Origin: Ferrithrix thermotolerans DSM 19514
Lineage (GTDB): Bacteria > Actinomycetota > Acidimicrobiia > Acidimicrobiales > CAIXPF01
NCBI GenBank assembly: GCA_945906305.1
Contig: CAMDQT010000021.1
Span: 1 to 59,744 of the forward strand
Direction of reading: 5' to 3'
Length of the DNA: 59,744 nt
The notes under the pieces are model-generated. The model was not told the DNA's origin, did not search any database, and saw only the letters and a list, made by a program, of their open reading frames with translations. Both the position numbers and the translations under genes were made by a program. Below, in pieces: positions 1 to 59,744 of the stretch; the first letter of the stretch is position 1, and every line of letters begins with the position of its first letter.

Positions 1-1665
1 GGATGACAAGTCGTGGGTCTCGTCCGGTCCGAACAGCCCGTTGGCCTTAGCGAAATTCTTCGGCATCGGCTGTGGTTGGTCTGCCGCCTGCGCCTGCGCG
101 CAGGCCAGGGTCACCGCTTCGAGGTACGGCGACGGGCGGCGTTGGTTGGCCACACCGCGTAGTACGCGCGTCGCGGCCCAGGTGCAGACCAGCAATTCAC
201 TCGCCCGGCTCAACGCCACATAGAACAGGCGGCGCTCCTCTTCCGCCCGAACGGTGGATGCGGGGACAAAGCCGTCCTCCACCCCCGCCACGATGACCGC
301 CCGCCACTCCCGGCCTTTGGCCCGGTGAAACGTACCGACCCGTACGGCATCGGCCGAGATGGCCTCATCGGCTGTTGCCGTTGCCGCCCAACTGATGAAC
401 CCGGCGGGGGTGGGATGAAGATCGAGTGCCGCGTACTCCTCGGCCAGCACGATCAGGGCCGGATCGTCGAGTTCCTGGAGGAGTTGGCCAAAGGTGATGC
501 CCTGGGCAAGCTGGGCCAGGGCGCGTCGCGCCGCCAGATCAGTGCCACCGGCGCGCGCCGCGGGGATGGCCCGCCGTCCGAGCCCTTCGACGAGGGCCCG
601 CACTTGGGCATTTGTTCGTACCAGCACAGCCTGGTCCCGCCAGCGAATCCCGTGGTTGGCCCAGCGCCGCAGTTGATCGGCGATGGTGGCCAACTCATCG
701 TCCTCGTCACGGCAGCCAATGACCCGTGGCGCGGGGGCTTCCGGGCGTGCCAATGAGGGTTGAGGGGCTTGGTGGCCGCCAAGTGCGGCGCTGGCAACGG
801 CGACGACGGCGGGGCTCGAGCGGTGGTTGGTGGTCAACTCCACCACTTCACCGCCATCGAGCAGATCGGTGAGCCGGCCGAACAAGGTGGGGTCAGCGCC
901 GTTCCACCCGTAGATGGCCTGGTTCACATCACCGACGGCACACAGATCTCGTCCGGTACCGAGCCAAGCCTGCAAGAGGCGAAATTGCAATGGGTTCAGG
1001 TCCTGAAACTCGTCGACGAAAAGATGACGGAAACGCCACCGCTGGGCATCGGCAAAGGACTGATCGGTGCGGAATGCCTCGGTGCATCGTTCGAGCAGAT
1101 CATCGAAGTCGATCAGTTTGGCCTTGTGTTTGGCCGCTTCGAGCTCGGCGTAGAGCGACCCGACGAGTTCGGGGTCAACGCCGAGTTGACGTCGGCGCTG
1201 GCGGGCGTCGGCGTAGCGGTCTGGTCGGATCGAACGGGAGCGGGCCCAATCGATCTCCGCCGCCACCCTGGTGAGTGTGGCCAGATCGAGGCGCGGTCCA
1301 GCGATGCGTCGCAGCAGGCCCATCCGGTCCGTGAGCAAGGTGGGCTCGGGTTGACGTAGATCGTGCCACCGGGTTCGCAGCTGACCCAGGGCGATGGCAT
1401 GGAACGTGCCGGCTGCGGGCAGGTCGCGCAAGCCGAGCTGACTAAGCCGGCCCCGTAGCTCCGCGGCAGCCTCGCGGGTGAAGGTCACACAGAGTGCTCG
1501 CCGCGGATCGAGATCGCCCATGGCGGCGCGGTAGGCGACCCGTCGGGTGAGCACACGGGTCTTGCCCGACCCAGCGCCAGCCTTGATCACCAGGGGTTGA
1601 GAGGCGGTGGTGACTGCGTGGCGTTGCTGCGGGTCGAGACCGGCGAGCAGCGAGGGGGCAACCAC
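1..1665 (-). CDS. uvrD: UvrD/PcrA superfamily 1 DNA helicase, UvrD2-like (3' end beyond window)
   Basis: ATP-dependent 3'-5' DNA helicase of superfamily 1A, 555 codons visible and still open at the left edge. In order: Q-motif LDPQQRHAV, Walker A AGAGSGKT (about residues 22-29), VTFTREAAAEL, Walker B FVDEFQDLNPLQ, motif III GDVNQAIYGWNG, TTNHRS, then VGTFHRAKGREW and EEERRLFYVALSRA. The early TFHAIALGQLRTRW stretch resembles actinobacterial UvrD2 rather than PcrA, so an HRDC domain may follow outside the window (inference). The GTG start is supported by a -10-like hexamer exactly 7 bases upstream and the lack of a Shine-Dalgarno. It is divergent from the zincin gene. Confidence 0.9.
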   Translation of the reverse strand, partial: MVAPSLLAGLDPQQRHAVTTASQPLVIKAGAGSGKTRVLTRRVAYRAAMGDLDPRRALCVTFTREAAAELRGRLSQLGLRDLPAAGTFHAIALGQLRTRWHDLRQPEPTLLTDRMGLLRRIAGPRLDLATLTRVAAEIDWARSRSIRPDRYADARQRRRQLGVDPELVGSLYAELEAAKHKAKLIDFDDLLERCTEAFRTDQSFADAQRWRFRHLFVDEFQDLNPLQFRLLQAWLGTGRDLCAVGDVNQAIYGWNGADPTLFGRLTDLLDGGEVVELTTNHRSSPAVVAVASAALGGHQAPQPSLARPEAPAPRVIGCRDEDDELATIADQLRRWANHGIRWRDQAVLVRTNAQVRALVEGLGRRAIPAARAGGTDLAARRALAQLAQGITFGQLLQELDDPALIVLAEEYAALDLHPTPAGFISWAATATADEAISADAVRVGTFHRAKGREWRAVIVAGVEDGFVPASTVRAEEERRLFYVALSRASELLVCTWAATRVLRGVANQRRPSPYLEAVTLACAQAQAADQPQPMPKNFAKANGLFGPDETHDLSS

Positions 1666-1672
1666 GGGTTGG

Positions 1673-1678
1673 AGTCTA
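1673..1678 (-). promoter_or_regulatory. -10 element, leaderless promoter of the UvrD-like gene
   Basis: On the minus strand this reads TAGACT, followed by 7 bases and then the GTG start at 1665. The transcript would begin at or next to the start codon. Confidence 0.5.
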
Positions 1679-1735
1679 CGGACGCGCCACCAGCCGCGCT
1701 GGCGGCACAGAGGACGCGCCCCACCCACCCGGCGT

Positions 1736-1741
1736 TAGGGT
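1736..1741 (+). promoter_or_regulatory. -10 element, leaderless promoter of the zincin gene
   Basis: TAGGGT, then 6 bases, then the GTG at 1748. No Shine-Dalgarno is present, so a leaderless transcript is likely. Confidence 0.5.
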
Positions 1742-1747
1742 GAAGCG

Positions 1748-2095
1748 GTGCAGCCGCTGCCCCGGGCCCGCTTCGAAGCGCTCGTGGTCGACGCGCTGGA
1801 CCTGTTGGCCGAGGAGCTGGTGGAACTCATCGACAATGTCGTCATTACCGTGGCGGACCGCCACCATGAGGAACCAGAGCTGTTGGGTCTCTACGAGGGG
1901 ATCCCGCTGACCGACCGCCACGATTACGGCGCGTTGATGCTGCCCGACCGCATCACCATCTACCGTCTGGCCTGCTGCGATATATGCGCCGACGAAGACG
2001 AGTTGGTCTGGGAGGTGGCGGTCACCGTGGTCCACGAGATCGCCCATCATTTCGGCATCGAGGACGATCGTCTCGAGGAACTCGGCTGGGCCTGA
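1748..2095 (+). CDS. Minimal zincin-like metallopeptidase family protein
   Basis: 115 residues, the usual size of the small actinobacterial zincin family (PF06262). The signature is HEIAHHFGIEDDRLEELGW with the HExxH at residues 96-100 and a downstream acidic residue as probable third zinc ligand. No signal peptide is visible, so it is probably cytoplasmic; the substrate is unknown. The GTG start is fixed by the -10 hexamer six bases upstream and by the family's N-terminus. It is the first gene of a rightward run and is divergent from the helicase. Confidence 0.85.
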   Translation: MQPLPRARFEALVVDALDLLAEELVELIDNVVITVADRHHEEPELLGLYEGIPLTDRHDYGALMLPDRITIYRLACCDICADEDELVWEVAVTVVHEIAHHFGIEDDRLEELGWA

Positions 2096-2145
2096 TCGCC
2101 ATCGCCGTCAAGGGTTGGGTGGCGTCGGCATGGGCTTGATTCGCC

Positions 2146-2151
2146 TACGCT
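2146..2151 (+). promoter_or_regulatory. -10 element, leaderless promoter of the PH/SHOCT gene
   Basis: TACGCT, then 6 bases, then the GTG at 2158; no Shine-Dalgarno. Confidence 0.45.
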
Positions 2152-2157
2152 TGCCGG

Positions 2158-2760
2158 GTGGCCTTCTCCGAGAAGATGTTGCAGCCCGGCGAAGAGGTCA
2201 TCGTCGAACTGCATCCGCATTGGTGGGCCCTCATCGATGCGGTCGCTGCGCTGGCCGTGGCGGTGGCATTGGGGGTCGCCGCCCTGGTGGCGGGTATCGA
2301 GGTGTTTCGCTGGGTCGCGCTGGGGGCGCTGGTTGTGGCCCTCGTGTTGTTTGCGCATCGCTACCTGCGCTGGCAGCGGACCATTTTCGTCGTCACCAGC
2401 GAGCGGGTCATCTTCCAACAGGGGATAGTGGCGCGCCGCGGCACGCAGATACCGGTCGAAAAGATCAATGCGGTGGACTTTCAGCAGTCCATCTTCGAGC
2501 GGCTCATCGGGGCCGGCGATCTCGTGGTTGAGTCCGGTGCCGAACAAGGGGTCACCACCTTCAACGAAATTCGTCGTCCGATGCAGGTCCAGCACGCCAT
2601 CCAAGAACAGATGGACCGACACGAAAAGATGGCCCATGGCGGTGGCTATCGGGCGACGGCGCCCGAGCAGATTGCGCAGCTAGCCGATCTCCGCCACCGC
2701 AGCCTGATCTCAGACGCCGAGTTCGAGACCAAGAAAAACGAACTTCTCGGACGGATGTGA
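2158..2760 (+). CDS. Bacterial PH-domain (YdbS-like) membrane protein with C-terminal SHOCT domain
   Basis: 200 residues. After a short hydrophilic start come two adjacent transmembrane segments (about residues 22-62), then a bacterial pleckstrin-homology domain of the YdbS/YdbT type containing the pattern VTSERVIFQQGIVARRG and PVEKINAVDFQQS. The last 30 residues (IAQLADLRHRSLISDAEFETKK) form a SHOCT motif, a short oligomerisation module. The protein is probably an inner-membrane protein with its PH domain in the cytoplasm; its function is unknown. The stop overlaps the next gene's GTG by GTGA, so the two are translationally coupled. Confidence 0.85.
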   Translation: MAFSEKMLQPGEEVIVELHPHWWALIDAVAALAVAVALGVAALVAGIEVFRWVALGALVVALVLFAHRYLRWQRTIFVVTSERVIFQQGIVARRGTQIPVEKINAVDFQQSIFERLIGAGDLVVESGAEQGVTTFNEIRRPMQVQHAIQEQMDRHEKMAHGGGYRATAPEQIAQLADLRHRSLISDAEFETKKNELLGRM

Positions 2761-3467
2761 GCGAGCCCGGTCTGGCCCGTGCCGTACGCGTGGTGTCCCT
2801 CGTGCCGTCCCTTACCGAGTCGGTGCTCAGCTGGGGCGTGACCCCGGTGGCGTGCACCCGCTTCTGCGAGCAGCCGTTGCTACGCCAGGTAGGTGGAACC
2901 AAAGATCCCGATCTCGATGCCATTGTGCAATTGGCACCGGACTTGGTGTTGTGGTGCGAGGAGGAGAACCGTCTCGAGGACTACGAGGCCCTGGTGGCGC
3001 GAGGATTGCGTTGCCACAGTGTCCGCATCGACGCCGTGGATGAGGTGGCCCCCGCCCTCGAGGGCGTCGCCGCCGAACTCGGCCTCGACGGCGCGGCCAC
3101 CGAACTTGCCCCGTTGCCGGCGGCGTTACACCCGCCGGTGCGGCGTCGGGTCTTCGTGCCGATCTGGCGTCGCCCGTGGATGACCGTGTCGGGCGGTACC
3201 TACGCGGCATCGGTTTTGCGCCATCTCGGGTTCGATCCGCTCTTTGCGGACCGCAGCGTTCGCTATCCCGAGGTGAGCCTGGCCGAGGTAGCCGCAGCTC
3301 GACCGGACTTGGTGTTGCTTCCTTCGGAGCCCTATCCGTTCAAGGCCCGCCATGGTGGCGAATTCGCCGCGATTGCACCATCGATGCTGGTGGACGGTCA
3401 GGACCTGTTCTGGTGGGGGACTCGCACGCCGCAGGCCCTGGTCCGCCTGGCCAACGCTTTGGCCTGA
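2757..3467 (+). CDS. Cytosolic BtuF/TroA-like metal or cobalamin-binding protein
   Basis: 236 residues with the helical-backbone metal-receptor fold of periplasmic cobalamin/Fe-siderophore binding proteins: VVSLVPSLTESVLSWG at the N-terminus, VGGTKDPDLDAIVQLAPDLV, and ARPDLVLLPSEPYPF near the C-terminus. It starts directly in the domain, with no signal peptide or lipobox, and no ABC permease or ATPase lies nearby, so it is unlikely to be a classical transporter component. Proteins of this kind are usually annotated cobalamin-binding; the ligand here is not established. The GTG start overlaps the preceding stop. Confidence 0.75.
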   Translation: MSEPGLARAVRVVSLVPSLTESVLSWGVTPVACTRFCEQPLLRQVGGTKDPDLDAIVQLAPDLVLWCEEENRLEDYEALVARGLRCHSVRIDAVDEVAPALEGVAAELGLDGAATELAPLPAALHPPVRRRVFVPIWRRPWMTVSGGTYAASVLRHLGFDPLFADRSVRYPEVSLAEVAAARPDLVLLPSEPYPFKARHGGEFAAIAPSMLVDGQDLFWWGTRTPQALVRLANALA

Positions 3468-3518
3468 GCTTCATCGGCGCGGCCGACGTGCGGAGCGAGG
3501 GCGTCCGCAGTGGGCGGC

Positions 3519-3524
3519 TAGCCT
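3519..3524 (+). promoter_or_regulatory. -10 element, leaderless promoter of the alpha/beta hydrolase
   Basis: TAGCCT, then 8 bases, then the GTG at 3533; no Shine-Dalgarno. Confidence 0.45.
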
Positions 3525-3532
3525 GACCGCTC

Positions 3533-4411
3533 GTGGCTTCGGGGACGGTCGTGGCGAACGGTGTGGAGCTGTATTTCGACACCTTGGGCGAAGCCGACGG
3601 TGCGCCAATGCTTCTGGTGGCAGGCCTGGGGGCACAGGCCATCAGCTGGCCGGACGAGTTCTGCTGGGGTCTGGCTGACCGGGGATTCTTCGTCATCCGA
3701 TTCGACAATCGAGACGCTGGCTTGTCGCAGTTTCTGCACGAGCAGGTCGATCTTGCGGCGGCGGCAGGCGCGTTCCTCGCTGGCCAGCCGGTCGATGCTC
3801 CGTATCTCCTCACCGATCTCGCCGCGGATGCGGTTGGTTTGCTCGACGCTCTCAAGGTGCATCGGGTCCATGTGCTGGGCTCGTCGCTGGGCGGGATGAT
3901 CGCTCAGACCATCGCCATTGAGCACCCTGATCGGGTCCAGTCGCTGACCTCGCTGATGTCCACCACCGGGGAGCGCGACTATCTGCTACCCGAGGACGAC
4001 GTTTTGTCGTTGTTGCTGGAGTCCGTCGGGGATTCCCTCGATGACGCCATTGCTTCCGCCCGCCGCTGGGCGGCTGAGGTCGGCAGCCCCGATCATGTCG
4101 ACGACGAACTTGTGGTCGCCACGGCGCGCCGGGCCTATGAGCGCTCGCCTCGACGCGACGGGACCTTGCGTCAATTGGCGGCGTTGGTGGCCTCACCAAG
4201 TCGTGAGCTGGCGCTGGCCGGGCTCGACGTGCCGACCCTGGTCATTCACGGCACCGCCGACCGGTTGATCCGTCCCGTCGGTGGTCGACGCACGGCCGAA
4301 TTGGTGCCCGGTGCTCAGCTGTTGGAACTCGAAGGGATGGGCCACGATCTGCCCCGGTTCTTTTGGGCGCCCATTATCGAACACGTCACGGCGCTCGCGG
4401 CGCGGAGCTGA
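3533..4411 (+). CDS. Alpha/beta-fold hydrolase
   Basis: 292 residues, a typical length. The oxyanion region LLVAGLGAQAISW is followed by FDNRDAGLS, the nucleophile elbow GSSLGG (Ser about 118), the acid in LVIHGTADRLIRP and the base in LEGMGHDLP. All catalytic elements are present. It resembles the aromatic-hydrocarbon C-C hydrolase and esterase groups; the substrate cannot be read from the sequence. It lies upstream of an alpha-methylacyl-CoA racemase but is separated by about 85 bases and probably has its own promoter. Confidence 0.85.
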   Translation: MASGTVVANGVELYFDTLGEADGAPMLLVAGLGAQAISWPDEFCWGLADRGFFVIRFDNRDAGLSQFLHEQVDLAAAAGAFLAGQPVDAPYLLTDLAADAVGLLDALKVHRVHVLGSSLGGMIAQTIAIEHPDRVQSLTSLMSTTGERDYLLPEDDVLSLLLESVGDSLDDAIASARRWAAEVGSPDHVDDELVVATARRAYERSPRRDGTLRQLAALVASPSRELALAGLDVPTLVIHGTADRLIRPVGGRRTAELVPGAQLLELEGMGHDLPRFFWAPIIEHVTALAARS

Positions 4412-4496
4412 GACCCTCGTCGATGAAGGGGGACGCCGTAGCCGTGCGGGCTAGCGTTCGCGGCGGAACTGAATCGTGTTGGGAGAGGTTTCTACT

Positions 4497-5642
4497 ATGG
4501 GTCCATTGAGCGGCATCAAGGTCGTGGAGTTGCAGGGAATCGGCCCGGGACCGTTCTGCGGGATGATGCTGGCGGATATGGGCGCGACCGTTATCCGGGT
4601 TGATCGAGCGGCCAATGTGCCCGATGTCGCCCCGAACGCGCCGTCGTTGGACATCTTGGCGCGCGGCCGTCAGTCGATCGCAGTGGACCTGAAACATCGC
4701 GACGGGGTGGAGACCGTGCTCCGGCTCGTTCAGGGCGCGGATGCCCTCATCGAGGGGTTCCGGCCCGGTGTGATGGAACGTCTGGGGCTTGGTCCCGAGG
4801 TGTGCCTGGCTCGCAACCCGCGGCTGGTCTATGGCCGGATGACCGGCTGGGGTCAGGAGGGTCCCTACGCCCAGATGGCCGGTCACGACATCAACTACAT
4901 CGCGCTGGCCGGAGCGTTGGCGCACATCGGCCGTGCCGGTGAGGCCCCCGTGCCCCCGTTGAACCTCGTGGGCGACTTCGGCGGCGGTGGCATGTTGCTG
5001 GCCTTTGGTATCGCCTGCGGTCTGGTGGAAGCCAAGCTGTCCGGGATCGGCCAGGTGGTGGATGCCGCCATGGTCGATGGGTCCGCCATTCTCATGACCA
5101 TGTTCGCGGGGATGTTCAGTTCAGGCGCCAGCACGGAGCGTCGCGGCGAGAATCTGCTCGACACGGGGTCGCATTTTTATGACGTGTACGAGACCGCCGA
5201 GGGTGAGTACGTCAGCCTCGGGTCCATCGAGCCACAGTTCTACGCCGAACTGCTGCGACTGTCGGGGCTCGGTGAACAGCCGGACCTGCCCGCCCAGTTG
5301 GATCAGGGGCAATGGCCGGCGATGAAGGACCGAGTGGCCAGCCTCATCAAGTCCAAGACCAGGGCCGAGTGGTGCGAGATCATGGAAGGCTCCGACGTGT
5401 GTTTCGCCCCCGTGCTGACGATGCGCGAAGCCGCGTCGCACCCCCACAACGTGCACCGCGAGACCTACATCGAGGTGGCCGGTGTCACCCAGCCCGCCCC
5501 CGCTCCGCGGTTCTCTCGCACCGCGCCTGCGGTTCAGGGCCCACCGGCTTGGCCTGGTCAGCACACTGACGAGGTGCTCGCGTCGTTCGGATTCAGTGCG
5601 AGCGAGGTCGTGGCTTACCGGGCGTCGGGAGCAGTGAAATGA
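4497..5642 (+). CDS. mcr: Alpha-methylacyl-CoA racemase (CaiB/BaiF CoA-transferase family III)
   Basis: 381 residues. It likely epimerises (2R)/(2S)-2-methylacyl-CoA so that branched fatty acids or sterol side chains can enter beta-oxidation. Compared with mycobacterial Mcr, the three catalytic positions appear as His130 (GHDINY), Asp160 (VGDFGG) and Glu245 (SIEPQFY), each shifted by the same four residues, which supports both the function and the start. An in-frame GTG lies at 4476, but the ATG at 4497 has a purine-rich GGGAGAGG about nine bases upstream and gives the family's N-terminus. It is followed 10 bases later by an iron-ADH-fold gene. Confidence 0.88.
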   Translation: MGPLSGIKVVELQGIGPGPFCGMMLADMGATVIRVDRAANVPDVAPNAPSLDILARGRQSIAVDLKHRDGVETVLRLVQGADALIEGFRPGVMERLGLGPEVCLARNPRLVYGRMTGWGQEGPYAQMAGHDINYIALAGALAHIGRAGEAPVPPLNLVGDFGGGGMLLAFGIACGLVEAKLSGIGQVVDAAMVDGSAILMTMFAGMFSSGASTERRGENLLDTGSHFYDVYETAEGEYVSLGSIEPQFYAELLRLSGLGEQPDLPAQLDQGQWPAMKDRVASLIKSKTRAEWCEIMEGSDVCFAPVLTMREAASHPHNVHRETYIEVAGVTQPAPAPRFSRTAPAVQGPPAWPGQHTDEVLASFGFSASEVVAYRASGAVK

Positions 5643-5652
5643 GCGTCAAGGC

Positions 5653-6729
5653 GTGAGCTGGACCCACACCGCCTATCCCCAGCAGGTGAGTTTCGGCGAA
5701 GGAACGTCGGATCGTCTTCGCCCGATGCTCAAAGATGTCGGCAGCCGCCGCACCTTGGTGCTGAGCTCGCCGTCTGTGCCTGTCGACCGCATCATCGGTG
5801 GTCTGGGCCGTTCTGTGGTGGCGGTGTTTCGCGATGCCCGGCCCCACGTGCCGGTGCCGACAGTGCGTGCGGCGGTGCAACTGGCGCGCGCCGAGAACGT
5901 CGATACCGTGGTGTCTGTTGGCGGGGGTTCGGTGATTGACCTCGGCAAGGCCGTGCTGTTCTTTCTCGAACAGGAAGCGGGTACACCGGGCATGACCTTC
6001 GCTGACCGGCCGTTGCTGACTCACATCGTGGTACCCACCACGCTGGCCGGAGCAGAGGCGAGCCCGGTGTTCGCCATGACCGATCCTGCCTCCCGACACA
6101 AGCAAGAGGCCCTCAGCCCGACGCTGGTGCCACGGTGGGTGGTATACGACCTGAACCTTGTCTCGCTCACCCCGACCGCGGCCCTTATGGCCTCGGGGAT
6201 GACGGCCCTAGGTCATGCGCTGTCCGCCGTGCTGTCTCCTGGCGGACCTGAGGCGGCAGCCTTGGGTCTGTCGGCGTTGGGCCGCCTCTATGCAGCCTTG
6301 AGCAACCTCGTGCAGGACCCCAGCGCCTTGCCGGCCGCAGTAGAGGCGGCGGTTCTGGCGGCTCGTGGGGCGGCCAACAGCCGGTCCGACCTCGCCTCGG
6401 CGCTCGCGCTGTTGCTCGGCGGTCGCTGTGGTATCGAGCACGGCGTGGCTGAGGCGTTGGTGCGGGGCCCGGTGTTGCGCTTCAATCAGGATGTGCTGGG
6501 CGAACGCGGTGAACAAGCCGCGTCCTTGCTCGGCCGGTCCGATCTGGCCGAGGCCCTTGACGAGCTTCGCCAACGCTGTGAGTTGCCCAACAGCCTCACC
6601 GGACTCGGCGTTCAGCCCGAAGACCTCGCCGCGGTGGCCCGCATGGTGCAACAACATCCGTCATTTCGTTCCAATCCCCGCCCCGTTGGTGAGGCGGACA
6701 TCGTGTCGTTGCTGGAATCGGTCGGCTGA
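5653..6729 (+). CDS. Iron-containing alcohol dehydrogenase fold protein, maleylacetate-reductase-like
   Basis: 358 residues, the normal family length. The NAD(P)-binding GGGSVIDLGKAV motif and VPTTLAGAEAS segment are clear. Of the four metal ligands of classical Fe-ADHs, the Asp of the GMDAL motif is Thr here (GMTALGH), the following His is kept, the His of the next helix is apparently absent, and the last His is kept (CGIEHGVAEAL). Maleylacetate reductases also lack part of this site, so the protein is probably a metal-independent reductase (inference). The GTG start lies 10 bases after the racemase stop, suggesting one operon. The substrate is unknown. Confidence 0.75.
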   Translation: MSWTHTAYPQQVSFGEGTSDRLRPMLKDVGSRRTLVLSSPSVPVDRIIGGLGRSVVAVFRDARPHVPVPTVRAAVQLARAENVDTVVSVGGGSVIDLGKAVLFFLEQEAGTPGMTFADRPLLTHIVVPTTLAGAEASPVFAMTDPASRHKQEALSPTLVPRWVVYDLNLVSLTPTAALMASGMTALGHALSAVLSPGGPEAAALGLSALGRLYAALSNLVQDPSALPAAVEAAVLAARGAANSRSDLASALALLLGGRCGIEHGVAEALVRGPVLRFNQDVLGERGEQAASLLGRSDLAEALDELRQRCELPNSLTGLGVQPEDLAAVARMVQQHPSFRSNPRPVGEADIVSLLESVG

Positions 6730-6730
6730 A

Positions 6731-6744
6731 GCGCGGCGCCGCGC
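6731..6744. terminator. GC palindrome between convergent genes
   Basis: A perfect 14-base palindrome, GCGCGGCGCCGCGC, lies exactly between the convergent stop codons of the Fe-ADH-like and HAD genes. There is no T-tract on either strand. It could act as a bidirectional intrinsic terminator of the U-less actinobacterial type. Confidence 0.4.
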
Positions 6745-6747
6745 CGA

Positions 6748-7485
6748 TCACGGCCTCGATGCTCGGCTCGGCTGGGCGGCCGAGCCGCGAATGGCCTGCA
6801 TGACCGCGTCGACGTCGGTGAGATCACCAAAGGTGGCATCGGGTCCGTGCCATTCGAGTTCGTCGATTCCAAAGCGACCGGTCGCGACGGCCACCACCCG
6901 GGTTCCGCTCTGGCGGGCCGCACTGATGTCCGCCGGGGTGTCGCCGATCACGACGGAGTCAGCCGCTAGGAACCGGCGGCCGTAGCGTTCCGAGGCGCTG
7001 GCCAGGGCCTGTTTCACCAACGCCGGCCGGTCTGACGCTTCGTCGCCGAACGCGCCGGCGGGGAAATAGTCGCTCAGCCCCGCGCCGAGCAACTTCAACT
7101 CGGCTACCGAGCGAATCGAGCCGGTCGCGATCGCCAGCGCAATGCCCGCGGCCTGGAGTTTCTTGAGCAGTTCCGGCGCACCGGGAAGGACCCAGTCGGC
7201 ACGGTCATGCGGGTCCACTCGTCGGTGGTAATAGCGACCGAGGACACTGGACCACTCGGTGAAGCGCGACTCGGCCTCGGTTGGGTCGGTGCCGAGCCGG
7301 GCCGTTACCTGGTCGTAGAGACGCCGGTCCACCGCCCCGGCGAGTTCGAGGCTGGCGATGTCGATCTCGGCCCCGAACACCACCTTGGTGGCGTGCTCGA
7401 AGGCGGCGTGGTGCACCGGGTCACCCACGCGTATGAGGGTGCCGTCGAGATCGAACAAGGCGACGATGGAACGATTCGAAGCCAT
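6748..7485 (-). CDS. HAD-superfamily phosphatase (phosphoglycolate-phosphatase-like)
   Basis: 245 residues. HAD motif I is LFDLDGTL (nucleophile Asp12, acid Asp14), motif II is ATGSIRS, the motif III lysine lies in the VKQALASA helix region, and motif IV is VIGDTPADI. A helical cap lies between motifs I and II (about residues 20-90), as in the Gph/PGMB subfamily C1. It probably dephosphorylates a small phosphate ester; the substrate is not determinable. It is convergent with the Fe-ADH-like gene and divergent from the small membrane protein. Confidence 0.85.
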   Translation of the reverse strand: MASNRSIVALFDLDGTLIRVGDPVHHAAFEHATKVVFGAEIDIASLELAGAVDRRLYDQVTARLGTDPTEAESRFTEWSSVLGRYYHRRVDPHDRADWVLPGAPELLKKLQAAGIALAIATGSIRSVAELKLLGAGLSDYFPAGAFGDEASDRPALVKQALASASERYGRRFLAADSVVIGDTPADISAARQSGTRVVAVATGRFGIDELEWHGPDATFGDLTDVDAVMQAIRGSAAQPSRASRP

Positions 7486-7546
7486 GGTTGGATCATGGCA
7501 GCCTTGGACGCTCGGCGTGGCGTCCTGGCGGGGGGACCATCGCCGC

Positions 7547-7552
7547 TACCAT
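7547..7552 (+). promoter_or_regulatory. -10 element, leaderless promoter of the small membrane protein
   Basis: TACCAT, then 9 bases, then the GTG at 7562; no Shine-Dalgarno. Confidence 0.4.
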
Positions 7553-7561
7553 CGGTGGACG

Positions 7562-7924
7562 GTGACGCTCCTCTACGTGCACGCGGTGTGGGCCTGGGTC
7601 GTCGTGATCGGCAACGGCGTGGCCGGCGTGTGGGCGTTGGCCGCCCACTGGGTGCAATCGCTGCGCGTGCGAGCCCTGTGGTGGTCGGTGACCGTGGTCG
7701 AGTTGGCCATCTCCGTGCAGGTCACGCTCGGCGCCACGATGGTTGGGGCGCAGGGGGCCCAGGTGGGATCGATGCACGTTGTCTACGGGTTCGTGGCGTT
7801 GATGACGGTGGCCATCTTGTACGCCTATCGGACGCCACTGGCCACCTACCGCTACTTGCTCTACGGCTTCGGGGGGCTCTTTCTGATGGGCCTCGCCATC
7901 CGAGCCATGTTCCTCACCCCGTGA
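7562..7924 (+). CDS. Small four-helix integral membrane protein, unknown function
   Basis: 120 residues, nearly all in four predicted transmembrane helices: roughly 3-27, 37-58, 65-87 and 95-117. No family is recognised. His6 in TM1 and a His in TM3 (SMHVVYG) could bind heme or metal, but this is speculation. The reading frame is open much further upstream, but the GTG at 7562 lies just after a -10 hexamer and begins directly with the first membrane helix. It is convergent with pckG. Confidence 0.7.
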   Translation: MTLLYVHAVWAWVVVIGNGVAGVWALAAHWVQSLRVRALWWSVTVVELAISVQVTLGATMVGAQGAQVGSMHVVYGFVALMTVAILYAYRTPLATYRYLLYGFGGLFLMGLAIRAMFLTP

Positions 7925-7952
7925 GTCTGCGGCGTTGATCGAAATTGTTCTC

Positions 7953-7966
7953 GGCTGGGCTCAGCC
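7953..7966 (-). terminator. Hairpin at the pckG stop codon
   Basis: GGCTG-GGCT-CAGCC forms a 5-bp stem overlapping the end of pckG, with outer CTC/GAG bases able to pair across an internal loop. It lies in the 36-base gap of a convergent pair, so it could end both transcripts. Confidence 0.35.
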
Positions 7967-9754
7967 CGCGAGCCGCTTTTCGAGTTGGCGGAGTTCCTCC
8001 CGCAAAGACTCCGGCAAGCGAGACCCGATGAAGTCGTAGTGCTGCTCGTAGAGCGGCAACTCCTCGCGCCAGGCGTCGTTGTCCACGGTGGTGAGCGCGG
8101 TCATGGTGGCGGTGGTCAGGTTGAGTCCGCTCACATCGATGGCGTCGGGCGTGGGGACGTTGCCGATTGCCGTCTCGGCCGCTTCCGCGGTGCCATCGAG
8201 CCGTCCGAGGATCCACTTGAGCACCCGGCCGTTGTCGCCGTAACCAGGCCACATGAACTGACCGTTGGAATCTTTACGGAACCAGTTCACCCAGTAGAGG
8301 CGGGGCAGCTTGGCCTGATCGGCGCCCGCGCCCAAGCTCAGCCAGTGCTCGAAGTAGTCGCCCATGTTGTAGCCACAGAACGGCAGCATGGCGAAGGGAT
8401 CGAAGCGAACCTCGCCCACCTTGCCCGCCGCCGCTGCAGTTTTTTCCGAGGACATGATCGAACCGAGAAACACGCCGTGTTGCCAGTCTCGGGCCTCCGT
8501 TACCAGCGGCACGTTGCTCGCTCGGCGGCCACCGAAGAGGATGGCCGAGATCGGCACGCCTGCGGGATCCGCCCATTCGGGTGCGCACGAGGGGTTCTGA
8601 GCCGCAGGTGCGGTGAAGCGGGCGTTGGGATGCGCGGCCGATACGTCCGAGGAGGGGGACCAGTCCTGACCTCGCCAGTCCTGCAGATGTCCAGGCGGTG
8701 GGCTGCCAATGCCTTCCCACCAGATGTCACCGTTGTCGGTACGAGCAACGTTGGTGAAGATGGTGTTCCTGGCGACTGCGGTCATCGCATTGGGGTTGGT
8801 TTCCATCGAGGTGCCCGGTGCCACCCCGAAGAACCCCGCTTCAGGGTTGATGGCGTACAAGCGACCATCGGGGCCGAACTTCATCCAGGCGATGTCATCG
8901 CCGATGGTCTCGACCTTCCAACCCGCAAGGGTGGGGATCATCATCGCCATGTTGGTCTTGCCGCAGGCCGAAGGGAACGCGGCCGCGACATAGCGCTTCT
9001 CACCGTTCGGTGGGGTGACGCCGAGGATCAACATGTGCTCGGCCAGCCACCCGTCCTCGCGTGCCATCGTGGAGGCGATACGCAGGGCAAAGCATTTCTT
9101 GCCGAGCAGGGCGTTACCGCCGTACCCCGACCCGTAGCTCCAGATTTCGCGGGTCTGGGGGAAGTGGGTGATGTACTTGGATTCGGCGTCGCAAGGCCAC
9201 GCGACGTCGGCCTGGCCCGCGGCCAAGGGCATGCCGACGGAATGGACGCACGGTACGAACTCGCCCTGCTCGCCCAGCACGTCGAGGGTGGCCTGACCCA
9301 TGCGGGTCATGATCCGCATGTTGACCACCACATAGGCGGAGTCGGAAAGTTGAACGCCGATGTGGGCAATCGGCGACCCGAGCGGCCCCATGGAGAAGGG
9401 GATCACATACAGGGTGCGACCCTTCATCGAGCCAGTGAACAGGCGGATCATCTCGGCCCGCATCTCGGCCGGTTCGCGCCAGTTGTTGGTCGGCCCGGCG
9501 TCGATCTCGCGCTCAGAGCAGATGAAGGTCCGGTCTTCAACCCGAGCCACGTCACTTGGGTCGGACAGGGCGAGATAGCTGTTCGGGCGAAGATCTTCCG
9601 ACAGCCGTTCGAAGGTTCCGCCATCAACGAGCAATTGGGCCAGGCGCTCGTACTCCTCGTCCGATCCGTCGCACCACTCGACTGCACAGGGCTGCAGAAT
9701 CTCTGTCCAGTGGTTGACCCACTCGATGAGTTTGGTGTTTTTGGTGGGCGGCAT
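7961..9754 (-). CDS. pckG: Phosphoenolpyruvate carboxykinase (GTP)
   Basis: 597 residues, the standard length of the GTP-dependent class. It converts oxaloacetate and GTP to phosphoenolpyruvate, GDP and CO2 in gluconeogenesis. Visible are the kinase loop [13 protein letters not shown], the substrate-site [16 protein letters not shown], the mobile-loop region [14 protein letters not shown], and RVLKWILGR near the C-terminus. The ATG at 9754 has a strong GGAAGAGGGG ribosome-binding site. It is monocistronic; the 231 bases upstream hold its promoter. The GTP form, without neighbouring anaplerotic genes, is common in Actinobacteria. Confidence 0.97.
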
Positions 9755-9985
9755 TACCCCTCTTCCGACGTCGTTGTCGTGACTTGTTCCCAGGTGCAGC
9801 AGCCCACGAGCGAGCTGTGTTCCTCCCTACGGTGCCGGGGTTCGACTCCGTAGATATTGAGGCAATCTAGCATCGGCATCTGAGATGGCAGGTGGACGAT
9901 TCCGAGCCGCTTCTGTGGCTGAATCGAACCATTACATCGAGGCGGTGCTCCGTCAAAGGGCCGATTCTCCCGTGTCGGAGAAATC
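9755..9985 (-). promoter_or_regulatory. pckG upstream region with two candidate promoters
   Basis: This gap holds no credible gene. Reading leftward, TTGACG is followed after 16 bases by TAATGG (9927-9954), and further on TAGATT (9864-9869) is a TANNNT -10 candidate. Both would give a leader of at least 100 bases ending in the strong pckG ribosome-binding site. Confidence 0.3.
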
Positions 9986-10225
9986 TCAGCCCGACATCCG
10001 CTCCACTGGACCGGGCGTCTGCATGTCGATCTCCGAACCGAGGCGGAGCCGCACGGCGCGGCCGCTTTCGTCGAGGTCGAATACGACGCGTTGGCCCTGG
10101 CGCACCATCCGCAGAATAGAGCCGACGAGTGCGTCGACGCCGAGCTCGATCTCTGCGAGGTCGGTATCGCGCAGCAGGCTGCCGGTCTTCGTTCCCGGGT
10201 CGTAGGACTTGATCACCCCTTGCAC
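9986..10225 (-). CDS. Small cold-shock/OB-fold-like protein
   Basis: 79 residues. The N-terminus MQGVIKSYDPGTKTGSLL resembles the first two strands of a cold-shock domain (usual form MxGxVKxFDxxKGFGFI), but the RNP1 aromatic residues KGFGFI are replaced by TKTGSLL. The RNP2-like VFVH is also missing, so nucleic-acid binding is uncertain. The GTG start is preceded at 7 bases by a -10 hexamer, so it is probably expressed as a leaderless mRNA, divergently from recG. Confidence 0.6.
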   Translation of the reverse strand: MQGVIKSYDPGTKTGSLLRDTDLAEIELGVDALVGSILRMVRQGQRVVFDLDESGRAVRLRLGSEIDMQTPGPVERMSG

Positions 10226-10232
10226 AGCCCCA

Positions 10233-10238
10233 ACGCTA
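10233..10238 (-). promoter_or_regulatory. -10 element, leaderless promoter of the cold-shock-like gene
   Basis: On the minus strand this reads TAGCGT, then 7 bases, then the GTG start at 10225. Confidence 0.45.
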
Positions 10239-10261
10239 CCCGCCCGCCCGGCATTGCCCGC

Positions 10262-10267
10262 TAATCT
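10262..10267 (+). promoter_or_regulatory. -10 element, leaderless promoter of recG
   Basis: TAATCT, then 8 bases, then the ATG at 10276; no Shine-Dalgarno and no good -35. Confidence 0.45.
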
Positions 10268-10275
10268 GCGTCGCG

Positions 10276-12456
10276 ATGAGCCCGGAGCGCGACACCGCGG
10301 GCGGGGATAGCGCGCCGCTTACGCTTCGCGACTTCGCCTCAATGCCCGCCAGCGTGTTGCGCGGCGTAGGTCCGAAGAAGGCTGATGCGCTGGCGCAACT
10401 CGGCATTGAGTCGGTGCTCGATCTGATTACCCATTACCCGCGTCGCTACGTGGACCGCACCCGCGAGGCGCTCGTTTCGGAGTTGCAACCGGGGGAGCAG
10501 GCAACCGTTGTCGTGCGGGTCGAGCAGGCCACCACCCGCCGCACCAAACGCGGCCAGGCCATGACCACGGTTCGCTGCGTCGATGGTCAGGGCAACTCCT
10601 TGGGGGTCAGTTTCTTTGGCCAGGCGTGGCGCGAGCGGCAACTCACCCCGGGCTCACTGGTTGTGGTGTACGGCAAGCTGGAGCTGTTCCGTGGGGCCCG
10701 CCAGATGACCTCGCCGGTGGTCGACCTGATCGGTGACCGCACGGGCCGAATCGTGCCTATCTATCCGCAATCGGACAAGGCGGGCATGTCGACCTGGGAG
10801 ATCGGCGATCTGATAGATGAGGCCCTTCGGCGGGTCGACGCTCGCCGAGGCTTCGCCGACCCGTTGCCGGTTGCCATCCGCCAACGACTGGAGTTAGTTG
10901 GTCGGGGCGAAGCGCTGCGCACCATCCACGCCCCGCCGTCGCTGGCGGTGATGGCTCAGGCCCGTCGGCGGCTGGCCTTCGACGAGTTGCTCCGGGTACA
11001 GCTGGCCCTGGTGCAACGCAAGCGCCAAATCGAACATGCCGCGCAAGGCATCGTCCACGAGGTCGACGGTACGCTGCTGGAGCGCTTTTGGGCCACCCTG
11101 CCCTTCACCTTGACCGGGGCCCAGCAGCGCGTCATCGAGGAGATTGCCGTCGACTTGGCTCGACCGCTGCCGATGCACCGTCTGCTGCAGGGAGACGTTG
11201 GCTCGGGCAAGACCTTGGTTGCCGTGGCCACCTTGCTCATGGCGGTGCAAGGTGGCAACCAGGGCGCGCTGATGGCGCCCACCGAGGTGCTGGCCGACCA
11301 ACACGGCTCGGGGGTGCGGGCGCTCGTGGCCGGGCTCAGCGTGCCAGATCCAGCCTCGTTGCTCACTGAACGGCCGGTCCGGGTGGAGTTGCTGACCCAC
11401 CGCACCGGCGTCGCGGATCGGCGGCGAATCCTGGCCGCGCTGGCTGCGGGCGGGGTCGATTTGCTGGTCGGGACGCACGCGTTGATTCAGGAAGGGGTGA
11501 CCTTCGCCCGGTTGGGTGCGGTCGTCATCGACGAACAGCACCGATTCGGCGTGGAACAGCGGGCCGCTCTGCGCGATAAGAACCACGACGGCATGATTGC
11601 CGATGTGCTGGTCATGACCGCCACCCCGATTCCGCGTACCGCGGCCATGACGGTCTACGGCGATCTCGATGTGTCCGTCCTCGATGAGTTGCCGCCCGGC
11701 CGCACGCCGATCGAGACGATCTGGGCGCGCGATCACCTCGAGGAGTCCGTCGCCTGGGCGACGGTGCGCCATGAGGTGGCGGAAGGGCGCCAGGCCTACG
11801 TGGTGACACCGTTGGTCGAAGACAGCGACAAGCTCGAGGTCTCCTCGGCGGAGGCCACCTTCGCCCGTCTCGGCGTGCACGAGTTGGCCGGTTTGCGTCT
11901 TGGGCTGTTGCATGGCCGACTCGGCTCGAGCGAAAAGGACGCCGTGATGGAGGCGTTTCGCCGCGGCAGGCTCGACGTTTTGGTTGCCACCACGGTCATT
12001 GAGGTCGGTGTGGATGTCCCCAACGCCAGCGTGATGGTGATCCTCGATGCCGATCGCTTCGGTATCGCCCAGTTGCACCAGTTGCGGGGGCGGGTGGGGC
12101 GAGGCCGTTACCACAGCACGTGTTTCCTGGTGGCGCATCTCAACGACCCCGAGGCAGCACAGGCGGTGTCCGCCGAACGGTTGTCGGCGTTGGTACGCAC
12201 TACTGACGGCTTCGAGCTCGCGGAGGTCGACCTCGACCTGCGCGGTGAGGGGACGCTGATGGGCGAACGCCAGAAAGGTCGCAACGACCTCAAGCTGGCG
12301 TCCCTGCGTCGAGACCGTGAATTGGTCGGCGTCGCCCGTCAGGTGGCTTTCGAGTTGGTCGATGAACGCGGCAGCCTGGGGGAGCACCCGCTGCTCGAGG
12401 ACGAGGTTCGGACCGTGCTCGGCGAGGCGGACACCGAGTTCCTGTTCAAGAGCTGA
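10276..12456 (+). CDS. recG: ATP-dependent DNA helicase RecG
   Basis: 726 residues, full length. RecG remodels stalled replication forks and branch-migrates Holliday junctions. The N-terminal wedge/OB domain spans about residues 30-150 (start RGVGPKKADALAQLG). The superfamily 2 motor follows: Walker A GDVGSGKT (about 306-313), DEQH box (about 419-422), TATPIPRTAAMT, VIEVGVDVPNA and QLRGRVGRG, ending in the LRGEGTLMGERQKGR TRG-like region. It is followed after nine bases by a convergent zinc-ribbon gene; rsmD and coaD come next on the same strand, as in other Actinobacteria. Confidence 0.97.
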   Translation: MSPERDTAGGDSAPLTLRDFASMPASVLRGVGPKKADALAQLGIESVLDLITHYPRRYVDRTREALVSELQPGEQATVVVRVEQATTRRTKRGQAMTTVRCVDGQGNSLGVSFFGQAWRERQLTPGSLVVVYGKLELFRGARQMTSPVVDLIGDRTGRIVPIYPQSDKAGMSTWEIGDLIDEALRRVDARRGFADPLPVAIRQRLELVGRGEALRTIHAPPSLAVMAQARRRLAFDELLRVQLALVQRKRQIEHAAQGIVHEVDGTLLERFWATLPFTLTGAQQRVIEEIAVDLARPLPMHRLLQGDVGSGKTLVAVATLLMAVQGGNQGALMAPTEVLADQHGSGVRALVAGLSVPDPASLLTERPVRVELLTHRTGVADRRRILAALAAGGVDLLVGTHALIQEGVTFARLGAVVIDEQHRFGVEQRAALRDKNHDGMIADVLVMTATPIPRTAAMTVYGDLDVSVLDELPPGRTPIETIWARDHLEESVAWATVRHEVAEGRQAYVVTPLVEDSDKLEVSSAEATFARLGVHELAGLRLGLLHGRLGSSEKDAVMEAFRRGRLDVLVATTVIEVGVDVPNASVMVILDADRFGIAQLHQLRGRVGRGRYHSTCFLVAHLNDPEAAQAVSAERLSALVRTTDGFELAEVDLDLRGEGTLMGERQKGRNDLKLASLRRDRELVGVARQVAFELVDERGSLGEHPLLEDEVRTVLGEADTEFLFKS

Positions 12457-12465
12457 CGGGCGCGC

Positions 12466-12630
12466 TCAGCTCAGGTCGTCTTCGTGGACCTCGAGGTCCC
12501 AGCGGTCGCGGCAGTCGCGGCAGCGATAGACGATGTTGTCGCCAACGTGCCACCCCGATTCCGGTTCCAAGGACAACAACGTGCACGGTCCACCGCAGTC
12601 GATACAGGTGATGACGTTCGGGATGGCCAC
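12466..12630 (-). CDS. 54-residue zinc-ribbon protein, unknown function
   Basis: A short leftward gene between recG and rsmD. The protein has two CxxC pairs: CIDC near residue 9 and CRDC near residue 40, spaced as in a single rubredoxin-like zinc ribbon, with a further Cys in GGPC. The C-terminus is acidic (EVHEDDLS). It starts at GTG; a TAACGT -10 hexamer lies exactly six bases upstream and there is no Shine-Dalgarno. Its stop is 9 bases from the recG stop. It could be a nucleic-acid or protein-interaction module; no function is known. Confidence 0.7.
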   Translation of the reverse strand: MAIPNVITCIDCGGPCTLLSLEPESGWHVGDNIVYRCRDCRDRWDLEVHEDDLS

Positions 12631-12636
12631 GTAGCG

Positions 12637-12642
12637 ACGTTA
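12637..12642 (-). promoter_or_regulatory. -10 element, leaderless promoter of the zinc-ribbon gene
   Basis: On the minus strand this reads TAACGT, then exactly 6 bases, then the GTG start at 12630. Confidence 0.5.
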
Positions 12643-12677
12643 CCGCCACCGCGGTACGGGTGCGCCGAAGGGGCCAC

Positions 12678-12683
12678 TACCGT
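12678..12683 (+). promoter_or_regulatory. -10 element, leaderless promoter of rsmD-coaD
   Basis: TACCGT, then 8 bases, then the ATG at 12692. This favours that ATG over the in-frame TTG at 12683. Confidence 0.45.
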
Positions 12684-12691
12684 TGACGCTC

Positions 12692-13243
12692 ATGCGTGTC
12701 ATTGCCGGCGAGGCCCGCGGCCGACCGTTACGGGCACCGAAGGGGTCGGCCACCCGGCCGACCTCGGACCGCGTTCGAGAGGCGATCTTCAACATGCTGG
12801 GCAGTCACCTTGACCTGCACGGGATGCGAGTTCTCGACCTCTTCGCAGGCTCTGGCGCGCTCGGTGTCGAGGCGCTGTCGCGCGGCGCCGCCGAGGTGGT
12901 GTTCGTCGATCACGATGCTGTGGCGCGTCAGGTGATTGTCGAGAACCTGCGAGCGACCGGCTTCAGCGATCGTGCCGTGGTGCGTGGCGGCGACGCGACC
13001 CTTCCGTGGCCAGACGAGGCTGTGCTCTTCGACGTGGCCTTTTGCGACCCGCCCTACCGCTTCGATGAGTGGCACGACCTTCTTGTGGGGTTGGCGGCGA
13101 CATGGGTGGTGGTGGAGAGCGACCGCGAGTTCGCGCTGCCGCCGGGATGGGAACTCGTTCGGGCCAAGCAGTACGGGTCTACGGTGGTGCTCCTGGCGCG
13201 GCGGGGAAGTCCTGCCGTGACCATGTCCGCCGAACAGGAGTGA
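12692..13243 (+). CDS. rsmD: 16S rRNA (guanine(966)-N2)-methyltransferase RsmD
   Basis: 183 residues, the usual length. It methylates G966 (E. coli numbering) of 16S rRNA with S-adenosylmethionine. The family N-terminus RVIAGEARGRPL and TRPTSDRVREAIFNML are present, followed by the SAM motif LDLFAGSGALGVEALSRGA and the catalytic CDPPY (normally N/DPPY). The ATG at 12692 gives exactly the family N-terminus. It is followed by coaD after 5 bases; the rsmD-coaD pair is a classical bacterial neighbourhood. Confidence 0.95.
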   Translation: MRVIAGEARGRPLRAPKGSATRPTSDRVREAIFNMLGSHLDLHGMRVLDLFAGSGALGVEALSRGAAEVVFVDHDAVARQVIVENLRATGFSDRAVVRGGDATLPWPDEAVLFDVAFCDPPYRFDEWHDLLVGLAATWVVVESDREFALPPGWELVRAKQYGSTVVLLARRGSPAVTMSAEQE

Positions 13244-13248
13244 GCACC

Positions 13249-13755
13249 GTGGCGACCGCTTTGGTCCCGGGCAGTTTCAACCCCATCCATCACGGCCATG
13301 TCCGCATCATCGAGATCGTGGCTGCCACCTTTGACCGCGTGTTGGTTGCTGCAGTGGGAAATCCGAACAAGGCCCCTGATCCCTTCAGCCTGGAGCAACG
13401 TCGTGAGCTGATCGAGCAGTCGGTGGCGCATCTGGCCAACGTCGAGACCGTCATCGGCTCGGGGTTGGTGGTGGACTTGGCGACGGCGGTAGGGGCGGAC
13501 GCCATTGTGAAGGGGCTGCGCGGGTTGTTGGACTTCGAGTCCGAGGTCCAAATGGCCCACATGAACCAGGCGATGGGCAACATCCCCACGCTGTTCGTGC
13601 CGACGGCTCCCGAGCATGGTCATCTGGCCTCGAGCCTCATCCGCGAGATCGCCCGTTTGGGGGGTAGTGTTGATTCGATGGTGCCGCTACCGGTGGCCCA
13701 GGCCCTGGCAAAGGCATTCGGGGCGCCGGCTGAACGTGGACGTGGATCGACGTGA
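13249..13755 (+). CDS. coaD: Pantetheine-phosphate adenylyltransferase
   Basis: 168 residues. It transfers AMP from ATP to 4'-phosphopantetheine, the penultimate step of coenzyme A synthesis. The nucleotidyltransferase motif PGSFNPIHHGH (with TxGH-type His), VVDLATAVGADAIVKGLRG and the C-terminal SSLIREIARLGGSV are all present. Two GTG starts are possible: 13240 overlaps the rsmD stop, and 13249 has AGGAG eight bases upstream, so 13249 was chosen. The last four bases overlap the next gene. Confidence 0.95.
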   Translation: MATALVPGSFNPIHHGHVRIIEIVAATFDRVLVAAVGNPNKAPDPFSLEQRRELIEQSVAHLANVETVIGSGLVVDLATAVGADAIVKGLRGLLDFESEVQMAHMNQAMGNIPTLFVPTAPEHGHLASSLIREIARLGGSVDSMVPLPVAQALAKAFGAPAERGRGST

Positions 13756-14363
13756 CCGATAACGACTTCGAGCGCTACCGCGACGAGGACTCCCTCGCTG
13801 ATTTGGGCGAGCCACCCCAAACAGAGACCGAGAAGTTGCTCCATCGGGTTCGAGACCTGATCGAGTCGGCCCGACCGGTCCCCTTGTCCACCTCGGCGAT
13901 GATCAACCGCGACGAGCTGGTCGCCCTTGTCGACCAGGCGCTGAACCATTTCCCTGATGAGCTGCGCGAATCGCGATGGTTGCTGAAGGAACGGACCGAG
14001 TTTCTGGCCAAGGCTCGTGCCGACGGCGAAGAACTCGTCTCTCGGGCCAGAGCCAGAGCCGAGCAGATGGTGCAACGAACCGAGGTCGTACGGGCGGCTG
14101 AGTCCAGGGCGCGGTCCGTTATCGACGCCGCGGAGGGCGATGCCCGGCGCATGCGGCTCGAATGTGAGGACTACTGCGATAAGAAGCTGGGCAGCTTCGA
14201 GATCGTGCTGGAGCGGACCATGAAGCTCGTGGCCCAAGGCCGTGAGAAGCTGCAGCTCAGTTCCAGTCGATCGATTGGTCCCCTCGCTGATGACGGCGAG
14301 GATCGACGCGCGGCCGCCATGGCGGAGGAGCCAGCTGGCTTCTTCGACCAAGACCAGACCTGA
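13752..14363 (+). CDS. SepIVA/DivIVA-like coiled-coil cell-envelope protein
   Basis: 203 residues. The acidic N-terminus is followed by TEKLLHRVRDLIESARPVPLS and then a long charged helix from about residue 55 to 175 that should form a coiled coil. Position and architecture match mycobacterial SepIVA (Rv2927c), which sits beside DUF177, rnc, fpg and smc and acts in septum and polar cell-wall assembly. Assignment rests on synteny and coiled-coil character. The GTG start overlaps the coaD stop by four bases, so the two are translationally coupled. Confidence 0.7.
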   Translation: MTDNDFERYRDEDSLADLGEPPQTETEKLLHRVRDLIESARPVPLSTSAMINRDELVALVDQALNHFPDELRESRWLLKERTEFLAKARADGEELVSRARARAEQMVQRTEVVRAAESRARSVIDAAEGDARRMRLECEDYCDKKLGSFEIVLERTMKLVAQGREKLQLSSSRSIGPLADDGEDRRAAAMAEEPAGFFDQDQT

Positions 14364-14424
14364 CCGTCGCGCCGGGCGCGCACGAGCCAGCCGCCCCACG
14401 CCGAGAACCCACGGAGCCATCATC

Positions 14425-14994
14425 GTGACTGGGCAGCGAGAGTCCATGCTCATCAGCGTCGCCGCGGCGCTGCGGCGGGTAGGAGTGCCGCACCCACTGC
14501 GACGGACGGCACAACTTGATGAGCTCCGCGTGGGTGAGGCGGCGGTGGAGGCGGACACCCCGATCGAGATCGAACTCGTGGCCGAGGCCACCGGCACATC
14601 AGTCGTCCTCACCGGAACGCTGCAAACCGTCGCGACGTGTTCGTGTCGGCGCTGTCTTGAGCCCTTTCCGCAGTCGCTGGTGGTCGCCATTCGGGAGGTC
14701 TTCGAGCTGCGCCCGACCGAAGGCGAGACGTACCCGTTGGTGTCTGAACACCTCGACCTGGTGCCGTTGGTGCGTGACGCCGTACTGCTCTCGCTGCCGC
14801 TGGCGCCGTTGTGCCGCGCCGAATGTCCCGGACCCGCGCCGGAGCTGTTTCCTACCCAGACCACCGCGGCGGCTGAGGGCCCCGTGGCCGGTATGGGGCC
14901 CGCCGTCACGGCGCCGGCTCCGGCTCCGGTGGCCTCCGAGTCACCTCGGGACCCGCGTTGGGCTGCGTTGGACCAACTGAATCTCGATCGTTGA
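14425..14994 (+). CDS. yceD: DUF177 / YceD family protein
   Basis: 189 residues. The family lies immediately upstream of rpmF in most bacteria and is linked to 23S rRNA and large-subunit maturation (plant and E. coli homologues). Typical features are the strand IEIELVAEATGTSVVLTGTL, the Cys motif CSCRRCLEPF, and a second Cys pair (CRAEC) near residue 133. The C-terminal 40 residues are Pro/Ala-rich and probably disordered. The GTG start has a GGAG ribosome-binding site eight bases upstream; an ATG at 14446 is an alternative. Confidence 0.88.
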   Translation: MTGQRESMLISVAAALRRVGVPHPLRRTAQLDELRVGEAAVEADTPIEIELVAEATGTSVVLTGTLQTVATCSCRRCLEPFPQSLVVAIREVFELRPTEGETYPLVSEHLDLVPLVRDAVLLSLPLAPLCRAECPGPAPELFPTQTTAAAEGPVAGMGPAVTAPAPAPVASESPRDPRWAALDQLNLDR

Positions 14995-15089
14995 CCGACC
15001 AAGGTCGCCTCGGAGGTGTCACTCCGGCTATGGTGTATCGCTCGCGCCCACTCAACTGGGCCCGCTGACCGCGTACGAGGATCGACGTC

Positions 15090-15269
15090 ATGCCCGTCCC
15101 AAAGAGAAAAACCTCCAAGGCGAGGACCCGAAGCCGTCGCGCCGCGGCGTGGAAGCTTGGTCTGCCCGCTCGGAGTGTGTGCCCGCGATGCGGATCGGCC
15201 AAAACGCCTCACGTCGTGTGCCGAGCCTGCGGTTGGTACGCCGGCCGCCAGGCCATCGAAATCAGCTGA
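15090..15269 (+). CDS. rpmF: 50S ribosomal protein L32
   Basis: 59 residues, MPVPKRKTSKARTRSRRA at the start, as usual for bL32. It is the zinc-binding form, with CPRCG and CRACGWYAG giving four cysteines. It is placed as expected between DUF177 and plsX. The zinc form, rather than a cysteine-free paralogue, suggests that this copy depends on zinc supply; no second copy is in the window. GAGGATCG lies upstream of the ATG as a weak ribosome-binding site. Confidence 0.97.
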   Translation: MPVPKRKTSKARTRSRRAAAWKLGLPARSVCPRCGSAKTPHVVCRACGWYAGRQAIEIS

Positions 15270-15303
15270 ACGCCGATCCCCGCTTCCGCCACGGCCTGTT
15301 CCG

Positions 15304-16377
15304 GTGAGTACCGACGCCGCCGAGACCTATGCCGGGCTCAGTCCAGCACTGACTGAACGGTCGCTTCATGCTGGGCACCTCCCCATCGTCATCGACGCCA
15401 TGGGCGGTGACCACGCGCCGGGGGAGATCGTCGCCGGTGCACGACTGGCGTTCGCGGCTGGTGTCCCGGTGGTCCTCGTGGGTCGGCAGGACGAACTTGG
15501 TGACACGGGCGAGGTACCGGTGGTGGTGGCCAACGAGGTCATAGCCATGGACGCCGACCCCAGTTCGTCGGTCCGCCGGCTCAAGGATTCATCCTTGGTC
15601 CGTTGTGCCGAAGCGGTGCGCGATGGCCGCGCCTCGGCCATGGTCAGTGCCGGCAACACCGGAGCAGCGATGGCCGCGGCCTTGCTCCGCATGGGTCGGA
15701 TCCGGGGCATATCGCGACCGGCGATTGCCATTCCGATCGCCACCCCGGGTGGCGTGCCAACAATTTTGCTCGATGCTGGGGCCAATGCCGATTGTCAGCC
15801 CGATTGGCTCGTCCAGTTCGGCCAGATGGGAGCGGTGTACTCGCGGTTGCGGTTCGGCACCGTCAGGCCTCGAATTGGCCTGCTCTCCATCGGCGAGGAG
15901 TCGGCGAAAGGCAACCAACTGGTCAAAGAGACGCAGCGGCTCATGGCCGCTGAGGGGCGCTGGTTGGAGGCACCTCAGGCTCGTTTCATCGGCAATGTCG
16001 AGGGTCGCGATCTGATGTCCACCGAGGTCGACGTGGCGGTGGCCGACGGATTCACCGGCAACATCGCCCTGAAGTCGCTCGAGGGTGCGCTCATCGGGAT
16101 GGTGAAGACCATGGAGCTGCTCGCCGACGGGGACGAACTTGTCCTCGCTGCCGCCCGCCGCCTTCATGCCGAGCTTGACCCCGAGAACGCCGGTGGCGGC
16201 ATGTTGCTCGGTGTGCGTGGTGTGTGCATCATCAGCCATGGTTCGTCCTCGGCGCAGGCCCTGGCCAATGCCGTCACCTTGGCGCAGGAAATGGTGCTCG
16301 CCGACGCGGTCGGTGCGCTGAGCTCCATGGCGTCGATCGCCGCGGGTGGCCACGGGGAGCAGGACAATGACGATTAG
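15304..16377 (+). CDS. plsX: Phosphate acyltransferase PlsX
   Basis: 357 residues. PlsX makes acyl-phosphate from acyl-ACP for phospholipid synthesis. Clear signatures are IDAMGGDHAPGEIV near residue 29, SSVRRLKDSSL, SAGNTGAAMAAALL, TILLDAGANADC, LLSIGEESAKGN and FVGN-like FIGNVEGRD. The 28 residues before the domain are unusual for the family. The GTG at 15304 is the first start after rpmF and no better one lies in frame before the core, so the exact start is uncertain. acpP follows 93 bases downstream. Confidence 0.93.
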   Translation: MSTDAAETYAGLSPALTERSLHAGHLPIVIDAMGGDHAPGEIVAGARLAFAAGVPVVLVGRQDELGDTGEVPVVVANEVIAMDADPSSSVRRLKDSSLVRCAEAVRDGRASAMVSAGNTGAAMAAALLRMGRIRGISRPAIAIPIATPGGVPTILLDAGANADCQPDWLVQFGQMGAVYSRLRFGTVRPRIGLLSIGEESAKGNQLVKETQRLMAAEGRWLEAPQARFIGNVEGRDLMSTEVDVAVADGFTGNIALKSLEGALIGMVKTMELLADGDELVLAAARRLHAELDPENAGGGMLLGVRGVCIISHGSSSAQALANAVTLAQEMVLADAVGALSSMASIAAGGHGEQDNDD

Positions 16378-16470
16378 TATCAGCCGACTGCATTCGAGCA
16401 GCGCCGTTCCGCTTGGCTGGCATGGCCATGGATTCGGTGTCAGCCGAACGGACGAGAAAGGGAGCTGTGT

Positions 16471-16761
16471 ATGCCTGCTGAGACCCATTTGACGCAAGGA
16501 CCCGTGTCACGGGCGGAAGTGCTCGCCATCGTTCGTGAACGCCTGGCTGACATCTTGGAGATTCAACCTGACGTCATCGAGGAGGGCGCTTCCTTCCGTG
16601 ACGACCTCGATGCCGATTCGTTGGCGTTGATCGAACTCGTCGAGGCCATCGAAGAGGAACTGTCGGAGCGTACCGTCGGGTTCCGCATTGAAGACGACGA
16701 CCTCGAGGACCTTAAGACCGTGCGCGATGCCGTCGACTACGTTGTCGGACGCATCGGCTGA
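16471..16761 (+). CDS. acpP: Acyl carrier protein
   Basis: 96 residues, somewhat longer than the usual 77-80 because of a 12-residue N-terminal extension. The phosphopantetheine attachment motif DADSLALIEL places the modified serine at residue 50. The protein is strongly acidic, as expected. A good ribosome-binding site (AAAGGGAG) precedes the ATG. It lies between plsX and rnc, and the reading frame of rnc begins inside its 3' end. Confidence 0.93.
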   Translation: MPAETHLTQGPVSRAEVLAIVRERLADILEIQPDVIEEGASFRDDLDADSLALIELVEAIEEELSERTVGFRIEDDDLEDLKTVRDAVDYVVGRIG

Positions 16762-17491
16762 GTGCGCGGTCGCTTCGACGGACCTCGAGGCGTTCAGCGA
16801 AAGTCTCGGTCATCGCTTCGGTGATCTGTCGATCCTCGAGCAGGCCTTCCGCCATCGTTCCTGGTGCGGGGAGCACGGCGGGCCATCCAACGAACGGCTG
16901 GAGTTTCTGGGCGATTCGGTGCTCGGCCTCGCGGTTACCGATTTTGCCTACCATCGCTACCCCGACCTTCCCGAGGGCGCTCTGGCCAAGATCCGTGCGT
17001 CGGTCGTCAGCTCCGCCAGCCTTGCGGTGGTGGCCACCGAGTTGGGACTCGGTGCCTACCTCCTGCTCGGCCGAGGTGAGCAGAGCACCGGAGGACGCTC
17101 GAAGGCATCGATCGTGGCCGACGCGGTCGAGGCGGTGATCGGCGCGGTGTACGTTGACGCGGGCTGGGAAGCAGCCCGATCGGTGGTGCTGAACCTGGTA
17201 CAGGACCGTGTCGTGCGAGCCGCCGAGGGCGGCGCGGTTCTCGACCACAAAACTCGGTTGCAGGAACTTGTGGCCCGAAGCTCGGGCCATTCGTTGCGCT
17301 ATGAGATGACCGAGGATGGTCCGGACCACGACAAGGACTTCGTGGCCAACGTCCTCGTTGGCGAGGAGCCCATGGGTACCGGAACCGGTAAATCGAAGAA
17401 ACAAGCGCAGCAGGCCGCCGCCGGGGATGCCTGGGCGCGGCTTGTCCGCGATCGCGGAGAGAGAACGGACGTCGATGCTCGAACTACCTGA
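16727..17491 (+). CDS. rnc: Ribonuclease III
   Basis: About 254 residues. It cleaves double-stranded RNA in rRNA and mRNA processing. The signature NERLEFLGDSVLGLAV, the second acidic cluster DAVEAVIGAVYVDAGW and a C-terminal double-stranded RNA-binding domain (from about residue 180, ending GKSKKQAQQAAAGDAW) are intact. The start is uncertain: no start codon lies in frame after the acpP stop, so translation must begin inside acpP, at ATG 16727 or TTG 16742. The 3' end overlaps the fpg-like gene by 17 bases. Confidence 0.93.
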   Translation: MPSTTLSDASAECAVASTDLEAFSESLGHRFGDLSILEQAFRHRSWCGEHGGPSNERLEFLGDSVLGLAVTDFAYHRYPDLPEGALAKIRASVVSSASLAVVATELGLGAYLLLGRGEQSTGGRSKASIVADAVEAVIGAVYVDAGWEAARSVVLNLVQDRVVRAAEGGAVLDHKTRLQELVARSSGHSLRYEMTEDGPDHDKDFVANVLVGEEPMGTGTGKSKKQAQQAAAGDAWARLVRDRGERTDVDARTT

Positions 17492-18287
17492 GATCGAGAC
17501 CTTGCGCCGTGAGACCGAACGCGAGGTTGGCGGCCGCAAGCTCAAGGCAATCACCGTGCTGGAGGACCGTCTGGCCGCGGGCATCTCCGCCGCGGACCTT
17601 GATCAGGTCGACGGGGCCAAGGTCAGTGCCATCAAACGCCGACGCGGGAACTTGGTCTGGAATCTCGACAACGGCAACCGGTTGTTGCTCGATGTCTCGC
17701 GCGGCATCGCGCTGCGCCGGGCCAAGGGCGATGAGCCCACCGCGATGGAGTTCACCTTCACCCAGGGTGGTCCGCTACGGGTTCTCGCTGGAATCGGCGA
17801 CCCCAAGCTTGACCTGCTCACCGTGGCGGAACTCGACGCCAAATGGCCCCCTACGGGTGCAATCGATCTGGCTGAACAGGCGGTGTCCTGGGTGGTGTTC
17901 GCCCGCGCCTTCGTGGGCAACGGTGGCCCGTTGCGATCGCTGTTGACCTCCCCATCAATGGTCGAGAGCATCGGCGCACTGTATGCCGATGAGATCTTGT
18001 GGCAGGCCGGGCTGCGCCCGGACCGGCGGGCGGACAAGCTCGGATCCCAAGAACTGCGTCGGCTGTACCGCGCCGTCGCCGAGGTCTTGCACGATGCGCT
18101 CAAAGCTGGTGGGACAACGACGTCGGCGAACGGGTTCACCGATCTTGGCGGCAAGGCGGGCGGCTATCAGGACAGCCTTGAGGTCTGGGGGCGGGATGGC
18201 CTGCCCTGTCGTCGTTGTCGTGGCACCGTCGGGGTGGAGAAGTTCGAGGGCAAGCCCACGTTCAGGTGTGCCGACTGCCAGGTCTGA
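17475..18287 (+). CDS. Fpg/Nei-family protein lacking canonical catalytic residues
   Basis: 270 residues at the position of fpg (after rnc, before smc). The fold is complete: N-terminal domain, helix-two-turn-helix SIGALYADEILWQAGL, and a zinc finger with CRRC and CADC. Most functional positions differ from MutM/Fpg: the nucleophile Pro2 is Leu (MLELPEIE), the Lys of RRxKYL is Asn, the HLGMSG loop is missing, DPRRFG is replaced by DPKLDL, the Asn of GNIYA is Ala, and the zinc-finger Arg is Lys. Glu3 and Glu6 remain. It may be a non-glycosylase DNA-binding protein or a glycosylase using the Leu amino group, as NEIL3 uses Val. Confidence 0.8.
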   Translation: MLELPEIETLRRETEREVGGRKLKAITVLEDRLAAGISAADLDQVDGAKVSAIKRRRGNLVWNLDNGNRLLLDVSRGIALRRAKGDEPTAMEFTFTQGGPLRVLAGIGDPKLDLLTVAELDAKWPPTGAIDLAEQAVSWVVFARAFVGNGGPLRSLLTSPSMVESIGALYADEILWQAGLRPDRRADKLGSQELRRLYRAVAEVLHDALKAGGTTTSANGFTDLGGKAGGYQDSLEVWGRDGLPCRRCRGTVGVEKFEGKPTFRCADCQV

Positions 18288-18296
18288 CCATCGTGG

Positions 18297-18309
18297 GACG
18301 CGCCGCGTC
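18297..18309. terminator. Palindrome between convergent fpg-like and phosphatase genes
   Basis: GACGCG-C-CGCGTC is a 13-base perfect inverted repeat in the 26-base gap between two convergent stops. There is no T-tract. It is a candidate bidirectional terminator. Confidence 0.35.
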
Positions 18310-18313
18310 GGGG

Positions 18314-19033
18314 TCAGTAGCTCTCGAGCGGGTCGCTGTCCATGACGAGGTGATGGACCTCGTTGATCGACTGCACGGAGCGAACATCGCCGAGGGCTCG
18401 CACCCGGTGGGTGGAGGCGTGCGCAGGGCGGAAGAACATGGCGGTGGACAACCCGAGAATTTCGCCGAGGTAGGCATTGATGACACCTCCGTGGCAGGCC
18501 ACCACAATGGTTCTTGCCGGGTGCCCAGTCACAATGCCTTCGATGATGTTGACCACGCGGTGACGAAACTCGTCGTTGCGTTCGCTGCCGGGATACACGT
18601 CCCAGCTCCGGTGGCGCACGAAGCGTTCTCGGGCGCCGCGGAGAACCAGCTCGTCGAGAACCTCCGTCGGGTGCGCATCCTGAGGAAGGTCGCGGAACAT
18701 CTCAATCTCGCGGAGGTCGTCGACGACTTGCACCTCAAGTCCATGATGGCTGGCGATGGCCAGCCCGGTGTCATGGGCCCGGACCAGCCTCGAGCTGTAC
18801 ACCGCATCGATGCGACGCGAGGCAAGGGCGAGCCCAACTGCCGCCGCTTGGCGTCGACCAATTTCGGACAACGGCGGGTCTACCCACTCCGACACCGTCG
18901 AGGTGGTCGGATCAGGCCAGACCTGCTGACCGTGGCGCACCAGGATCAGTTCGGTGATGTCCTCGATATTGGTGAGGAAGGCCCGGTCCAAAGGGGTTGG
19001 CTGCTTCGGCATTGCGGCGGGGGTCGAAGTCAT
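18314..19033 (-). CDS. Histidine phosphatase family protein (phosphoglycerate-mutase-like)
   Basis: 239 residues. The catalytic motif LILVRHGQQ and a second essential His in VACHGGVINAYLG are both present, with the intermediate YSSRLVRAHDTGLAIA and the acid in DDLREIEMFRD. It is an acid-phosphatase or cofactor-dependent mutase fold; the substrate is not predictable. The reading frame is open far upstream, but the ATG at 19033 gives a normal-sized N-terminus; a second ATG seven codons in is possible. It is divergent from smc across 169 bases in which no clear promoter was seen. Confidence 0.85.
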   Translation of the reverse strand: MTSTPAAMPKQPTPLDRAFLTNIEDITELILVRHGQQVWPDPTTSTVSEWVDPPLSEIGRRQAAAVGLALASRRIDAVYSSRLVRAHDTGLAIASHHGLEVQVVDDLREIEMFRDLPQDAHPTEVLDELVLRGARERFVRHRSWDVYPGSERNDEFRHRVVNIIEGIVTGHPARTIVVACHGGVINAYLGEILGLSTAMFFRPAHASTHRVRALGDVRSVQSINEVHHLVMDSDPLESY

Positions 19034-19202
19034 CGCCACCCAGCATGCCCGGGCTGGGCCACTGGCACCAACGCCGCCGCGGTCCGTCGTTGATGGAAGG
19101 CCCCGGTAGGGGTGAGCGACTAGGTTCTGCGTTGGCCAAGTGGGTGTCGTACCGGGTCGCCACCGTGGCGTGCCGTCGGTTCTGGGAGCGTCGAGACCGA
19201 CC

Positions 19203-22200
19203 ATGTTCCTGAAGTCTCTACAAATCCGCGGCTTCAAGTCCTTCGCCGACAAGGCATTGCTGGAACTGGAGCCAGGTATCACCGTCGTTGTCGGACCGAA
19301 TGGGTCGGGCAAGTCGAATGTGGTCGACGCCATCGCCTGGGTTCTTGGCGCCCAGGCACCGACGTCGGTCCGCTCCCAGAAGATGGACGACGTGATCTTC
19401 GCTGGCACCACCCGGCGGGCGGCCCTGGGACGGGCCGAGGTGTCGCTCACCATCGACAATTCGGCCGGCCTGTTGCCGGTCGATTTCACCGAGGTCACCA
19501 TCACCCGCACGCTGTTCCGCAGCGGTGACAGCGATTACGCCATCAACGGGGTGTCCTGCCGTTTGCTGGACATCCAGGATCTGCTCTCCGATGCCGGGGT
19601 CGGACGCAACCAGCACGTGATCGTGTCACAGGGCCAGATCGACGCCATTCTCAATGCCCGGCCCGAAGAGCGCCGTTCAATCATCGAGGAAGCCGCTGGC
19701 ATCTTGAAGTACCGCCGGCGCAAAGAACGGGCCGAGCGCCGCTTGGCCGGTGCTGAGGGTGATCTGGCCCGGGTGAACGACCTCCAACGCGAGCTGCGCC
19801 GCCAGCTTCGCCCGCTGGAGCGGCAGGCCGAAGCGGCGCAGCGTCACGGCGCACTGGCGGCTGAACTCGCGGCATTGCGTTCCTTTCTGGCGGGGCAGGA
19901 ACTGCAGGCCCTACGCGTCCGCCTCGAGGCGGTCACGAGCCGTCGGGCGCAGGCCACCGAACTCGCCGGTTCCCTGTCGAGCCGGCTGGCCCGGCTGGAT
20001 GCCGAGATTGTTTTCACCGAGGCCGAGCTTCACCGTCACGGCACCGGGGAGGTCACCGATCTACTGGCCCGTTTCGACACCGCCCGGGAACGGGCGCGCG
20101 GCCTTGATGCGGTGCTCGCTGAGCGTCGCCGCAGCGCTCATCGGCTGGCTTCGCTACGTATCGACGACGATCCGGTCGGGGCACTTGGCGATGAACTCGA
20201 GGTCGTCGCCGAGGCATCCGAGGACGCCACGACCCGTTTCAAGGGTCTTGAGCCGTTGCGGGTGGAGGCCGTCGAGATCGAGGCCAGGGTGCTGTCCGAA
20301 CGCGAGGCACTGCTCGCGCCTTCCGGCGGCGGCGTCGATCCTGTCCTGGCCCGAGCGGCCGAGGTACGGCGGGAGTTGTCGGCGCTGCGCTCGGGTCTGG
20401 ACCGATCCGGCGGGGAAGTGGGGCGGCTTCGTGACCGGGAACGGGCCCTCGCGTCCCGCTTGGTCGAGGCCGAGACCGAACGCGCCCATCACGACGGTAG
20501 CGAGGCCGATGCGGACACCATCGAGGACGAACTGGGGCGCACGGTCGAACGCGCCAAGGTGTCGCGGCAGCTCACCGAGGATGAGCTGACCCATGCCGAA
20601 GAGAACCTGCGAGAGGCCCAGGCCAGCTGGCGTGGGACTCAGGCCCGGGTCGAGGTGTTGGCGACCGCGCTTGAAGCGGCGCGTGCCCGAGCCGGTGCCG
20701 CTCGGCTTAGCCAGCTCGATGGAGTCTTGGGCACCTTGCTTGACGCCATCGACATCGACGTTGGCTGGGAAGGCGCATTCGAGGCCGCGGCGGGCGAAGC
20801 CCTAACCGCGGTCGTGGTACACGATGCTGACGTGGCCCGAGTGGCGTTGGGTTTGCTGTCCGCGTCGTCACAGGGCGGAGCGGTGCTTGCCGCCGGCCAT
20901 GGAAGCGGCCAGTCCACGGCCGCGGTGGCCGCGGCCTGGAGCGCGGTGGGCGAGCCGATCCGTCCCCATGTTCGTGCCCGGCGGCCCGAGGTCGACGCGT
21001 TGCTCGACACCCTGCTCGCCGACGCAGTCCGCGTCGGTGGAGAGTGGACGGCGGCGTTGAATGTCGCCGAGCGTCACCCGCAGGTCGTCGTGGTCACCGA
21101 TCAGGGTGACCGGTTCGGTCCGCAAGGGTGGCGAGTCGGCAGCTCCAGTACCGGGGTCACCGGCGCCATGCTCGAAGAAGCCCGGATCCAGGCGGAGTCT
21201 GCCTCGCTCGCGGTGGATCCGGCTCGACAGGCCATGGAAACGGCGCGGAGCCAAGCCAAGGAGTCGCGATCAGTCCATGAGCAGGCGGTGAGAGCGTCGG
21301 ATGAACATGCGGCCCGGCGTCGAGCGGCGGCCGTGGCCCTACAACGGGCCGAAGTCGCAGTGGCCGATGTGCAACGCGACCTGAGCACGGTGTCGGGCCA
21401 GCTGAGCGCAATCGACGAACGCAATCAGCGGGATCGGCTGCGCCTGGGCGAACTTGAGGAGCTGACGGCCAGCCTCGACGCGGCCGAAAGTGACGAAGCG
21501 GCGCGGGCGTCGGCGCGGGCGGCCGCCCAGGCCGATCTCGACCGTCGCCGGTTGGAGGCCGGTCGGGCGCGCATGGACCTTGAGGTGGCGGTGGCCCAGG
21601 TGTCCCAGCAGATGCAGGGTCTAAGCGAGCGTCGCCTCGACCTGTTGCGCCGCTTGGAACTCACCCGTGTTTCCCGCCAGGACGCCGCACAAGAGCGGGA
21701 ACGAGCCGAGCAGCGCCTCATCGTGTTGGAGCGGTTCGCGGTTATCGTCGAGGCGTGGGCGGGGCGCCTTTCGGTGGGTGCGGAGTTGTTGCACGCCGAA
21801 CGTCGACGCCTCGCCGAAGCGGCACGCGAGGTCGGCGGACAACTTGACGCCAAGCGCCGCGACCGCGCTGCGCTGCACGGCGCGATGGACGGCCAACGTG
21901 AGCTTGCGAGCCGGGCCGAGTTGGAACAGGCTGAGGTCAGCGTTCGGCTCGAATCCCTGCTCGAGCGCATCGCCCGAGAACTACCTTTGCCGGCCGCTCC
22001 GCTTGACGCTCTGAGCTGTCCGCCGTTGCCGGAGGGAGTGAGCGCCGCGGCTCGGGTCACTGATCTGGAGCGGGAGGTCGCGTCACTGGGGCCAATCAAC
22101 CCGCTCGCGGTTGAGGAACACCGCGCGCTCGAGGAACGCAACGCCCATATCGAGGACCAGGTCGCCGACGTCAAAGCGACCGCCCGGGAGTTGCAGAAGG

Positions 22201-22688
22201 TCATCAGGGCGATCGACGAGGAGATCAGTACTACCTTCTTCGCGGCTTTCGCTGATGTCTCCGCCCATTTCGAGCGGCTGTTCGCGGTGCTGTTCCCCGG
22301 CGGTACCGGCGCGCTGCGGTTGACGACCCCCGACGATTTGCTCAATACCGGAATCGAGGTCGAGGCCAAGCCTTCGGGCAAGAATGTGCGCAAGTTGTCC
22401 TTGCTGTCCGGTGGCGAGCGCTCGCTCACCGCCCTCGGGCTGCTCTTCGCCATTTTCCGCAGTCGGCCCTCCCCGTTCTACGTGATGGACGAGGTCGAGG
22501 CGGCCCTCGATGACGTCAACCTCCGACGGTTCCTCGGCCTGCTCGACGAGTTCCGCCAAGAGGCCCAACTGCTGGTGGTCAGCCACCAAAAACGCACCAT
22601 GGAAATCGCCGATTGCCTGTACGGCGTGTCGATGAAGCCGGGTGAGAGTTCGAAAGTGGTCAGCGAGCGTCTGCGATCGGTGAGCTGA
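19203..22688 (+). CDS. smc: Chromosome partition protein SMC
   Basis: 1161 residues, close to the usual length. SMC forms the ring-shaped condensin that compacts and separates chromosomes. Walker A GPNGSGKSN is at residues 31-39, followed by a long coiled coil, a hinge near residues 500-660 (LDGVLGTLLDAIDIDVGWEG onwards), a second coiled coil, the ABC signature LLSGGERSLTALGL (about 1068) and Walker B VMDEVEAALDD (about 1092). ScpA and ScpB are not in the window. In many Actinobacteria ftsY follows directly; here 8 kb of other genes intervene. Confidence 0.98.
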   Translation: MFLKSLQIRGFKSFADKALLELEPGITVVVGPNGSGKSNVVDAIAWVLGAQAPTSVRSQKMDDVIFAGTTRRAALGRAEVSLTIDNSAGLLPVDFTEVTITRTLFRSGDSDYAINGVSCRLLDIQDLLSDAGVGRNQHVIVSQGQIDAILNARPEERRSIIEEAAGILKYRRRKERAERRLAGAEGDLARVNDLQRELRRQLRPLERQAEAAQRHGALAAELAALRSFLAGQELQALRVRLEAVTSRRAQATELAGSLSSRLARLDAEIVFTEAELHRHGTGEVTDLLARFDTARERARGLDAVLAERRRSAHRLASLRIDDDPVGALGDELEVVAEASEDATTRFKGLEPLRVEAVEIEARVLSEREALLAPSGGGVDPVLARAAEVRRELSALRSGLDRSGGEVGRLRDRERALASRLVEAETERAHHDGSEADADTIEDELGRTVERAKVSRQLTEDELTHAEENLREAQASWRGTQARVEVLATALEAARARAGAARLSQLDGVLGTLLDAIDIDVGWEGAFEAAAGEALTAVVVHDADVARVALGLLSASSQGGAVLAAGHGSGQSTAAVAAAWSAVGEPIRPHVRARRPEVDALLDTLLADAVRVGGEWTAALNVAERHPQVVVVTDQGDRFGPQGWRVGSSSTGVTGAMLEEARIQAESASLAVDPARQAMETARSQAKESRSVHEQAVRASDEHAARRRAAAVALQRAEVAVADVQRDLSTVSGQLSAIDERNQRDRLRLGELEELTASLDAAESDEAARASARAAAQADLDRRRLEAGRARMDLEVAVAQVSQQMQGLSERRLDLLRRLELTRVSRQDAAQERERAEQRLIVLERFAVIVEAWAGRLSVGAELLHAERRRLAEAAREVGGQLDAKRRDRAALHGAMDGQRELASRAELEQAEVSVRLESLLERIARELPLPAAPLDALSCPPLPEGVSAAARVTDLEREVASLGPINPLAVEEHRALEERNAHIEDQVADVKATARELQKVIRAIDEEISTTFFAAFADVSAHFERLFAVLFPGGTGALRLTTPDDLLNTGIEVEAKPSGKNVRKLSLLSGGERSLTALGLLFAIFRSRPSPFYVMDEVEAALDDVNLRRFLGLLDEFRQEAQLLVVSHQKRTMEIADCLYGVSMKPGESSKVVSERLRSVS

Positions 22689-22748
22689 GCGACGTCGAGG
22701 CGCTGAGGGCCACGAGTGACGGTCCGACACGCATCGCCGCGCTTGGGT

Positions 22749-23702
22749 TCAGGGCAGGCGGCTGAACCAAAGCAGCGAGAGGGTCGCGGCCACGAACAGT
22801 GCCCCTATTGCCCCGGCCACGAACCAGGCGCCGATTTCCCGCTCGGCTTCTTCGTAACCGATTGAGGACCCGATATCGGCATAGACTTTCTTGAGCTGCT
22901 CGGCTGTGGCCGCGGTGAAGAACGTACCGTTGGTCCTCTCGGCGATCTCCCGGAGGGCATCTTCATTGACCGGCACGCTGACCCGACGGTCCTGGCCCGG
23001 CACCACAATGGTGCCGGTGGCGGTACCAAAGGCAATGGTCGAGACCGCAATGTCACGCTCGAATGCCACGGTGGCTGCGACCGAATCGGGCCGGCCGGCG
23101 GTGGTCTCGCCGTCGGACATCAGGATGACCCGGGCCGGCGTTGGCTCAGCGCCGTCGCCTGCGGCGACGCTGTCGATGGCCTGTATGGAGGCGAATATGG
23201 CTTCACCGATGGCCGTGCCCTGGTCGAGGTGTAACCCTTGGATGGCCAACTTGACCGCGTCGTGGTCCTCGGTGGGTGACACCACAACGCTGGCGATGCG
23301 GTTGAACGAGACGAGACCGACGTTGATCTTGTCCGGTAGGAGCTCCACGAAGGATGCTGCCGCCTCTTTGGCGGCGTCGAACCGATTGGGTGCCACATCC
23401 TCCGCCATCATCGACAGCGACGTGTCGATGGCAACGATGATCGTGGCCCGTTCCCGGGGGACGTTTTGGATCGTCGCCGGTCGGGCCAGGGCGATAACCA
23501 GGCTACCCAATGCCAACAGCAGCGCGGCCGCGGGGCCATGGCGTCGCCAGCCTGGACGGTGGGGGGCGATCGTGTCGAGCAGCTCGAGGTTGGTGAAGCG
23601 CACGGCGTAGGCAGTGCGCCGCCTTTGAGCGAGGAGATAGAACACCGTGAGGGCGGCCACCGCGGCCAGTAGCAGCAGCCAATGGGGGGCGATCAGGATC
23701 AT
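22749..23702 (-). CDS. VWA-domain membrane protein (BatA-like)
   Basis: 317 residues. Two transmembrane helices lie at the N-terminus (about 3-22 and 57-77), followed by a von Willebrand A domain whose MIDAS motif is DTSLS (about residue 92) with a later Thr and Asp (MSDGETTAG), and a third membrane helix at the C-terminus (about 290-311). This is the Bat/aerotolerance architecture, with the VWA domain outside the membrane. It is the last gene of a leftward operon after moxR and DUF58, joined by an ATGA overlap. The role is unknown. Confidence 0.88.
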   Translation of the reverse strand: MILIAPHWLLLLAAVAALTVFYLLAQRRRTAYAVRFTNLELLDTIAPHRPGWRRHGPAAALLLALGSLVIALARPATIQNVPRERATIIVAIDTSLSMMAEDVAPNRFDAAKEAAASFVELLPDKINVGLVSFNRIASVVVSPTEDHDAVKLAIQGLHLDQGTAIGEAIFASIQAIDSVAAGDGAEPTPARVILMSDGETTAGRPDSVAATVAFERDIAVSTIAFGTATGTIVVPGQDRRVSVPVNEDALREIAERTNGTFFTAATAEQLKKVYADIGSSIGYEEAEREIGAWFVAGAIGALFVAATLSLLWFSRLP

Positions 23703-24691
23703 GGCTTGCTCCGGGAAATGTGCGCGGCACGTTCACGGCGCAGGGCGATGAATCGGATCAGGTCCTTCAGCCAGTCGCGGTCGGTGCGAAGAACCAGGTG
23801 GTCGGCTCCACTGGCGCGAAGGTGGGAGGCGATGGTGGCCCGCTGGGCCGTGGCCGCCTCGGCATAACGGGCCCGGAGCTTCGCCGAGGAGGTTTGGACC
23901 TCACGGCGCCGCCCGGTTTCAGGATCTACGAGGGTGAGAACGCCAACCGCGGGCAACTCGAGCTCGCGGGGGTCGATGACCTCGATGGCCAAGGTCTCGT
24001 GGCGGGCAGCGAGTCGGGTCATTGGGCGGGACCAGTCGTCCGCGGCGAGGAAGTCGGAGATGACCACGGCCAGACCGCGACGGCGATGCAGGGCGCTCAA
24101 ACGTTCGATGGCTGCTCCGAGTTCGGTACGACCCACCGAAGCGCCTGGCGCGGAGGCAGAAGCGGAAGCGGCAGGAGTTGGGGTGGTCGCCGCCCGGTGC
24201 AACATGGTGAGCAGGTGGCTGCGGCCCCTTCGGGCGGGAAGCACCTCGGGCCGGTCCGAGCCACCGGCCAACACCGCGCCGATCCGGTTCCCGGCTCGAG
24301 CGGTGAGAAAGCCCACGCCGGCCAAAGCGATCAGGGCCAGTTCCCGCTTCAGGTAGAGGGCCGTACCGAAGTCGAGACTGGGGGACTGGTCGAGCAGCAC
24401 CCACGTCTCGAGTTCTCGGTCCGCGATGGTCTCGCGGACGTGGGCATCGAGGCTGCGGGCCGTCACGTTCCAGTCGATGCGGCGGACATCGTCACCGGGC
24501 TGGTAGCGGCGGGTCTCTCCGGGCTCCGTGCCGTGACCTGGTACTAGGCCTCGGTAGTCGCCCTGGAGGACTCCGTCGAGGCGACGGTTCACCAGCAGAT
24601 CGAGTCGCCGTAGGACCTCGGCCGGGCCAGCCTGGCCGAAGGCCAGGCCGTAGGGATCCACTCGTGAAGCGGAGCGGCCGGTGCGGCTCAT
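23699..24691 (-). CDS. DUF58 domain-containing protein
   Basis: 330 residues. The family hallmark RRYQPGDDVRRIDWNVTARS lies near residue 58 and precedes a VWA-like fold with LLDQSPSLDFG in the place of a MIDAS. No N-terminal membrane helix is visible, so it is probably cytoplasmic and acts with MoxR, which is thought to remodel VWA partners. The ATG at 24691 overlaps the moxR stop by four bases, and its own stop overlaps the VWA gene. A much longer in-frame extension upstream is ignored because of this coupling. Confidence 0.9.
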   Translation of the reverse strand: MSRTGRSASRVDPYGLAFGQAGPAEVLRRLDLLVNRRLDGVLQGDYRGLVPGHGTEPGETRRYQPGDDVRRIDWNVTARSLDAHVRETIADRELETWVLLDQSPSLDFGTALYLKRELALIALAGVGFLTARAGNRIGAVLAGGSDRPEVLPARRGRSHLLTMLHRAATTPTPAASASASAPGASVGRTELGAAIERLSALHRRRGLAVVISDFLAADDWSRPMTRLAARHETLAIEVIDPRELELPAVGVLTLVDPETGRRREVQTSSAKLRARYAEAATAQRATIASHLRASGADHLVLRTDRDWLKDLIRFIALRRERAAHISRSKP

Positions 24692-25896
24692 GATCCGCTG
24701 GCCGCTTGATCTGTCGGTGTGGCGCCGGTCTCCGGCGACTCGGAAAACCCGATTGGGGCAGGAGGTGGGGGCGGAAGGACCGTGCGAACCGGGGGCGCAT
24801 ACTGTTCGGCACCGACCGTTGGAGTGGGTTCGGGGGTGATGCGAGGGGTCTGCGCCCGGTAGGGGTCCTCGGTCGGCGGCCACAACCTCTGCGCGGTCGG
24901 AGCAAAGCTGGTTGCCTGGTAGGGGTCCTGACTCGGTGCCACGCGTGGTGCGGGAATCGTGGAGAGGATGCGCGCCGTGATCTGGTCGACGTGCAGGCCC
25001 TGGGCGAGTGCCTCGTAGCTCAGTACCAGCCGGTGACGCAGGATCTCAGGCGCCACGTCGAACACGTCTTGGGGCAGGCTATAACGCCGTCCTCGCATCA
25101 AGGCCAGACCGCGAGCAGCAGCTACCAGTCCGAGGCTGGCACGGGGGCTCGCCCCGTACTCGATGAGTTCGCTGAGTTCGCCCAGGCCGTACTGTTGCGG
25201 AGATCGGGTGGCGAGCACCAGGTTGACGGCGTAGTCGACCACCCCGCGGTCCACGTACACGTTCTTGGCCGCCTCCTGCAAGGTCCTGACGGCGTCTGGA
25301 TCGAGGACTTGGCGTGGCACCGGTGGGTGTACGCCCATCCGGTTGACGATCTCGACTTCTTCCGCCGGAGTGGGGTACCCGACGGTGACCTTCATGAGGA
25401 AACGGTCACGCTGTGCTTCGGGGAGGGGGTAGACGCCCTCGTGTTCCACCGGGTTCTGCGTCGCCAACACCAGGAAGGGCCGGGGTACCTCGAAGGTGCG
25501 ACCGCCGATGGATACCTGGTATTCGGCCATCACCTCCAGCAAGGCCGATTGCACCTTGGCCGGGGCTCGGTTCACCTCGTCGGCGAGCACGAAGTTGGCG
25601 AAGATCGGTCCGAGCTCTACGTCAAACTTTTCGGTCTGGGTCCGGTAGATTCGGGTGCCGACGATGTCGGCGGGCATGAGGTCGGGGGTGAACTGTATGC
25701 GGGTGAACGATCCGCCCGACACCGTTGCGAGCGTCTCCATGGCCAAGGTCTTGGCTAAACCGGGTACGCCTTCGAGGAGGCAGTGGCCTTGGGCGAGCAG
25801 ACACACGAAGAGTCTTTCGAGCGCTCGTTCCTGGCCGACGATCACCCGTTTCATTTCAAACAGGGCGGTCTCGAGTTGCTTGGCCTCGGGGGTCAT
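24688..25896 (-). CDS. moxR: MoxR-family AAA+ ATPase
   Basis: 402 residues. Walker A EGVPGLAKT, Walker B LADEVNRAP, sensor 1 LATQNPVEHEGVYPLPEAQ and sensor 2 are intact. MoxR ATPases act as chaperones that mature or activate VWA partners, and here DUF58 and VWA genes follow in the same operon with four-base overlaps. The last 80 residues are Pro/Thr-rich, contain the doublet QDPYQATSF/EDPYRAQTP, and look disordered; this tail is longer than usual. The ATG at 25896 starts at the normal family N-terminus. Confidence 0.95.
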   Translation of the reverse strand: MTPEAKQLETALFEMKRVIVGQERALERLFVCLLAQGHCLLEGVPGLAKTLAMETLATVSGGSFTRIQFTPDLMPADIVGTRIYRTQTEKFDVELGPIFANFVLADEVNRAPAKVQSALLEVMAEYQVSIGGRTFEVPRPFLVLATQNPVEHEGVYPLPEAQRDRFLMKVTVGYPTPAEEVEIVNRMGVHPPVPRQVLDPDAVRTLQEAAKNVYVDRGVVDYAVNLVLATRSPQQYGLGELSELIEYGASPRASLGLVAAARGLALMRGRRYSLPQDVFDVAPEILRHRLVLSYEALAQGLHVDQITARILSTIPAPRVAPSQDPYQATSFAPTAQRLWPPTEDPYRAQTPRITPEPTPTVGAEQYAPPVRTVLPPPPPAPIGFSESPETGATPTDQAASGS

Positions 25897-26211
25897 GGCC
25901 GATTCGGTGGTGGTGGAGAAAGGGACGTTCAACGTCGTGTCCTTTTTCGGTAGGCCCCTGGTAGAGCGGGTGAGTGTGCGGTCGGGCACGGTCCCCGGCG
26001 GTCCTAGCAATGTCGAGTGGTACTTCGGTACCCAATCACTGCACGGCGAAGGCAGAGGTAAAGGATCGACTTTGCTCGTCGGGGGCCACGTTGGCAACAA
26101 GGTCATCACGCTACGGTTCGCCACCGACTATGACCTCTACGTTAGGGCCGTTGTCGGGGACCGGCCCGTTAGGTGTGGGACCGCTCACGGAAAGGGAATC
26201 CAGGTAGCGAG
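25897..26211. promoter_or_regulatory. Divergent regulatory region between moxR operon and response-regulator operon
   Basis: This 315-base gap contains no credible gene. It holds a perfect 13-base palindrome GACGTTCAACGTC (25924-25936), 28 bases upstream of the moxR start, and a GGTAC-TTCG-GTACC hairpin (26019-26032). The first is a good operator candidate; the second has a stable UUCG tetraloop on the rightward transcript. No convincing -35/-10 pair could be assigned. The adjacent response regulator is an obvious candidate for binding here. Confidence 0.45.
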
Positions 26212-26898
26212 ATGCGACTGCTGGTTGTCGATGACGAAGACGATCTGGCTCAGGCGGTGGCCAAGGGGTTACGTCGCGAGGGCTACGCGGTGGATATCGC
26301 CGCCTCAGGTCAGGATGCCCTCGACGCCGTGGCCATTACGGATTACGACCTGGTGTGCCTCGACCTGACCATGGCGGGCTTGGACGGCCTCGACGTGTGC
26401 CGTGAGATCCGAGCCATGGACCAGGGTCGATGCCGGGTACTCATGCTCACCGCTCGAGACTCAATCAACGACCGCGTTGCAGGGCTCGATGTGGGTGCCG
26501 ACGACTATTTGGTGAAGCCGTTCGCCTTTGCCGAACTTTCAGCGCGCATCCGGATGCTGTTGCGGCGCGACACGGCGCAGACCAACTCGCTGTTGCGGGT
26601 CGGACCGCTGCAACTCGATGCCGCTCGCCACCAAGCCCGACGAGACGGCCGGACCCTGGAGTTGACGGCCAAGGAGTTTGCCCTGCTGCGTTATTTCATG
26701 ACCTACCCCGGCGAGGTGCTGTCCCAGGAGCGGTTGCTGGAACATGTCTGGGATACCAACGCCGATCCGTTCACCAACACGGTGCGGGTCACGGTGGGCA
26801 CCCTGCGGCGCAAGGTGAGCATCCAAGACGAGGTGGCGTTGATCGAGACCCTTATCGGTAGCGGGTATCGATTGGTTGTGGAAACGTCCCCGGCATGA
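26212..26898 (+). CDS. OmpR-family response regulator
   Basis: 228 residues. The receiver domain has acidic residues Asp7/Asp8, the phosphoacceptor Asp51 (CLDLTMAG) and the conserved Lys of VKPF near residue 100. The C-terminal winged helix-turn-helix (LTAKEFALLRYFMTYPGEV through NTVRVTVGTLRRKV) is typical of OmpR/PhoB. It is cotranscribed with the sensor kinase through an ATGA overlap. Transcription diverges from the moxR operon, so autoregulation and control of moxR are plausible (inference). Target genes are unknown. Confidence 0.95.
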   Translation: MRLLVVDDEDDLAQAVAKGLRREGYAVDIAASGQDALDAVAITDYDLVCLDLTMAGLDGLDVCREIRAMDQGRCRVLMLTARDSINDRVAGLDVGADDYLVKPFAFAELSARIRMLLRRDTAQTNSLLRVGPLQLDAARHQARRDGRTLELTAKEFALLRYFMTYPGEVLSQERLLEHVWDTNADPFTNTVRVTVGTLRRKVSIQDEVALIETLIGSGYRLVVETSPA

Positions 26899-28247
26899 CC
26901 GGCGGATCCGTGGTCGGTGTGGAGGCGAGCCGCTCCGGTTCGTCGCGTAAGGCGGGTCCACGATCGCGTTGGCTGGGGTGGACATCGGTCCGTGTGCGCC
27001 TGTCGTTGCTCTATTCGGCAGTGGTCTTCGGGCTCGGTGCAGTCGTGGTCGCCGTGGTGTACGTCGGGATGTCGGAATCGTTGGCCAACCAACCGGTTAC
27101 GGAAACGGAGTTGCAGACGGTCCCGGGTGACCCGGAGTGCTATCAGCTGCGCGGCCTGCTCCTCTGCGAGCGCACCAGTTCGGTCCAAGAGGTCGAGGTG
27201 GTGAGTGAGGTCAAGCTGTTCGAGCGGCTGGTCAACCAGCGGGCGCTCGAACGGTTCCGCCGCTATTTCTACCTCGGCCTCGGTGGGTTGTTCCTACTGT
27301 CGATGCTCATCGGCTGGGTGCTTTCGGGTCAGGTGTTGCGGCCGGTCGGCCGGCTTACCAACGTCGCCCGGGAGATCGGGGCGACCGACCTGTCCCGGCG
27401 TATCCGGCTGGGTGGACCCGACGACGAGCTCAAAGCGATGGCCGACACCTTTGATGAGATGCTCGACCGGATCGACGAGGGTTTCGAGAGCCAGCGACGC
27501 TTCATCCACGAGGCGTCCCACGAGCTGCGCAACCCCATCGCGATCATTCGTACGAACGTCGAGGTGGCATTGGCCGACGCGGAGGCCCCTGCCGCGGAGC
27601 TTCGCGACACCCTGAGTGTGGTCGATCGGGCGGCGGCCCGCATGTCGGTCCTGGTCGAGGATCTGTTGATGTACGCCCGACGGGAGGCATCGGCGGAACG
27701 CGAGACGGTGGTGGACATCGCGGCAATCGTTGCCGATTCGGCCGAGGAGTTCGCCGCCTCCGCCGCGGCGCGCGGTCTTCACCTGACGGCGCAAAGCTCA
27801 GGCGAACTTCTGGTTCACGGTGATCCGGTAGCGCTCAAACGGGCGCTGGCGAACCTGTTGGCCAATGCCGTTCGGCTGGCACCGACTCAGACGCTGGTCC
27901 AGGTGGCCGCAGGGCGGCAGGGTCCGTGGGTGTGGATGGCCGTGCAGGACCAAGGTCCGGGGATCGCGCCCGAGGACCAGGCCAAGGTGTTCGAACGTTT
28001 CTACCGCGGTGATCCGGCCCTGGCCCGGTCCGAGGGTCATTCCGGGCTGGGATTGACGATCGTGCGTCAGATCGCCAAGGGCCACGGCGGCTCGGTTGGG
28101 CTCAGTTCCACCGTCGGCACCGGTTCGACGTTCTCCATCTGGCTGCCTGCGCGGGCCGACGCGTCGTGGGCGCCGCCGCTCGACCCCGGTGGCGCAGTTG
28201 CCGTGGCCGAGGGGGTGCCGGGGGGTCCGGCGACTACTGCGGGGTAA
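26895..28247 (+). CDS. Membrane sensor histidine kinase
   Basis: 450 residues. TM1 (about 35-58) and TM2 (about 122-143) enclose a 65-residue extracytoplasmic loop that contains two cysteines (CYQLRGLLLC), which could form a disulfide. A HAMP domain follows, then the H-box SHELRNPIAI (His209), N-box LLANAVRLA, G1 DQGPGIAPED, F-box FERFYRGD and G2 GLGLTIV. All kinase boxes are intact. It pairs with the preceding regulator. The signal is unknown; the small loop argues against a large ligand-binding domain. Confidence 0.95.
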   Translation: MTGGSVVGVEASRSGSSRKAGPRSRWLGWTSVRVRLSLLYSAVVFGLGAVVVAVVYVGMSESLANQPVTETELQTVPGDPECYQLRGLLLCERTSSVQEVEVVSEVKLFERLVNQRALERFRRYFYLGLGGLFLLSMLIGWVLSGQVLRPVGRLTNVAREIGATDLSRRIRLGGPDDELKAMADTFDEMLDRIDEGFESQRRFIHEASHELRNPIAIIRTNVEVALADAEAPAAELRDTLSVVDRAAARMSVLVEDLLMYARREASAERETVVDIAAIVADSAEEFAASAAARGLHLTAQSSGELLVHGDPVALKRALANLLANAVRLAPTQTLVQVAAGRQGPWVWMAVQDQGPGIAPEDQAKVFERFYRGDPALARSEGHSGLGLTIVRQIAKGHGGSVGLSSTVGTGSTFSIWLPARADASWAPPLDPGGAVAVAEGVPGGPATTAG

Positions 28248-28250
28248 CGT
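28245..28250 (+). promoter_or_regulatory. -10 element, leaderless promoter of the AhpD-like gene
   Basis: TAACGT overlaps the kinase stop codon; 7 bases later is the GTG at 28258. Confidence 0.4.
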
Positions 28251-28257
28251 CAGGGCC

Positions 28258-28845
28258 GTGAGCGACCCGAGTAACGATCTGCCTATCAGCCGTTTTCCCG
28301 TGCCGGAGCTAGCCGAGCTGCCCGAGGACATCCGAGCCCGTATCGAGGCGGTATCGGCCAAGTCGGGCTTCGTACCCAACGTGTTCCTGGTGCTGTCGCA
28401 CCGACCCGACGAGTTCCGGGCGTTCATGGCCTATCACGACACCTTGATGGACAAGGAGAGCGGTCTGACCAAGGGCGAGCGTGAACTGATCGTGGTCGCC
28501 ACTTCAGCCTCTAACCGCTGTCAGTACTGCGTGGTGGCTCACGGGGCGATTGCCCGCATCCGGATGAAGAACCCGCTGCTGGCCGACCAGGTGGCAATCA
28601 ACTATCGCAAGTCCGATCTGACGGCGCGACAGCAAGCGATGCTGGCCTTCGCCGTCAAGGTCGCGGAGCGTTCCGCCGAAGTGGACGAGACCGACTTCGC
28701 GTCGCTGCACGGCTTTGGCTTCAGCGACGAGGACATCTGGGATATTGGTGCCATCGCCGCCTTTTTTGCCCTTTCCAACCGCATGGCGAACCTGACTGGC
28801 ATGCGTCCTAACGCCGAGTTCTTCGCCATGGGTCGCGGCGTCTGA
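28258..28845 (+). CDS. Peroxidase-related AhpD/carboxymuconolactone decarboxylase family enzyme
   Basis: 195 residues, matching the single-domain peroxidase-related branch of the CMD/AhpD superfamily. The catalytic site is CQYCVVAHG (Cys88 and Cys91 with a nearby His), as in AhpD, where the cysteine pair reduces peroxides or a partner peroxiredoxin. The C-terminal FALSNRMANLTGMRPN motif is also typical. No ahpC is in the window. It follows the histidine kinase after ten bases but probably also has its own leaderless promoter. Confidence 0.85.
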   Translation: MSDPSNDLPISRFPVPELAELPEDIRARIEAVSAKSGFVPNVFLVLSHRPDEFRAFMAYHDTLMDKESGLTKGERELIVVATSASNRCQYCVVAHGAIARIRMKNPLLADQVAINYRKSDLTARQQAMLAFAVKVAERSAEVDETDFASLHGFGFSDEDIWDIGAIAAFFALSNRMANLTGMRPNAEFFAMGRGV

Positions 28846-28861
28846 TCCGCCCGACGCGAGT

Positions 28862-28885
28862 CGCTCCTACCATTGGGGTGGAGCG
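28862..28885. terminator. Bidirectional hairpin between AhpD-like and rhodanese genes
   Basis: CGCTCC and GGAGCG form a 6-bp stem; after two mismatches two more GC pairs close an ATTG loop. It lies in the 49-base gap of a convergent pair and has no T-tract. Confidence 0.45.
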
Positions 28886-28894
28886 GCCGATGAC

Positions 28895-29323
28895 TCAAGA
28901 TACGTCGGAGCGCAGCACCCACTTCGAGCCGGTCTTCTGCTCCTCGATGGGCAGGCCCGCCGCGGCCCAGCCGCCGAAGCCAGATTCGAGGTGACCCACA
29001 TTCGTGTAGCCCATGTCCTTCATGGTCTTGGCCGATAGGGCCGAGCGACCGCCGCCGGCGCAATACAGTATGTAGCGCTGATCGGGCTTGAAGACGTCGC
29101 GGTAATATTCGCTGGCAGGATCGATCCAGAATTCAAGCATGCCGCGGTCGCAGTGGAAGGCTCCCGGTACCTTGCCCTTTAGATAGAGCTCGCGGAAGTC
29201 CCGAATATCGACCACGGTGGCCGTACCCGCGTCGAGTTCTGCCTTCACTTGCTCAGCGGAAAGATTGTCGATCTCCAGCTTCGCTTCGTCCACCAGGTCC
29301 CAGGCTTTTTTCACGCTGCTCAC
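28895..29323 (-). CDS. Single-domain rhodanese-like sulfurtransferase
   Basis: 142 residues. The active-site loop is CAGGGRSALS with the nucleophilic Cys and the conserved Arg-Ser. The substrate-side motifs VVDIRDFRELYLKGKVPGAFH and VGHLESGFGGWAAAGLP are canonical. It probably transfers sulfane sulfur to a thiol acceptor in the cytoplasm. The GTG start is supported by TAAGGT seven bases upstream without a Shine-Dalgarno. It is convergent with the AhpD-like gene and divergent from the HtrA protease; both neighbours suggest a stress context. Confidence 0.9.
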   Translation of the reverse strand: MSSVKKAWDLVDEAKLEIDNLSAEQVKAELDAGTATVVDIRDFRELYLKGKVPGAFHCDRGMLEFWIDPASEYYRDVFKPDQRYILYCAGGGRSALSAKTMKDMGYTNVGHLESGFGGWAAAGLPIEEQKTGSKWVLRSDVS

Positions 29324-29330
29324 GCCAGTC

Positions 29331-29336
29331 ACCTTA
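29331..29336 (-). promoter_or_regulatory. -10 element, leaderless promoter of the rhodanese gene
   Basis: On the minus strand this reads TAAGGT, then 7 bases, then the GTG start at 29323. Confidence 0.45.
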
Positions 29337-29424
29337 CGCCGACTTTCGGGTTGGTGGCGTAGAAGTTCCTCACTATCGAGCACGACCCGACTTGTTGGGT
29401 CTCGACCAAGGAAGCGGAGTACCC

Positions 29425-30801
29425 ATGCCACCATGGACCTCAGATCCTGGAAACTTCCCGCCCGCAGCCGGCGACGGTTCCGATTCGGTCTTCGCCCATG
29501 GCGTACCAGTGCCGCCGTTGGAAGCTGGGCCCTCCCCGTGGCCGGCCGGCCCGAGCTTTGCTCCACCAGTGGGTCCCCCGGTGCAGGGTTCGTTCCAGAC
29601 GCCGTCCCCGCCGCTGTCCCCGCCGAACTACCCCGCAACTAGGGACCGTTCGTCGCGTTCGGCGGCACGATCCCGCCGTCGAGTGATGTTGGTTTCCGCT
29701 TCGGTGGTCGCTGGGTTGTTGGTCGCTGGCGCGGGCTACGGAGTTGGCAGTCAATTCGCCTCGAAGGATGATTCGGGGTCGAGTTCGCGCACCATAGCGG
29801 CGCCGCTGAGCGCCGCGAAGGCCAACAACGGCGTTGCCTCGTTGCCGGGTCAGGACGGGCCGGTGACCAAAGCGCCAACGCTCGACCCGACGTTGATGGC
29901 CAACGAACCCGCGGCGGCGGTCAACCGGGCGGTTTCGCCCGCCGTGGTCCAAATCGAGACCTCCACTGGCCTCGGAACGGGATTCATCTACGACGGACAG
30001 GGCTACATCCTCACTGCGGCCCATGTGGTGGCCGCCTCGGACGGCCGGGGCAATTTCTCAACCGGGTTCGACAAGGACGTGGCCGTGCAACTCGCCGACG
30101 GCATGAAGGTGGCCGGCACGGTGCTGGGCATTGATATGAACAACGACGTCGCGGTGGTCAAGATTGCCCCCATCAAGGATATGCCGGTCGTTTCGCTGGC
30201 CCTCGGTGAGAAGATCGAGGTCGGCACGACCGCTATCGCCATCGGTAGCCCCTTTGGCTTGGACCAAACGGTGACCCAGGGCATCGTGAGTGCCATCAAC
30301 CGGCCGGTTCCAAGCCCGAACAACAACCTGGTGAACATGATCCAGACCGATGCGGCGATCAACTCCGGCAACTCCGGTGGCCCGCTGGTCAACCGCCACG
30401 GCAAGGTGATCGGCATCAACACTCAGATCCGCACCGATTCGGGCGACAACTCGGGTGTTGGTTTTGCAGTCCCGATCGATCTTGCCTACGACGTTGCGCA
30501 GTCACTCGTGGCGGGTGAACCAATCAAGCTCGGCTACCTCGGGGTGCGTGGCGAGGACCCGGCATTCGGCACCACCGGTGCGATGGTGGTCAGGGTCGAA
30601 GCTGGTAGCCCGGCTCAGAATGGCGGACTGCAGGTCGGCGACGTGGTGACTCAGGTCAATTCGAATCCCGTGCGCAGTTTCGAACAGCTTGCTTCGGTGA
30701 TCCGGGCCACCAAGCCCGGCGGCAAGCTGGAGCTGGTAGTGACCCGAAACGGAACCACCGTAAAGCTGACCGTGGTGGTGGGCGAGGCCGCGACCCGCTG
30801 A
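29425..30801 (+). CDS. Membrane-anchored HtrA/DegP-type serine protease with PDZ domain
   Basis: 458 residues. A Pro-rich cytoplasmic segment (1-75) ends in a basic cluster, one transmembrane helix (about 87-107) anchors the protein, and a trypsin-like domain follows with the triad His200 (TAAHVV), Asp241 (NNDVAVV) and Ser317 (GNSGGPL). One PDZ domain (about 370-455) closes the protein. The protease faces outside and probably degrades or processes misfolded envelope proteins, as mycobacterial HtrA/PepD does. GGAG precedes the ATG by five bases. Confidence 0.93.
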   Translation: MPPWTSDPGNFPPAAGDGSDSVFAHGVPVPPLEAGPSPWPAGPSFAPPVGPPVQGSFQTPSPPLSPPNYPATRDRSSRSAARSRRRVMLVSASVVAGLLVAGAGYGVGSQFASKDDSGSSSRTIAAPLSAAKANNGVASLPGQDGPVTKAPTLDPTLMANEPAAAVNRAVSPAVVQIETSTGLGTGFIYDGQGYILTAAHVVAASDGRGNFSTGFDKDVAVQLADGMKVAGTVLGIDMNNDVAVVKIAPIKDMPVVSLALGEKIEVGTTAIAIGSPFGLDQTVTQGIVSAINRPVPSPNNNLVNMIQTDAAINSGNSGGPLVNRHGKVIGINTQIRTDSGDNSGVGFAVPIDLAYDVAQSLVAGEPIKLGYLGVRGEDPAFGTTGAMVVRVEAGSPAQNGGLQVGDVVTQVNSNPVRSFEQLASVIRATKPGGKLELVVTRNGTTVKLTVVVGEAATR

Positions 30802-30825
30802 TGGGTGCCGTCTGTACCGCAACGG

Positions 30826-30831
30826 TAGGTT
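30826..30831 (+). promoter_or_regulatory. -10 element, leaderless promoter of ftsY
   Basis: TAGGTT, then 7 bases, then the ATG at 30839. It favours that ATG over the in-frame TTG at 30830. Confidence 0.45.
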
Positions 30832-30838
30832 GGCCCTC

Positions 30839-32014
30839 ATGCAACTTGCTGTGATCGCGCTACTCGCCGTGCTCGTGCTCGGTCTGGTAGCTGCAGGGGC
30901 CGTCGTCGTGCGGCACCGCCGCAAGCTGGCCGTGGCCGCACCACGACGGCCAGTACGCCCCGAGCGCCCGATTACAGCGGCCACCCAAATGGCCCAGCCG
31001 GGGTCCGTGCTTTCGCCCTCAGCCCCGGCGGAAGTGTTCCCACCATCGGCTGCGGGGCCCGAATCGTCGGACCGCGTCGAATTCGCGGTCGAGGCTTTCG
31101 AGCCGGTCGTAGCGCCTCCACCGAGCTTCCGTGATCGGTTGTCCAAGGCCCGCGCCGCTATCGCCGGCCCTTTCCGGGCGATTTTGGTTCGGCCGTCGAT
31201 CGACGGACAGACCTGGGAGGAACTCGAGGAGGCGCTGATCAAGGCCGATGTCGGGGTCGAGCTCACCAGGGAGTTGCTTGACACCTTGCGCCAAAGGGCG
31301 AAAGTGGCCGCCATCACCGAGCCGGAAGCGTTGCTCCAAGCACTCAAGGACGAGCTGAAGGCCCGCTTGGCGGGGGCGGACCGTTCGTTATGCTTCGAGG
31401 CCGGCACCCCGAACGTGTGGCTGTTCGTCGGAGTGAACGGCGTCGGCAAGACGACCACCGTAGGCAAGGTCGGATTCCACCAAGCCCAACAGGGTCGGTC
31501 GGTGCTGATGGCTGCGGGCGATACCTTCCGCGCTGCCGCGGCCGAACAACTCCAGGCCTGGGCCGAGAGGGCGGGCACCGATTTCGTGCGCGGCGCCGAG
31601 GGTGGCGACCCGTCCTCGGTGGTGTTCGACAGCGTGCAGCGTGCCGCGGCCCGCGGCATCGATCTGGTATTGGCGGACACCGCGGGCCGCCTGCACACCA
31701 AATCCAACCTGATGGACGAACTGGCCAAGGTCCGCCGGGTGGCGGCGAAAGAACCGGGTCGATTGTCGGAGGTCTTGTTGGTCCTCGACGCCGTGACCGG
31801 ACAAAACGGGCTGGTCCAGGCCCAGCAGTTCACCGAGGCCACCGAACTCACCGGCGTGGTGCTGACCAAGCTCGACGGTTCCGCCAAGGGGGGCATCGTG
31901 CTGGCGATCGAAGCCCGACTCGGCATCCCGGTCAAGCTTGTCGGTTTGGGGGAGGGCATCAATGACCTCGTCGGCTTCGATCCCGATGAGTTCGTCGACG
32001 CCCTCTTCGATTAA
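30839..32014 (+). CDS. ftsY: Signal recognition particle receptor FtsY
   Basis: 391 residues. FtsY docks ribosome-nascent chain-SRP complexes at the membrane by mutual GTPase activation with Ffh. An N-terminal membrane helix (about 5-26) is followed by a linker rich in Pro and acidic residues (30-95), the N-domain, and the G-domain with GVNGVGKTTTVGK (about 199), DTAGRLHTKSNLMDEL and TKLDGSAKGG. The true membrane helix is typical of Actinobacteria. It is followed by ffh after 68 bases. Confidence 0.97.
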   Translation: MQLAVIALLAVLVLGLVAAGAVVVRHRRKLAVAAPRRPVRPERPITAATQMAQPGSVLSPSAPAEVFPPSAAGPESSDRVEFAVEAFEPVVAPPPSFRDRLSKARAAIAGPFRAILVRPSIDGQTWEELEEALIKADVGVELTRELLDTLRQRAKVAAITEPEALLQALKDELKARLAGADRSLCFEAGTPNVWLFVGVNGVGKTTTVGKVGFHQAQQGRSVLMAAGDTFRAAAAEQLQAWAERAGTDFVRGAEGGDPSSVVFDSVQRAAARGIDLVLADTAGRLHTKSNLMDELAKVRRVAAKEPGRLSEVLLVLDAVTGQNGLVQAQQFTEATELTGVVLTKLDGSAKGGIVLAIEARLGIPVKLVGLGEGINDLVGFDPDEFVDALFD

Positions 32015-32064
32015 AGCTCGCTCAGTTATGGGGCCAGGTGACGGTGTGGACCTTTGGTGCGCAG

Positions 32065-32070
32065 TAGGCT
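32065..32070 (+). promoter_or_regulatory. -10 element upstream of ffh
   Basis: TAGGCT, then 12 bases, then the ATG at 32083. No Shine-Dalgarno; the leader would be about five bases. Confidence 0.35.
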
Positions 32071-32082
32071 GTCAACCCGCCT

Positions 32083-33585
32083 ATGTTCGAAGCGCTATCA
32101 GACCGGTTTGAGGGTATCTTCGGTCGTCTCCGCAATCGGGGACGGCTTACCGAAGGGGACATCGACGAGGTCCTTCGAGAGATCCGCGTTGCCCTGCTTG
32201 AGGCCGACGTCAACCTTCGCGTCGTCCGCTCATTTCAGGACCGTGTGCGCGAAGCGCTGGTGGGCGAGGAACTCTCACGGGCATTGAACCCCGCCCAACA
32301 GGTAATCAAGACCGTCCACCAGGAACTGGTGAACACTCTGGGCGGCGAAACGATGCGGATCACCTTCGCGTCGCGCCCGCCCACTGTGGTGTTGATGGCG
32401 GGCCTTCAGGGTTCGGGTAAGACGACCACGTCGGCCAAGTTGGCGCGTTGGTTCAAGAGCCAGGGTCGTAATCCGTTGCTGGTCGCGGCCGACCTCCAAC
32501 GGCCTGCCGCGGTCGAGCAGCTGCGCACCTTGGCTCGTCAGATTGACATACCAGTTTTCTCTGCCCCCGACGAGGTGATCCGCTCTGGTACCGGCGATCC
32601 CGTCGAGGTGGCACGCCAATGTGTGGCCGAAGCCCTTCGCCTGGGGCGCGATGTCGTCATCATCGACACGGCGGGTCGTCTTGGTATCGATGCGGAGTTG
32701 ATGGCGCAGGTCGGTCAGATCTCCGAGGTCAGCCAACCGCATTACACGTTCCTCGTCGTAGATGCCATGACCGGCCAGGATGCGGTCAATGTGGCCGAAG
32801 CCTTCCATGCCACGTTGAGCCTCGATGGCGTCGTGTTGACCAAGCTCGACGGCGATGCTCGAGGTGGTGCCGCCCTGTCGGTGAAGGAAGTGGTCGGCAA
32901 GCCCATCGCCTTCGCCTCTACTGGCGAGAAGCTCGCCGATTTCGATCTCTTCCATCCCGACCGCCTCGCGGGCCGGATCTTGGGTATGGGCGATGTGCTC
33001 ACCCTGATCGAGAAGGCGGAGCAGGTCTACGAGCAGTCCGAAGCGCAGGACGCGGCGCAGGCGCTTCTCGAGGGCCGCTTCACGTTGGAGGACTTCCTCC
33101 AGCAGATGCAGCAGTTGAAGAAGATGGGTCCACTTTCGGGGATCTTGGGCATGATGCCGGGTGTGCCCAAAGAGGTACGTGACGCCCAGATCGACGACGG
33201 TCACCTGGCGCGAATCGAGGCCATCATCCGGTCGATGACCACTGCGGAGCGGACCGATCCGGCGATGATCGACGCATCTCGTCGGGGTCGTATCGCCAAG
33301 GGTTCGGGCACCAACCCGCAAGAAGTTCAGGGGCTGGTCTCGCAGTTCAACGAAATGCAGCGCCTCATGAAGCGCTTCGGCGGGTTCGGTTCGAAGCGGA
33401 CCAAGGGCTCTCGTAAGGATCGGAAGAACGATCAGAAAAAGGCTAAAGGCACGTCTCGGGGCGGTGGTCGGGTGACGACGAAGGGCGTGGTTGCGGTGCC
33501 AAAAATCAACCTCGAGGAGCTCGCCGAAAAAGAAATGGCCAAGCGCCCCGGGGGCGGGCTCAAACTGCCTGGCTTGAACTTGTGA
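32083..33585 (+). CDS. ffh: Signal recognition particle protein Ffh
   Basis: 500 residues. Ffh binds 4.5S RNA and hydrophobic signal sequences. The N-domain (MFEALSDRFEGIFGRL) precedes the G-domain with GLQGSGKTTTSAKLA (about 107), DTAGRLGIDAELM (about 195) and TKLDGDARGG. The M-domain carries the Met-rich MQQLKKMGPLSGILGMMPG. A Lys/Arg-rich tail (KRTKGSRKDRKNDQKKAKG) extends the C-terminus by about 60 residues, longer than in E. coli but common in Actinobacteria. The 4.5S RNA gene was not found in the window. Confidence 0.97.
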   Translation: MFEALSDRFEGIFGRLRNRGRLTEGDIDEVLREIRVALLEADVNLRVVRSFQDRVREALVGEELSRALNPAQQVIKTVHQELVNTLGGETMRITFASRPPTVVLMAGLQGSGKTTTSAKLARWFKSQGRNPLLVAADLQRPAAVEQLRTLARQIDIPVFSAPDEVIRSGTGDPVEVARQCVAEALRLGRDVVIIDTAGRLGIDAELMAQVGQISEVSQPHYTFLVVDAMTGQDAVNVAEAFHATLSLDGVVLTKLDGDARGGAALSVKEVVGKPIAFASTGEKLADFDLFHPDRLAGRILGMGDVLTLIEKAEQVYEQSEAQDAAQALLEGRFTLEDFLQQMQQLKKMGPLSGILGMMPGVPKEVRDAQIDDGHLARIEAIIRSMTTAERTDPAMIDASRRGRIAKGSGTNPQEVQGLVSQFNEMQRLMKRFGGFGSKRTKGSRKDRKNDQKKAKGTSRGGGRVTTKGVVAVPKINLEELAEKEMAKRPGGGLKLPGLNL

Positions 33586-33597
33586 GGGGCTAACGTC

Positions 33598-33628
33598 GAT
33601 GATGGTCAGTCCCCTTCCCGGGGTCATC
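33598..33628 (+). terminator. Hairpin downstream of ffh
   Basis: An inner CCCC-TTCCC-GGGG stem is enclosed by GATGA/TCATC pairing across a bulge, starting 13 bases after the ffh stop. There is no T-tract. It may end the ftsY-ffh transcript. The remaining 200 bases before rpsP hold only a TACGGT -10 candidate (33791-33796). Confidence 0.4.
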
Positions 33629-33840
33629 GATTCTCATCGGTCCTGCGGTGCGGGATTCATCCGCTATTGCCGCTGGCAGATAACACGGCTCGCCCAGTGG
33701 TTCAGCGGCGGTCCGGTAGCAGCACACGACGTCGGAGACTGGCACCGGGCCAGTTTCGGCAACACCCGCCACCGTGCTTGGCGCTGCGGGTACGGTTTGC
33801 TCAGAGCTTCTGCTCGGGGCGAAGGAGAGAGAAGGACAAC

Positions 33841-34110
33841 ATGGCTGTCAAGCTTCGGCTGATGCGGATGGGCAAGAAGAAGCAGCCGACCTATCGCGTG
33901 GTTGCGGCCGATGGCCGTTCTCCTCGTGACGGTCGGTTTATCGAGATCGTGGGGAGCTATGACCCTCGCCAGGAGCCGTCGGCAATCCGCATCGACAACG
34001 AGAAGGCGGTGCGGTGGTTGCGTAACGGAGCCCAACCCACCGAGACCGTCGGCAAGTTGCTGAAGATCAGTGGCGCCTGGGACGAGTTCAAGCCTGGGGC
34101 AACGAAGTGA
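33841..34110 (+). CDS. rpsP: 30S ribosomal protein S16
   Basis: 89 residues, standard for bS16. The N-terminus [20 protein letters not shown] and the [13 protein letters not shown] stretch are diagnostic. The ATG is preceded by a purine-rich GGAGAGAGAAGGA ribosome-binding site. It is the first gene of the rpsP-khpA-rimM-trmD operon; its stop overlaps khpA. Confidence 0.98.
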
Positions 34111-34388
34111 CCGACGACGCCGTTGACTCGGCCAACGTCGCCCTCGCTCCGACTGCCGTCGCGGTGATGCAGTTCCTGGCCCGCTCGGTGGTTGAGGATG
34201 CAGACGCGGTCCGGGTGGAGGCTTCAGTGGTGCGCGACCACAAGGTCCGCATCTCGGTGTTCGCCGCCCCCAACGATTTCGGTCGCTTGATCGGCCGACG
34301 TGGCCGGGTCGCGGCGGCTCTGCGCAACGTGGTGGGTGCCGCCGCAGCCAAGGACGGCTTCGAGGCCGAGGTCGACTTCGTCGAGTGA
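34107..34388 (+). CDS. khpA: KH-domain RNA-binding protein KhpA
   Basis: 93 residues. A single KH domain with [16 protein letters not shown], the GXXG loop being IGRRGR. KhpA binds RNA, often as a heterodimer with KhpB, and affects ribosome assembly and cell elongation in other Gram-positives. The 15 residues before the domain are unusual but acceptable. The GTG start overlaps the rpsP stop by four bases, and the stop overlaps rimM by four, so the three are translated in a coupled fashion. Confidence 0.93.
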
Positions 34389-34840
34389 AACTCGAGGTCG
34401 GTCGCATCTCGCGTGCTCACGGGCTGCGCGGTGAGGTGGTGGTTGATTCCATCACCGATCAACCGGACCGCTTCGTGGCCGGCTCATCCTTTGACACCAC
34501 GCGCGGGCTGCTTGTGGTCGCCACCTGCCGTCCCTTTCAGCATCGCTTTCTCGTGACCTTCGAGGGCTGCACCACCCGAGAGGCGGCGGAGGCGCTGCAC
34601 GGGGTGGCGTTGCTGGCCGATCCGGTCGAGTCGGGTGAGGAACTCTTCGTCCACCAAGTCATCGGTTGTCGGGTCATCGACCAGCACGGTGCCGATCACG
34701 GCAAGGTGGCCGCCGTTGAGGCCAATCCAGCGGCCGACCTCTTGGTGCTTGAGAACCAGTCCTTGGTGCCGATGAACTTTGTAACCGACATGCACGACGG
34801 GCGAATATTCGTCGATGTCCCTGCCGGCCTGTTCGACTGA
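34385..34840 (+). CDS. rimM: Ribosome maturation factor RimM
   Basis: 151 residues, slightly short. It binds S19 and assists 30S head assembly. The N-terminal RimM domain (VGRISRAHGLRGEVVVDSIT) is followed by a PRC-barrel (ELFVHQVIGCRVIDQHGADHGKV to the end). The usual order rpsP-khpA-rimM-trmD is kept. The GTG start overlaps khpA. Confidence 0.93.
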   Translation: MKLEVGRISRAHGLRGEVVVDSITDQPDRFVAGSSFDTTRGLLVVATCRPFQHRFLVTFEGCTTREAAEALHGVALLADPVESGEELFVHQVIGCRVIDQHGADHGKVAAVEANPAADLLVLENQSLVPMNFVTDMHDGRIFVDVPAGLFD

Positions 34841-34855
34841 TTCGGGCCTAGGACC

Positions 34856-35626
34856 ATGCGCATTGACGTGCTGAGCATCTTCCCGGAGATGGTCGAGGCC
34901 TTCGCGTCGGCTGGATTGCTGGGTAAGGGCCGACGCAACGGGCTGGTTGAGGTACGGGTCCACGATTTGCGATCAGTGACCACCGATGCGCACCGGTCGG
35001 TGGATGACGCCCCCTTTGGGGGCGGGGCTGGCATGGTGCTGATGGCAGAGCCGATCTTCGCCACGGTCGAGGCGGTCGATCCGCCCCGCCCGTTGTTGGC
35101 CCTGGGACCGGGCGGTAGGCGTTTCGATCAGGCGATGGCACGTGAGTTGGTGGCTACGGGGGGCTTTTCGCTGCTCTGCGGCCGCTATGAGGGCATCGAT
35201 CATCGAGTGCATACGAACCTGATTGATGGTGAGGTGTCCATAGGGGATTACGTGCTCGCCGGGGGAGAGGTCGCAGCCATGGTGATCATGGAGGCCGTCG
35301 GTCGATTGGTCCCTGGGGTGATGGGCAACGCGAACTCGGCCGAGGACGAGTCCTTCAGCGATGGATTGTTGGAGTACCCCCAATACACCCGGCCGGCAAC
35401 GCTGCGTGACCTCGCTGTTCCCGAGGTGCTGCTCTCGGGCGACCACGGTCGGGTGGCGCGCTGGCGTCGAGCACAAAGCCTGCTGCGGACGGCCCAGAAC
35501 CGGCCGGATCTGTGGCACGCCCGTGGTGGCCTGGGGCCAGAAGAGCAACGCCTGCTGGCCGAGTTCGGTCTGGTTCTGCCCGCTTCGATGGGCGCCGCCG
35601 CAGGCGGCGAACCCGCCCATTCCTGA
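34856..35626 (+). CDS. trmD: tRNA (guanine(37)-N1)-methyltransferase TrmD
   Basis: 256 residues. It methylates G37 of tRNAs that read CNN codons and prevents +1 frameshifting. The SPOUT trefoil-knot motifs [24 protein letters not shown] and [13 protein letters not shown] are intact, as is the family start [12 protein letters not shown]. It follows rimM after 15 bases. rplS follows after 121 bases with a possible promoter of its own. Confidence 0.97.
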
Positions 35627-35653
35627 CGCTCGGGTCGACGCCACAGAATGGGG

Positions 35654-35683
35654 TTGGCCCAAGGTTGTTCGATCTCCTAGAGT
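35654..35683 (+). promoter_or_regulatory. Candidate promoter of rplS
   Basis: TTGGCC and TAGAGT are separated by 18 bases in the trmD-rplS gap, placing transcription start about 57 bases before the rplS ATG. Confidence 0.35.
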
Positions 35684-35747
35684 AAAGGGTCCGCTGTGGC
35701 CTGGTATCCGCTGGTCGACATGGCGATCCCCCGAGGAGTTTCCAGCA

Positions 35748-36089
35748 ATGAAGCCTACCGATGTCGTCGATAAGGCAACGATGCGGGATGACATTCCCGA
35801 TTTCGCCACCGGTGACACCGTCAAGGTGCACGTGCGAGTCGTCGAAGGCAACCGCGAGCGTCTCCAGGTGTTCCAGGGTGTGGTGATTCGCCGTCAGGGC
35901 TCTGGTGTGGCGGAGACCTTCACCGTCCGCAAGGTCAGCTTCGGCGTTGGAGTCGAGCGCACGTTCCCGGTGCACTCGCCTATCACGGGCAAACTTGAGG
36001 TGATCACCCGGGGTGACGTGCGTCGGGCCAAGCTGTACTACCTGCGCGATCGCATCGGCAAGGCTGCGAAGATCAAAGAAAAGCGTTGA
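35748..36089 (+). CDS. rplS: 50S ribosomal protein L19
   Basis: 113 residues, standard for bL19: [30 protein letters not shown] and the C-terminal [18 protein letters not shown]-type motif. A GAGGAG ribosome-binding site lies nine bases before the ATG. In most Actinobacteria lepB and rnhB follow; here yraN comes directly. Confidence 0.97.
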
Positions 36090-36094
36090 GTGCG

Positions 36095-36112
36095 GCGGGC
36101 CTTGCTGCCCGC
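36095..36112 (+). terminator. Hairpin downstream of rplS
   Basis: GCGGGC-CTTGCT-GCCCGC, a perfect 6-bp GC stem six bases after the rplS stop, without a T-tract. It may end or attenuate the ribosomal-protein transcript before yraN. Confidence 0.45.
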
Positions 36113-36218
36113 GTCACGCTCAAGCCGGTTGAGGTCGCCGGCACGATGCCGACCTCCCGTCGTTCTCGAACTGCTTGGCTCCGGCCAGCAGGCCGTACCG
36201 TTGGCGGGGGTCGATTCG

Positions 36219-36563
36219 ATGGGTGCGGGACGTCAGCGCCTAGGCGCGGTCGGTGAAACGCTGGCCGTGCGTCACTACGAGCGCGATGGGTATACCGTGC
36301 TCGCCCGTAATTGGCGTTGTCGGCTCGGTGAGTTGGACCTTGTCGTTCGCCGCGGTTCGCTCATTGTTTTCGTTGAAGTGAAATCGCGTTCGTCGCTGGC
36401 TTACGGCCATCCTGCCGAGGCCGTCACCCGAGCGAAACAGCAACGGTTACGGAGGCTGGCCGCACAGTGGCTGCACGACAGCGGTTGGGTCGCGCCCGAA
36501 GTTCGCTTCGACGTTGTTGCCGTCACCGGTGGTCGACTCGAGGTCTACCTCGCGGCCTTCTGA
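36219..36563 (+). CDS. yraN: UPF0102 / YraN family endonuclease-like protein
   Basis: 114 residues from the ATG at 36219, the normal family size. The restriction-endonuclease-like core is complete: LGAVGETLAVRHY, GELDLVVRRGSLIVFVEVKSR (Asp, Glu and Lys catalytic triad) and AVTRAKQQRLRRLA. The frame is open up to a GTG directly after rplS (36090), but this would add 43 residues not expected in the family. Its role is unknown; it usually lies beside rnhB and comM, and comM is nearby here. Confidence 0.88.
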   Translation: MGAGRQRLGAVGETLAVRHYERDGYTVLARNWRCRLGELDLVVRRGSLIVFVEVKSRSSLAYGHPAEAVTRAKQQRLRRLAAQWLHDSGWVAPEVRFDVVAVTGGRLEVYLAAF

Positions 36564-36595
36564 GCTTTGTTGTCGGCGGGTTGTTGCGGTGTGGC

Positions 36596-37120
36596 TCAGC
36601 CGAGAAGGCGAGGAACCCCGAGATGGGGCTGTGCCGTTTCGACGAAGTGTTCGGTATCAGATCGATAACCGGCGAGTACATCAAGCATCAGGCGGGGACC
36701 GTGGTCGATGTTGATCTTGAGCGCCAGGGTGCGGCCGCGCCGATCGGGAATGGTGGCCAACTTCACCTCGGTCAGGTGGCTGAGCGAGACCGAGCCCAGG
36801 AAAGCGGCCGGTTGGGGGCTGCCGCGGCGGGGTTTGTACACCAAAATCCGTTGCCGGGTGAGGGCGAGGACCATGTCCCAATGCAGCGGGAACCCGGCCA
36901 CCGGCTTGGGGGCCGGACGTACCAACGCGATGAGGTGTTGCAGCAGGGCAAGATCCTTTGCGCCGCTGCGCTCCACGAGTTTCTCGTCGTAGCGGGCGTT
37001 GTTGAACGGTAGGACGACCCTGGTGGCGGCAAGAAGGTGTTCGTTCAAGGTCAATTCGTCCGCCGTGGACGCCGCGATCCTCGAGTAGTACGCACCACCG
37101 GGTGTTTGGTCTTTGGCCAT
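36596..37120 (-). CDS. Hypothetical protein with PH-like region
   Basis: 174 residues, no confident family. The middle segment (HWDMVLALTRQRILVYKPRR, then FLGSVSLSHLTEVKLATIPD and a LKINIDHG strand) resembles the strand order of bacterial PH/GRAM domains that read membrane proteins. No membrane helix or signal peptide is visible. It is the last gene of a compact leftward cluster of three, starting two bases after the zinc-protein stop, and is convergent with yraN. Confidence 0.65.
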   Translation of the reverse strand: MAKDQTPGGAYYSRIAASTADELTLNEHLLAATRVVLPFNNARYDEKLVERSGAKDLALLQHLIALVRPAPKPVAGFPLHWDMVLALTRQRILVYKPRRGSPQPAAFLGSVSLSHLTEVKLATIPDRRGRTLALKINIDHGPRLMLDVLAGYRSDTEHFVETAQPHLGVPRLLG

Positions 37121-37122
37121 GG

Positions 37123-37356
37123 TCAACCGCCTGCCGTGCGTGATCGAGCCGACTTCTGTCGGTCCGTGAGTTGCCAGCACCCCTTGTGCCAGTGCCGTCG
37201 AAGGTCGGGGGCCTCGCGGGGCACCACGACGACGTGACCCGTACCAGAAGGTATGTTCCGGTTGCAGTGTGGGCACAGGTAGGCCTTGACCGCCTGGTAG
37301 GGGTGCACGAATCTCACCTCGACGTCATCGAGCCAATGGGGGAGCGCTTCGCTCAT
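37123..37356 (-). CDS. Small zinc-binding protein, actinobacterial conserved hypothetical
   Basis: 77 residues. A CPHCNRNIPSGTGHVVVV segment is followed by RRHWHKGCW, giving Cys-x2-Cys, several His and a final Cys, as in a LIM- or treble-clef-like zinc site. Short actinobacterial proteins with the same RRHWH-x2-CW ending are usually annotated as ATP/GTP-binding proteins without evidence. It lies between the 36-residue membrane protein (4 bases away) and the PH-like gene (2 bases away), so the three are very likely one operon. Confidence 0.75.
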   Translation of the reverse strand: MSEALPHWLDDVEVRFVHPYQAVKAYLCPHCNRNIPSGTGHVVVVPREAPDLRRHWHKGCWQLTDRQKSARSRTAGG

Positions 37357-37360
37357 CGGG

Positions 37361-37471
37361 TCAGCCCACCAACGCCCAACTCAGTAGCAGGAGCCCGGCT
37401 GCGAGTGCCGCTACCACGAAAACGTAATCGGAGGGGCGCCGACGATGGATGCGATGAGGGTTGAAGCCCAC
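37361..37471 (-). CDS. 36-residue single-span membrane protein
   Basis: A GTG-initiated mini-gene whose product begins VGFNPHRIHRRRPSDYVFV and continues as one Ala/Leu-rich transmembrane helix (about residues 16-35). A basic N-terminus and a hydrophobic C-terminus predict an N-in orientation. The stop lies four bases before the next gene's start, which supports it as first gene of the three-gene leftward operon. No function is known. Confidence 0.65.
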   Translation of the reverse strand: MGFNPHRIHRRRPSDYVFVVAALAAGLLLLSWALVG

Positions 37472-37643
37472 CCCACCAGTATGGCCGTTTCACGGCCTCG
37501 GTACGGGTGGGGTCGCTCCCATCCGCTCAGCGCGTGACTGCCTGCTAAGTTCTGCACAGCCCATCACCACGACGAGTGGTTTCGATCGGCGCTCTTGGCA
37601 GCCTTGAGGCTCCTTGGTCTCGCTCTCGATTCCTGGGGAAGCC

Positions 37644-39170
37644 ATGCTGGCCAGTATCTCCTCGTCGGTCCTTCGCGGTGTCGACGGTGTTCCGGTCACC
37701 GTTGAGGTCCATGTCGCGGGCGGGTTGCCCGCCTTCACCGTGGTGGGCTTGCCTGATGCCGCCTGCCGTGAGGCCCGTGACCGGGTGCGCGCCGCGGTGT
37801 TGTCGAGTGGTTTGCGCTGGCCGCAGCAGCGCATCACGGTCAACCTTGCTCCATCGGGGTTGCCCAAGGCCGGGTCTGGACTGGACCTGCCGATGGCCAT
37901 CGGCGTATTGGTAGCAAGCGGGCTGCTCGATTCGCAGCGCGTTGCGGATGTGGCCTTCCTGGGCGAACTCGGTCTTGGTGGAGCGGTGCGGCCCGTTGCC
38001 GGTATCGTGCCGCTGGTCGAAGCGTTGGCCGAACGGACCGTGGTCGTGGCCCCACGGTGCCAAGCGGAGGCGTCGATAGTGGGCCGCCATTGTGTGCGAG
38101 CCGCGCCCACGCTGGCCGGGGTGCTCGCCGCGCTCGAAGGTTCTGCGCCGTGGGCTGTCGGTCCATCTCCGCTGGATCGGGCCGACTCTGCGGCACCGAT
38201 ATCGTCGGGTGACCTCGCCGACGTGCGCGGTCAGCCCTTGGCTCGCCGGGCCGTCGAGGTGGCCGCGGCCGGTGGCCATCACTTGTTTCTGGTCGGCCCT
38301 CCCGGAGCTGGAAAAACCATGCTTGCTCAGCGGCTGGTGGGGCTGCTCCCGTTGCTCGAGCCGTCGGTGGCTCTGGAGACGACAAAGATCCACTCCGCGG
38401 CGGGGGAGCGGCTTCCGATTGGTGGACTCATTTCGTGGGCACCGTTTAGGGCTCCTCATCACGGCGCCTCTATGGCGGCCCTCGTCGGTGGGGGTTCATC
38501 TTGGCTTCGGCCGGGGGAGATCAGCTTGGCCAGTGGTGGGGTGCTGTTTCTGGACGAACTCGCCGAGTTCACCCCGGCGGTTCTCGATGCGCTTCGCCAG
38601 CCCCTTGAGGAGGGCAGGATCAGGTTGGCGCGGGCAAGCGGTTCGGTGTCCTTTCCCGCTCGATTCCTCCTGGTTGCGGCCTCCAATCCTTGCCCGTGCG
38701 GCAATGCCGGTACACCGCAGCCGTGCCGCTGTTCGGTGGCAATCCGCCGTCGCTATCGGCGTCGACTCTCGGCTCCGCTGCTGGACCGGTTCGACCTGCG
38801 GCTTGGGGTCCAGCGGCTAGACCCTGAGCGCTTGACTATCGGAGGACCCGAGGAGAGTTCGGAGGTGGTTGCTGCTCGCGTCGCTGCGGCCCGCGAGTTG
38901 GCGCGTCACCGGGGGGTAGGTGCGAATCGAGATCTAGCCGGAGCGCTCCTCGAGCGCCATGCCGTGCTGGGGTCATCTGGGCGGGCGTTGCTCACCGATG
39001 CCCTCCGTCAGCAACGCCTCACGGCCCGCGGCGTCGATCGAGTGCGACGCGTGGCCCGAACGCTCGCCGACCTGGCCGGTGATGCCGGAGCGGAGTTGCG
39101 AGACGAGCATCTAAGCCTTGCCATGTACCTGCGTGCCGAGCCTGAGGCACTCCTTGGGGTCGAGCCATGA
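37644..39170 (+). CDS. comM: YifB/ComM family Mg-chelatase-like AAA+ ATPase
   Basis: 508 residues, full length. ComM is a hexameric helicase that promotes branch migration during natural transformation; homologues also occur in non-competent bacteria. The N-terminal lon-like fold (VTVEVHVAGGLPAFTVVGLPD, NLAPSGLPKAGSGLDLPMA) precedes the AAA+ domain with GPPGAGKTM (about 219), LFLDELAEF, and a zinc motif CPCGNAGTPQPCRCS. The ATG at 37644 has GGGGA just upstream; a TTG ten codons earlier is less likely. The stop overlaps dprA by four bases. Confidence 0.95.
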   Translation: MLASISSSVLRGVDGVPVTVEVHVAGGLPAFTVVGLPDAACREARDRVRAAVLSSGLRWPQQRITVNLAPSGLPKAGSGLDLPMAIGVLVASGLLDSQRVADVAFLGELGLGGAVRPVAGIVPLVEALAERTVVVAPRCQAEASIVGRHCVRAAPTLAGVLAALEGSAPWAVGPSPLDRADSAAPISSGDLADVRGQPLARRAVEVAAAGGHHLFLVGPPGAGKTMLAQRLVGLLPLLEPSVALETTKIHSAAGERLPIGGLISWAPFRAPHHGASMAALVGGGSSWLRPGEISLASGGVLFLDELAEFTPAVLDALRQPLEEGRIRLARASGSVSFPARFLLVAASNPCPCGNAGTPQPCRCSVAIRRRYRRRLSAPLLDRFDLRLGVQRLDPERLTIGGPEESSEVVAARVAAARELARHRGVGANRDLAGALLERHAVLGSSGRALLTDALRQQRLTARGVDRVRRVARTLADLAGDAGAELRDEHLSLAMYLRAEPEALLGVEP

Positions 39171-40426
39171 GCGGCTGGAGCTCTTCCGCCGATGGCCTAT
39201 CGCCACAACGCGCAATCGGCCTCGGACCGACCGTTGGGCAGGTCGAAGCCGGTCCGTTGGGCGAGGAGGTTCACGCCGCCCATGTCGTGGCCTTATTGGC
39301 GCTGCCGGGGATGGGCCCCGCTCGTCTCGGCCGCTTGTTGAGCCGGCACGGATCGGCCGAACGGGCGTGGCAGCAGGTCGCCGCCGGTGTTTCTGAGGCG
39401 GTGTTCGGCCAGTTGGGACGACGGGGCGATCCGGTTGCGCTCGCCGCGGCATGGCAGGCTGCCGCGGCGGGGGTCGATCCCAGGGCGAGGTGGCAGGCGC
39501 ATCGTGCTGCCGGCGTTGTCGTGCTGGCCAAGGGCGGCTACGGCTATCCCGATCGTCTCGTCGGGGACCTTGAGCCGCCCGAGTTGCTCTTCGCCCAAGG
39601 CGATATCGGTCTCCTCGGTCACCCGACCGTGGCCCTGGTGGGAACCCGTCGGGCGTCTGCTTACGGGCTGAGACTGGCCCGCAGTTGGGGGGACGCTCTG
39701 GCCTCTGCCGGTGTGGTTGTGGTGTCTGGATTGGCGGCGGGGATCGACGCCGCGGCCCATCAGGGGGCCCTTGATGGGCTCGAGCGATCTGGCTGCACGC
39801 CGGGACCCGTCGCGGTGGTGGGGACCGGGCACGATGTGTGCTATCCCGCATCGAGCCGCGCCTTGTGGCGACGTGTCGCCGATGTCGGGTTGATCCTGAG
39901 CGAAGCCCCGTTGGGAACCAGGCCCGAACCGTGGCGCTTTCCGGCCCGCAACCGCATCATCGCCGCGCTGGCTGACGTGGTCGTGGTGGTTGAGTCCCAT
40001 GAGCGGGGTGGGTCGCTGTCCACGGCCGAGGAGGCCGCGGCGCGTAACCGCGTCGTACTTGCGGTTCCGGGATCGGTGTATTCGCCGGCTTCAGTTGGCA
40101 CCCATCGTCTCATCGCGGAGGGGGCGGGAGTGGCCGTAAGCATCGAGGACGTTCTGTTGGCCCTCGGAAGCCGCCGGCCGGGCTCGACACCGCAGCCCCT
40201 GCCACCCACCGCACCGCTCGGTGACGCAGTTCGAAGCGGAGCGGGGCCCATGGCGGAACAGGAGCGAAACTTGCTCGATGCGCTGGGCTGGGAGCCCACG
40301 ACGCTGGATGATCTGGTGCTGCGAACCGCGTGGTCCCTTGACACCGTGTGTGCGGTGCTCAATCAGTTACAGCGTCTCAATTTGGTCACCCAGGCGGGCA
40401 TCTGGCTCACCCAACGTGGGGATTAA
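39167..40426 (+). CDS. dprA: DNA-processing protein DprA
   Basis: 419 residues. DprA binds incoming single-stranded DNA and loads RecA. A helix-hairpin-helix/SAM-like N-terminus (VVALLALPGMGPARLGRLLSRH) precedes the extended Rossmann fold: ALVGTRRASAYG, VVVSGLAAGIDAAAHQGAL, GTGHDVCYPASSRAL and NRVVLAVPGSV. A C-terminal winged helix (LLDALGWEPTTLDDLVLRT) completes the protein. It is coupled to comM by the ATGA overlap. No comEA/EC is in the window, so natural competence is not shown. Confidence 0.95.
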   Translation: MSGWSSSADGLSPQRAIGLGPTVGQVEAGPLGEEVHAAHVVALLALPGMGPARLGRLLSRHGSAERAWQQVAAGVSEAVFGQLGRRGDPVALAAAWQAAAAGVDPRARWQAHRAAGVVVLAKGGYGYPDRLVGDLEPPELLFAQGDIGLLGHPTVALVGTRRASAYGLRLARSWGDALASAGVVVVSGLAAGIDAAAHQGALDGLERSGCTPGPVAVVGTGHDVCYPASSRALWRRVADVGLILSEAPLGTRPEPWRFPARNRIIAALADVVVVVESHERGGSLSTAEEAAARNRVVLAVPGSVYSPASVGTHRLIAEGAGVAVSIEDVLLALGSRRPGSTPQPLPPTAPLGDAVRSGAGPMAEQERNLLDALGWEPTTLDDLVLRTAWSLDTVCAVLNQLQRLNLVTQAGIWLTQRGD

Positions 40427-40592
40427 GAAGGTCCTATAGCCAAGTATTCGCCCACTTTGTGCGGTCGGTAAGTAACCTGTGGTGAGTAAGGGTTGGGTTG
40501 AAACGACATCGACTGATGGCGGTGCCTCCGAAGCAATGCGGTGATCGCAATGCGAGGTCGGCCGGGCGAGCCTCATCGGCGGAGGAATGAAC

Positions 40593-41405
40593 GTGGCGCT
40601 CGAGCTTGATGACAGGGTCGACGGGTTGTGGTGGCAGTACGCCGCGACACGTGACCAGGAAACTCGAGACCGTCTGATCGTGCACTACGCGCCGCTGGTG
40701 AAGTTCGTGGCGAGCCGCCTCGCGGCCGGACTGCCCCAGAACGTCGAACAAGGCGACCTGGTGAGCTACGGCATCTTCGGCTTGATCGACGCCATCGACC
40801 GGTTCGACCCTGAACGGGGCAACAAGTTCGAGACCTACGCCATGCAGCGGATCAAGGGCGCCATCCTTGACGAGTTGCGCAGCTATGACTGGGTACCGCG
40901 ATCGGTGCGAGCCAAGGCGCGTTCGATCGAGAAGGCAATAACCAAACTCGAAACCGAGAACGGCCGGACGCCTACCGAGCCGGAGTTGGCCGAAGAGTTG
41001 GGTATTGAGATCTCCCAGCTGCAGACGATGTTGTCGCAAATCTCCGGGGTGGGCCTCATTGCTCTCGACGAGATGTTGAGTGGTGCTGGTGACCGCAGCG
41101 AATCCGTTGCGCTCATCGACACCATTGCCGACTCATCCGACGGCCCGGTCAGCCTCTTCGAGAGCAAGGAGATGAAACAACTCCTCGCCTCGGCCATAAA
41201 CGGGATGGGTGAACGGGAGAAGCTCGTTCTGGTCCTGTACTACTTCGAGCACTTCACCCTGGCCGAGATCGGCAAGGTGATCGGGGTAACGGAGAGCCGG
41301 GTGTGTCAGATCCACACCAAGGCCGTCATGCAGCTCCGCATCTTTCTGCAGCGGGCCTCTACCGAGCCGGCCTATCCGCCGCGGTCCGGCGCCGCAGGTC
41401 GCTAA
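40593..41405 (+). CDS. whiG: RNA polymerase sigma factor, WhiG/FliA type
   Basis: 270 residues, with regions 2 (LVKFVASRLAAGL, VSYGIFGLIDAIDRFDPERG, FETYAMQRIKGAILDELR), 3 (GRTPTEPELAEELGIE) and 4 (LVLVLYYFEHFTLAEIGKVIGVTESRVCQIHTKA). The group includes FliA (flagella) and Streptomyces WhiG (sporulation); the position between dprA and rpsB is that of whiG. An ATG at 40587 is only one base after GGAGG, whereas the GTG at 40593 is seven bases after it, so GTG is the likely start. Its target is not shown by this window. Confidence 0.92.
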   Translation: MALELDDRVDGLWWQYAATRDQETRDRLIVHYAPLVKFVASRLAAGLPQNVEQGDLVSYGIFGLIDAIDRFDPERGNKFETYAMQRIKGAILDELRSYDWVPRSVRAKARSIEKAITKLETENGRTPTEPELAEELGIEISQLQTMLSQISGVGLIALDEMLSGAGDRSESVALIDTIADSSDGPVSLFESKEMKQLLASAINGMGEREKLVLVLYYFEHFTLAEIGKVIGVTESRVCQIHTKAVMQLRIFLQRASTEPAYPPRSGAAGR

Positions 41406-41477
41406 GCTCGACCCAATCGGGGCCACGGCCCTTCGTGCAAGGTCGGCACTTCGGGTGCGGATCACGAAGGAGTAGTG

Positions 41478-41966
41478 GTGTTCCTGTTGGCAATGTTGGG
41501 TTCGTCCTGGCTGGCGACGGTGTTGTCCGTCGCCCCCCTCATCTGCCCCCGGGCGTCCTACCGACCGCCGGTGAGTTCCCCGGTGACGCTTGGCTTTTCG
41601 CTGCCGTTGGGGCCCTACGGCCCGGGGAATAGGGGACTGGAGTACGCGACGGCGAGCGGTGAGCGGGTCCGAGCGGTTGGATCGGGCCGGGTGCTCTTTG
41701 CCGGGCCGGTGGCCGGTCAGCTTGCCATCAGCGTGTTGCATGGCGACGGCGTGCTGGCCTCATACTCGTACCTTCACAGCATCCGTGTCGCTCGCGGCGA
41801 GGCCGTTTCGGCGGGCCAACTGCTCGGGACGAGCTCAAACCGGTTGCAGTTGGGGTTCCGGCGCAACGGCGTCTACTTCGACCCGGCACCGTATCTCGGC
41901 GCGGCGTTGCGGCCCCGACTGGTCGGATCACACGTCGGTCCGCCCGCGTTGATCTGCCCGATCTGA
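41478..41966 (+). CDS. LytM/M23-like secreted protein without zinc ligands
   Basis: 162 residues. A signal-peptide-like helix (about 1-22) is followed by a LytM fold: GERVRAVGSGRVLFAG, YSYLHSIRVARGEAVSAGQLLG and NGVYFDPAPYL. In active M23 peptidases four ligands bind zinc (H-x3-D and H-x-H); here these positions read R, E, R and Q (GLEYA for GVDFA, LQLGF for HLHFE). It is therefore probably a catalytically dead regulator like EnvC/NlpD. A GAAGGAG site precedes two adjacent GTG codons (41475 and 41478); the second has better spacing. The position beside whiG and rpsB is that of an M23 gene in Streptomyces. Confidence 0.78.
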   Translation: MFLLAMLGSSWLATVLSVAPLICPRASYRPPVSSPVTLGFSLPLGPYGPGNRGLEYATASGERVRAVGSGRVLFAGPVAGQLAISVLHGDGVLASYSYLHSIRVARGEAVSAGQLLGTSSNRLQLGFRRNGVYFDPAPYLGAALRPRLVGSHVGPPALICPI

Positions 41967-41998
41967 CGCCCGCACCCCTCGCAGTGCAAGCAGTCCGC

Positions 41999-42004
41999 TA
42001 AACT
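41999..42004 (+). promoter_or_regulatory. Candidate -10 element of the rpsB operon
   Basis: TAAACT about 110 bases before the rpsB ATG, in the 147-base gap after the LytM-like gene; no matching -35 was seen. Confidence 0.3.
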
Positions 42005-42113
42005 TTCACGGGTTTTGTTCTGAGACCTGCGTCACTACCAATTTTCGGTCGTCGCCCACTTCGGTCGCCTGAGGGCGCCGGCGACGGCTGAGCACAACCG
42101 AAGGAGTTTTTCA

Positions 42114-42980
42114 ATGTCCGTTGTCACGATGAAGCAGTTGCTCGACGCTGGGGTCCATTTCGGTCACCAGACTCGGCGTTGGAATCCGAAGATGAAGCGG
42201 TTCATCTGGGGCGAGCGCAACGGCATTTACATCATCGACCTGGAGCAGACGCTCAGTCGGGTCGAGGTTGCCTACACCGCCGTGCGTGATCTCGTCGCCG
42301 GTGGCGGAACGATCTTGTTTATCGGTACCAAGAAGCAGGCCCAGGATCCGGTGCGCTCCTACGCCGAGAAGTGCGGGATGCCTTATATCAATGAGCGTTG
42401 GCTCGGCGGCATGCTCACCAACTACCAGACCATGTTGAAGCGGGTCGGCAAGATGAAGGAGTACCAGCGCATGCGGGACTCCGGTGAGTTCGAGATGATG
42501 CACAAGAAGGAAGCCCTGCTCATCTCGCGTGAACTTGAGAAGCTTGAGCGCAACCTCTCCGGCATCCGCAACTTGGAGAAGTTGCCGGACATGGTGTTCA
42601 TCATCGACACCAAGAAGGAAGCCATCGGCGTGACCGAGGCCAACAAACTCGGTATCCCCGTCGTCGCGGTCGTGGACACCAACTGCGATCCCGACATCAT
42701 CCAATTCGTGATCCCGGGCAACGACGACGCCATTCGCGCCGGCAACCTCATGTGTCGTGTCATTGCCGACGCCGTGGAAGAAGGCCATTTCATTCGCTCC
42801 CGCAAGACGGGCAACGGTGCAGGCCCTGCCGCGCGTCGCATGAGCTTTGAGGAGGAGGCGGCGCGTTCTGCCGAGCAGGCTGACGCCCGCCGTCAGGCTT
42901 CTGTCGCCGCCGCCGAACGCGAAACGCGCATCGCAGCCCAACAGGCCGTCTCGGCTGATATGCCCTCCACCGAGGACTGA
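42114..42980 (+). CDS. rpsB: 30S ribosomal protein S2
   Basis: 288 residues. The uS2 core is diagnostic: [54 protein letters not shown] and the C-terminal [21 protein letters not shown] 45-residue Glu/Arg/Ala-rich C-terminal extension is typical of Actinobacteria. GAAGGAG lies eight bases before the ATG. It is separated from tsf by a strong hairpin. Confidence 0.98.
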
Positions 42981-43000
42981 GTCCCGACTACGACCTTCGG

Positions 43001-43024
43001 GCGCGGTAGCGGGGGCTACCGCGC
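43001..43024 (+). terminator. Strong hairpin between rpsB and tsf
   Basis: GCGCGGTAGC-GGGG-GCTACCGCGC, a perfect 10-bp stem with a 4-base loop, 20 bases after the rpsB stop and 38 bases before the tsf ATG. Only two T residues follow. It may work as a partial terminator that sets the S2:EF-Ts ratio, or as an RNA-processing or stability element. Confidence 0.65.
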
Positions 43025-43062
43025 TTCATCACATCCGACACGATCTCGAACGAGGAACGCGC

Positions 43063-45172
<2,110 letters not shown>

Positions 45173-45228
45173 GCAGCGTAGCGAGACCGGTCGGATGCCG
45201 TTCACCGGTGCCGGTCCGGTACCACAAC

Positions 45229-45250
45229 CGACCTGCAGAAATGTAGGTCG
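45229..45250 (+). terminator. Hairpin with GAAA tetraloop between frr and cdsA
   Basis: CGACCTGCA-GAAA-TGTAGGTCG forms nine pairs, one of them G-T, closed by a GNRA tetraloop. It lies 57 bases after the frr stop and 38 bases before the cdsA ATG. It is not followed by T residues, so it may be a leader structure for cdsA rather than a terminator. Other short GC helices (ACCGG/CCGGT) are possible just upstream. Confidence 0.5.
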
Positions 45251-45287
45251 TATCCCCGGTCGGGTAGATCTCGACAGGAGGGTCCCC

Positions 45288-46889
45288 ATGAGCGATAACA
45301 ACGATTCTGAACTACCGAAGGCTGCTACTGGACCCAGTCGATCCGAACAGTTTCGGATCGTGGGTGCGGAGGAAGCGGGCACGTTAGTTGGACTGCCCGA
45401 GGATGATTCTGGCGCGTCCAAGGGCCCGGCAGGGATAGTCCGGCCTGTCCGGAGGCCAGTCTTTGATTCAATCCCCGACGCTGGGGCCGAGGTCGATGAC
45501 TGGTCAGGGGCGCTCGGCTCGCATCCGAGCGACGCCGAAGCGGCGGAGGTGGGCGCGGCGCTGTCGTCGCCCGAGGATGTGACGGAACTCGGTCGGCTCC
45601 AGTCGGGCCTGGGGTCTCGTCCGGGGTTGCTCGGCTCGGTTCCCGATTCCGACGCGTTGTCAGCGCAGGCCCGAGAACTTGAGCTACCACACTGGACGGC
45701 GCCACCTCCGGGTCAGGTGCCGCCGGTCCTTCTCGACGACCGTCGTAAGGATGAATCGTGGTCGACCTATGCGGCGGCACCGCGGTGGCGGGACGACGGC
45801 GCGAGCGGTTGGGACGAGGAGGATGGATCGGCGATTTCGGACCTCGCAGATGATCAACCACTGGGGGCGTTGGCCGAGCGGGAGCGGCCAGCGATGGACG
45901 AGTTCTTCGCCTTCGACGAACTCGATGAGAGTGAGCCGGTTGCGCGGCCGTCCCGACCCCGAGCCGGGCGCCGTGGCGTCGATCGTGATGGGGCTTTGAC
46001 GGGTGAACACGGCGCAGTGCCCGAGTCTGACCGAGCCGCGCGGGTCACCGGTCCGGGCGCGAATGGGGCCCGGAACATCCCCGCCGCCATCGGCCTCGGT
46101 ATCGGCCTAGCGGCGCTGGCGATAGCGCTGTTTCGGGTGGGCCCGGGCGCGACGATGGTGTTCGTCCTCGTGTTGCTGGGCATCGGTGCGGTTGAATTTT
46201 TCGACGCGACACGTCGCGGTGGCTATCGCCCGGCAACACTTTTGGGCCTCACCGCGATCGTTAGCCTGCCCGCCGCGGTGTACTGGCGCGGCGATGCGGC
46301 CTATCCAATTGTTGGTGGGTTGGTGATCGTCGCCGGCTTGTTGTGGTTCCTCTTCGGCGTCGATCAGGAACAGGTCACTGCAGACCTCGGTGTGACGTTG
46401 TTGGGTACCGCCTACCTCGGCGGCCTCGGGTCCGTTGCGGCGCTGATCTTGCGCGCTCCAGGCGTTGATGCCCCGCGCGTCCTGCTCGGGGTGATTGTGC
46501 CGGTGGTGGCGCACGACGTGTTCGCCTACACCGTGGGTCGTAACGCGGGGCGCACCCCGCTCATGGCCCATGTCAGCGCGAACAAGACCGTGGAGGGGCT
46601 CATCGGCGGGGTGATCGGAGCGGTGGTCACCTCCCTGGTGTTCAACCAAATCTTGGGGTCCAATCCTTGGCACGGTTTCGGGCCGGCGTTCGCGTTGGGC
46701 CTGATCGTCGGCTTCATGGCCCCGCTCGGTGATCTCGTCGAGTCACTGCTGAAACGGGACCTCGGCGTCAAGGACATGGGCACGATTCTGCCCGGGCATG
46801 GCGGGGTGCTCGACCGGTTCGACTCGTTGCTGTTCGTGCTGCCGGCGGCGTACTACTTGGCGTTGCTGCTCGATGTGATCCCGCAGTGA
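45288..46889 (+). CDS. cdsA: Phosphatidate cytidylyltransferase with long acidic N-terminal extension
   Basis: 533 residues, about twice the usual length. The C-terminal 280 residues form the multi-helix CdsA membrane domain, ending with the signature DLVESLLKRDLGVKDMGTILPGHGGVLDRFDS, here partly quoted as KRDLGVKDMGTILPGHGGVL; it makes CDP-diacylglycerol. Residues 1-250 are acidic, low in hydrophobic residues and probably disordered. The ATG has an excellent ACAGGAGGG ribosome-binding site, so the extension is real coding sequence. Actinobacterial CdsA proteins often have some N-terminal extension, but this one is long. Confidence 0.93.
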   Translation: MSDNNDSELPKAATGPSRSEQFRIVGAEEAGTLVGLPEDDSGASKGPAGIVRPVRRPVFDSIPDAGAEVDDWSGALGSHPSDAEAAEVGAALSSPEDVTELGRLQSGLGSRPGLLGSVPDSDALSAQARELELPHWTAPPPGQVPPVLLDDRRKDESWSTYAAAPRWRDDGASGWDEEDGSAISDLADDQPLGALAERERPAMDEFFAFDELDESEPVARPSRPRAGRRGVDRDGALTGEHGAVPESDRAARVTGPGANGARNIPAAIGLGIGLAALAIALFRVGPGATMVFVLVLLGIGAVEFFDATRRGGYRPATLLGLTAIVSLPAAVYWRGDAAYPIVGGLVIVAGLLWFLFGVDQEQVTADLGVTLLGTAYLGGLGSVAALILRAPGVDAPRVLLGVIVPVVAHDVFAYTVGRNAGRTPLMAHVSANKTVEGLIGGVIGAVVTSLVFNQILGSNPWHGFGPAFALGLIVGFMAPLGDLVESLLKRDLGVKDMGTILPGHGGVLDRFDSLLFVLPAAYYLALLLDVIPQ

Positions 46890-46911
46890 ACGCGCCAACG
46901 GTGGCGCCACG

Positions 46912-48063
46912 GTGAGGACGCTTGCCGTTCTCGGTGCGACCGGCTCGGTCGGCACGCAGGCGCTCGACGTCGTTCGGGCTTCACCCGGTCGGTTTGATGT
47001 TCGCTGTATTGGGGCCCATTCCTCGGGCGACGCTTTGGTTGCTCAGGCGGAGGAGTTTCGGCCGGAGGTCGCCGTGCTCGTCGATGAACGCGCCGCGGCC
47101 AACGTGGCTGCCCGGATGCCACGCGGTACCGAGCTGTGGGTGGGCGCCGACGCGCTTGCTGAGGCCGCCCGTCGCTGTGATGTCGTGCTCAACGCCGTGG
47201 TTGGATTTGCTGGCCTCGGGGTGACGATGGCCGCGCTGAGCGCCGGTCGACGGCTGGCGCTGGCCAACAAGGAATCTCTGGTCGCGGGTGGTCCGGTGGT
47301 GCGCTCGGTGCTTGGCACTCCGGGCGCGGAGATGGTGCCGGTCGACAGCGAGCATTCGGCGCTGCATCAATGCTTACGTTCGGGCCTCGGTATGCGCGAG
47401 GTATCTCGGTTGTTGCTCACGGCCAGCGGCGGCCCGTTCCGAACGGTGTCTTCCGAGGCCCTTGCCGCGGTCACTATCGATGATGCGTTGGCCCACCCGA
47501 CCTGGCAGATGGGTCCGAAAATTACCGTCGACAGTTCAACGCTGATGAACAAAGGTCTTGAGGTCATTGAGGCCAAGGAGTTGTTCGACATCGAGGTGGA
47601 TCGGATTGAAGTTGTGGTTCACCCCCAATCGATCGTGCACTCGATGGTGGAGTTCACCGACGGATCCACCGTGGCGCAGCTGTCCCTGCCCGACATGCGG
47701 CTGCCTGTCGCCTATGCGTTGGCCTATCCCGAGCGATTCGACCGTCCCTTTGGACGCATCGATTGGTCGATGATGGGATCACTCACCTTCGAGCCTCCCG
47801 ATCGGGGGCGCTTTGCCTGCCTCGACCTCGCCTATGCCGCCAGTCGAACCGGTGGCACCGCTCCGGCCTGGCTGAACGGGGCTAATGAGGCGGTCGTGGC
47901 GGCGTTTCTGGAGGGCAAGATCCCTTGGATCGCCATCGCCAGGGTCCTTCAGGAAGTCATGGACCACCATGATGGTGGGAAGGCAACGACGATTGAGGAC
48001 GTTGTCCAAGCCGACGCCACGGCTCGCCGGATGGCAGTGCAGGTGTTGGGCCGGTGGTCTTGA
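46912..48063 (+). CDS. dxr: 1-deoxy-D-xylulose 5-phosphate reductoisomerase
   Basis: 383 residues. First committed step of the MEP isoprenoid pathway: DXP to MEP with NADPH. The NADPH motif GATGSVGTQALDV is at the N-terminus, with ANKESLVAGG, VPVDSEHSALHQCL (metal-binding Asp and Glu), LTASGGPFR and the NGANEAVVAAFL motif. The GTG start lies 22 bases after cdsA. With ispG downstream, it shows that the organism uses the MEP pathway. Confidence 0.97.
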   Translation: MRTLAVLGATGSVGTQALDVVRASPGRFDVRCIGAHSSGDALVAQAEEFRPEVAVLVDERAAANVAARMPRGTELWVGADALAEAARRCDVVLNAVVGFAGLGVTMAALSAGRRLALANKESLVAGGPVVRSVLGTPGAEMVPVDSEHSALHQCLRSGLGMREVSRLLLTASGGPFRTVSSEALAAVTIDDALAHPTWQMGPKITVDSSTLMNKGLEVIEAKELFDIEVDRIEVVVHPQSIVHSMVEFTDGSTVAQLSLPDMRLPVAYALAYPERFDRPFGRIDWSMMGSLTFEPPDRGRFACLDLAYAASRTGGTAPAWLNGANEAVVAAFLEGKIPWIAIARVLQEVMDHHDGGKATTIEDVVQADATARRMAVQVLGRWS

Positions 48064-48124
48064 CGGCCACCGGTCTCAAGCCATGAAGCCGTCATCGACG
48101 TCCAGAACAGATGAAGGAGGACCC

Positions 48125-49420
48125 ATGTCGATCGGCGAAGCCCCGCCTGCGCCGAGCGAGCAGGCACATGCCGACCTGGGTCAGCAGGATGATTCTCCCA
48201 CCAGCCTCGTCCGACTAGCGCTTTTGGTGGGCGTCGTGCTGCTCATTGGGGTTCGGGGCGGCTTGTCGTGGCTGTTCATCGTGGGGGCGATTGTGGTCAT
48301 GATCTTCCTGCACGAGCTCGGGCACTTTCTGACCGCGAAATGGGCGGGGATGAAGGTGACGCAGTTTTTCTTGGGGTTCGGGCCCCGGGTGTGGAGCTTT
48401 CGGCGGGGGGATACCGAGTACGGCATCAAGGCCATCCCGGCGGGCGCGTATGTGAAGGTCATCGGGATGTACAACCTCGACGAAGTAGATCCGGCGGATG
48501 AGCCACGGACCTACCGCCAGAAGAAGTACCACCAGAGGGTGCTGATGGCGGCCGCTGGCTCGACCATGCACTTTGTGCTGGCCCTGATGTTGATCTATGT
48601 GGTGCTGGTGGGCCTCGGACGTCAACAACCGGACAACTGGACCGTGGCGGCGGTGGGTCCGGGCAGCGCGGCTGAATCGGCCGGATTGCGCTCGGGTGAT
48701 CGACTGACCGCGATCGACGGTTTGAGCGTGCTGAGCTGGACCGAAATGCGAGACGTGATCGCCCCGCGGCAGGGCCGGACCGTGCTCGTGCTCTTCGAAC
48801 GCGACGGCCAGGTCAACTCGGTCATCGCCACGATCGGGGCGAACCCCATCCGACCGGGGGAAGGCCAACTCGGGGTCGGTCCGCTCTTTCCCTACGTCCG
48901 GGTCGGCCCGCTCGCCGCGATAGGTCAGACCCTGGGCGAGGTTGTTGAGGTCACGACGGCGTCGGTCAGCGGCATGACCCACATGTTCACCCCGTCGGGG
49001 CTGGAAAGTTTCGCCCAGCAGGTCGCGGCGGGCCGTCCCGAACCATCGGCGGACCAGACCGACCCGACGAGATCGAGCGCCGCGACGGGCAGCGACACCC
49101 GCTTTCTTTCGATCTATGGCGCAGCCCGCCTCGGGGTCGATCTGACCCACGAAGGCTTGGCTCCCGCCTTGGGGTTCCTGGCCATGTTGAACATCTTCGT
49201 CGGGGTGTTCAACCTGACACCGTTGCTGCCCTTCGACGGCGGACACATCGCCATCGCCAGCTATGAGAGGGTTCGCGAGCTACTGCGCCGTGACGGTCGT
49301 CGGCACTTCGCCGACGTGGCGCGGCTGCTGCCGCTCACCTACGCCGTGGTGGCCGTGCTGGTCATGATCGGCGCGTCGTCTCTCTACCTCGATTTTGTCA
49401 ATCCGGTACACCTTCCCTAA
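48125..49420 (+). CDS. rseP: RIP metalloprotease RseP/site-2 protease
   Basis: 431 residues. An intramembrane zinc protease that cleaves regulatory membrane proteins. The zinc motif HELGH lies in TM2 (about residue 61), a PDZ domain spans about 175-245, and the second active-site motif NLTPLLPFDGGH lies in a C-terminal helix. A polar insert of about 40 residues (GRPEPSADQTDPTRSS) separates PDZ and TM3. GAAGGAGG lies just before the ATG at 48125; an in-frame ATG 14 codons earlier is less likely. The order dxr-rseP-ispG is typical of Actinobacteria. Confidence 0.95.
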   Translation: MSIGEAPPAPSEQAHADLGQQDDSPTSLVRLALLVGVVLLIGVRGGLSWLFIVGAIVVMIFLHELGHFLTAKWAGMKVTQFFLGFGPRVWSFRRGDTEYGIKAIPAGAYVKVIGMYNLDEVDPADEPRTYRQKKYHQRVLMAAAGSTMHFVLALMLIYVVLVGLGRQQPDNWTVAAVGPGSAAESAGLRSGDRLTAIDGLSVLSWTEMRDVIAPRQGRTVLVLFERDGQVNSVIATIGANPIRPGEGQLGVGPLFPYVRVGPLAAIGQTLGEVVEVTTASVSGMTHMFTPSGLESFAQQVAAGRPEPSADQTDPTRSSAATGSDTRFLSIYGAARLGVDLTHEGLAPALGFLAMLNIFVGVFNLTPLLPFDGGHIAIASYERVRELLRRDGRRHFADVARLLPLTYAVVAVLVMIGASSLYLDFVNPVHLP

Positions 49421-49429
49421 GGGGCGCCA

Positions 49430-50659
49430 GTGCAGTTCGAGACCAGCTTTGCCCGTCGCCGTACCCGCTCCATTCAGGTCGGAACAGTCCCCGTCGGAGG
49501 TGACGCGCCAATCAGCGTGCAGTCGATGACTACCACGAAGACCGCCGACGTCGAGGGCACGCTGGCCCAGATCTATGCGCTGGCCGGCGCAGGCTGTGAC
49601 ATCGTGCGCTGTACCTGCAACGAGGCGGAGGCCGCAGAGGGCCTGGCCCGAATCGTGCCCCGTTCGCCGTTGCCGATCATCGCCGACATCCACAACAACC
49701 ATCGCATGGCCCTCGCTGCCCTCGAGGCCGGGGTGCATGGCCTGCGCCTCAATCCGGGCAATATCCGCCGCCCTGAACACATCAAGGCCGTTGCTTCCGC
49801 CTGTCGAGACCGCGGGGTCTCCATCCGGATTGGGGTGAACGGTGGGTCGCTGGACGAATCGTTGTACCGAAAGTACGGCGGGCGGGTCACGCCTGAGGCC
49901 ATGGTCGAGTCGGCGATGATGGAGTTGGCGTACTTCGCCGATGTCGATTTCGACCTGGTCAAGATCTCGGTGAAGGCATCCAATGTGCCACTGACGATCG
50001 AGGCCTACCGCCAGTTGGCCGAGGCGACGGACTTCCCCTTACATCTCGGGGTGACCGAAGCGGGTCCTCCACCGGCGGGCCTGGTCAAGGCGACCGCGGG
50101 TATTGCCACCCTGCTGGCGGAAGGTATTGGCGACACCATTCGATACTCGTTGACGGCGGATCCTGTCGAGGAGGCGCGGGCAGGTCGCCAGCTGCTTGAG
50201 GCCATGGGGCTGAGGGAACGAAAGAACGTCGATCTCATCGCCTGTCCGTCGTGTGGCAGGGCCGAGGTCGATGTCATCGACGTGGCCACCCGGGCCATGG
50301 AGGCGTTCGGCGATCGCCAGATCCCCCTGCAGGTCGCGGTCATGGGATGTGTGGTGAACGGGCCGGGCGAAGCCCGCGACGCCGACATCGGTATTGCGGC
50401 AGGAAACAAGCGGGGCCATCTCTTCGTGAAGGGTCGAAACGTCGCGGTAGTACCCGAGGCGGACATGGTCGAAGCCTTGGTCGAATGGGCGGAGTACATC
50501 CAGGCGCACGGTGTCGAGGCGGCGTTGAGCCGCGCCGACATCGCCGTGGCGGAACGCGAGGCCCGCAAAGACCGCCAGCGGTTGCTCGAGGACCAGGGCG
50601 AGGACGTCAACGACAGCGAGACCCGTGTCGAGCTCATTCGCTCGACCATGACCCGCTGA
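49430..50659 (+). CDS. ispG: 4-hydroxy-3-methylbut-2-en-1-yl diphosphate synthase (flavodoxin)
   Basis: 409 residues. Penultimate step of the MEP pathway, using a 4Fe-4S cluster. N-terminal TIM barrel (PISVQSMTTTKTADVEGTLAQ, LRLNPGNI, RIGVNGGSLD) and C-terminal cluster domain with CPSCGR and a third Cys in GCVVNGPGEA are complete. The C-terminal 40 residues are charged and helical, beyond the usual end. The GTG start has AAGGGG upstream. Confidence 0.97.
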   Translation: MQFETSFARRRTRSIQVGTVPVGGDAPISVQSMTTTKTADVEGTLAQIYALAGAGCDIVRCTCNEAEAAEGLARIVPRSPLPIIADIHNNHRMALAALEAGVHGLRLNPGNIRRPEHIKAVASACRDRGVSIRIGVNGGSLDESLYRKYGGRVTPEAMVESAMMELAYFADVDFDLVKISVKASNVPLTIEAYRQLAEATDFPLHLGVTEAGPPPAGLVKATAGIATLLAEGIGDTIRYSLTADPVEEARAGRQLLEAMGLRERKNVDLIACPSCGRAEVDVIDVATRAMEAFGDRQIPLQVAVMGCVVNGPGEARDADIGIAAGNKRGHLFVKGRNVAVVPEADMVEALVEWAEYIQAHGVEAALSRADIAVAEREARKDRQRLLEDQGEDVNDSETRVELIRSTMTR

Positions 50660-50681
50660 CACTCCCTCAGCGCCGCCGCCG

Positions 50682-50687
50682 TAGGAT
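50682..50687 (+). promoter_or_regulatory. -10 element upstream of proS
   Basis: TAGGAT, then 10 bases, then the ATG at 50698; a GGAG between the two could also serve as a short ribosome-binding site. Confidence 0.35.
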
Positions 50688-50697
50688 CGGAGCCTCT

Positions 50698-52107
50698 ATG
50701 GCCAAGGCTCCCATTCTCACCCCGCAAGCAGAGGATTTTCCGCGTTGGTACCAGGACGTCCTGGCTAAGGCGGAACTCGCTGACAACGGCCCGGTACGCG
50801 GCACGATGGTCATTCGGCCCTACGGCTACGGCCTTTGGGAGCGCATGCAGGCCGAGATGGATGCTCGTATCAAGGCCTGCGGTGCGGAGAACGTCTACAT
50901 GCCGCTCTTCATCCCCGAGAGCTACTTGCGCCGCGAGGCAGAGCATGTCGAAGGCTTCAGCCCCGAACTCGCGGTGGTGACCCACGCCGGCGGGAAGGAA
51001 CTTGAGGAGCCGGTCGTGGTGCGCCCCACGTCAGAGACCATCTTCGGCGAGTTCATGGCCAAATGGATCCAGTCCTACCGTGACCTGCCGCTGCTGCTCA
51101 ATCAGTGGGCCAACGTGGTGCGTTGGGAGCTGCGGCCGAGGGTCTTTCTGCGGACCACCGAGTTTCTTTGGCAGGAGGGACACACGGCGCATGCCACCCG
51201 GCAAGACGGCGCCGCCTATGCCACCCGAATTCTGCTGGAGGCCTACGAAGATTTCATGGTGAATGTGCTGGCGATGCCGATCCTCGTCGGCGTGAAGACC
51301 CGGCGTGAACGTTTCGCCGGTGCGATCAACACCATGGCGTGCGAGGCCATGATGGGCGACGGTAAGGCTCTGCAGATGGGCACGAGTCACGAACTCGGCC
51401 AGAACTTTGCCAAGGCCTTCGACATCGACTTTCTCGATTCTGGCGGTCAGCGCCAACTCTGCTGGACCACCTCGTGGGGGACCTCGACGCGCATGTTGGG
51501 TGGTCTGATCATGTGTCACGGTGACGACAACGGGATGCAGGTTCCCCCTCGATTGGCCCACGTCCAAGTCGTCGTCGTGCTGGTTCGTGACGAGGATGGC
51601 GCCGGTGACGCCGCCCGCTCCGTTGTTGACCGCTTGCTCGCCGCCGGCGTGCGGGCTCGGCTCGATGCCAATACCGCCACCAGCTTTGGGCGTCGAGCCA
51701 CAGACTGGGAGCTCAAGGGAGTTCCGGTTCGGGTCGAGGTGGGGCCTCGTGACCTCAAAGAAGACAAGGTCACCGTCGTGCGACGCGACGACGGTTCCAA
51801 GCTCACGGTAGGGCTCTCCACGGTGACCGAGGTGGTGAGCGTGGCCCTCGAAACCGTCCAAACGAGCTTGCTCGCCGCGGCGAGCAAGCGACGAGAGGCC
51901 CGTACGGTGGCCGTGGACACTATTGAGGAGGCCATCGAGGTGGCCCAGTCGGGATTTGGCCGGATTCGTTGGTCGGTACTGGGGGAGTCAGGCGAGGAGC
52001 TACTCGCCACCAAGGCCATCACCGTGCGCTGTTTGCAAAATCCTGATGGGACGGTGCCGACGGAGATCGATGACGAGGTCGTGGCCGTGGTGGCACGGGC
52101 CTACTAG
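50698..52107 (+). CDS. proS: Prolyl-tRNA synthetase, archaeal/eukaryotic type
   Basis: 469 residues. Class II motifs are GTMVIRPYGYGLWERMQ, VVRPTSETIFGEFMAKW, RWELRPRVFLRTTEFLWQEGHTAH (partly quoted) and, as motif 3, GGLIMCHGDDNGMQVPP. The enzyme lacks the bacterial editing insertion between motifs 2 and 3 and has a C-terminal extension ending in Tyr, both marks of the short archaeal/eukaryotic type also found in Thermus and some Actinobacteria. The four zinc cysteines of that extension are mostly absent. No second proS is in the window. Confidence 0.95.
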   Translation: MAKAPILTPQAEDFPRWYQDVLAKAELADNGPVRGTMVIRPYGYGLWERMQAEMDARIKACGAENVYMPLFIPESYLRREAEHVEGFSPELAVVTHAGGKELEEPVVVRPTSETIFGEFMAKWIQSYRDLPLLLNQWANVVRWELRPRVFLRTTEFLWQEGHTAHATRQDGAAYATRILLEAYEDFMVNVLAMPILVGVKTRRERFAGAINTMACEAMMGDGKALQMGTSHELGQNFAKAFDIDFLDSGGQRQLCWTTSWGTSTRMLGGLIMCHGDDNGMQVPPRLAHVQVVVVLVRDEDGAGDAARSVVDRLLAAGVRARLDANTATSFGRRATDWELKGVPVRVEVGPRDLKEDKVTVVRRDDGSKLTVGLSTVTEVVSVALETVQTSLLAAASKRREARTVAVDTIEEAIEVAQSGFGRIRWSVLGESGEELLATKAITVRCLQNPDGTVPTEIDDEVVAVVARAY

Positions 52108-52144
52108 GCACGGGAGCACGTACCAGGCGTGCCGCTCGGTGCTC
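52107..52144 (+). other. Two interleaved inverted repeats downstream of proS
   Basis: GGCACG (52107-52112) pairs with CGTGCC (52128-52133), and GAGCAC (52114-52119) pairs with GTGCTC (52139-52144). The two helices interleave, so they are either alternatives or an H-type pseudoknot. The site could be the proS terminator or part of a switch ahead of the rimP-nusA operon. Confidence 0.3.
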
Positions 52145-52177
52145 ACCTTAGGAGACAGGCCCATCGCCCCGGGCCGC

Positions 52178-52211
52178 TATCATTGACAGATCAACGTTCG
52201 AGCCAGGTAGC
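52178..52211 (+). promoter_or_regulatory. Candidate promoter(s) of the rimP-nusA-infB operon
   Basis: TATCAT (52178-52183) is a good -10 with a poor -35. It overlaps a perfect -35, TTGACA (52183-52188), for which the only -10 at 17-19 bases is a weak TAGCCG. Both would place the start 25-55 bases before rimP. Confidence 0.4.
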
Positions 52212-52238
52212 CGAACCGACCTGTCCGGAGGAGATGTG

Positions 52239-52802
52239 ATGACGATTGTGCAGGCCGTGTCACAGGTCGTCACCCCGGTCATCGAGTCGTTGGGAATTGA
52301 GCTGGTAGACGTCGAGCACCGCGGGGTGATCGTGCGGATTGTCGTGGACGAACCGGGAGGCATCAGTCTCGACCGGCTGTCCGAGGTGACCCGCAAGCTG
52401 TCCCAGGCGCTCGACGAGGCCGATCCCGTCTCAACCCGTTACACCCTTGAGGTTTCCAGCCCCGGAGTGGAGCGACCGTTGCGCACGCCGCGGCATTTCG
52501 TCACAGTGCTGGGTCAGAAGATCACCTTCCGCTGGACCCGAGAGCCTAAGACCGAGCGCCTCACCGGCATCCTGCTCGCCGCGGACGAGGCGGGCATCAC
52601 GGTGCAAACCCAGTCCGCAATGCCTACCGACGAACCTGAAATGGTGCAGATCGGCTACCGAGCTATCGACAAGGCACGTACCGTATTCGAATGGGGACCC
52701 GCCCCCAAGCCAGGCAAGGGATCCAAGCCGGGTGCGGCGAAGGCCTCGAAAGCCAAGGCCGCTGCGGTGAACAATGACATGAGTATGGCCGGAGACCGAT
52801 GA
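52239..52802 (+). CDS. rimP: Ribosome maturation factor RimP
   Basis: 187 residues. RimP is needed for 30S assembly. The N-terminal domain (VIESLGIELVDVEHRGVIVRIVVDEP) and SRYTLEVSSPGVERPLRTPRHF-like middle (TLEVSSPGVERPL) are diagnostic. A Lys/Ala/Pro-rich tail of about 35 residues follows. GGAGGAG lies six bases before the ATG at 52239; a GTG one codon earlier is possible. It heads the rimP-nusA-ylxR-infB operon. Confidence 0.95.
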   Translation: MTIVQAVSQVVTPVIESLGIELVDVEHRGVIVRIVVDEPGGISLDRLSEVTRKLSQALDEADPVSTRYTLEVSSPGVERPLRTPRHFVTVLGQKITFRWTREPKTERLTGILLAADEAGITVQTQSAMPTDEPEMVQIGYRAIDKARTVFEWGPAPKPGKGSKPGAAKASKAKAAAVNNDMSMAGDR

Positions 52803-52873
52803 TGGCTGAGCAACAAATCTTTGTCCGGTCTGCCGATCGCCCCGCATCGCGCCGAAATGGAGTGCAGGCATGA
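52802..52873 (+). CDS. 23-codon coupling ORF between rimP and nusA
   Basis: An ATG overlaps the rimP stop (TGATG) and is preceded by GGAG at seven bases. The frame reads MAEQQIFVRSADRPASRRNG and a few more residues, and its TGA overlaps the nusA ATG (ATGA). It thus exactly bridges the 67-base gap and would couple translation of rimP and nusA. It may encode a functional micropeptide or serve only for coupling. No homologue is known to me. Confidence 0.4.
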   Translation: MAEQQIFVRSADRPASRRNGVQA

Positions 52874-54051
52874 GCAACCCCGACATGATGGAGGCGCTGC
52901 ATGCGCTCGCCGCAGACAAGGGCATCTCGGTCGACACCTTGTTCCGCGCCCTGGCCGACGCGTTGGAGTCGGCGTACAAGCGGATGCCAAAAGCATACGA
53001 GTACTCCTGGGTCACCATCGACCCGGACACCTTTGAGATCCGCGTCCACGCCCAGGAACTCGATGAGGACGGCGAGCCGATGGGTGGCGAACTCGATGTG
53101 ACGCCATCGGACTTCGGGCGCATTGCCGCGCAGACGGCCAAGCAGGTCATGATGCAGCGCATTCGCGAAGCAGAACGTGAGCTGAAGTACGAGGAGTACG
53201 CCGGCCGTGAAGGTGACATCGTCACCGGAATCATCCAGCAGAGCGACAGTCGCTACACGTTGCTCGACCTTGGTCGGGTGGAGGCATTGCTTCCCCAAGC
53301 CGAGCAGGTTTCCTTTGAACGTCCCGATCCTGGCGCGCGCCTGAAGGCCTACATCGTCGAGGTGCGCAAGACGGCCAAAGGCCCTCAGATCGTCGTTTCC
53401 CGCACCCATCCCGGTCTCATTCTTGAGTTGTTCAAGCTTGAAGTGCCCGAGATCGCCGATGGCATCGTCGAGATCAAGGCCTGCGCACGTGAGCCAGGTC
53501 ACCGCACCAAGATCGCCGTGTGGTCCAACGAGGGCAACGTCGATCCCGTGGGGGCCTGTGTTGGCGCTCGCGGCGGGCGAGTGCGCCAGGTTGTCAACGA
53601 ACTCCGCGGCGAGAAAATCGACATTGTGCCTTTCAGCCACGAGCCCGCCGACTTCGTGACCAAGGCGCTGTCGCCGGCCAAGGTTAAGGAAGTGCGGATC
53701 CACCCTGACACCGGCACCGCCGAAGTGATCGTTCCCGATCATCAGCTCTCCTTGGCGATCGGTAAGGAGGGCCAGAACGCCCGACTTACCGCTCGGTTGA
53801 CCGGTTGGCGTATCGACATCAAGTCTGAGACCCAGATCCGCGAGGAACTCGAAGGCCTGCTCCCCGAAGGGGAGGAATGGGCTGAGGGCGAGTGGGTGGT
53901 CGATTCGACGACCGGGGAACAAGTGTGGCAGCCGGCCGAGGGTGGTCCGTCGATGTCCGCCCAGGAATGGTCAAGCGGACCAGAATCGGACAATCCGCCC
54001 AGCTCCGTTGGCGCGGACTCCGAGCCCGAAGCACCCGCTGTCCCAGCCTGA
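52870..54051 (+). CDS. nusA: Transcription termination/antitermination factor NusA
   Basis: 393 residues, the short actinobacterial form without the C-terminal acidic repeats of E. coli. N-terminal RNAP-binding domain (MMEALHALAADKGISVDTLF), S1 domain (GDIVTGIIQQSDSRYTLLDLG), KH1 (VGARGGRVRQVVNELRGEKIDI, quoted in part) and KH2 (LAIGKEGQNARLTARLTGWRIDI, in part). The C-terminal 60 residues are acidic and low in complexity. GGAG lies seven bases before the ATG. Confidence 0.97.
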   Translation: MSNPDMMEALHALAADKGISVDTLFRALADALESAYKRMPKAYEYSWVTIDPDTFEIRVHAQELDEDGEPMGGELDVTPSDFGRIAAQTAKQVMMQRIREAERELKYEEYAGREGDIVTGIIQQSDSRYTLLDLGRVEALLPQAEQVSFERPDPGARLKAYIVEVRKTAKGPQIVVSRTHPGLILELFKLEVPEIADGIVEIKACAREPGHRTKIAVWSNEGNVDPVGACVGARGGRVRQVVNELRGEKIDIVPFSHEPADFVTKALSPAKVKEVRIHPDTGTAEVIVPDHQLSLAIGKEGQNARLTARLTGWRIDIKSETQIREELEGLLPEGEEWAEGEWVVDSTTGEQVWQPAEGGPSMSAQEWSSGPESDNPPSSVGADSEPEAPAVPA

Positions 54052-54067
54052 GGGGGCCCGCCTGCCG

Positions 54068-54328
54068 ATGCGCACCTGCATCGGTTGTCGTCGCTGTCTG
54101 CCCCAACTTCAACTCGTGCGGTTCGTGCTCGGCGAGGGTGCTGAATTGGTCGCGAGTCGTGTCGCCATCGGTCGGGGGGCGTGGCTCTGCCCGGATCAAC
54201 GTTGTTGGGACGTTGCCGTGAAACGCCGTGCATTCACCCGTGCCTTACGGTGTGCTCCTCGGCTGCCGGCCACCTATATCGAAGCGGTCAGCAAAAGTGG
54301 TTTCCGAGACACGCTGTGCGCCGACTAA
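54068..54328 (+). CDS. ylxR: YlxR family RNA-binding protein (DUF448)
   Basis: 86 residues. The family motif RTCIGCRR is at the start, LVRFV and GRGAWLCP follow, and VKRRAFTRAL closes the core. YlxR lies between nusA and infB in most Gram-positives and influences RNA metabolism (RNase P modulation has been reported). The frame is open upstream in nusA; the ATG at 54068 is 16 bases after the nusA stop and matches the family N-terminus. Confidence 0.93.
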   Translation: MRTCIGCRRCLPQLQLVRFVLGEGAELVASRVAIGRGAWLCPDQRCWDVAVKRRAFTRALRCAPRLPATYIEAVSKSGFRDTLCAD

Positions 54329-54334
54329 TATCAT
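54306..54334 (+). promoter_or_regulatory. Internal promoter before infB with leaderless start
   Basis: GAGACA, 17 bases, TATCAT, then seven bases to a GTG at 54342. The geometry is optimal, and the -10 lies directly after the ylxR stop (TAA of TAATATCAT). It would give infB a transcript independent of nusA. Confidence 0.5.
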
Positions 54335-54341
54335 CGCTCGC

Positions 54342-54410
54342 GTGTGGCCTGCCCGCGAGTGTCCCGGGGCCGGCAACCGTGTCGCCCAATTGACAAACCT
54401 GAGGGGCTGA
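54342..54410 (+). CDS. Putative 22-residue leader peptide upstream of infB
   Basis: GTG at 54342, seven bases after the TATCAT element, opens a 23-codon frame (VWPARECPGAGNRVAQLTNL and two more residues) that ends with TGA eight bases before the TTG start of infB. The transcript from the internal promoter would begin with this GTG. The gene could couple or attenuate infB translation. No known function; it could also be a chance ORF. Confidence 0.35.
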   Translation: MWPARECPGAGNRVAQLTNLRG

Positions 54411-54418
54411 GAGAGCAC

Positions 54419-57400
54419 TTGCCCGCAAAGATTCGGCTGTACGAGCTCGCACGAGAGCTCGGTCTTACCAACAAGGAGACACTCGACCTCTGTGACGCGC
54501 TCGGGATCGGACTCAAGAGCCACTCGTCAAGCGTCGTGGACGCGCAAGCCGACCGCGTGCGTCGTCGCGCGGAACGCGACGGGCTGATCCGCGACCACCA
54601 ACCACCTGAGGACGAACCGCTCCCGCCAAGGACAGCCAAGGCTGCTGCGCCAACCCCCGCGATAGTGGTCGAAACCCCTGCCGCGAGGCCGCCGGCACCA
54701 GCGTCCGGCTCACCGCTGGAAGCTCCGGCGGTATCCACACCTGCTCCGAGCGCCCCGCTGGAAGCTCCGGCGGTATCCACTCCTGCTCCGAGGGCCCCGC
54801 TGGAAGCTCCGGCGGTATCCACTCCTGCTCCGAGCGCCCCGTTGCAGGCTCCGGTTGTGTCTGTGCCGGCCACTCCTGCGGTTGGCGAGGCACCGGTTGC
54901 GCCGCGACCCACTCCTGGTTCGCCGCCGCCCGGCCGCCCACCAGGTCCGCCGCCCGGTCGGGCTCCCATCGCATCGGGAGGCCGCGAGGTTCCTCGCCGC
55001 CCGGATGGCCCTAGTGCGGGCATGCCTGCTGGGGTGCGTCCTCCGGCTCCCGGTCAGCCAACTCGTCCGACAGGTCCAATGGGGCCAGGCGCAGGTCCGG
55101 GCGCGCCGCGTCCGGCCATGCCTGCTGGGGTGCGTCCTCCGGCTCCCGGTCAGCCAACTCGTCCGACAGGTCCAATGGGGCCAGGCGCAGGTCCGGGCGC
55201 AGCCCCAGGCGCGCCGCGTCCTGCCGGCCCTCCCCCAGGGGAGCGTCCCCCGATGCCAGGAATGCGTCCCGGTCCGGGTGGACCACGCCCGCCTGGGCCG
55301 CCGCGTCCCGGCGGCCCGCCGACCTCTGCCTCTGGTCGGCCGATCCCACCGCCGCCCGGCGGCCCACCCATATCGCGCACTGGAAGGCCAATCCCGCCAC
55401 CTCCCGGCGGCCCGCGTCGTCCTGGACCTAGCGGACCGGGTGGCCCTGGTGGCCCCAGCGGGCCCCGCACTACTGGCGGTCCTGGCGGCGGCGGCTTCGC
55501 CAGCCGTCCTGGCGGCGGCTTCGGTGGTCGTCCTGGTGGTGCTCCTGGCGGTGCTCCTGGTGGTCGTCCTGGTGGTGCTCCTGGTGGCGGTCCTGGCGGC
55601 GGTCCTGGCGGCTTTGCCGGTCGTCCTGGTGGCGGCCCTGGTCGTGGCGGTCCTGGTGGCGGTCCTAGTGGTCGTCGTGGGCCGCAGCAGCGACGCAAGA
55701 GCCGTCGTCGTCGCAGCATGGACGAGCTCCAGCCGCTCGAAATGCCCAGCTATACGCCGGCCAATGCGCCGGTGCCCGACGGTGAGATCGTGGTCGAACG
55801 CGGCTCAACGGCTCAGCAGTTCGGCCCCAAGCTGAGACGAACCGCAGCCGACGTCGTTCGCTTCCTGCTCCAGCAGGGCGAGATGGTGACCGCGACGCAT
55901 TCGCTTTCCGATGACATGATGGAGCTCTTCGCCGCTGAAGTCGGCGCAGTGCTCAAGATGGTCGATCCGGGTGAGGAACAAGAGGTCCAACTCCGTGGAC
56001 GCCTTGGTCTCGATCTAGACAACGACGACGAGGACTACGACTCGCTGCCACTGCGGCCGCCGGTGATCACGGTCATGGGTCACGTTGACCATGGCAAGAC
56101 GAAACTGCTCGACCAGATTCGCCACACCAACGTCGTGGCGGGCGAGGCCGGGGGAATCACCCAACATATCGGCGCCTATCAGGTCGATAAAGAAGGACAG
56201 CTCATCACGTTCATCGACACCCCTGGCCATGAGGCTTTCACGGCCATGCGGGCCCGCGGCGCGGATGCCACTGACATCGTGGTGCTTGTCGTTGCCGCTG
56301 ATGACGGGGTTATGCCCCAGACGCTCGAGGCGATTCAGCATGCCCGTGCGGCCGAGGTTCCCATCGTGGTGGCGATCAACAAGATCGACCGTGCTGAAGC
56401 GGATCCCAATCGGGTGATGCAACAGCTTTCGGAGCGGGGGTTGATCCCCGAAGCCTGGGGTGGCGACACGATCATGGTCGAGGTCTCTGCTCTGCAGAAT
56501 TTCGGCGTTGACGATTTACTCGAGCACCTTCTGGTCGTGTCGGAGGTCGAGGACCTACGGGCGGACAACACCGGTAGGGCGACGGGCGTCGTGCTGGAAT
56601 CCAACCTCGACATAGGCCGTGGTCCGGTTGCGACCGTCCTGGTGCAGCGGGGAACGCTGAAGGTGGGCGACCCGGTGGTCGCTGGCGCCGCCTGGGGCAA
56701 GGTTCGCGCCCTCATCGACCACAACGGCAAGCAGGTCAAATCTGTCGGCCCGTCCACGCCGGTGCAGATTCTTGGTCTGTCTGAAGTGGCCGAGGCCGGT
56801 GACGATTTCATCGTGGCCCCAAGCGAGAAGGTGTCCCGCGAAGTCGCACAGACCCGGGAGCACTGGCAGCGACAGGCATCGTTGGGTAGCGCCCCGCATA
56901 TTGCGGCCGGTGGCGCCCGCCTCGAGGACGTCTTCCGCCAGATTCAGGCGGGCGAGACCGCAACGCTCAACCTGATTCTCAAGGCTGACGTCACCGGTTC
57001 TCTCGAAGCGCTGACCGAATCGCTCAAGAAGCTTGAACGCGACGACGTGAAGCTCAACTTCGTGCTGCGGGGCGTGGGTGGCATCACCAAGAGCGACATC
57101 CAGCTCGCGGCGGCCTCGAACGCCACCCTCATCGGCTTCAACGTCCGGCCGGATCGCAAGGTTCGAGAGATGGCCCACCATGAAGGCGTGGAGATTCGGA
57201 CCTACGAGATCATCTACAACGTGCTCGAGGATATCGAGAACGCCATGCTTGGTCTGCTTGCCCCCGAGTTTGAGGAAGTCGTCACTGGCGAGGCCGAAGT
57301 CCGGGAGATCTTCCGGGTACCCAAGGTCGGATCGATCGCGGGCTGTTATGTGCTCAGCGGGACGATCACCAGGAACTCCAAGGTGCGCTTCTTGCGAGAG

Positions 57401-57568
57401 GGCACCATCATCTGGAAGGGCACCGTTTCCTCGCTACGGCGATTCAAGGACGATGCTCGAGAGGTCAATACCGGCTACGAGTGCGGTATCGGTCTGTCGG
57501 ACTTCCAGGACCTCAAGCAGGGTGACACTATCGAGACCTTCGAGGATCGGGAGATTCCCCGAACCTGA
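54419..57568 (+). CDS. infB: Translation initiation factor IF-2
   Basis: 1049 residues. IF2 delivers fMet-tRNA to the 30S subunit. The N-terminal IF2_N domain starts [20 protein letters not shown]; residues 75-430 are Pro/Gly/Arg-rich, disordered and carry tandem repeats. The G-domain has [24 protein letters not shown] and NKID, followed by domains II-IV. The TTG start gives the normal actinobacterial N-terminus; an earlier in-frame TTG at 54344 is not supported. A purine-rich GAGAGAG lies just upstream of the TTG. Confidence 0.96.
54713..54838 (+). repeat. 42-bp tandem repeat inside infB (three units)
   Basis: Three 42-base units starting at 54713, 54755 and 54797 differ at only two positions and encode [14 protein letters not shown] (one unit has R for S). 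A fourth, degenerate unit starts at 54839 ([14 protein letters not shown]). The near-identity suggests recent duplication. Confidence 0.9.
55021..55200 (+). repeat. 84-bp perfect direct repeat inside infB (period 96 bp)
   Basis: Bases 55021-55104 and 55117-55200 are identical over 84 bases and encode a Pro/Gly-rich segment ([18 protein letters not shown] and more). The frame is kept, adding 32 residues. The complete lack of synonymous differences indicates a very recent duplication or active homogenisation. Confidence 0.92.
55494..55690 (+). repeat. Gly/Arg/Pro low-complexity tract in infB
   Basis: Imperfect repeats of about nine bases (GGTCGTCCT, GGTGCTCCT, GGCGGTCCT) encode GGRPGG/GGAPGG-type runs. 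Such GC-rich short repeats slip easily. The tract links the disordered N-terminus to the basic SRRRRS segment before the G-domain. Confidence 0.8.
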
Positions 57569-57591
57569 GACCTGACGATGAAGGGTCCACG

Positions 57592-57882
57592 GTGTTCGTC
57601 CTTGCCCTTCGCGTAGATCTTCACCTGCCTGCTTGCCGGTCGTTGAAAGACCGGCGGCAGGTGGTGAAGCCCATCCTCGAACGGGCCAGGCAGCGCTTCG
57701 CGGTGAGTGCCGCGGAACTTGCTGGCCACGACCGCTGGCAACGTGCGCATCTCGGGTTCGCCGTGATAGCCGAATCGCCGCATCATGCACAGGAAATCAT
57801 TGACGAGGTAGAGCGTTTCGTCTGGTCGTTCCCCGAGGCCGAGGTATTGGCCGTGGAACGCTTTTGGCTCGACGATGCCTGA
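57592..57882 (+). CDS. ylxP: DUF503 / YlxP family protein
   Basis: 96 residues. Family signature ALRVDLHLPACRSLKDRRQV at the start and RAHLGFAVIAESPHHAQEIID in the middle. It lies between infB and rbfA as in most Gram-positives; the function is unknown but may be linked to ribosome maturation. The GTG start is 23 bases after the infB stop. Confidence 0.92.
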   Translation: MFVLALRVDLHLPACRSLKDRRQVVKPILERARQRFAVSAAELAGHDRWQRAHLGFAVIAESPHHAQEIIDEVERFVWSFPEAEVLAVERFWLDDA

Positions 57883-57967
57883 ACCTCGCCGCCGCGAACT
57901 ACCGTGCCGGTGGCGCCGGTCGCGGCGGCGACACCGGCGCCGAAAGGGCCCGGAAAGGGCTAGGTGA
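57875..57967 (+). CDS. Possible 30-residue Arg-rich ORF bridging ylxP and rbfA
   Basis: ATG inside the last codons of ylxP opens a 31-codon frame ending TGA six bases before the rbfA ATG. The product would start MPEPRRRELPCRWRRSRRRH and is about half arginine. There is no Shine-Dalgarno and the composition may simply reflect GC-rich DNA, so it is listed mainly because two similar mini-ORFs precede nusA and infB. Confidence 0.2.
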   Translation: MPEPRRRELPCRWRRSRRRHRRRKGPERAR

Positions 57968-57973
57968 AGGACC

Positions 57974-58489
57974 ATGAATCGACGTCGACGCACCCATGGT
58001 GGTTCGAGCCGTGACTATCCGCGCACAGCGCGAGTGAACGAATTGCTCCGAGAGATCATTGGCGACGAACTTGAGCGCATCGATGATCCGCGCTTGGAGT
58101 GGGTCAGCATCACGGGGATCGACGTGAACCCGGAGTTGAGCACCGCCATGGTGTTCTATTCGTCTCTGGGAGGAGCAGAGTCCGATCCGACCGTCTTGGA
58201 GGCACTAGCGGAGCGGCGGGTGCGACTACAGGGGGCCATCGGGCGCCAGGCCCGGCTGCGGCGGACCCCGGAGTTGCACTTCGGCCCCGACCGCGGTGTC
58301 CGCGAGGGCATCCGGGTGGAGGCGTTGCTGCGCGAGCTCGGCCCCTTCCCCGACACTGACGACGAGGTCGTCGTGGGGGAGCACGATCCCAACGCTTCCG
58401 ATCCTGAGCCTGCCCACGCGGCTGAGCTCGCAGGGCAGAATCCGCCCCGGAAGGATAGCGATGGCCCGACGCCCGGCTCCCCCGATTGA
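57974..58489 (+). CDS. rbfA: Ribosome-binding factor A
   Basis: 171 residues, with a KH-like core of about 110 residues (RVNELLREIIGDELERIDDPRL, in part; VSITGIDVNPELSTAMVFYS; LRRTPELHFGPD). RbfA binds the 30S subunit during maturation and cold adaptation. The C-terminal 55 residues are acidic and Pro-rich, probably disordered. AAGG lies upstream of the ATG. Its 3' end overlaps truB by 29 bases. Confidence 0.95.
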   Translation: MNRRRRTHGGSSRDYPRTARVNELLREIIGDELERIDDPRLEWVSITGIDVNPELSTAMVFYSSLGGAESDPTVLEALAERRVRLQGAIGRQARLRRTPELHFGPDRGVREGIRVEALLRELGPFPDTDDEVVVGEHDPNASDPEPAHAAELAGQNPPRKDSDGPTPGSPD

Positions 58490-59387
58490 CGGGGCCTGTG
58501 TCGTGGACAAGCCTGCCGGTTGGACGTCCCACGATGTGGTCGCCAAGTCGCGTGCCCTCCTCGGCACCCGCAAGGTCGGCCACTCGGGAACGCTCGATCC
58601 CGATGCCACCGGGGTGCTGGTGCTCGGTGTGGGCCGGGCGACCCGATTGCTGCGATTCCTCACCGTGCTGGGCAAGGCCTACGTCGGCGAGCTGGTGCTC
58701 GGGAGCACAACCTCGACCCTTGATGCGGCCGGCGAGGTGACCGGTACTTTCGCCATGGACGGCATCACCGTGAGTGATGTCCGTTCGGTGTTGGCTTCCT
58801 TCACCGGTGAGATCGACCAGATACCGCCCATGGTGTCCGCCATCAAGGTCCAGGGCCGACGGTTGCACGAGCTCGCCCGGGAGGGCATCGAGATCGAGCG
58901 AGAGGCCCGTCGCGTGGTCATCCACCGAATCGACGTCGAGTCGACGAATGAGCCGAAGGTGTTCCGCCTGTCGGTGCAGTGCGGTTCCGGTACCTACATT
59001 CGCTCGTTGGCGGCAGATATCGGTACCGCACTCGGTGGCGGTGCCCACTTGCGTAATCTGCGCCGCACCGCCGTCGGAGGTTTCGGTCTTGCTGACGCCC
59101 GTGGGCTCGATCAGCTCCAACTGCTGACCATGCGCGAGGTTCTGCGCGATTACCCGGCGCTCGATACCGACGCGGCTGGGGTGGTGGCCCTAGTTCAGGG
59201 CCGCCAGCTTGGTGCGCAGTCCGTCGTGGCCCGTGCCACCTCCACGTTGGTGCCATTCGGTGCGCCGTCCCCACACGCCGTCTACGGCCCTGATGGTGAC
59301 CTCGTGGCCGTCGTCGAAGAGGTCGATACCGGGTATAAGCCGGTCGTTGTCGTCGCGGTTTCCGGTGGCCCCGAACGGATTGGCTGA
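58461..59387 (+). CDS. truB: tRNA pseudouridine(55) synthase TruB
   Basis: 308 residues. It makes Psi55 in the T-loop of tRNAs. The catalytic Asp (about 46) lies in GHSGTLDPDATGVL, preceded by VVDKPAGWTSHDVV, and followed by VGELVLGSTTSTLDAAGEV and GSGTYIRSLAADIG. A C-terminal PUA-like domain begins near residue 240. The ATG at 58461 lies inside the rbfA end, after AAGGAT. Confidence 0.96.
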   Translation: MARRPAPPIDGACVVDKPAGWTSHDVVAKSRALLGTRKVGHSGTLDPDATGVLVLGVGRATRLLRFLTVLGKAYVGELVLGSTTSTLDAAGEVTGTFAMDGITVSDVRSVLASFTGEIDQIPPMVSAIKVQGRRLHELAREGIEIEREARRVVIHRIDVESTNEPKVFRLSVQCGSGTYIRSLAADIGTALGGGAHLRNLRRTAVGGFGLADARGLDQLQLLTMREVLRDYPALDTDAAGVVALVQGRQLGAQSVVARATSTLVPFGAPSPHAVYGPDGDLVAVVEEVDTGYKPVVVVAVSGGPERIG

Positions 59388-59538
59388 ACCGGCCACCCGA
59401 AGGCGCGTGGTGCAATGCGCCCGACGGTGTGGCCGAGCCGATGACGGGTTCGGTGTGGCATCGCAGTGGGCGAGTAGCGTCAAAGTTGTGTTGGGATAGG
59501 CCACGTTCGGCTCCTGGGTTTGTAGATGAGGTACATCG

Positions 59539-59744
59539 GTGAAGGTCATCGAGGATCAACGGGGCGAGCGGGCTGACGACCGTCGATATGCGGTGACCAT
59601 CGGCACCTACGACGGCGTGCACCTAGGCCATCGCATGGTGATCGAGCGCACCCGGCGTGAAGCAGACGCCCGCCATGCTGGCGTGGCCGTCGTCACCTTC
59701 GACCGCCACCCGGCGTCGGTCGTGCGGCCCGAATCGGCGCCCAA
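59539..59744 (+). CDS. ribF: Bifunctional riboflavin kinase/FAD synthetase (N-terminal fragment)
   Basis: 68 codons visible before the right edge. The N-terminal FAD-synthetase domain shows TIGTYDGVHLGHRMVIERT and VVTFDRHPASVVRPE, which match the RibF nucleotidyltransferase motifs (GxFDGxHxGH; here Tyr for Phe). The GTG start has GAGG seven bases upstream. The truB-ribF order is standard. The gap after truB (about 150 bases) holds no clear gene. Confidence 0.93.
   Translation, partial: MKVIEDQRGERADDRRYAVTIGTYDGVHLGHRMVIERTRREADARHAGVAVVTFDRHPASVVRPESAP

Follow-up and report, generated by a model that had tools for sequence, protein, structure and literature searches.

A degenerate MutM/Fpg orthologue, predicted to be a pseudoenzyme, in the rnc-smc interval of Actinomycetota

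The rnc-smc region

The DNA analysed here (the window) is the whole 59,744 bp stretch from Ferrithrix thermotolerans DSM 19514, and the genes described below lie on its forward strand unless stated otherwise. An acyl carrier protein gene (acpP, bp 16471–16761), recognized from its sequence, is found 5′ of the RNase III gene rnc (bp 16688–17491), whose open reading frame opens at an upstream TTG and whose true start is probably near bp 16769. The next gene, called X here, occupies bp 17475–18287, overlaps rnc by 17 nt and encodes a 270 amino acid protein that begins MLELPEIETLRR. The smc gene (bp 19200–22688, in an ORF that opens at bp 19140) lies farther downstream, and between it and X there is a histidine-phosphatase-like ORF on the opposite strand (about bp 18314–19012; its start is approximate). 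The order acpP-rnc-X-smc, with this ORF as the one insertion, bears out the initial annotation's placement of X at the conserved rnc-fpg-smc position. In another genome of the same family (G005, locus L320) the phosphatase gene comes directly after rnc; X is cleanly absent there, and FpgB, the second Fpg discussed below, is kept.

Active-site residues and fold of X

X is a degenerate MutM/Fpg orthologue in which the residues that make the nucleophilic attack (Pro2), catalyze both steps (Lys57), probe for lesions (Met74, Arg109 and Phe111) and contact phosphate (Asn169) are missing. The catalytic Pro is replaced by Leu2 (codon CTC, bp 17478–17480), the catalytic Lys57 of RRGK by Gly58-Asn59 (bp 17646–17651), the lesion-probing loop HLGMSG, which carries Met74, by LDVSRG (bp 17688–17705), the R(R/T)FG motif with Arg109 and Phe111 by GIGDPK (bp 17790–17807; aligned catalytic orthologues of the rnc-smc locus read PRTFGE here), and the H2TH Asn169 of GNIY by Ala168 (bp 17976–17978). 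All of these changes had been listed in the initial annotation and are confirmed by alignment. The zinc-finger Arg is also changed, as was stated, and its replacement (Arg259 to Lys260, bp 18252–18254) is conservative, as is that of the H2TH Lys by Arg154. The predicted zinc-finger hairpin (bp 18195–18284) keeps its four cysteines (C245, C248, C265 and C268), and alignment with catalytic orthologues shows that Glu3, Glu6, Glu8, Tyr170, Asp172 and Glu173 are retained, the first two in an ELPE motif and in agreement with the original reading, which had named these two.

The losses of X, including Leu at position 2, are carried by three congeners (72–88% identical) and one family relative (59%), and they recur across the order, whose orthologues are 35–45% identical to X. 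It had been pointed out at the outset that canonical residues in close homologues would imply an error in this sequence; the close homologues share the losses instead, and a sequencing error or frameshift is ruled out. An alternative start at Leu2 is likewise ruled out, the codon being CTC in all four species of the genus.

The complete Fpg fold originally claimed, with H2TH and zinc finger, is upheld by Pfam matches above cut-off to the H2TH domain (PF06831, 49.9 bits) and the N-terminal Fpg domain (PF01149, 37 bits), and by an AlphaFold (AF2) model of X from a 33-row alignment (pLDDT 93.6, pTM 0.89) that matches MutM over its whole length (1r2y, VIA-align Z 30.6 over 266 residues; 1ee8, Foldseek E 2.7e-25). 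X thus resembles MutM/Fpg of the rnc-fpg-smc locus in fold, length, H2TH motif, Cys4 finger, position and Glu3/Glu6, but it differs in the six residues lost, in a net charge near zero, and in falling below both NCBIfam fpg equivalog cut-offs (131.6 versus 203.3 bits and 137.1 versus 212 bits); both are exceeded by two catalytic orthologues (L013 and L020) and by the FpgB protein L001.

The degenerate state among linked orthologues

The orthologue set comprises 157 rnc- or smc-linked copies from Acidimicrobiia and further classes of Actinomycetota, 96 of them catalytic and 61 degenerate. When scored for five residues (Lys57, Met74, Arg109, Phe111 and Asn169) they are bimodal: 94 score 5, 60 score 0 or 1, and only four score 2 to 4. 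Because 61 of 157 orthologues share the loss and the distribution is bimodal, the loss of these residues at this locus is far beyond chance; the coordinated loss first noticed in X is a convergent state of the locus, which is more than had been claimed. A genome contig collection searched for close relatives yielded no protein of the X type from beyond Actinomycetota.

Of the 42 degenerate genera, 39 lack the catalytic Lys and 18 have lost zinc-binding Cys, and Glu3 is also missing from some members (MLALPE, MIFLPE). Pro2 persists in 19 of the 42 genera, its loss being complete in the window genome's family. Since Pro2 is only partly lost, the common core of the degenerate state is the loss of the lesion-reading residues and Lys, and loss of Pro2 is a further step.

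Several individual copies deserve mention. An intermediate orthologue (L012, genome G010) keeps Pro2, Glu3, Lys and His and has lost Met, Phe and Asn; no second Fpg was detected in that genome, and the gene is possibly a snapshot of the catalytic-to-degenerate transition. The degenerate copies in which zinc Cys are replaced (LSPRS/MSPRA, CEQTQ; L016, L033, L036, L039, L105–L108, L110, L120, L121, L123–L125 and L127–L129) still hold the invariant R247, C265 and Q269. Two catalytic-type linked Fpg genes (L047 of G016 and L150 of G249) are split across two frames, which may reflect a frameshift, an assembly error or a real state.

The Leu2 amine of X had been suggested as a nucleophile in the manner of Val2 of NEIL3, in which Pro2 is likewise replaced and which functions with Val. 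NEIL3 keeps the catalytic Lys, which X lacks. An initiator Met is not cleaved off by methionine aminopeptidase when Leu follows, a residue not small enough for this; Met1 of X would thus be retained, leaving the amine one residue too far along the chain. NEIL3 is trimmed to its N-terminal Val and is active. It needs the removal of Met1 (PMC11323726), so that Leu-amine chemistry is unlikely. More generally, an active glycosylase or lyase with an altered substrate or nucleophile is a very improbable reading of X. It draws on the retained Glu3 and Glu6, on the 19 genera with Pro2, on NEIL3, and on mycobacterial Nei2, in which Lys51 is needed for glycosylase and lyase activities and Pro2 for the lyase, the P2A protein retaining 5-hydroxyuracil glycosylase activity (PMC11323726). 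The K51A protein of Nei2 loses both activities, however, and the near-universal loss of this Lys in the degenerate genera, with Glu3 gone from some members, argues against activity. As the equivalent of Nei2 Lys51 and Pro2 are both gone, X should be catalytically inert; residual lyase activity is conceivable in those copies where Pro2 remains.

Phylogeny of the degenerate copies

Trees were made by quick methods. The rnc+smc locus tree has 10 changes between the catalytic and degenerate states, at least four of which are forced by starred branches, and the raw (unmasked) gene tree has four. Because relaxed proteins may attract each other, the catalytic columns were masked in a further gene tree, which has six changes, at least five of them forced, and rejects a single degenerate clade (AU test, p = 0.0013). 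A single origin of the degenerate copies, whether through vertical descent or through the transfer of a single gene, was hinted at by the unmasked tree and is rejected by the masked one. In the latter, degenerate copies of family f65 lie beside the catalytic copies of f65, those of f23 lie within f23, those of f58 group with f60/f63, and those of f86/f123 with f92/f95/f126, apart from the main order-level degenerate clade to which X belongs. Regain of a lost active site is unlikely, and we therefore take the changes to be parallel active-site losses at the locus, at least about five in number. The degenerate set has longer branches than the catalytic one. The f7 loci (L053, L137 and L144–L146), whose linked copies are catalytic, lie far off in the gene tree, but the rnc+smc tree places them close to degenerate families; in-place replacement of the gene is possible there.

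A second Fpg elsewhere in the genome

The window genome encodes three Fpg/Nei proteins besides X. One of these, FpgB (contig 6, L001), lacks none of the catalytic residues and is the second, canonical Fpg whose presence the initial annotation had thought worth checking. A second Fpg elsewhere accompanies 56 of 61 degenerate copies and none of 96 catalytic ones (Fisher 3e-37), where the threshold used for types other than FpgB was looser in the degenerate genomes than it was for all catalytic genomes of the class set. The FpgB clade alone is free of this threshold difference and is found in 50 of 61 degenerate versus 0 of 96 catalytic genomes (1e-30) or, counted by family, in 21 of 24 versus 0 of 53. 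Six more degenerate genomes (f58, and genus g68 of f23) carry a second Fpg of another type. No second Fpg was detected in five degenerate genomes, one of which is 68% complete and one of which has the intermediate orthologue; the other three cases (G022, G058 and G251) look real. FpgB was not detected in these three, so that with a degenerate MutM they have no recognizable 8-oxoG Fpg, and weaker Fpg/Nei-family matches were seen in them. In a pairs test on starred branches the second Fpg goes in the same direction in 3.8 of four pairs and in the opposite direction in none, four independent pairs being too few for significance in a sign test.

Degenerate X and FpgB occur strictly together, which could mean that X serves the replacement enzyme as a partner or regulatory subunit. 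Genus g56 (L046/L129) nevertheless retains X, with a dN/dS of 0.036, and FpgB is absent from both of its genomes; FpgB also persists without X in G005, and f58 and g68 have second Fpgs other than FpgB. With X persisting under selection where there is no FpgB, a partner subunit is rejected as extremely unlikely.

Selection, charge and the conserved surface

The dN/dS values of degenerate pairs are 0.10–0.32 in the window's own genus and 0.04–0.14 in eleven other pairs, the same range as those of FpgB and the catalytic copies, and the degenerate genes are under purifying selection. These values, as low as those of active genes, speak against X being a decaying relic that is held by nothing but its place in the rnc operon (through overlap, spacing or polarity). 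The 17-nt overlap with rnc, the loss of X in G005 and the longer branches of the degenerate set would all fit such a relic, but it is improbable, given also that the examined degenerate copies have open, full-length frames, that X is kept in nearly all FpgB-bearing genomes, and that one helix is more conserved than it is in the enzymes.

This helix (residues 186–215, bp 18030–18119) carries a polar face of Q192, R195, R199, E203 and K210 at helical spacing, a candidate interaction surface. Conservation of the helix is slightly higher among degenerate orthologues than among catalytic ones (identity ratio 1.08), with R195 present in 100% versus 86% and K210 in 95% versus 65%; segments 61–125 and 216–240, which include the probing loops, are relaxed in the degenerate set (identity ratio 0.64–0.68). 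The polar face is common to degenerate and catalytic linked copies and mostly absent from FpgB. It stands out by its retention; since it separates orthologues from a distant paralogue, shared ancestry alone could explain it.

The degenerate proteins keep Lys/Arg154, R247 and R249, and these, with the retained H2TH and zinc-finger folds, are what might be expected if X bound DNA without cutting it, in a structure- or lesion-specific way, as a sensor or an architectural protein beside smc. Against this, the Met/Arg/Phe probe and Asn169 are gone, as is Arg259 in most copies, zinc Cys are lost in those 18 genera, and the median net charge has fallen from +8 in catalytic copies to +1 in degenerate ones (pI 9.3 versus 7.6). 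We regard DNA binding of this kind as possible, though rather doubtful. Of the structural DNA-binding role proposed in the initial annotation, then, the non-enzymatic part is the best reading, and the DNA-binding part is weakened, since most contact residues are gone and net positive charge has been lost.

Possible function and relationship to known proteins

It seems probable from the sequence comparisons that X is a MutM-derived pseudoenzyme, kept for a non-catalytic role after its enzymatic work passed to a second Fpg: its catalytic residues are lost, it is under purifying selection, and an active-type homologue is present elsewhere in the genome. The second Fpg would have taken over 8-oxoG/FapyG repair and so freed X from catalysis, and X would have been retained because MutM at the rnc-smc locus does something else besides catalysis. 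That second function would most likely reside in the polar face described above, on the long helix of the C-terminal domain, together with finger residues R247 and R249, and would probably work by docking a partner protein that acts in replication, repair or chromosome maintenance. Extended to the phylum, the proposal is more tentative, about an even chance or a little less: MutM between rnc and smc in Actinomycetota may have a second function on its C-terminal-domain surface that comes to light wherever catalysis is taken over by a second Fpg, the protein having become a pseudoenzyme at least five separate times. A counterpoint comes from within the window genome's own family, where G005 has deleted X; the role is thus non-essential at least in that genome.

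MutM is a textbook enzyme and is treated as purely catalytic. Its repeated active-site loss under selection, nearly always with a second Fpg, amounts to a natural separation-of-function experiment, which suggests that something besides 8-oxoG excision is worth keeping and names candidate residues for it. Annotation by homology would label the degenerate copies 8-oxoG glycosylases, which is probably wrong.

A literature search, with most subscription papers outside its reach, turned up no account of a MutM pseudoenzyme. The nearest precedents for X are Fpg2 (Rv0944) of Mycobacterium tuberculosis, a truncated protein without the N-terminal part (PMC2734929), and a non-catalytic scaffold role of NEIL3 in crosslink repair, reported as cited in PMC11323726, which is a family precedent for such a role. 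Like X, Fpg2 is a degenerate Fpg-family protein of an actinobacterium with an intact Fpg elsewhere, but it lacks a domain, whereas X is full length, lies at the ancestral locus and has a state reached in parallel in several lineages. Fpg/NEIL proteins with a zincless finger (plant MMH and NEIL1; PMC9266487) resemble some degenerate relatives of X in having lost the zinc Cys and kept the hairpin; these are active enzymes, however, and X itself has four Cys.

A different departure from the canonical N-terminus is seen in another class of the phylum, where families f92 and f126 have rnc-linked Fpg proteins (L235, L238, L239, L242–L248, L252 and L254–L258) with nearly all other catalytic residues and no Pro; no FpgB was found in their genomes. 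The start codon, GTG or ATG, directly precedes GluLeuProGlu, and in L248, L252, L255 and L258 it stands right behind an in-frame stop. It is possible that the initiator Met would occupy the position of Pro1 in these proteins, with the Met amine as nucleophile.
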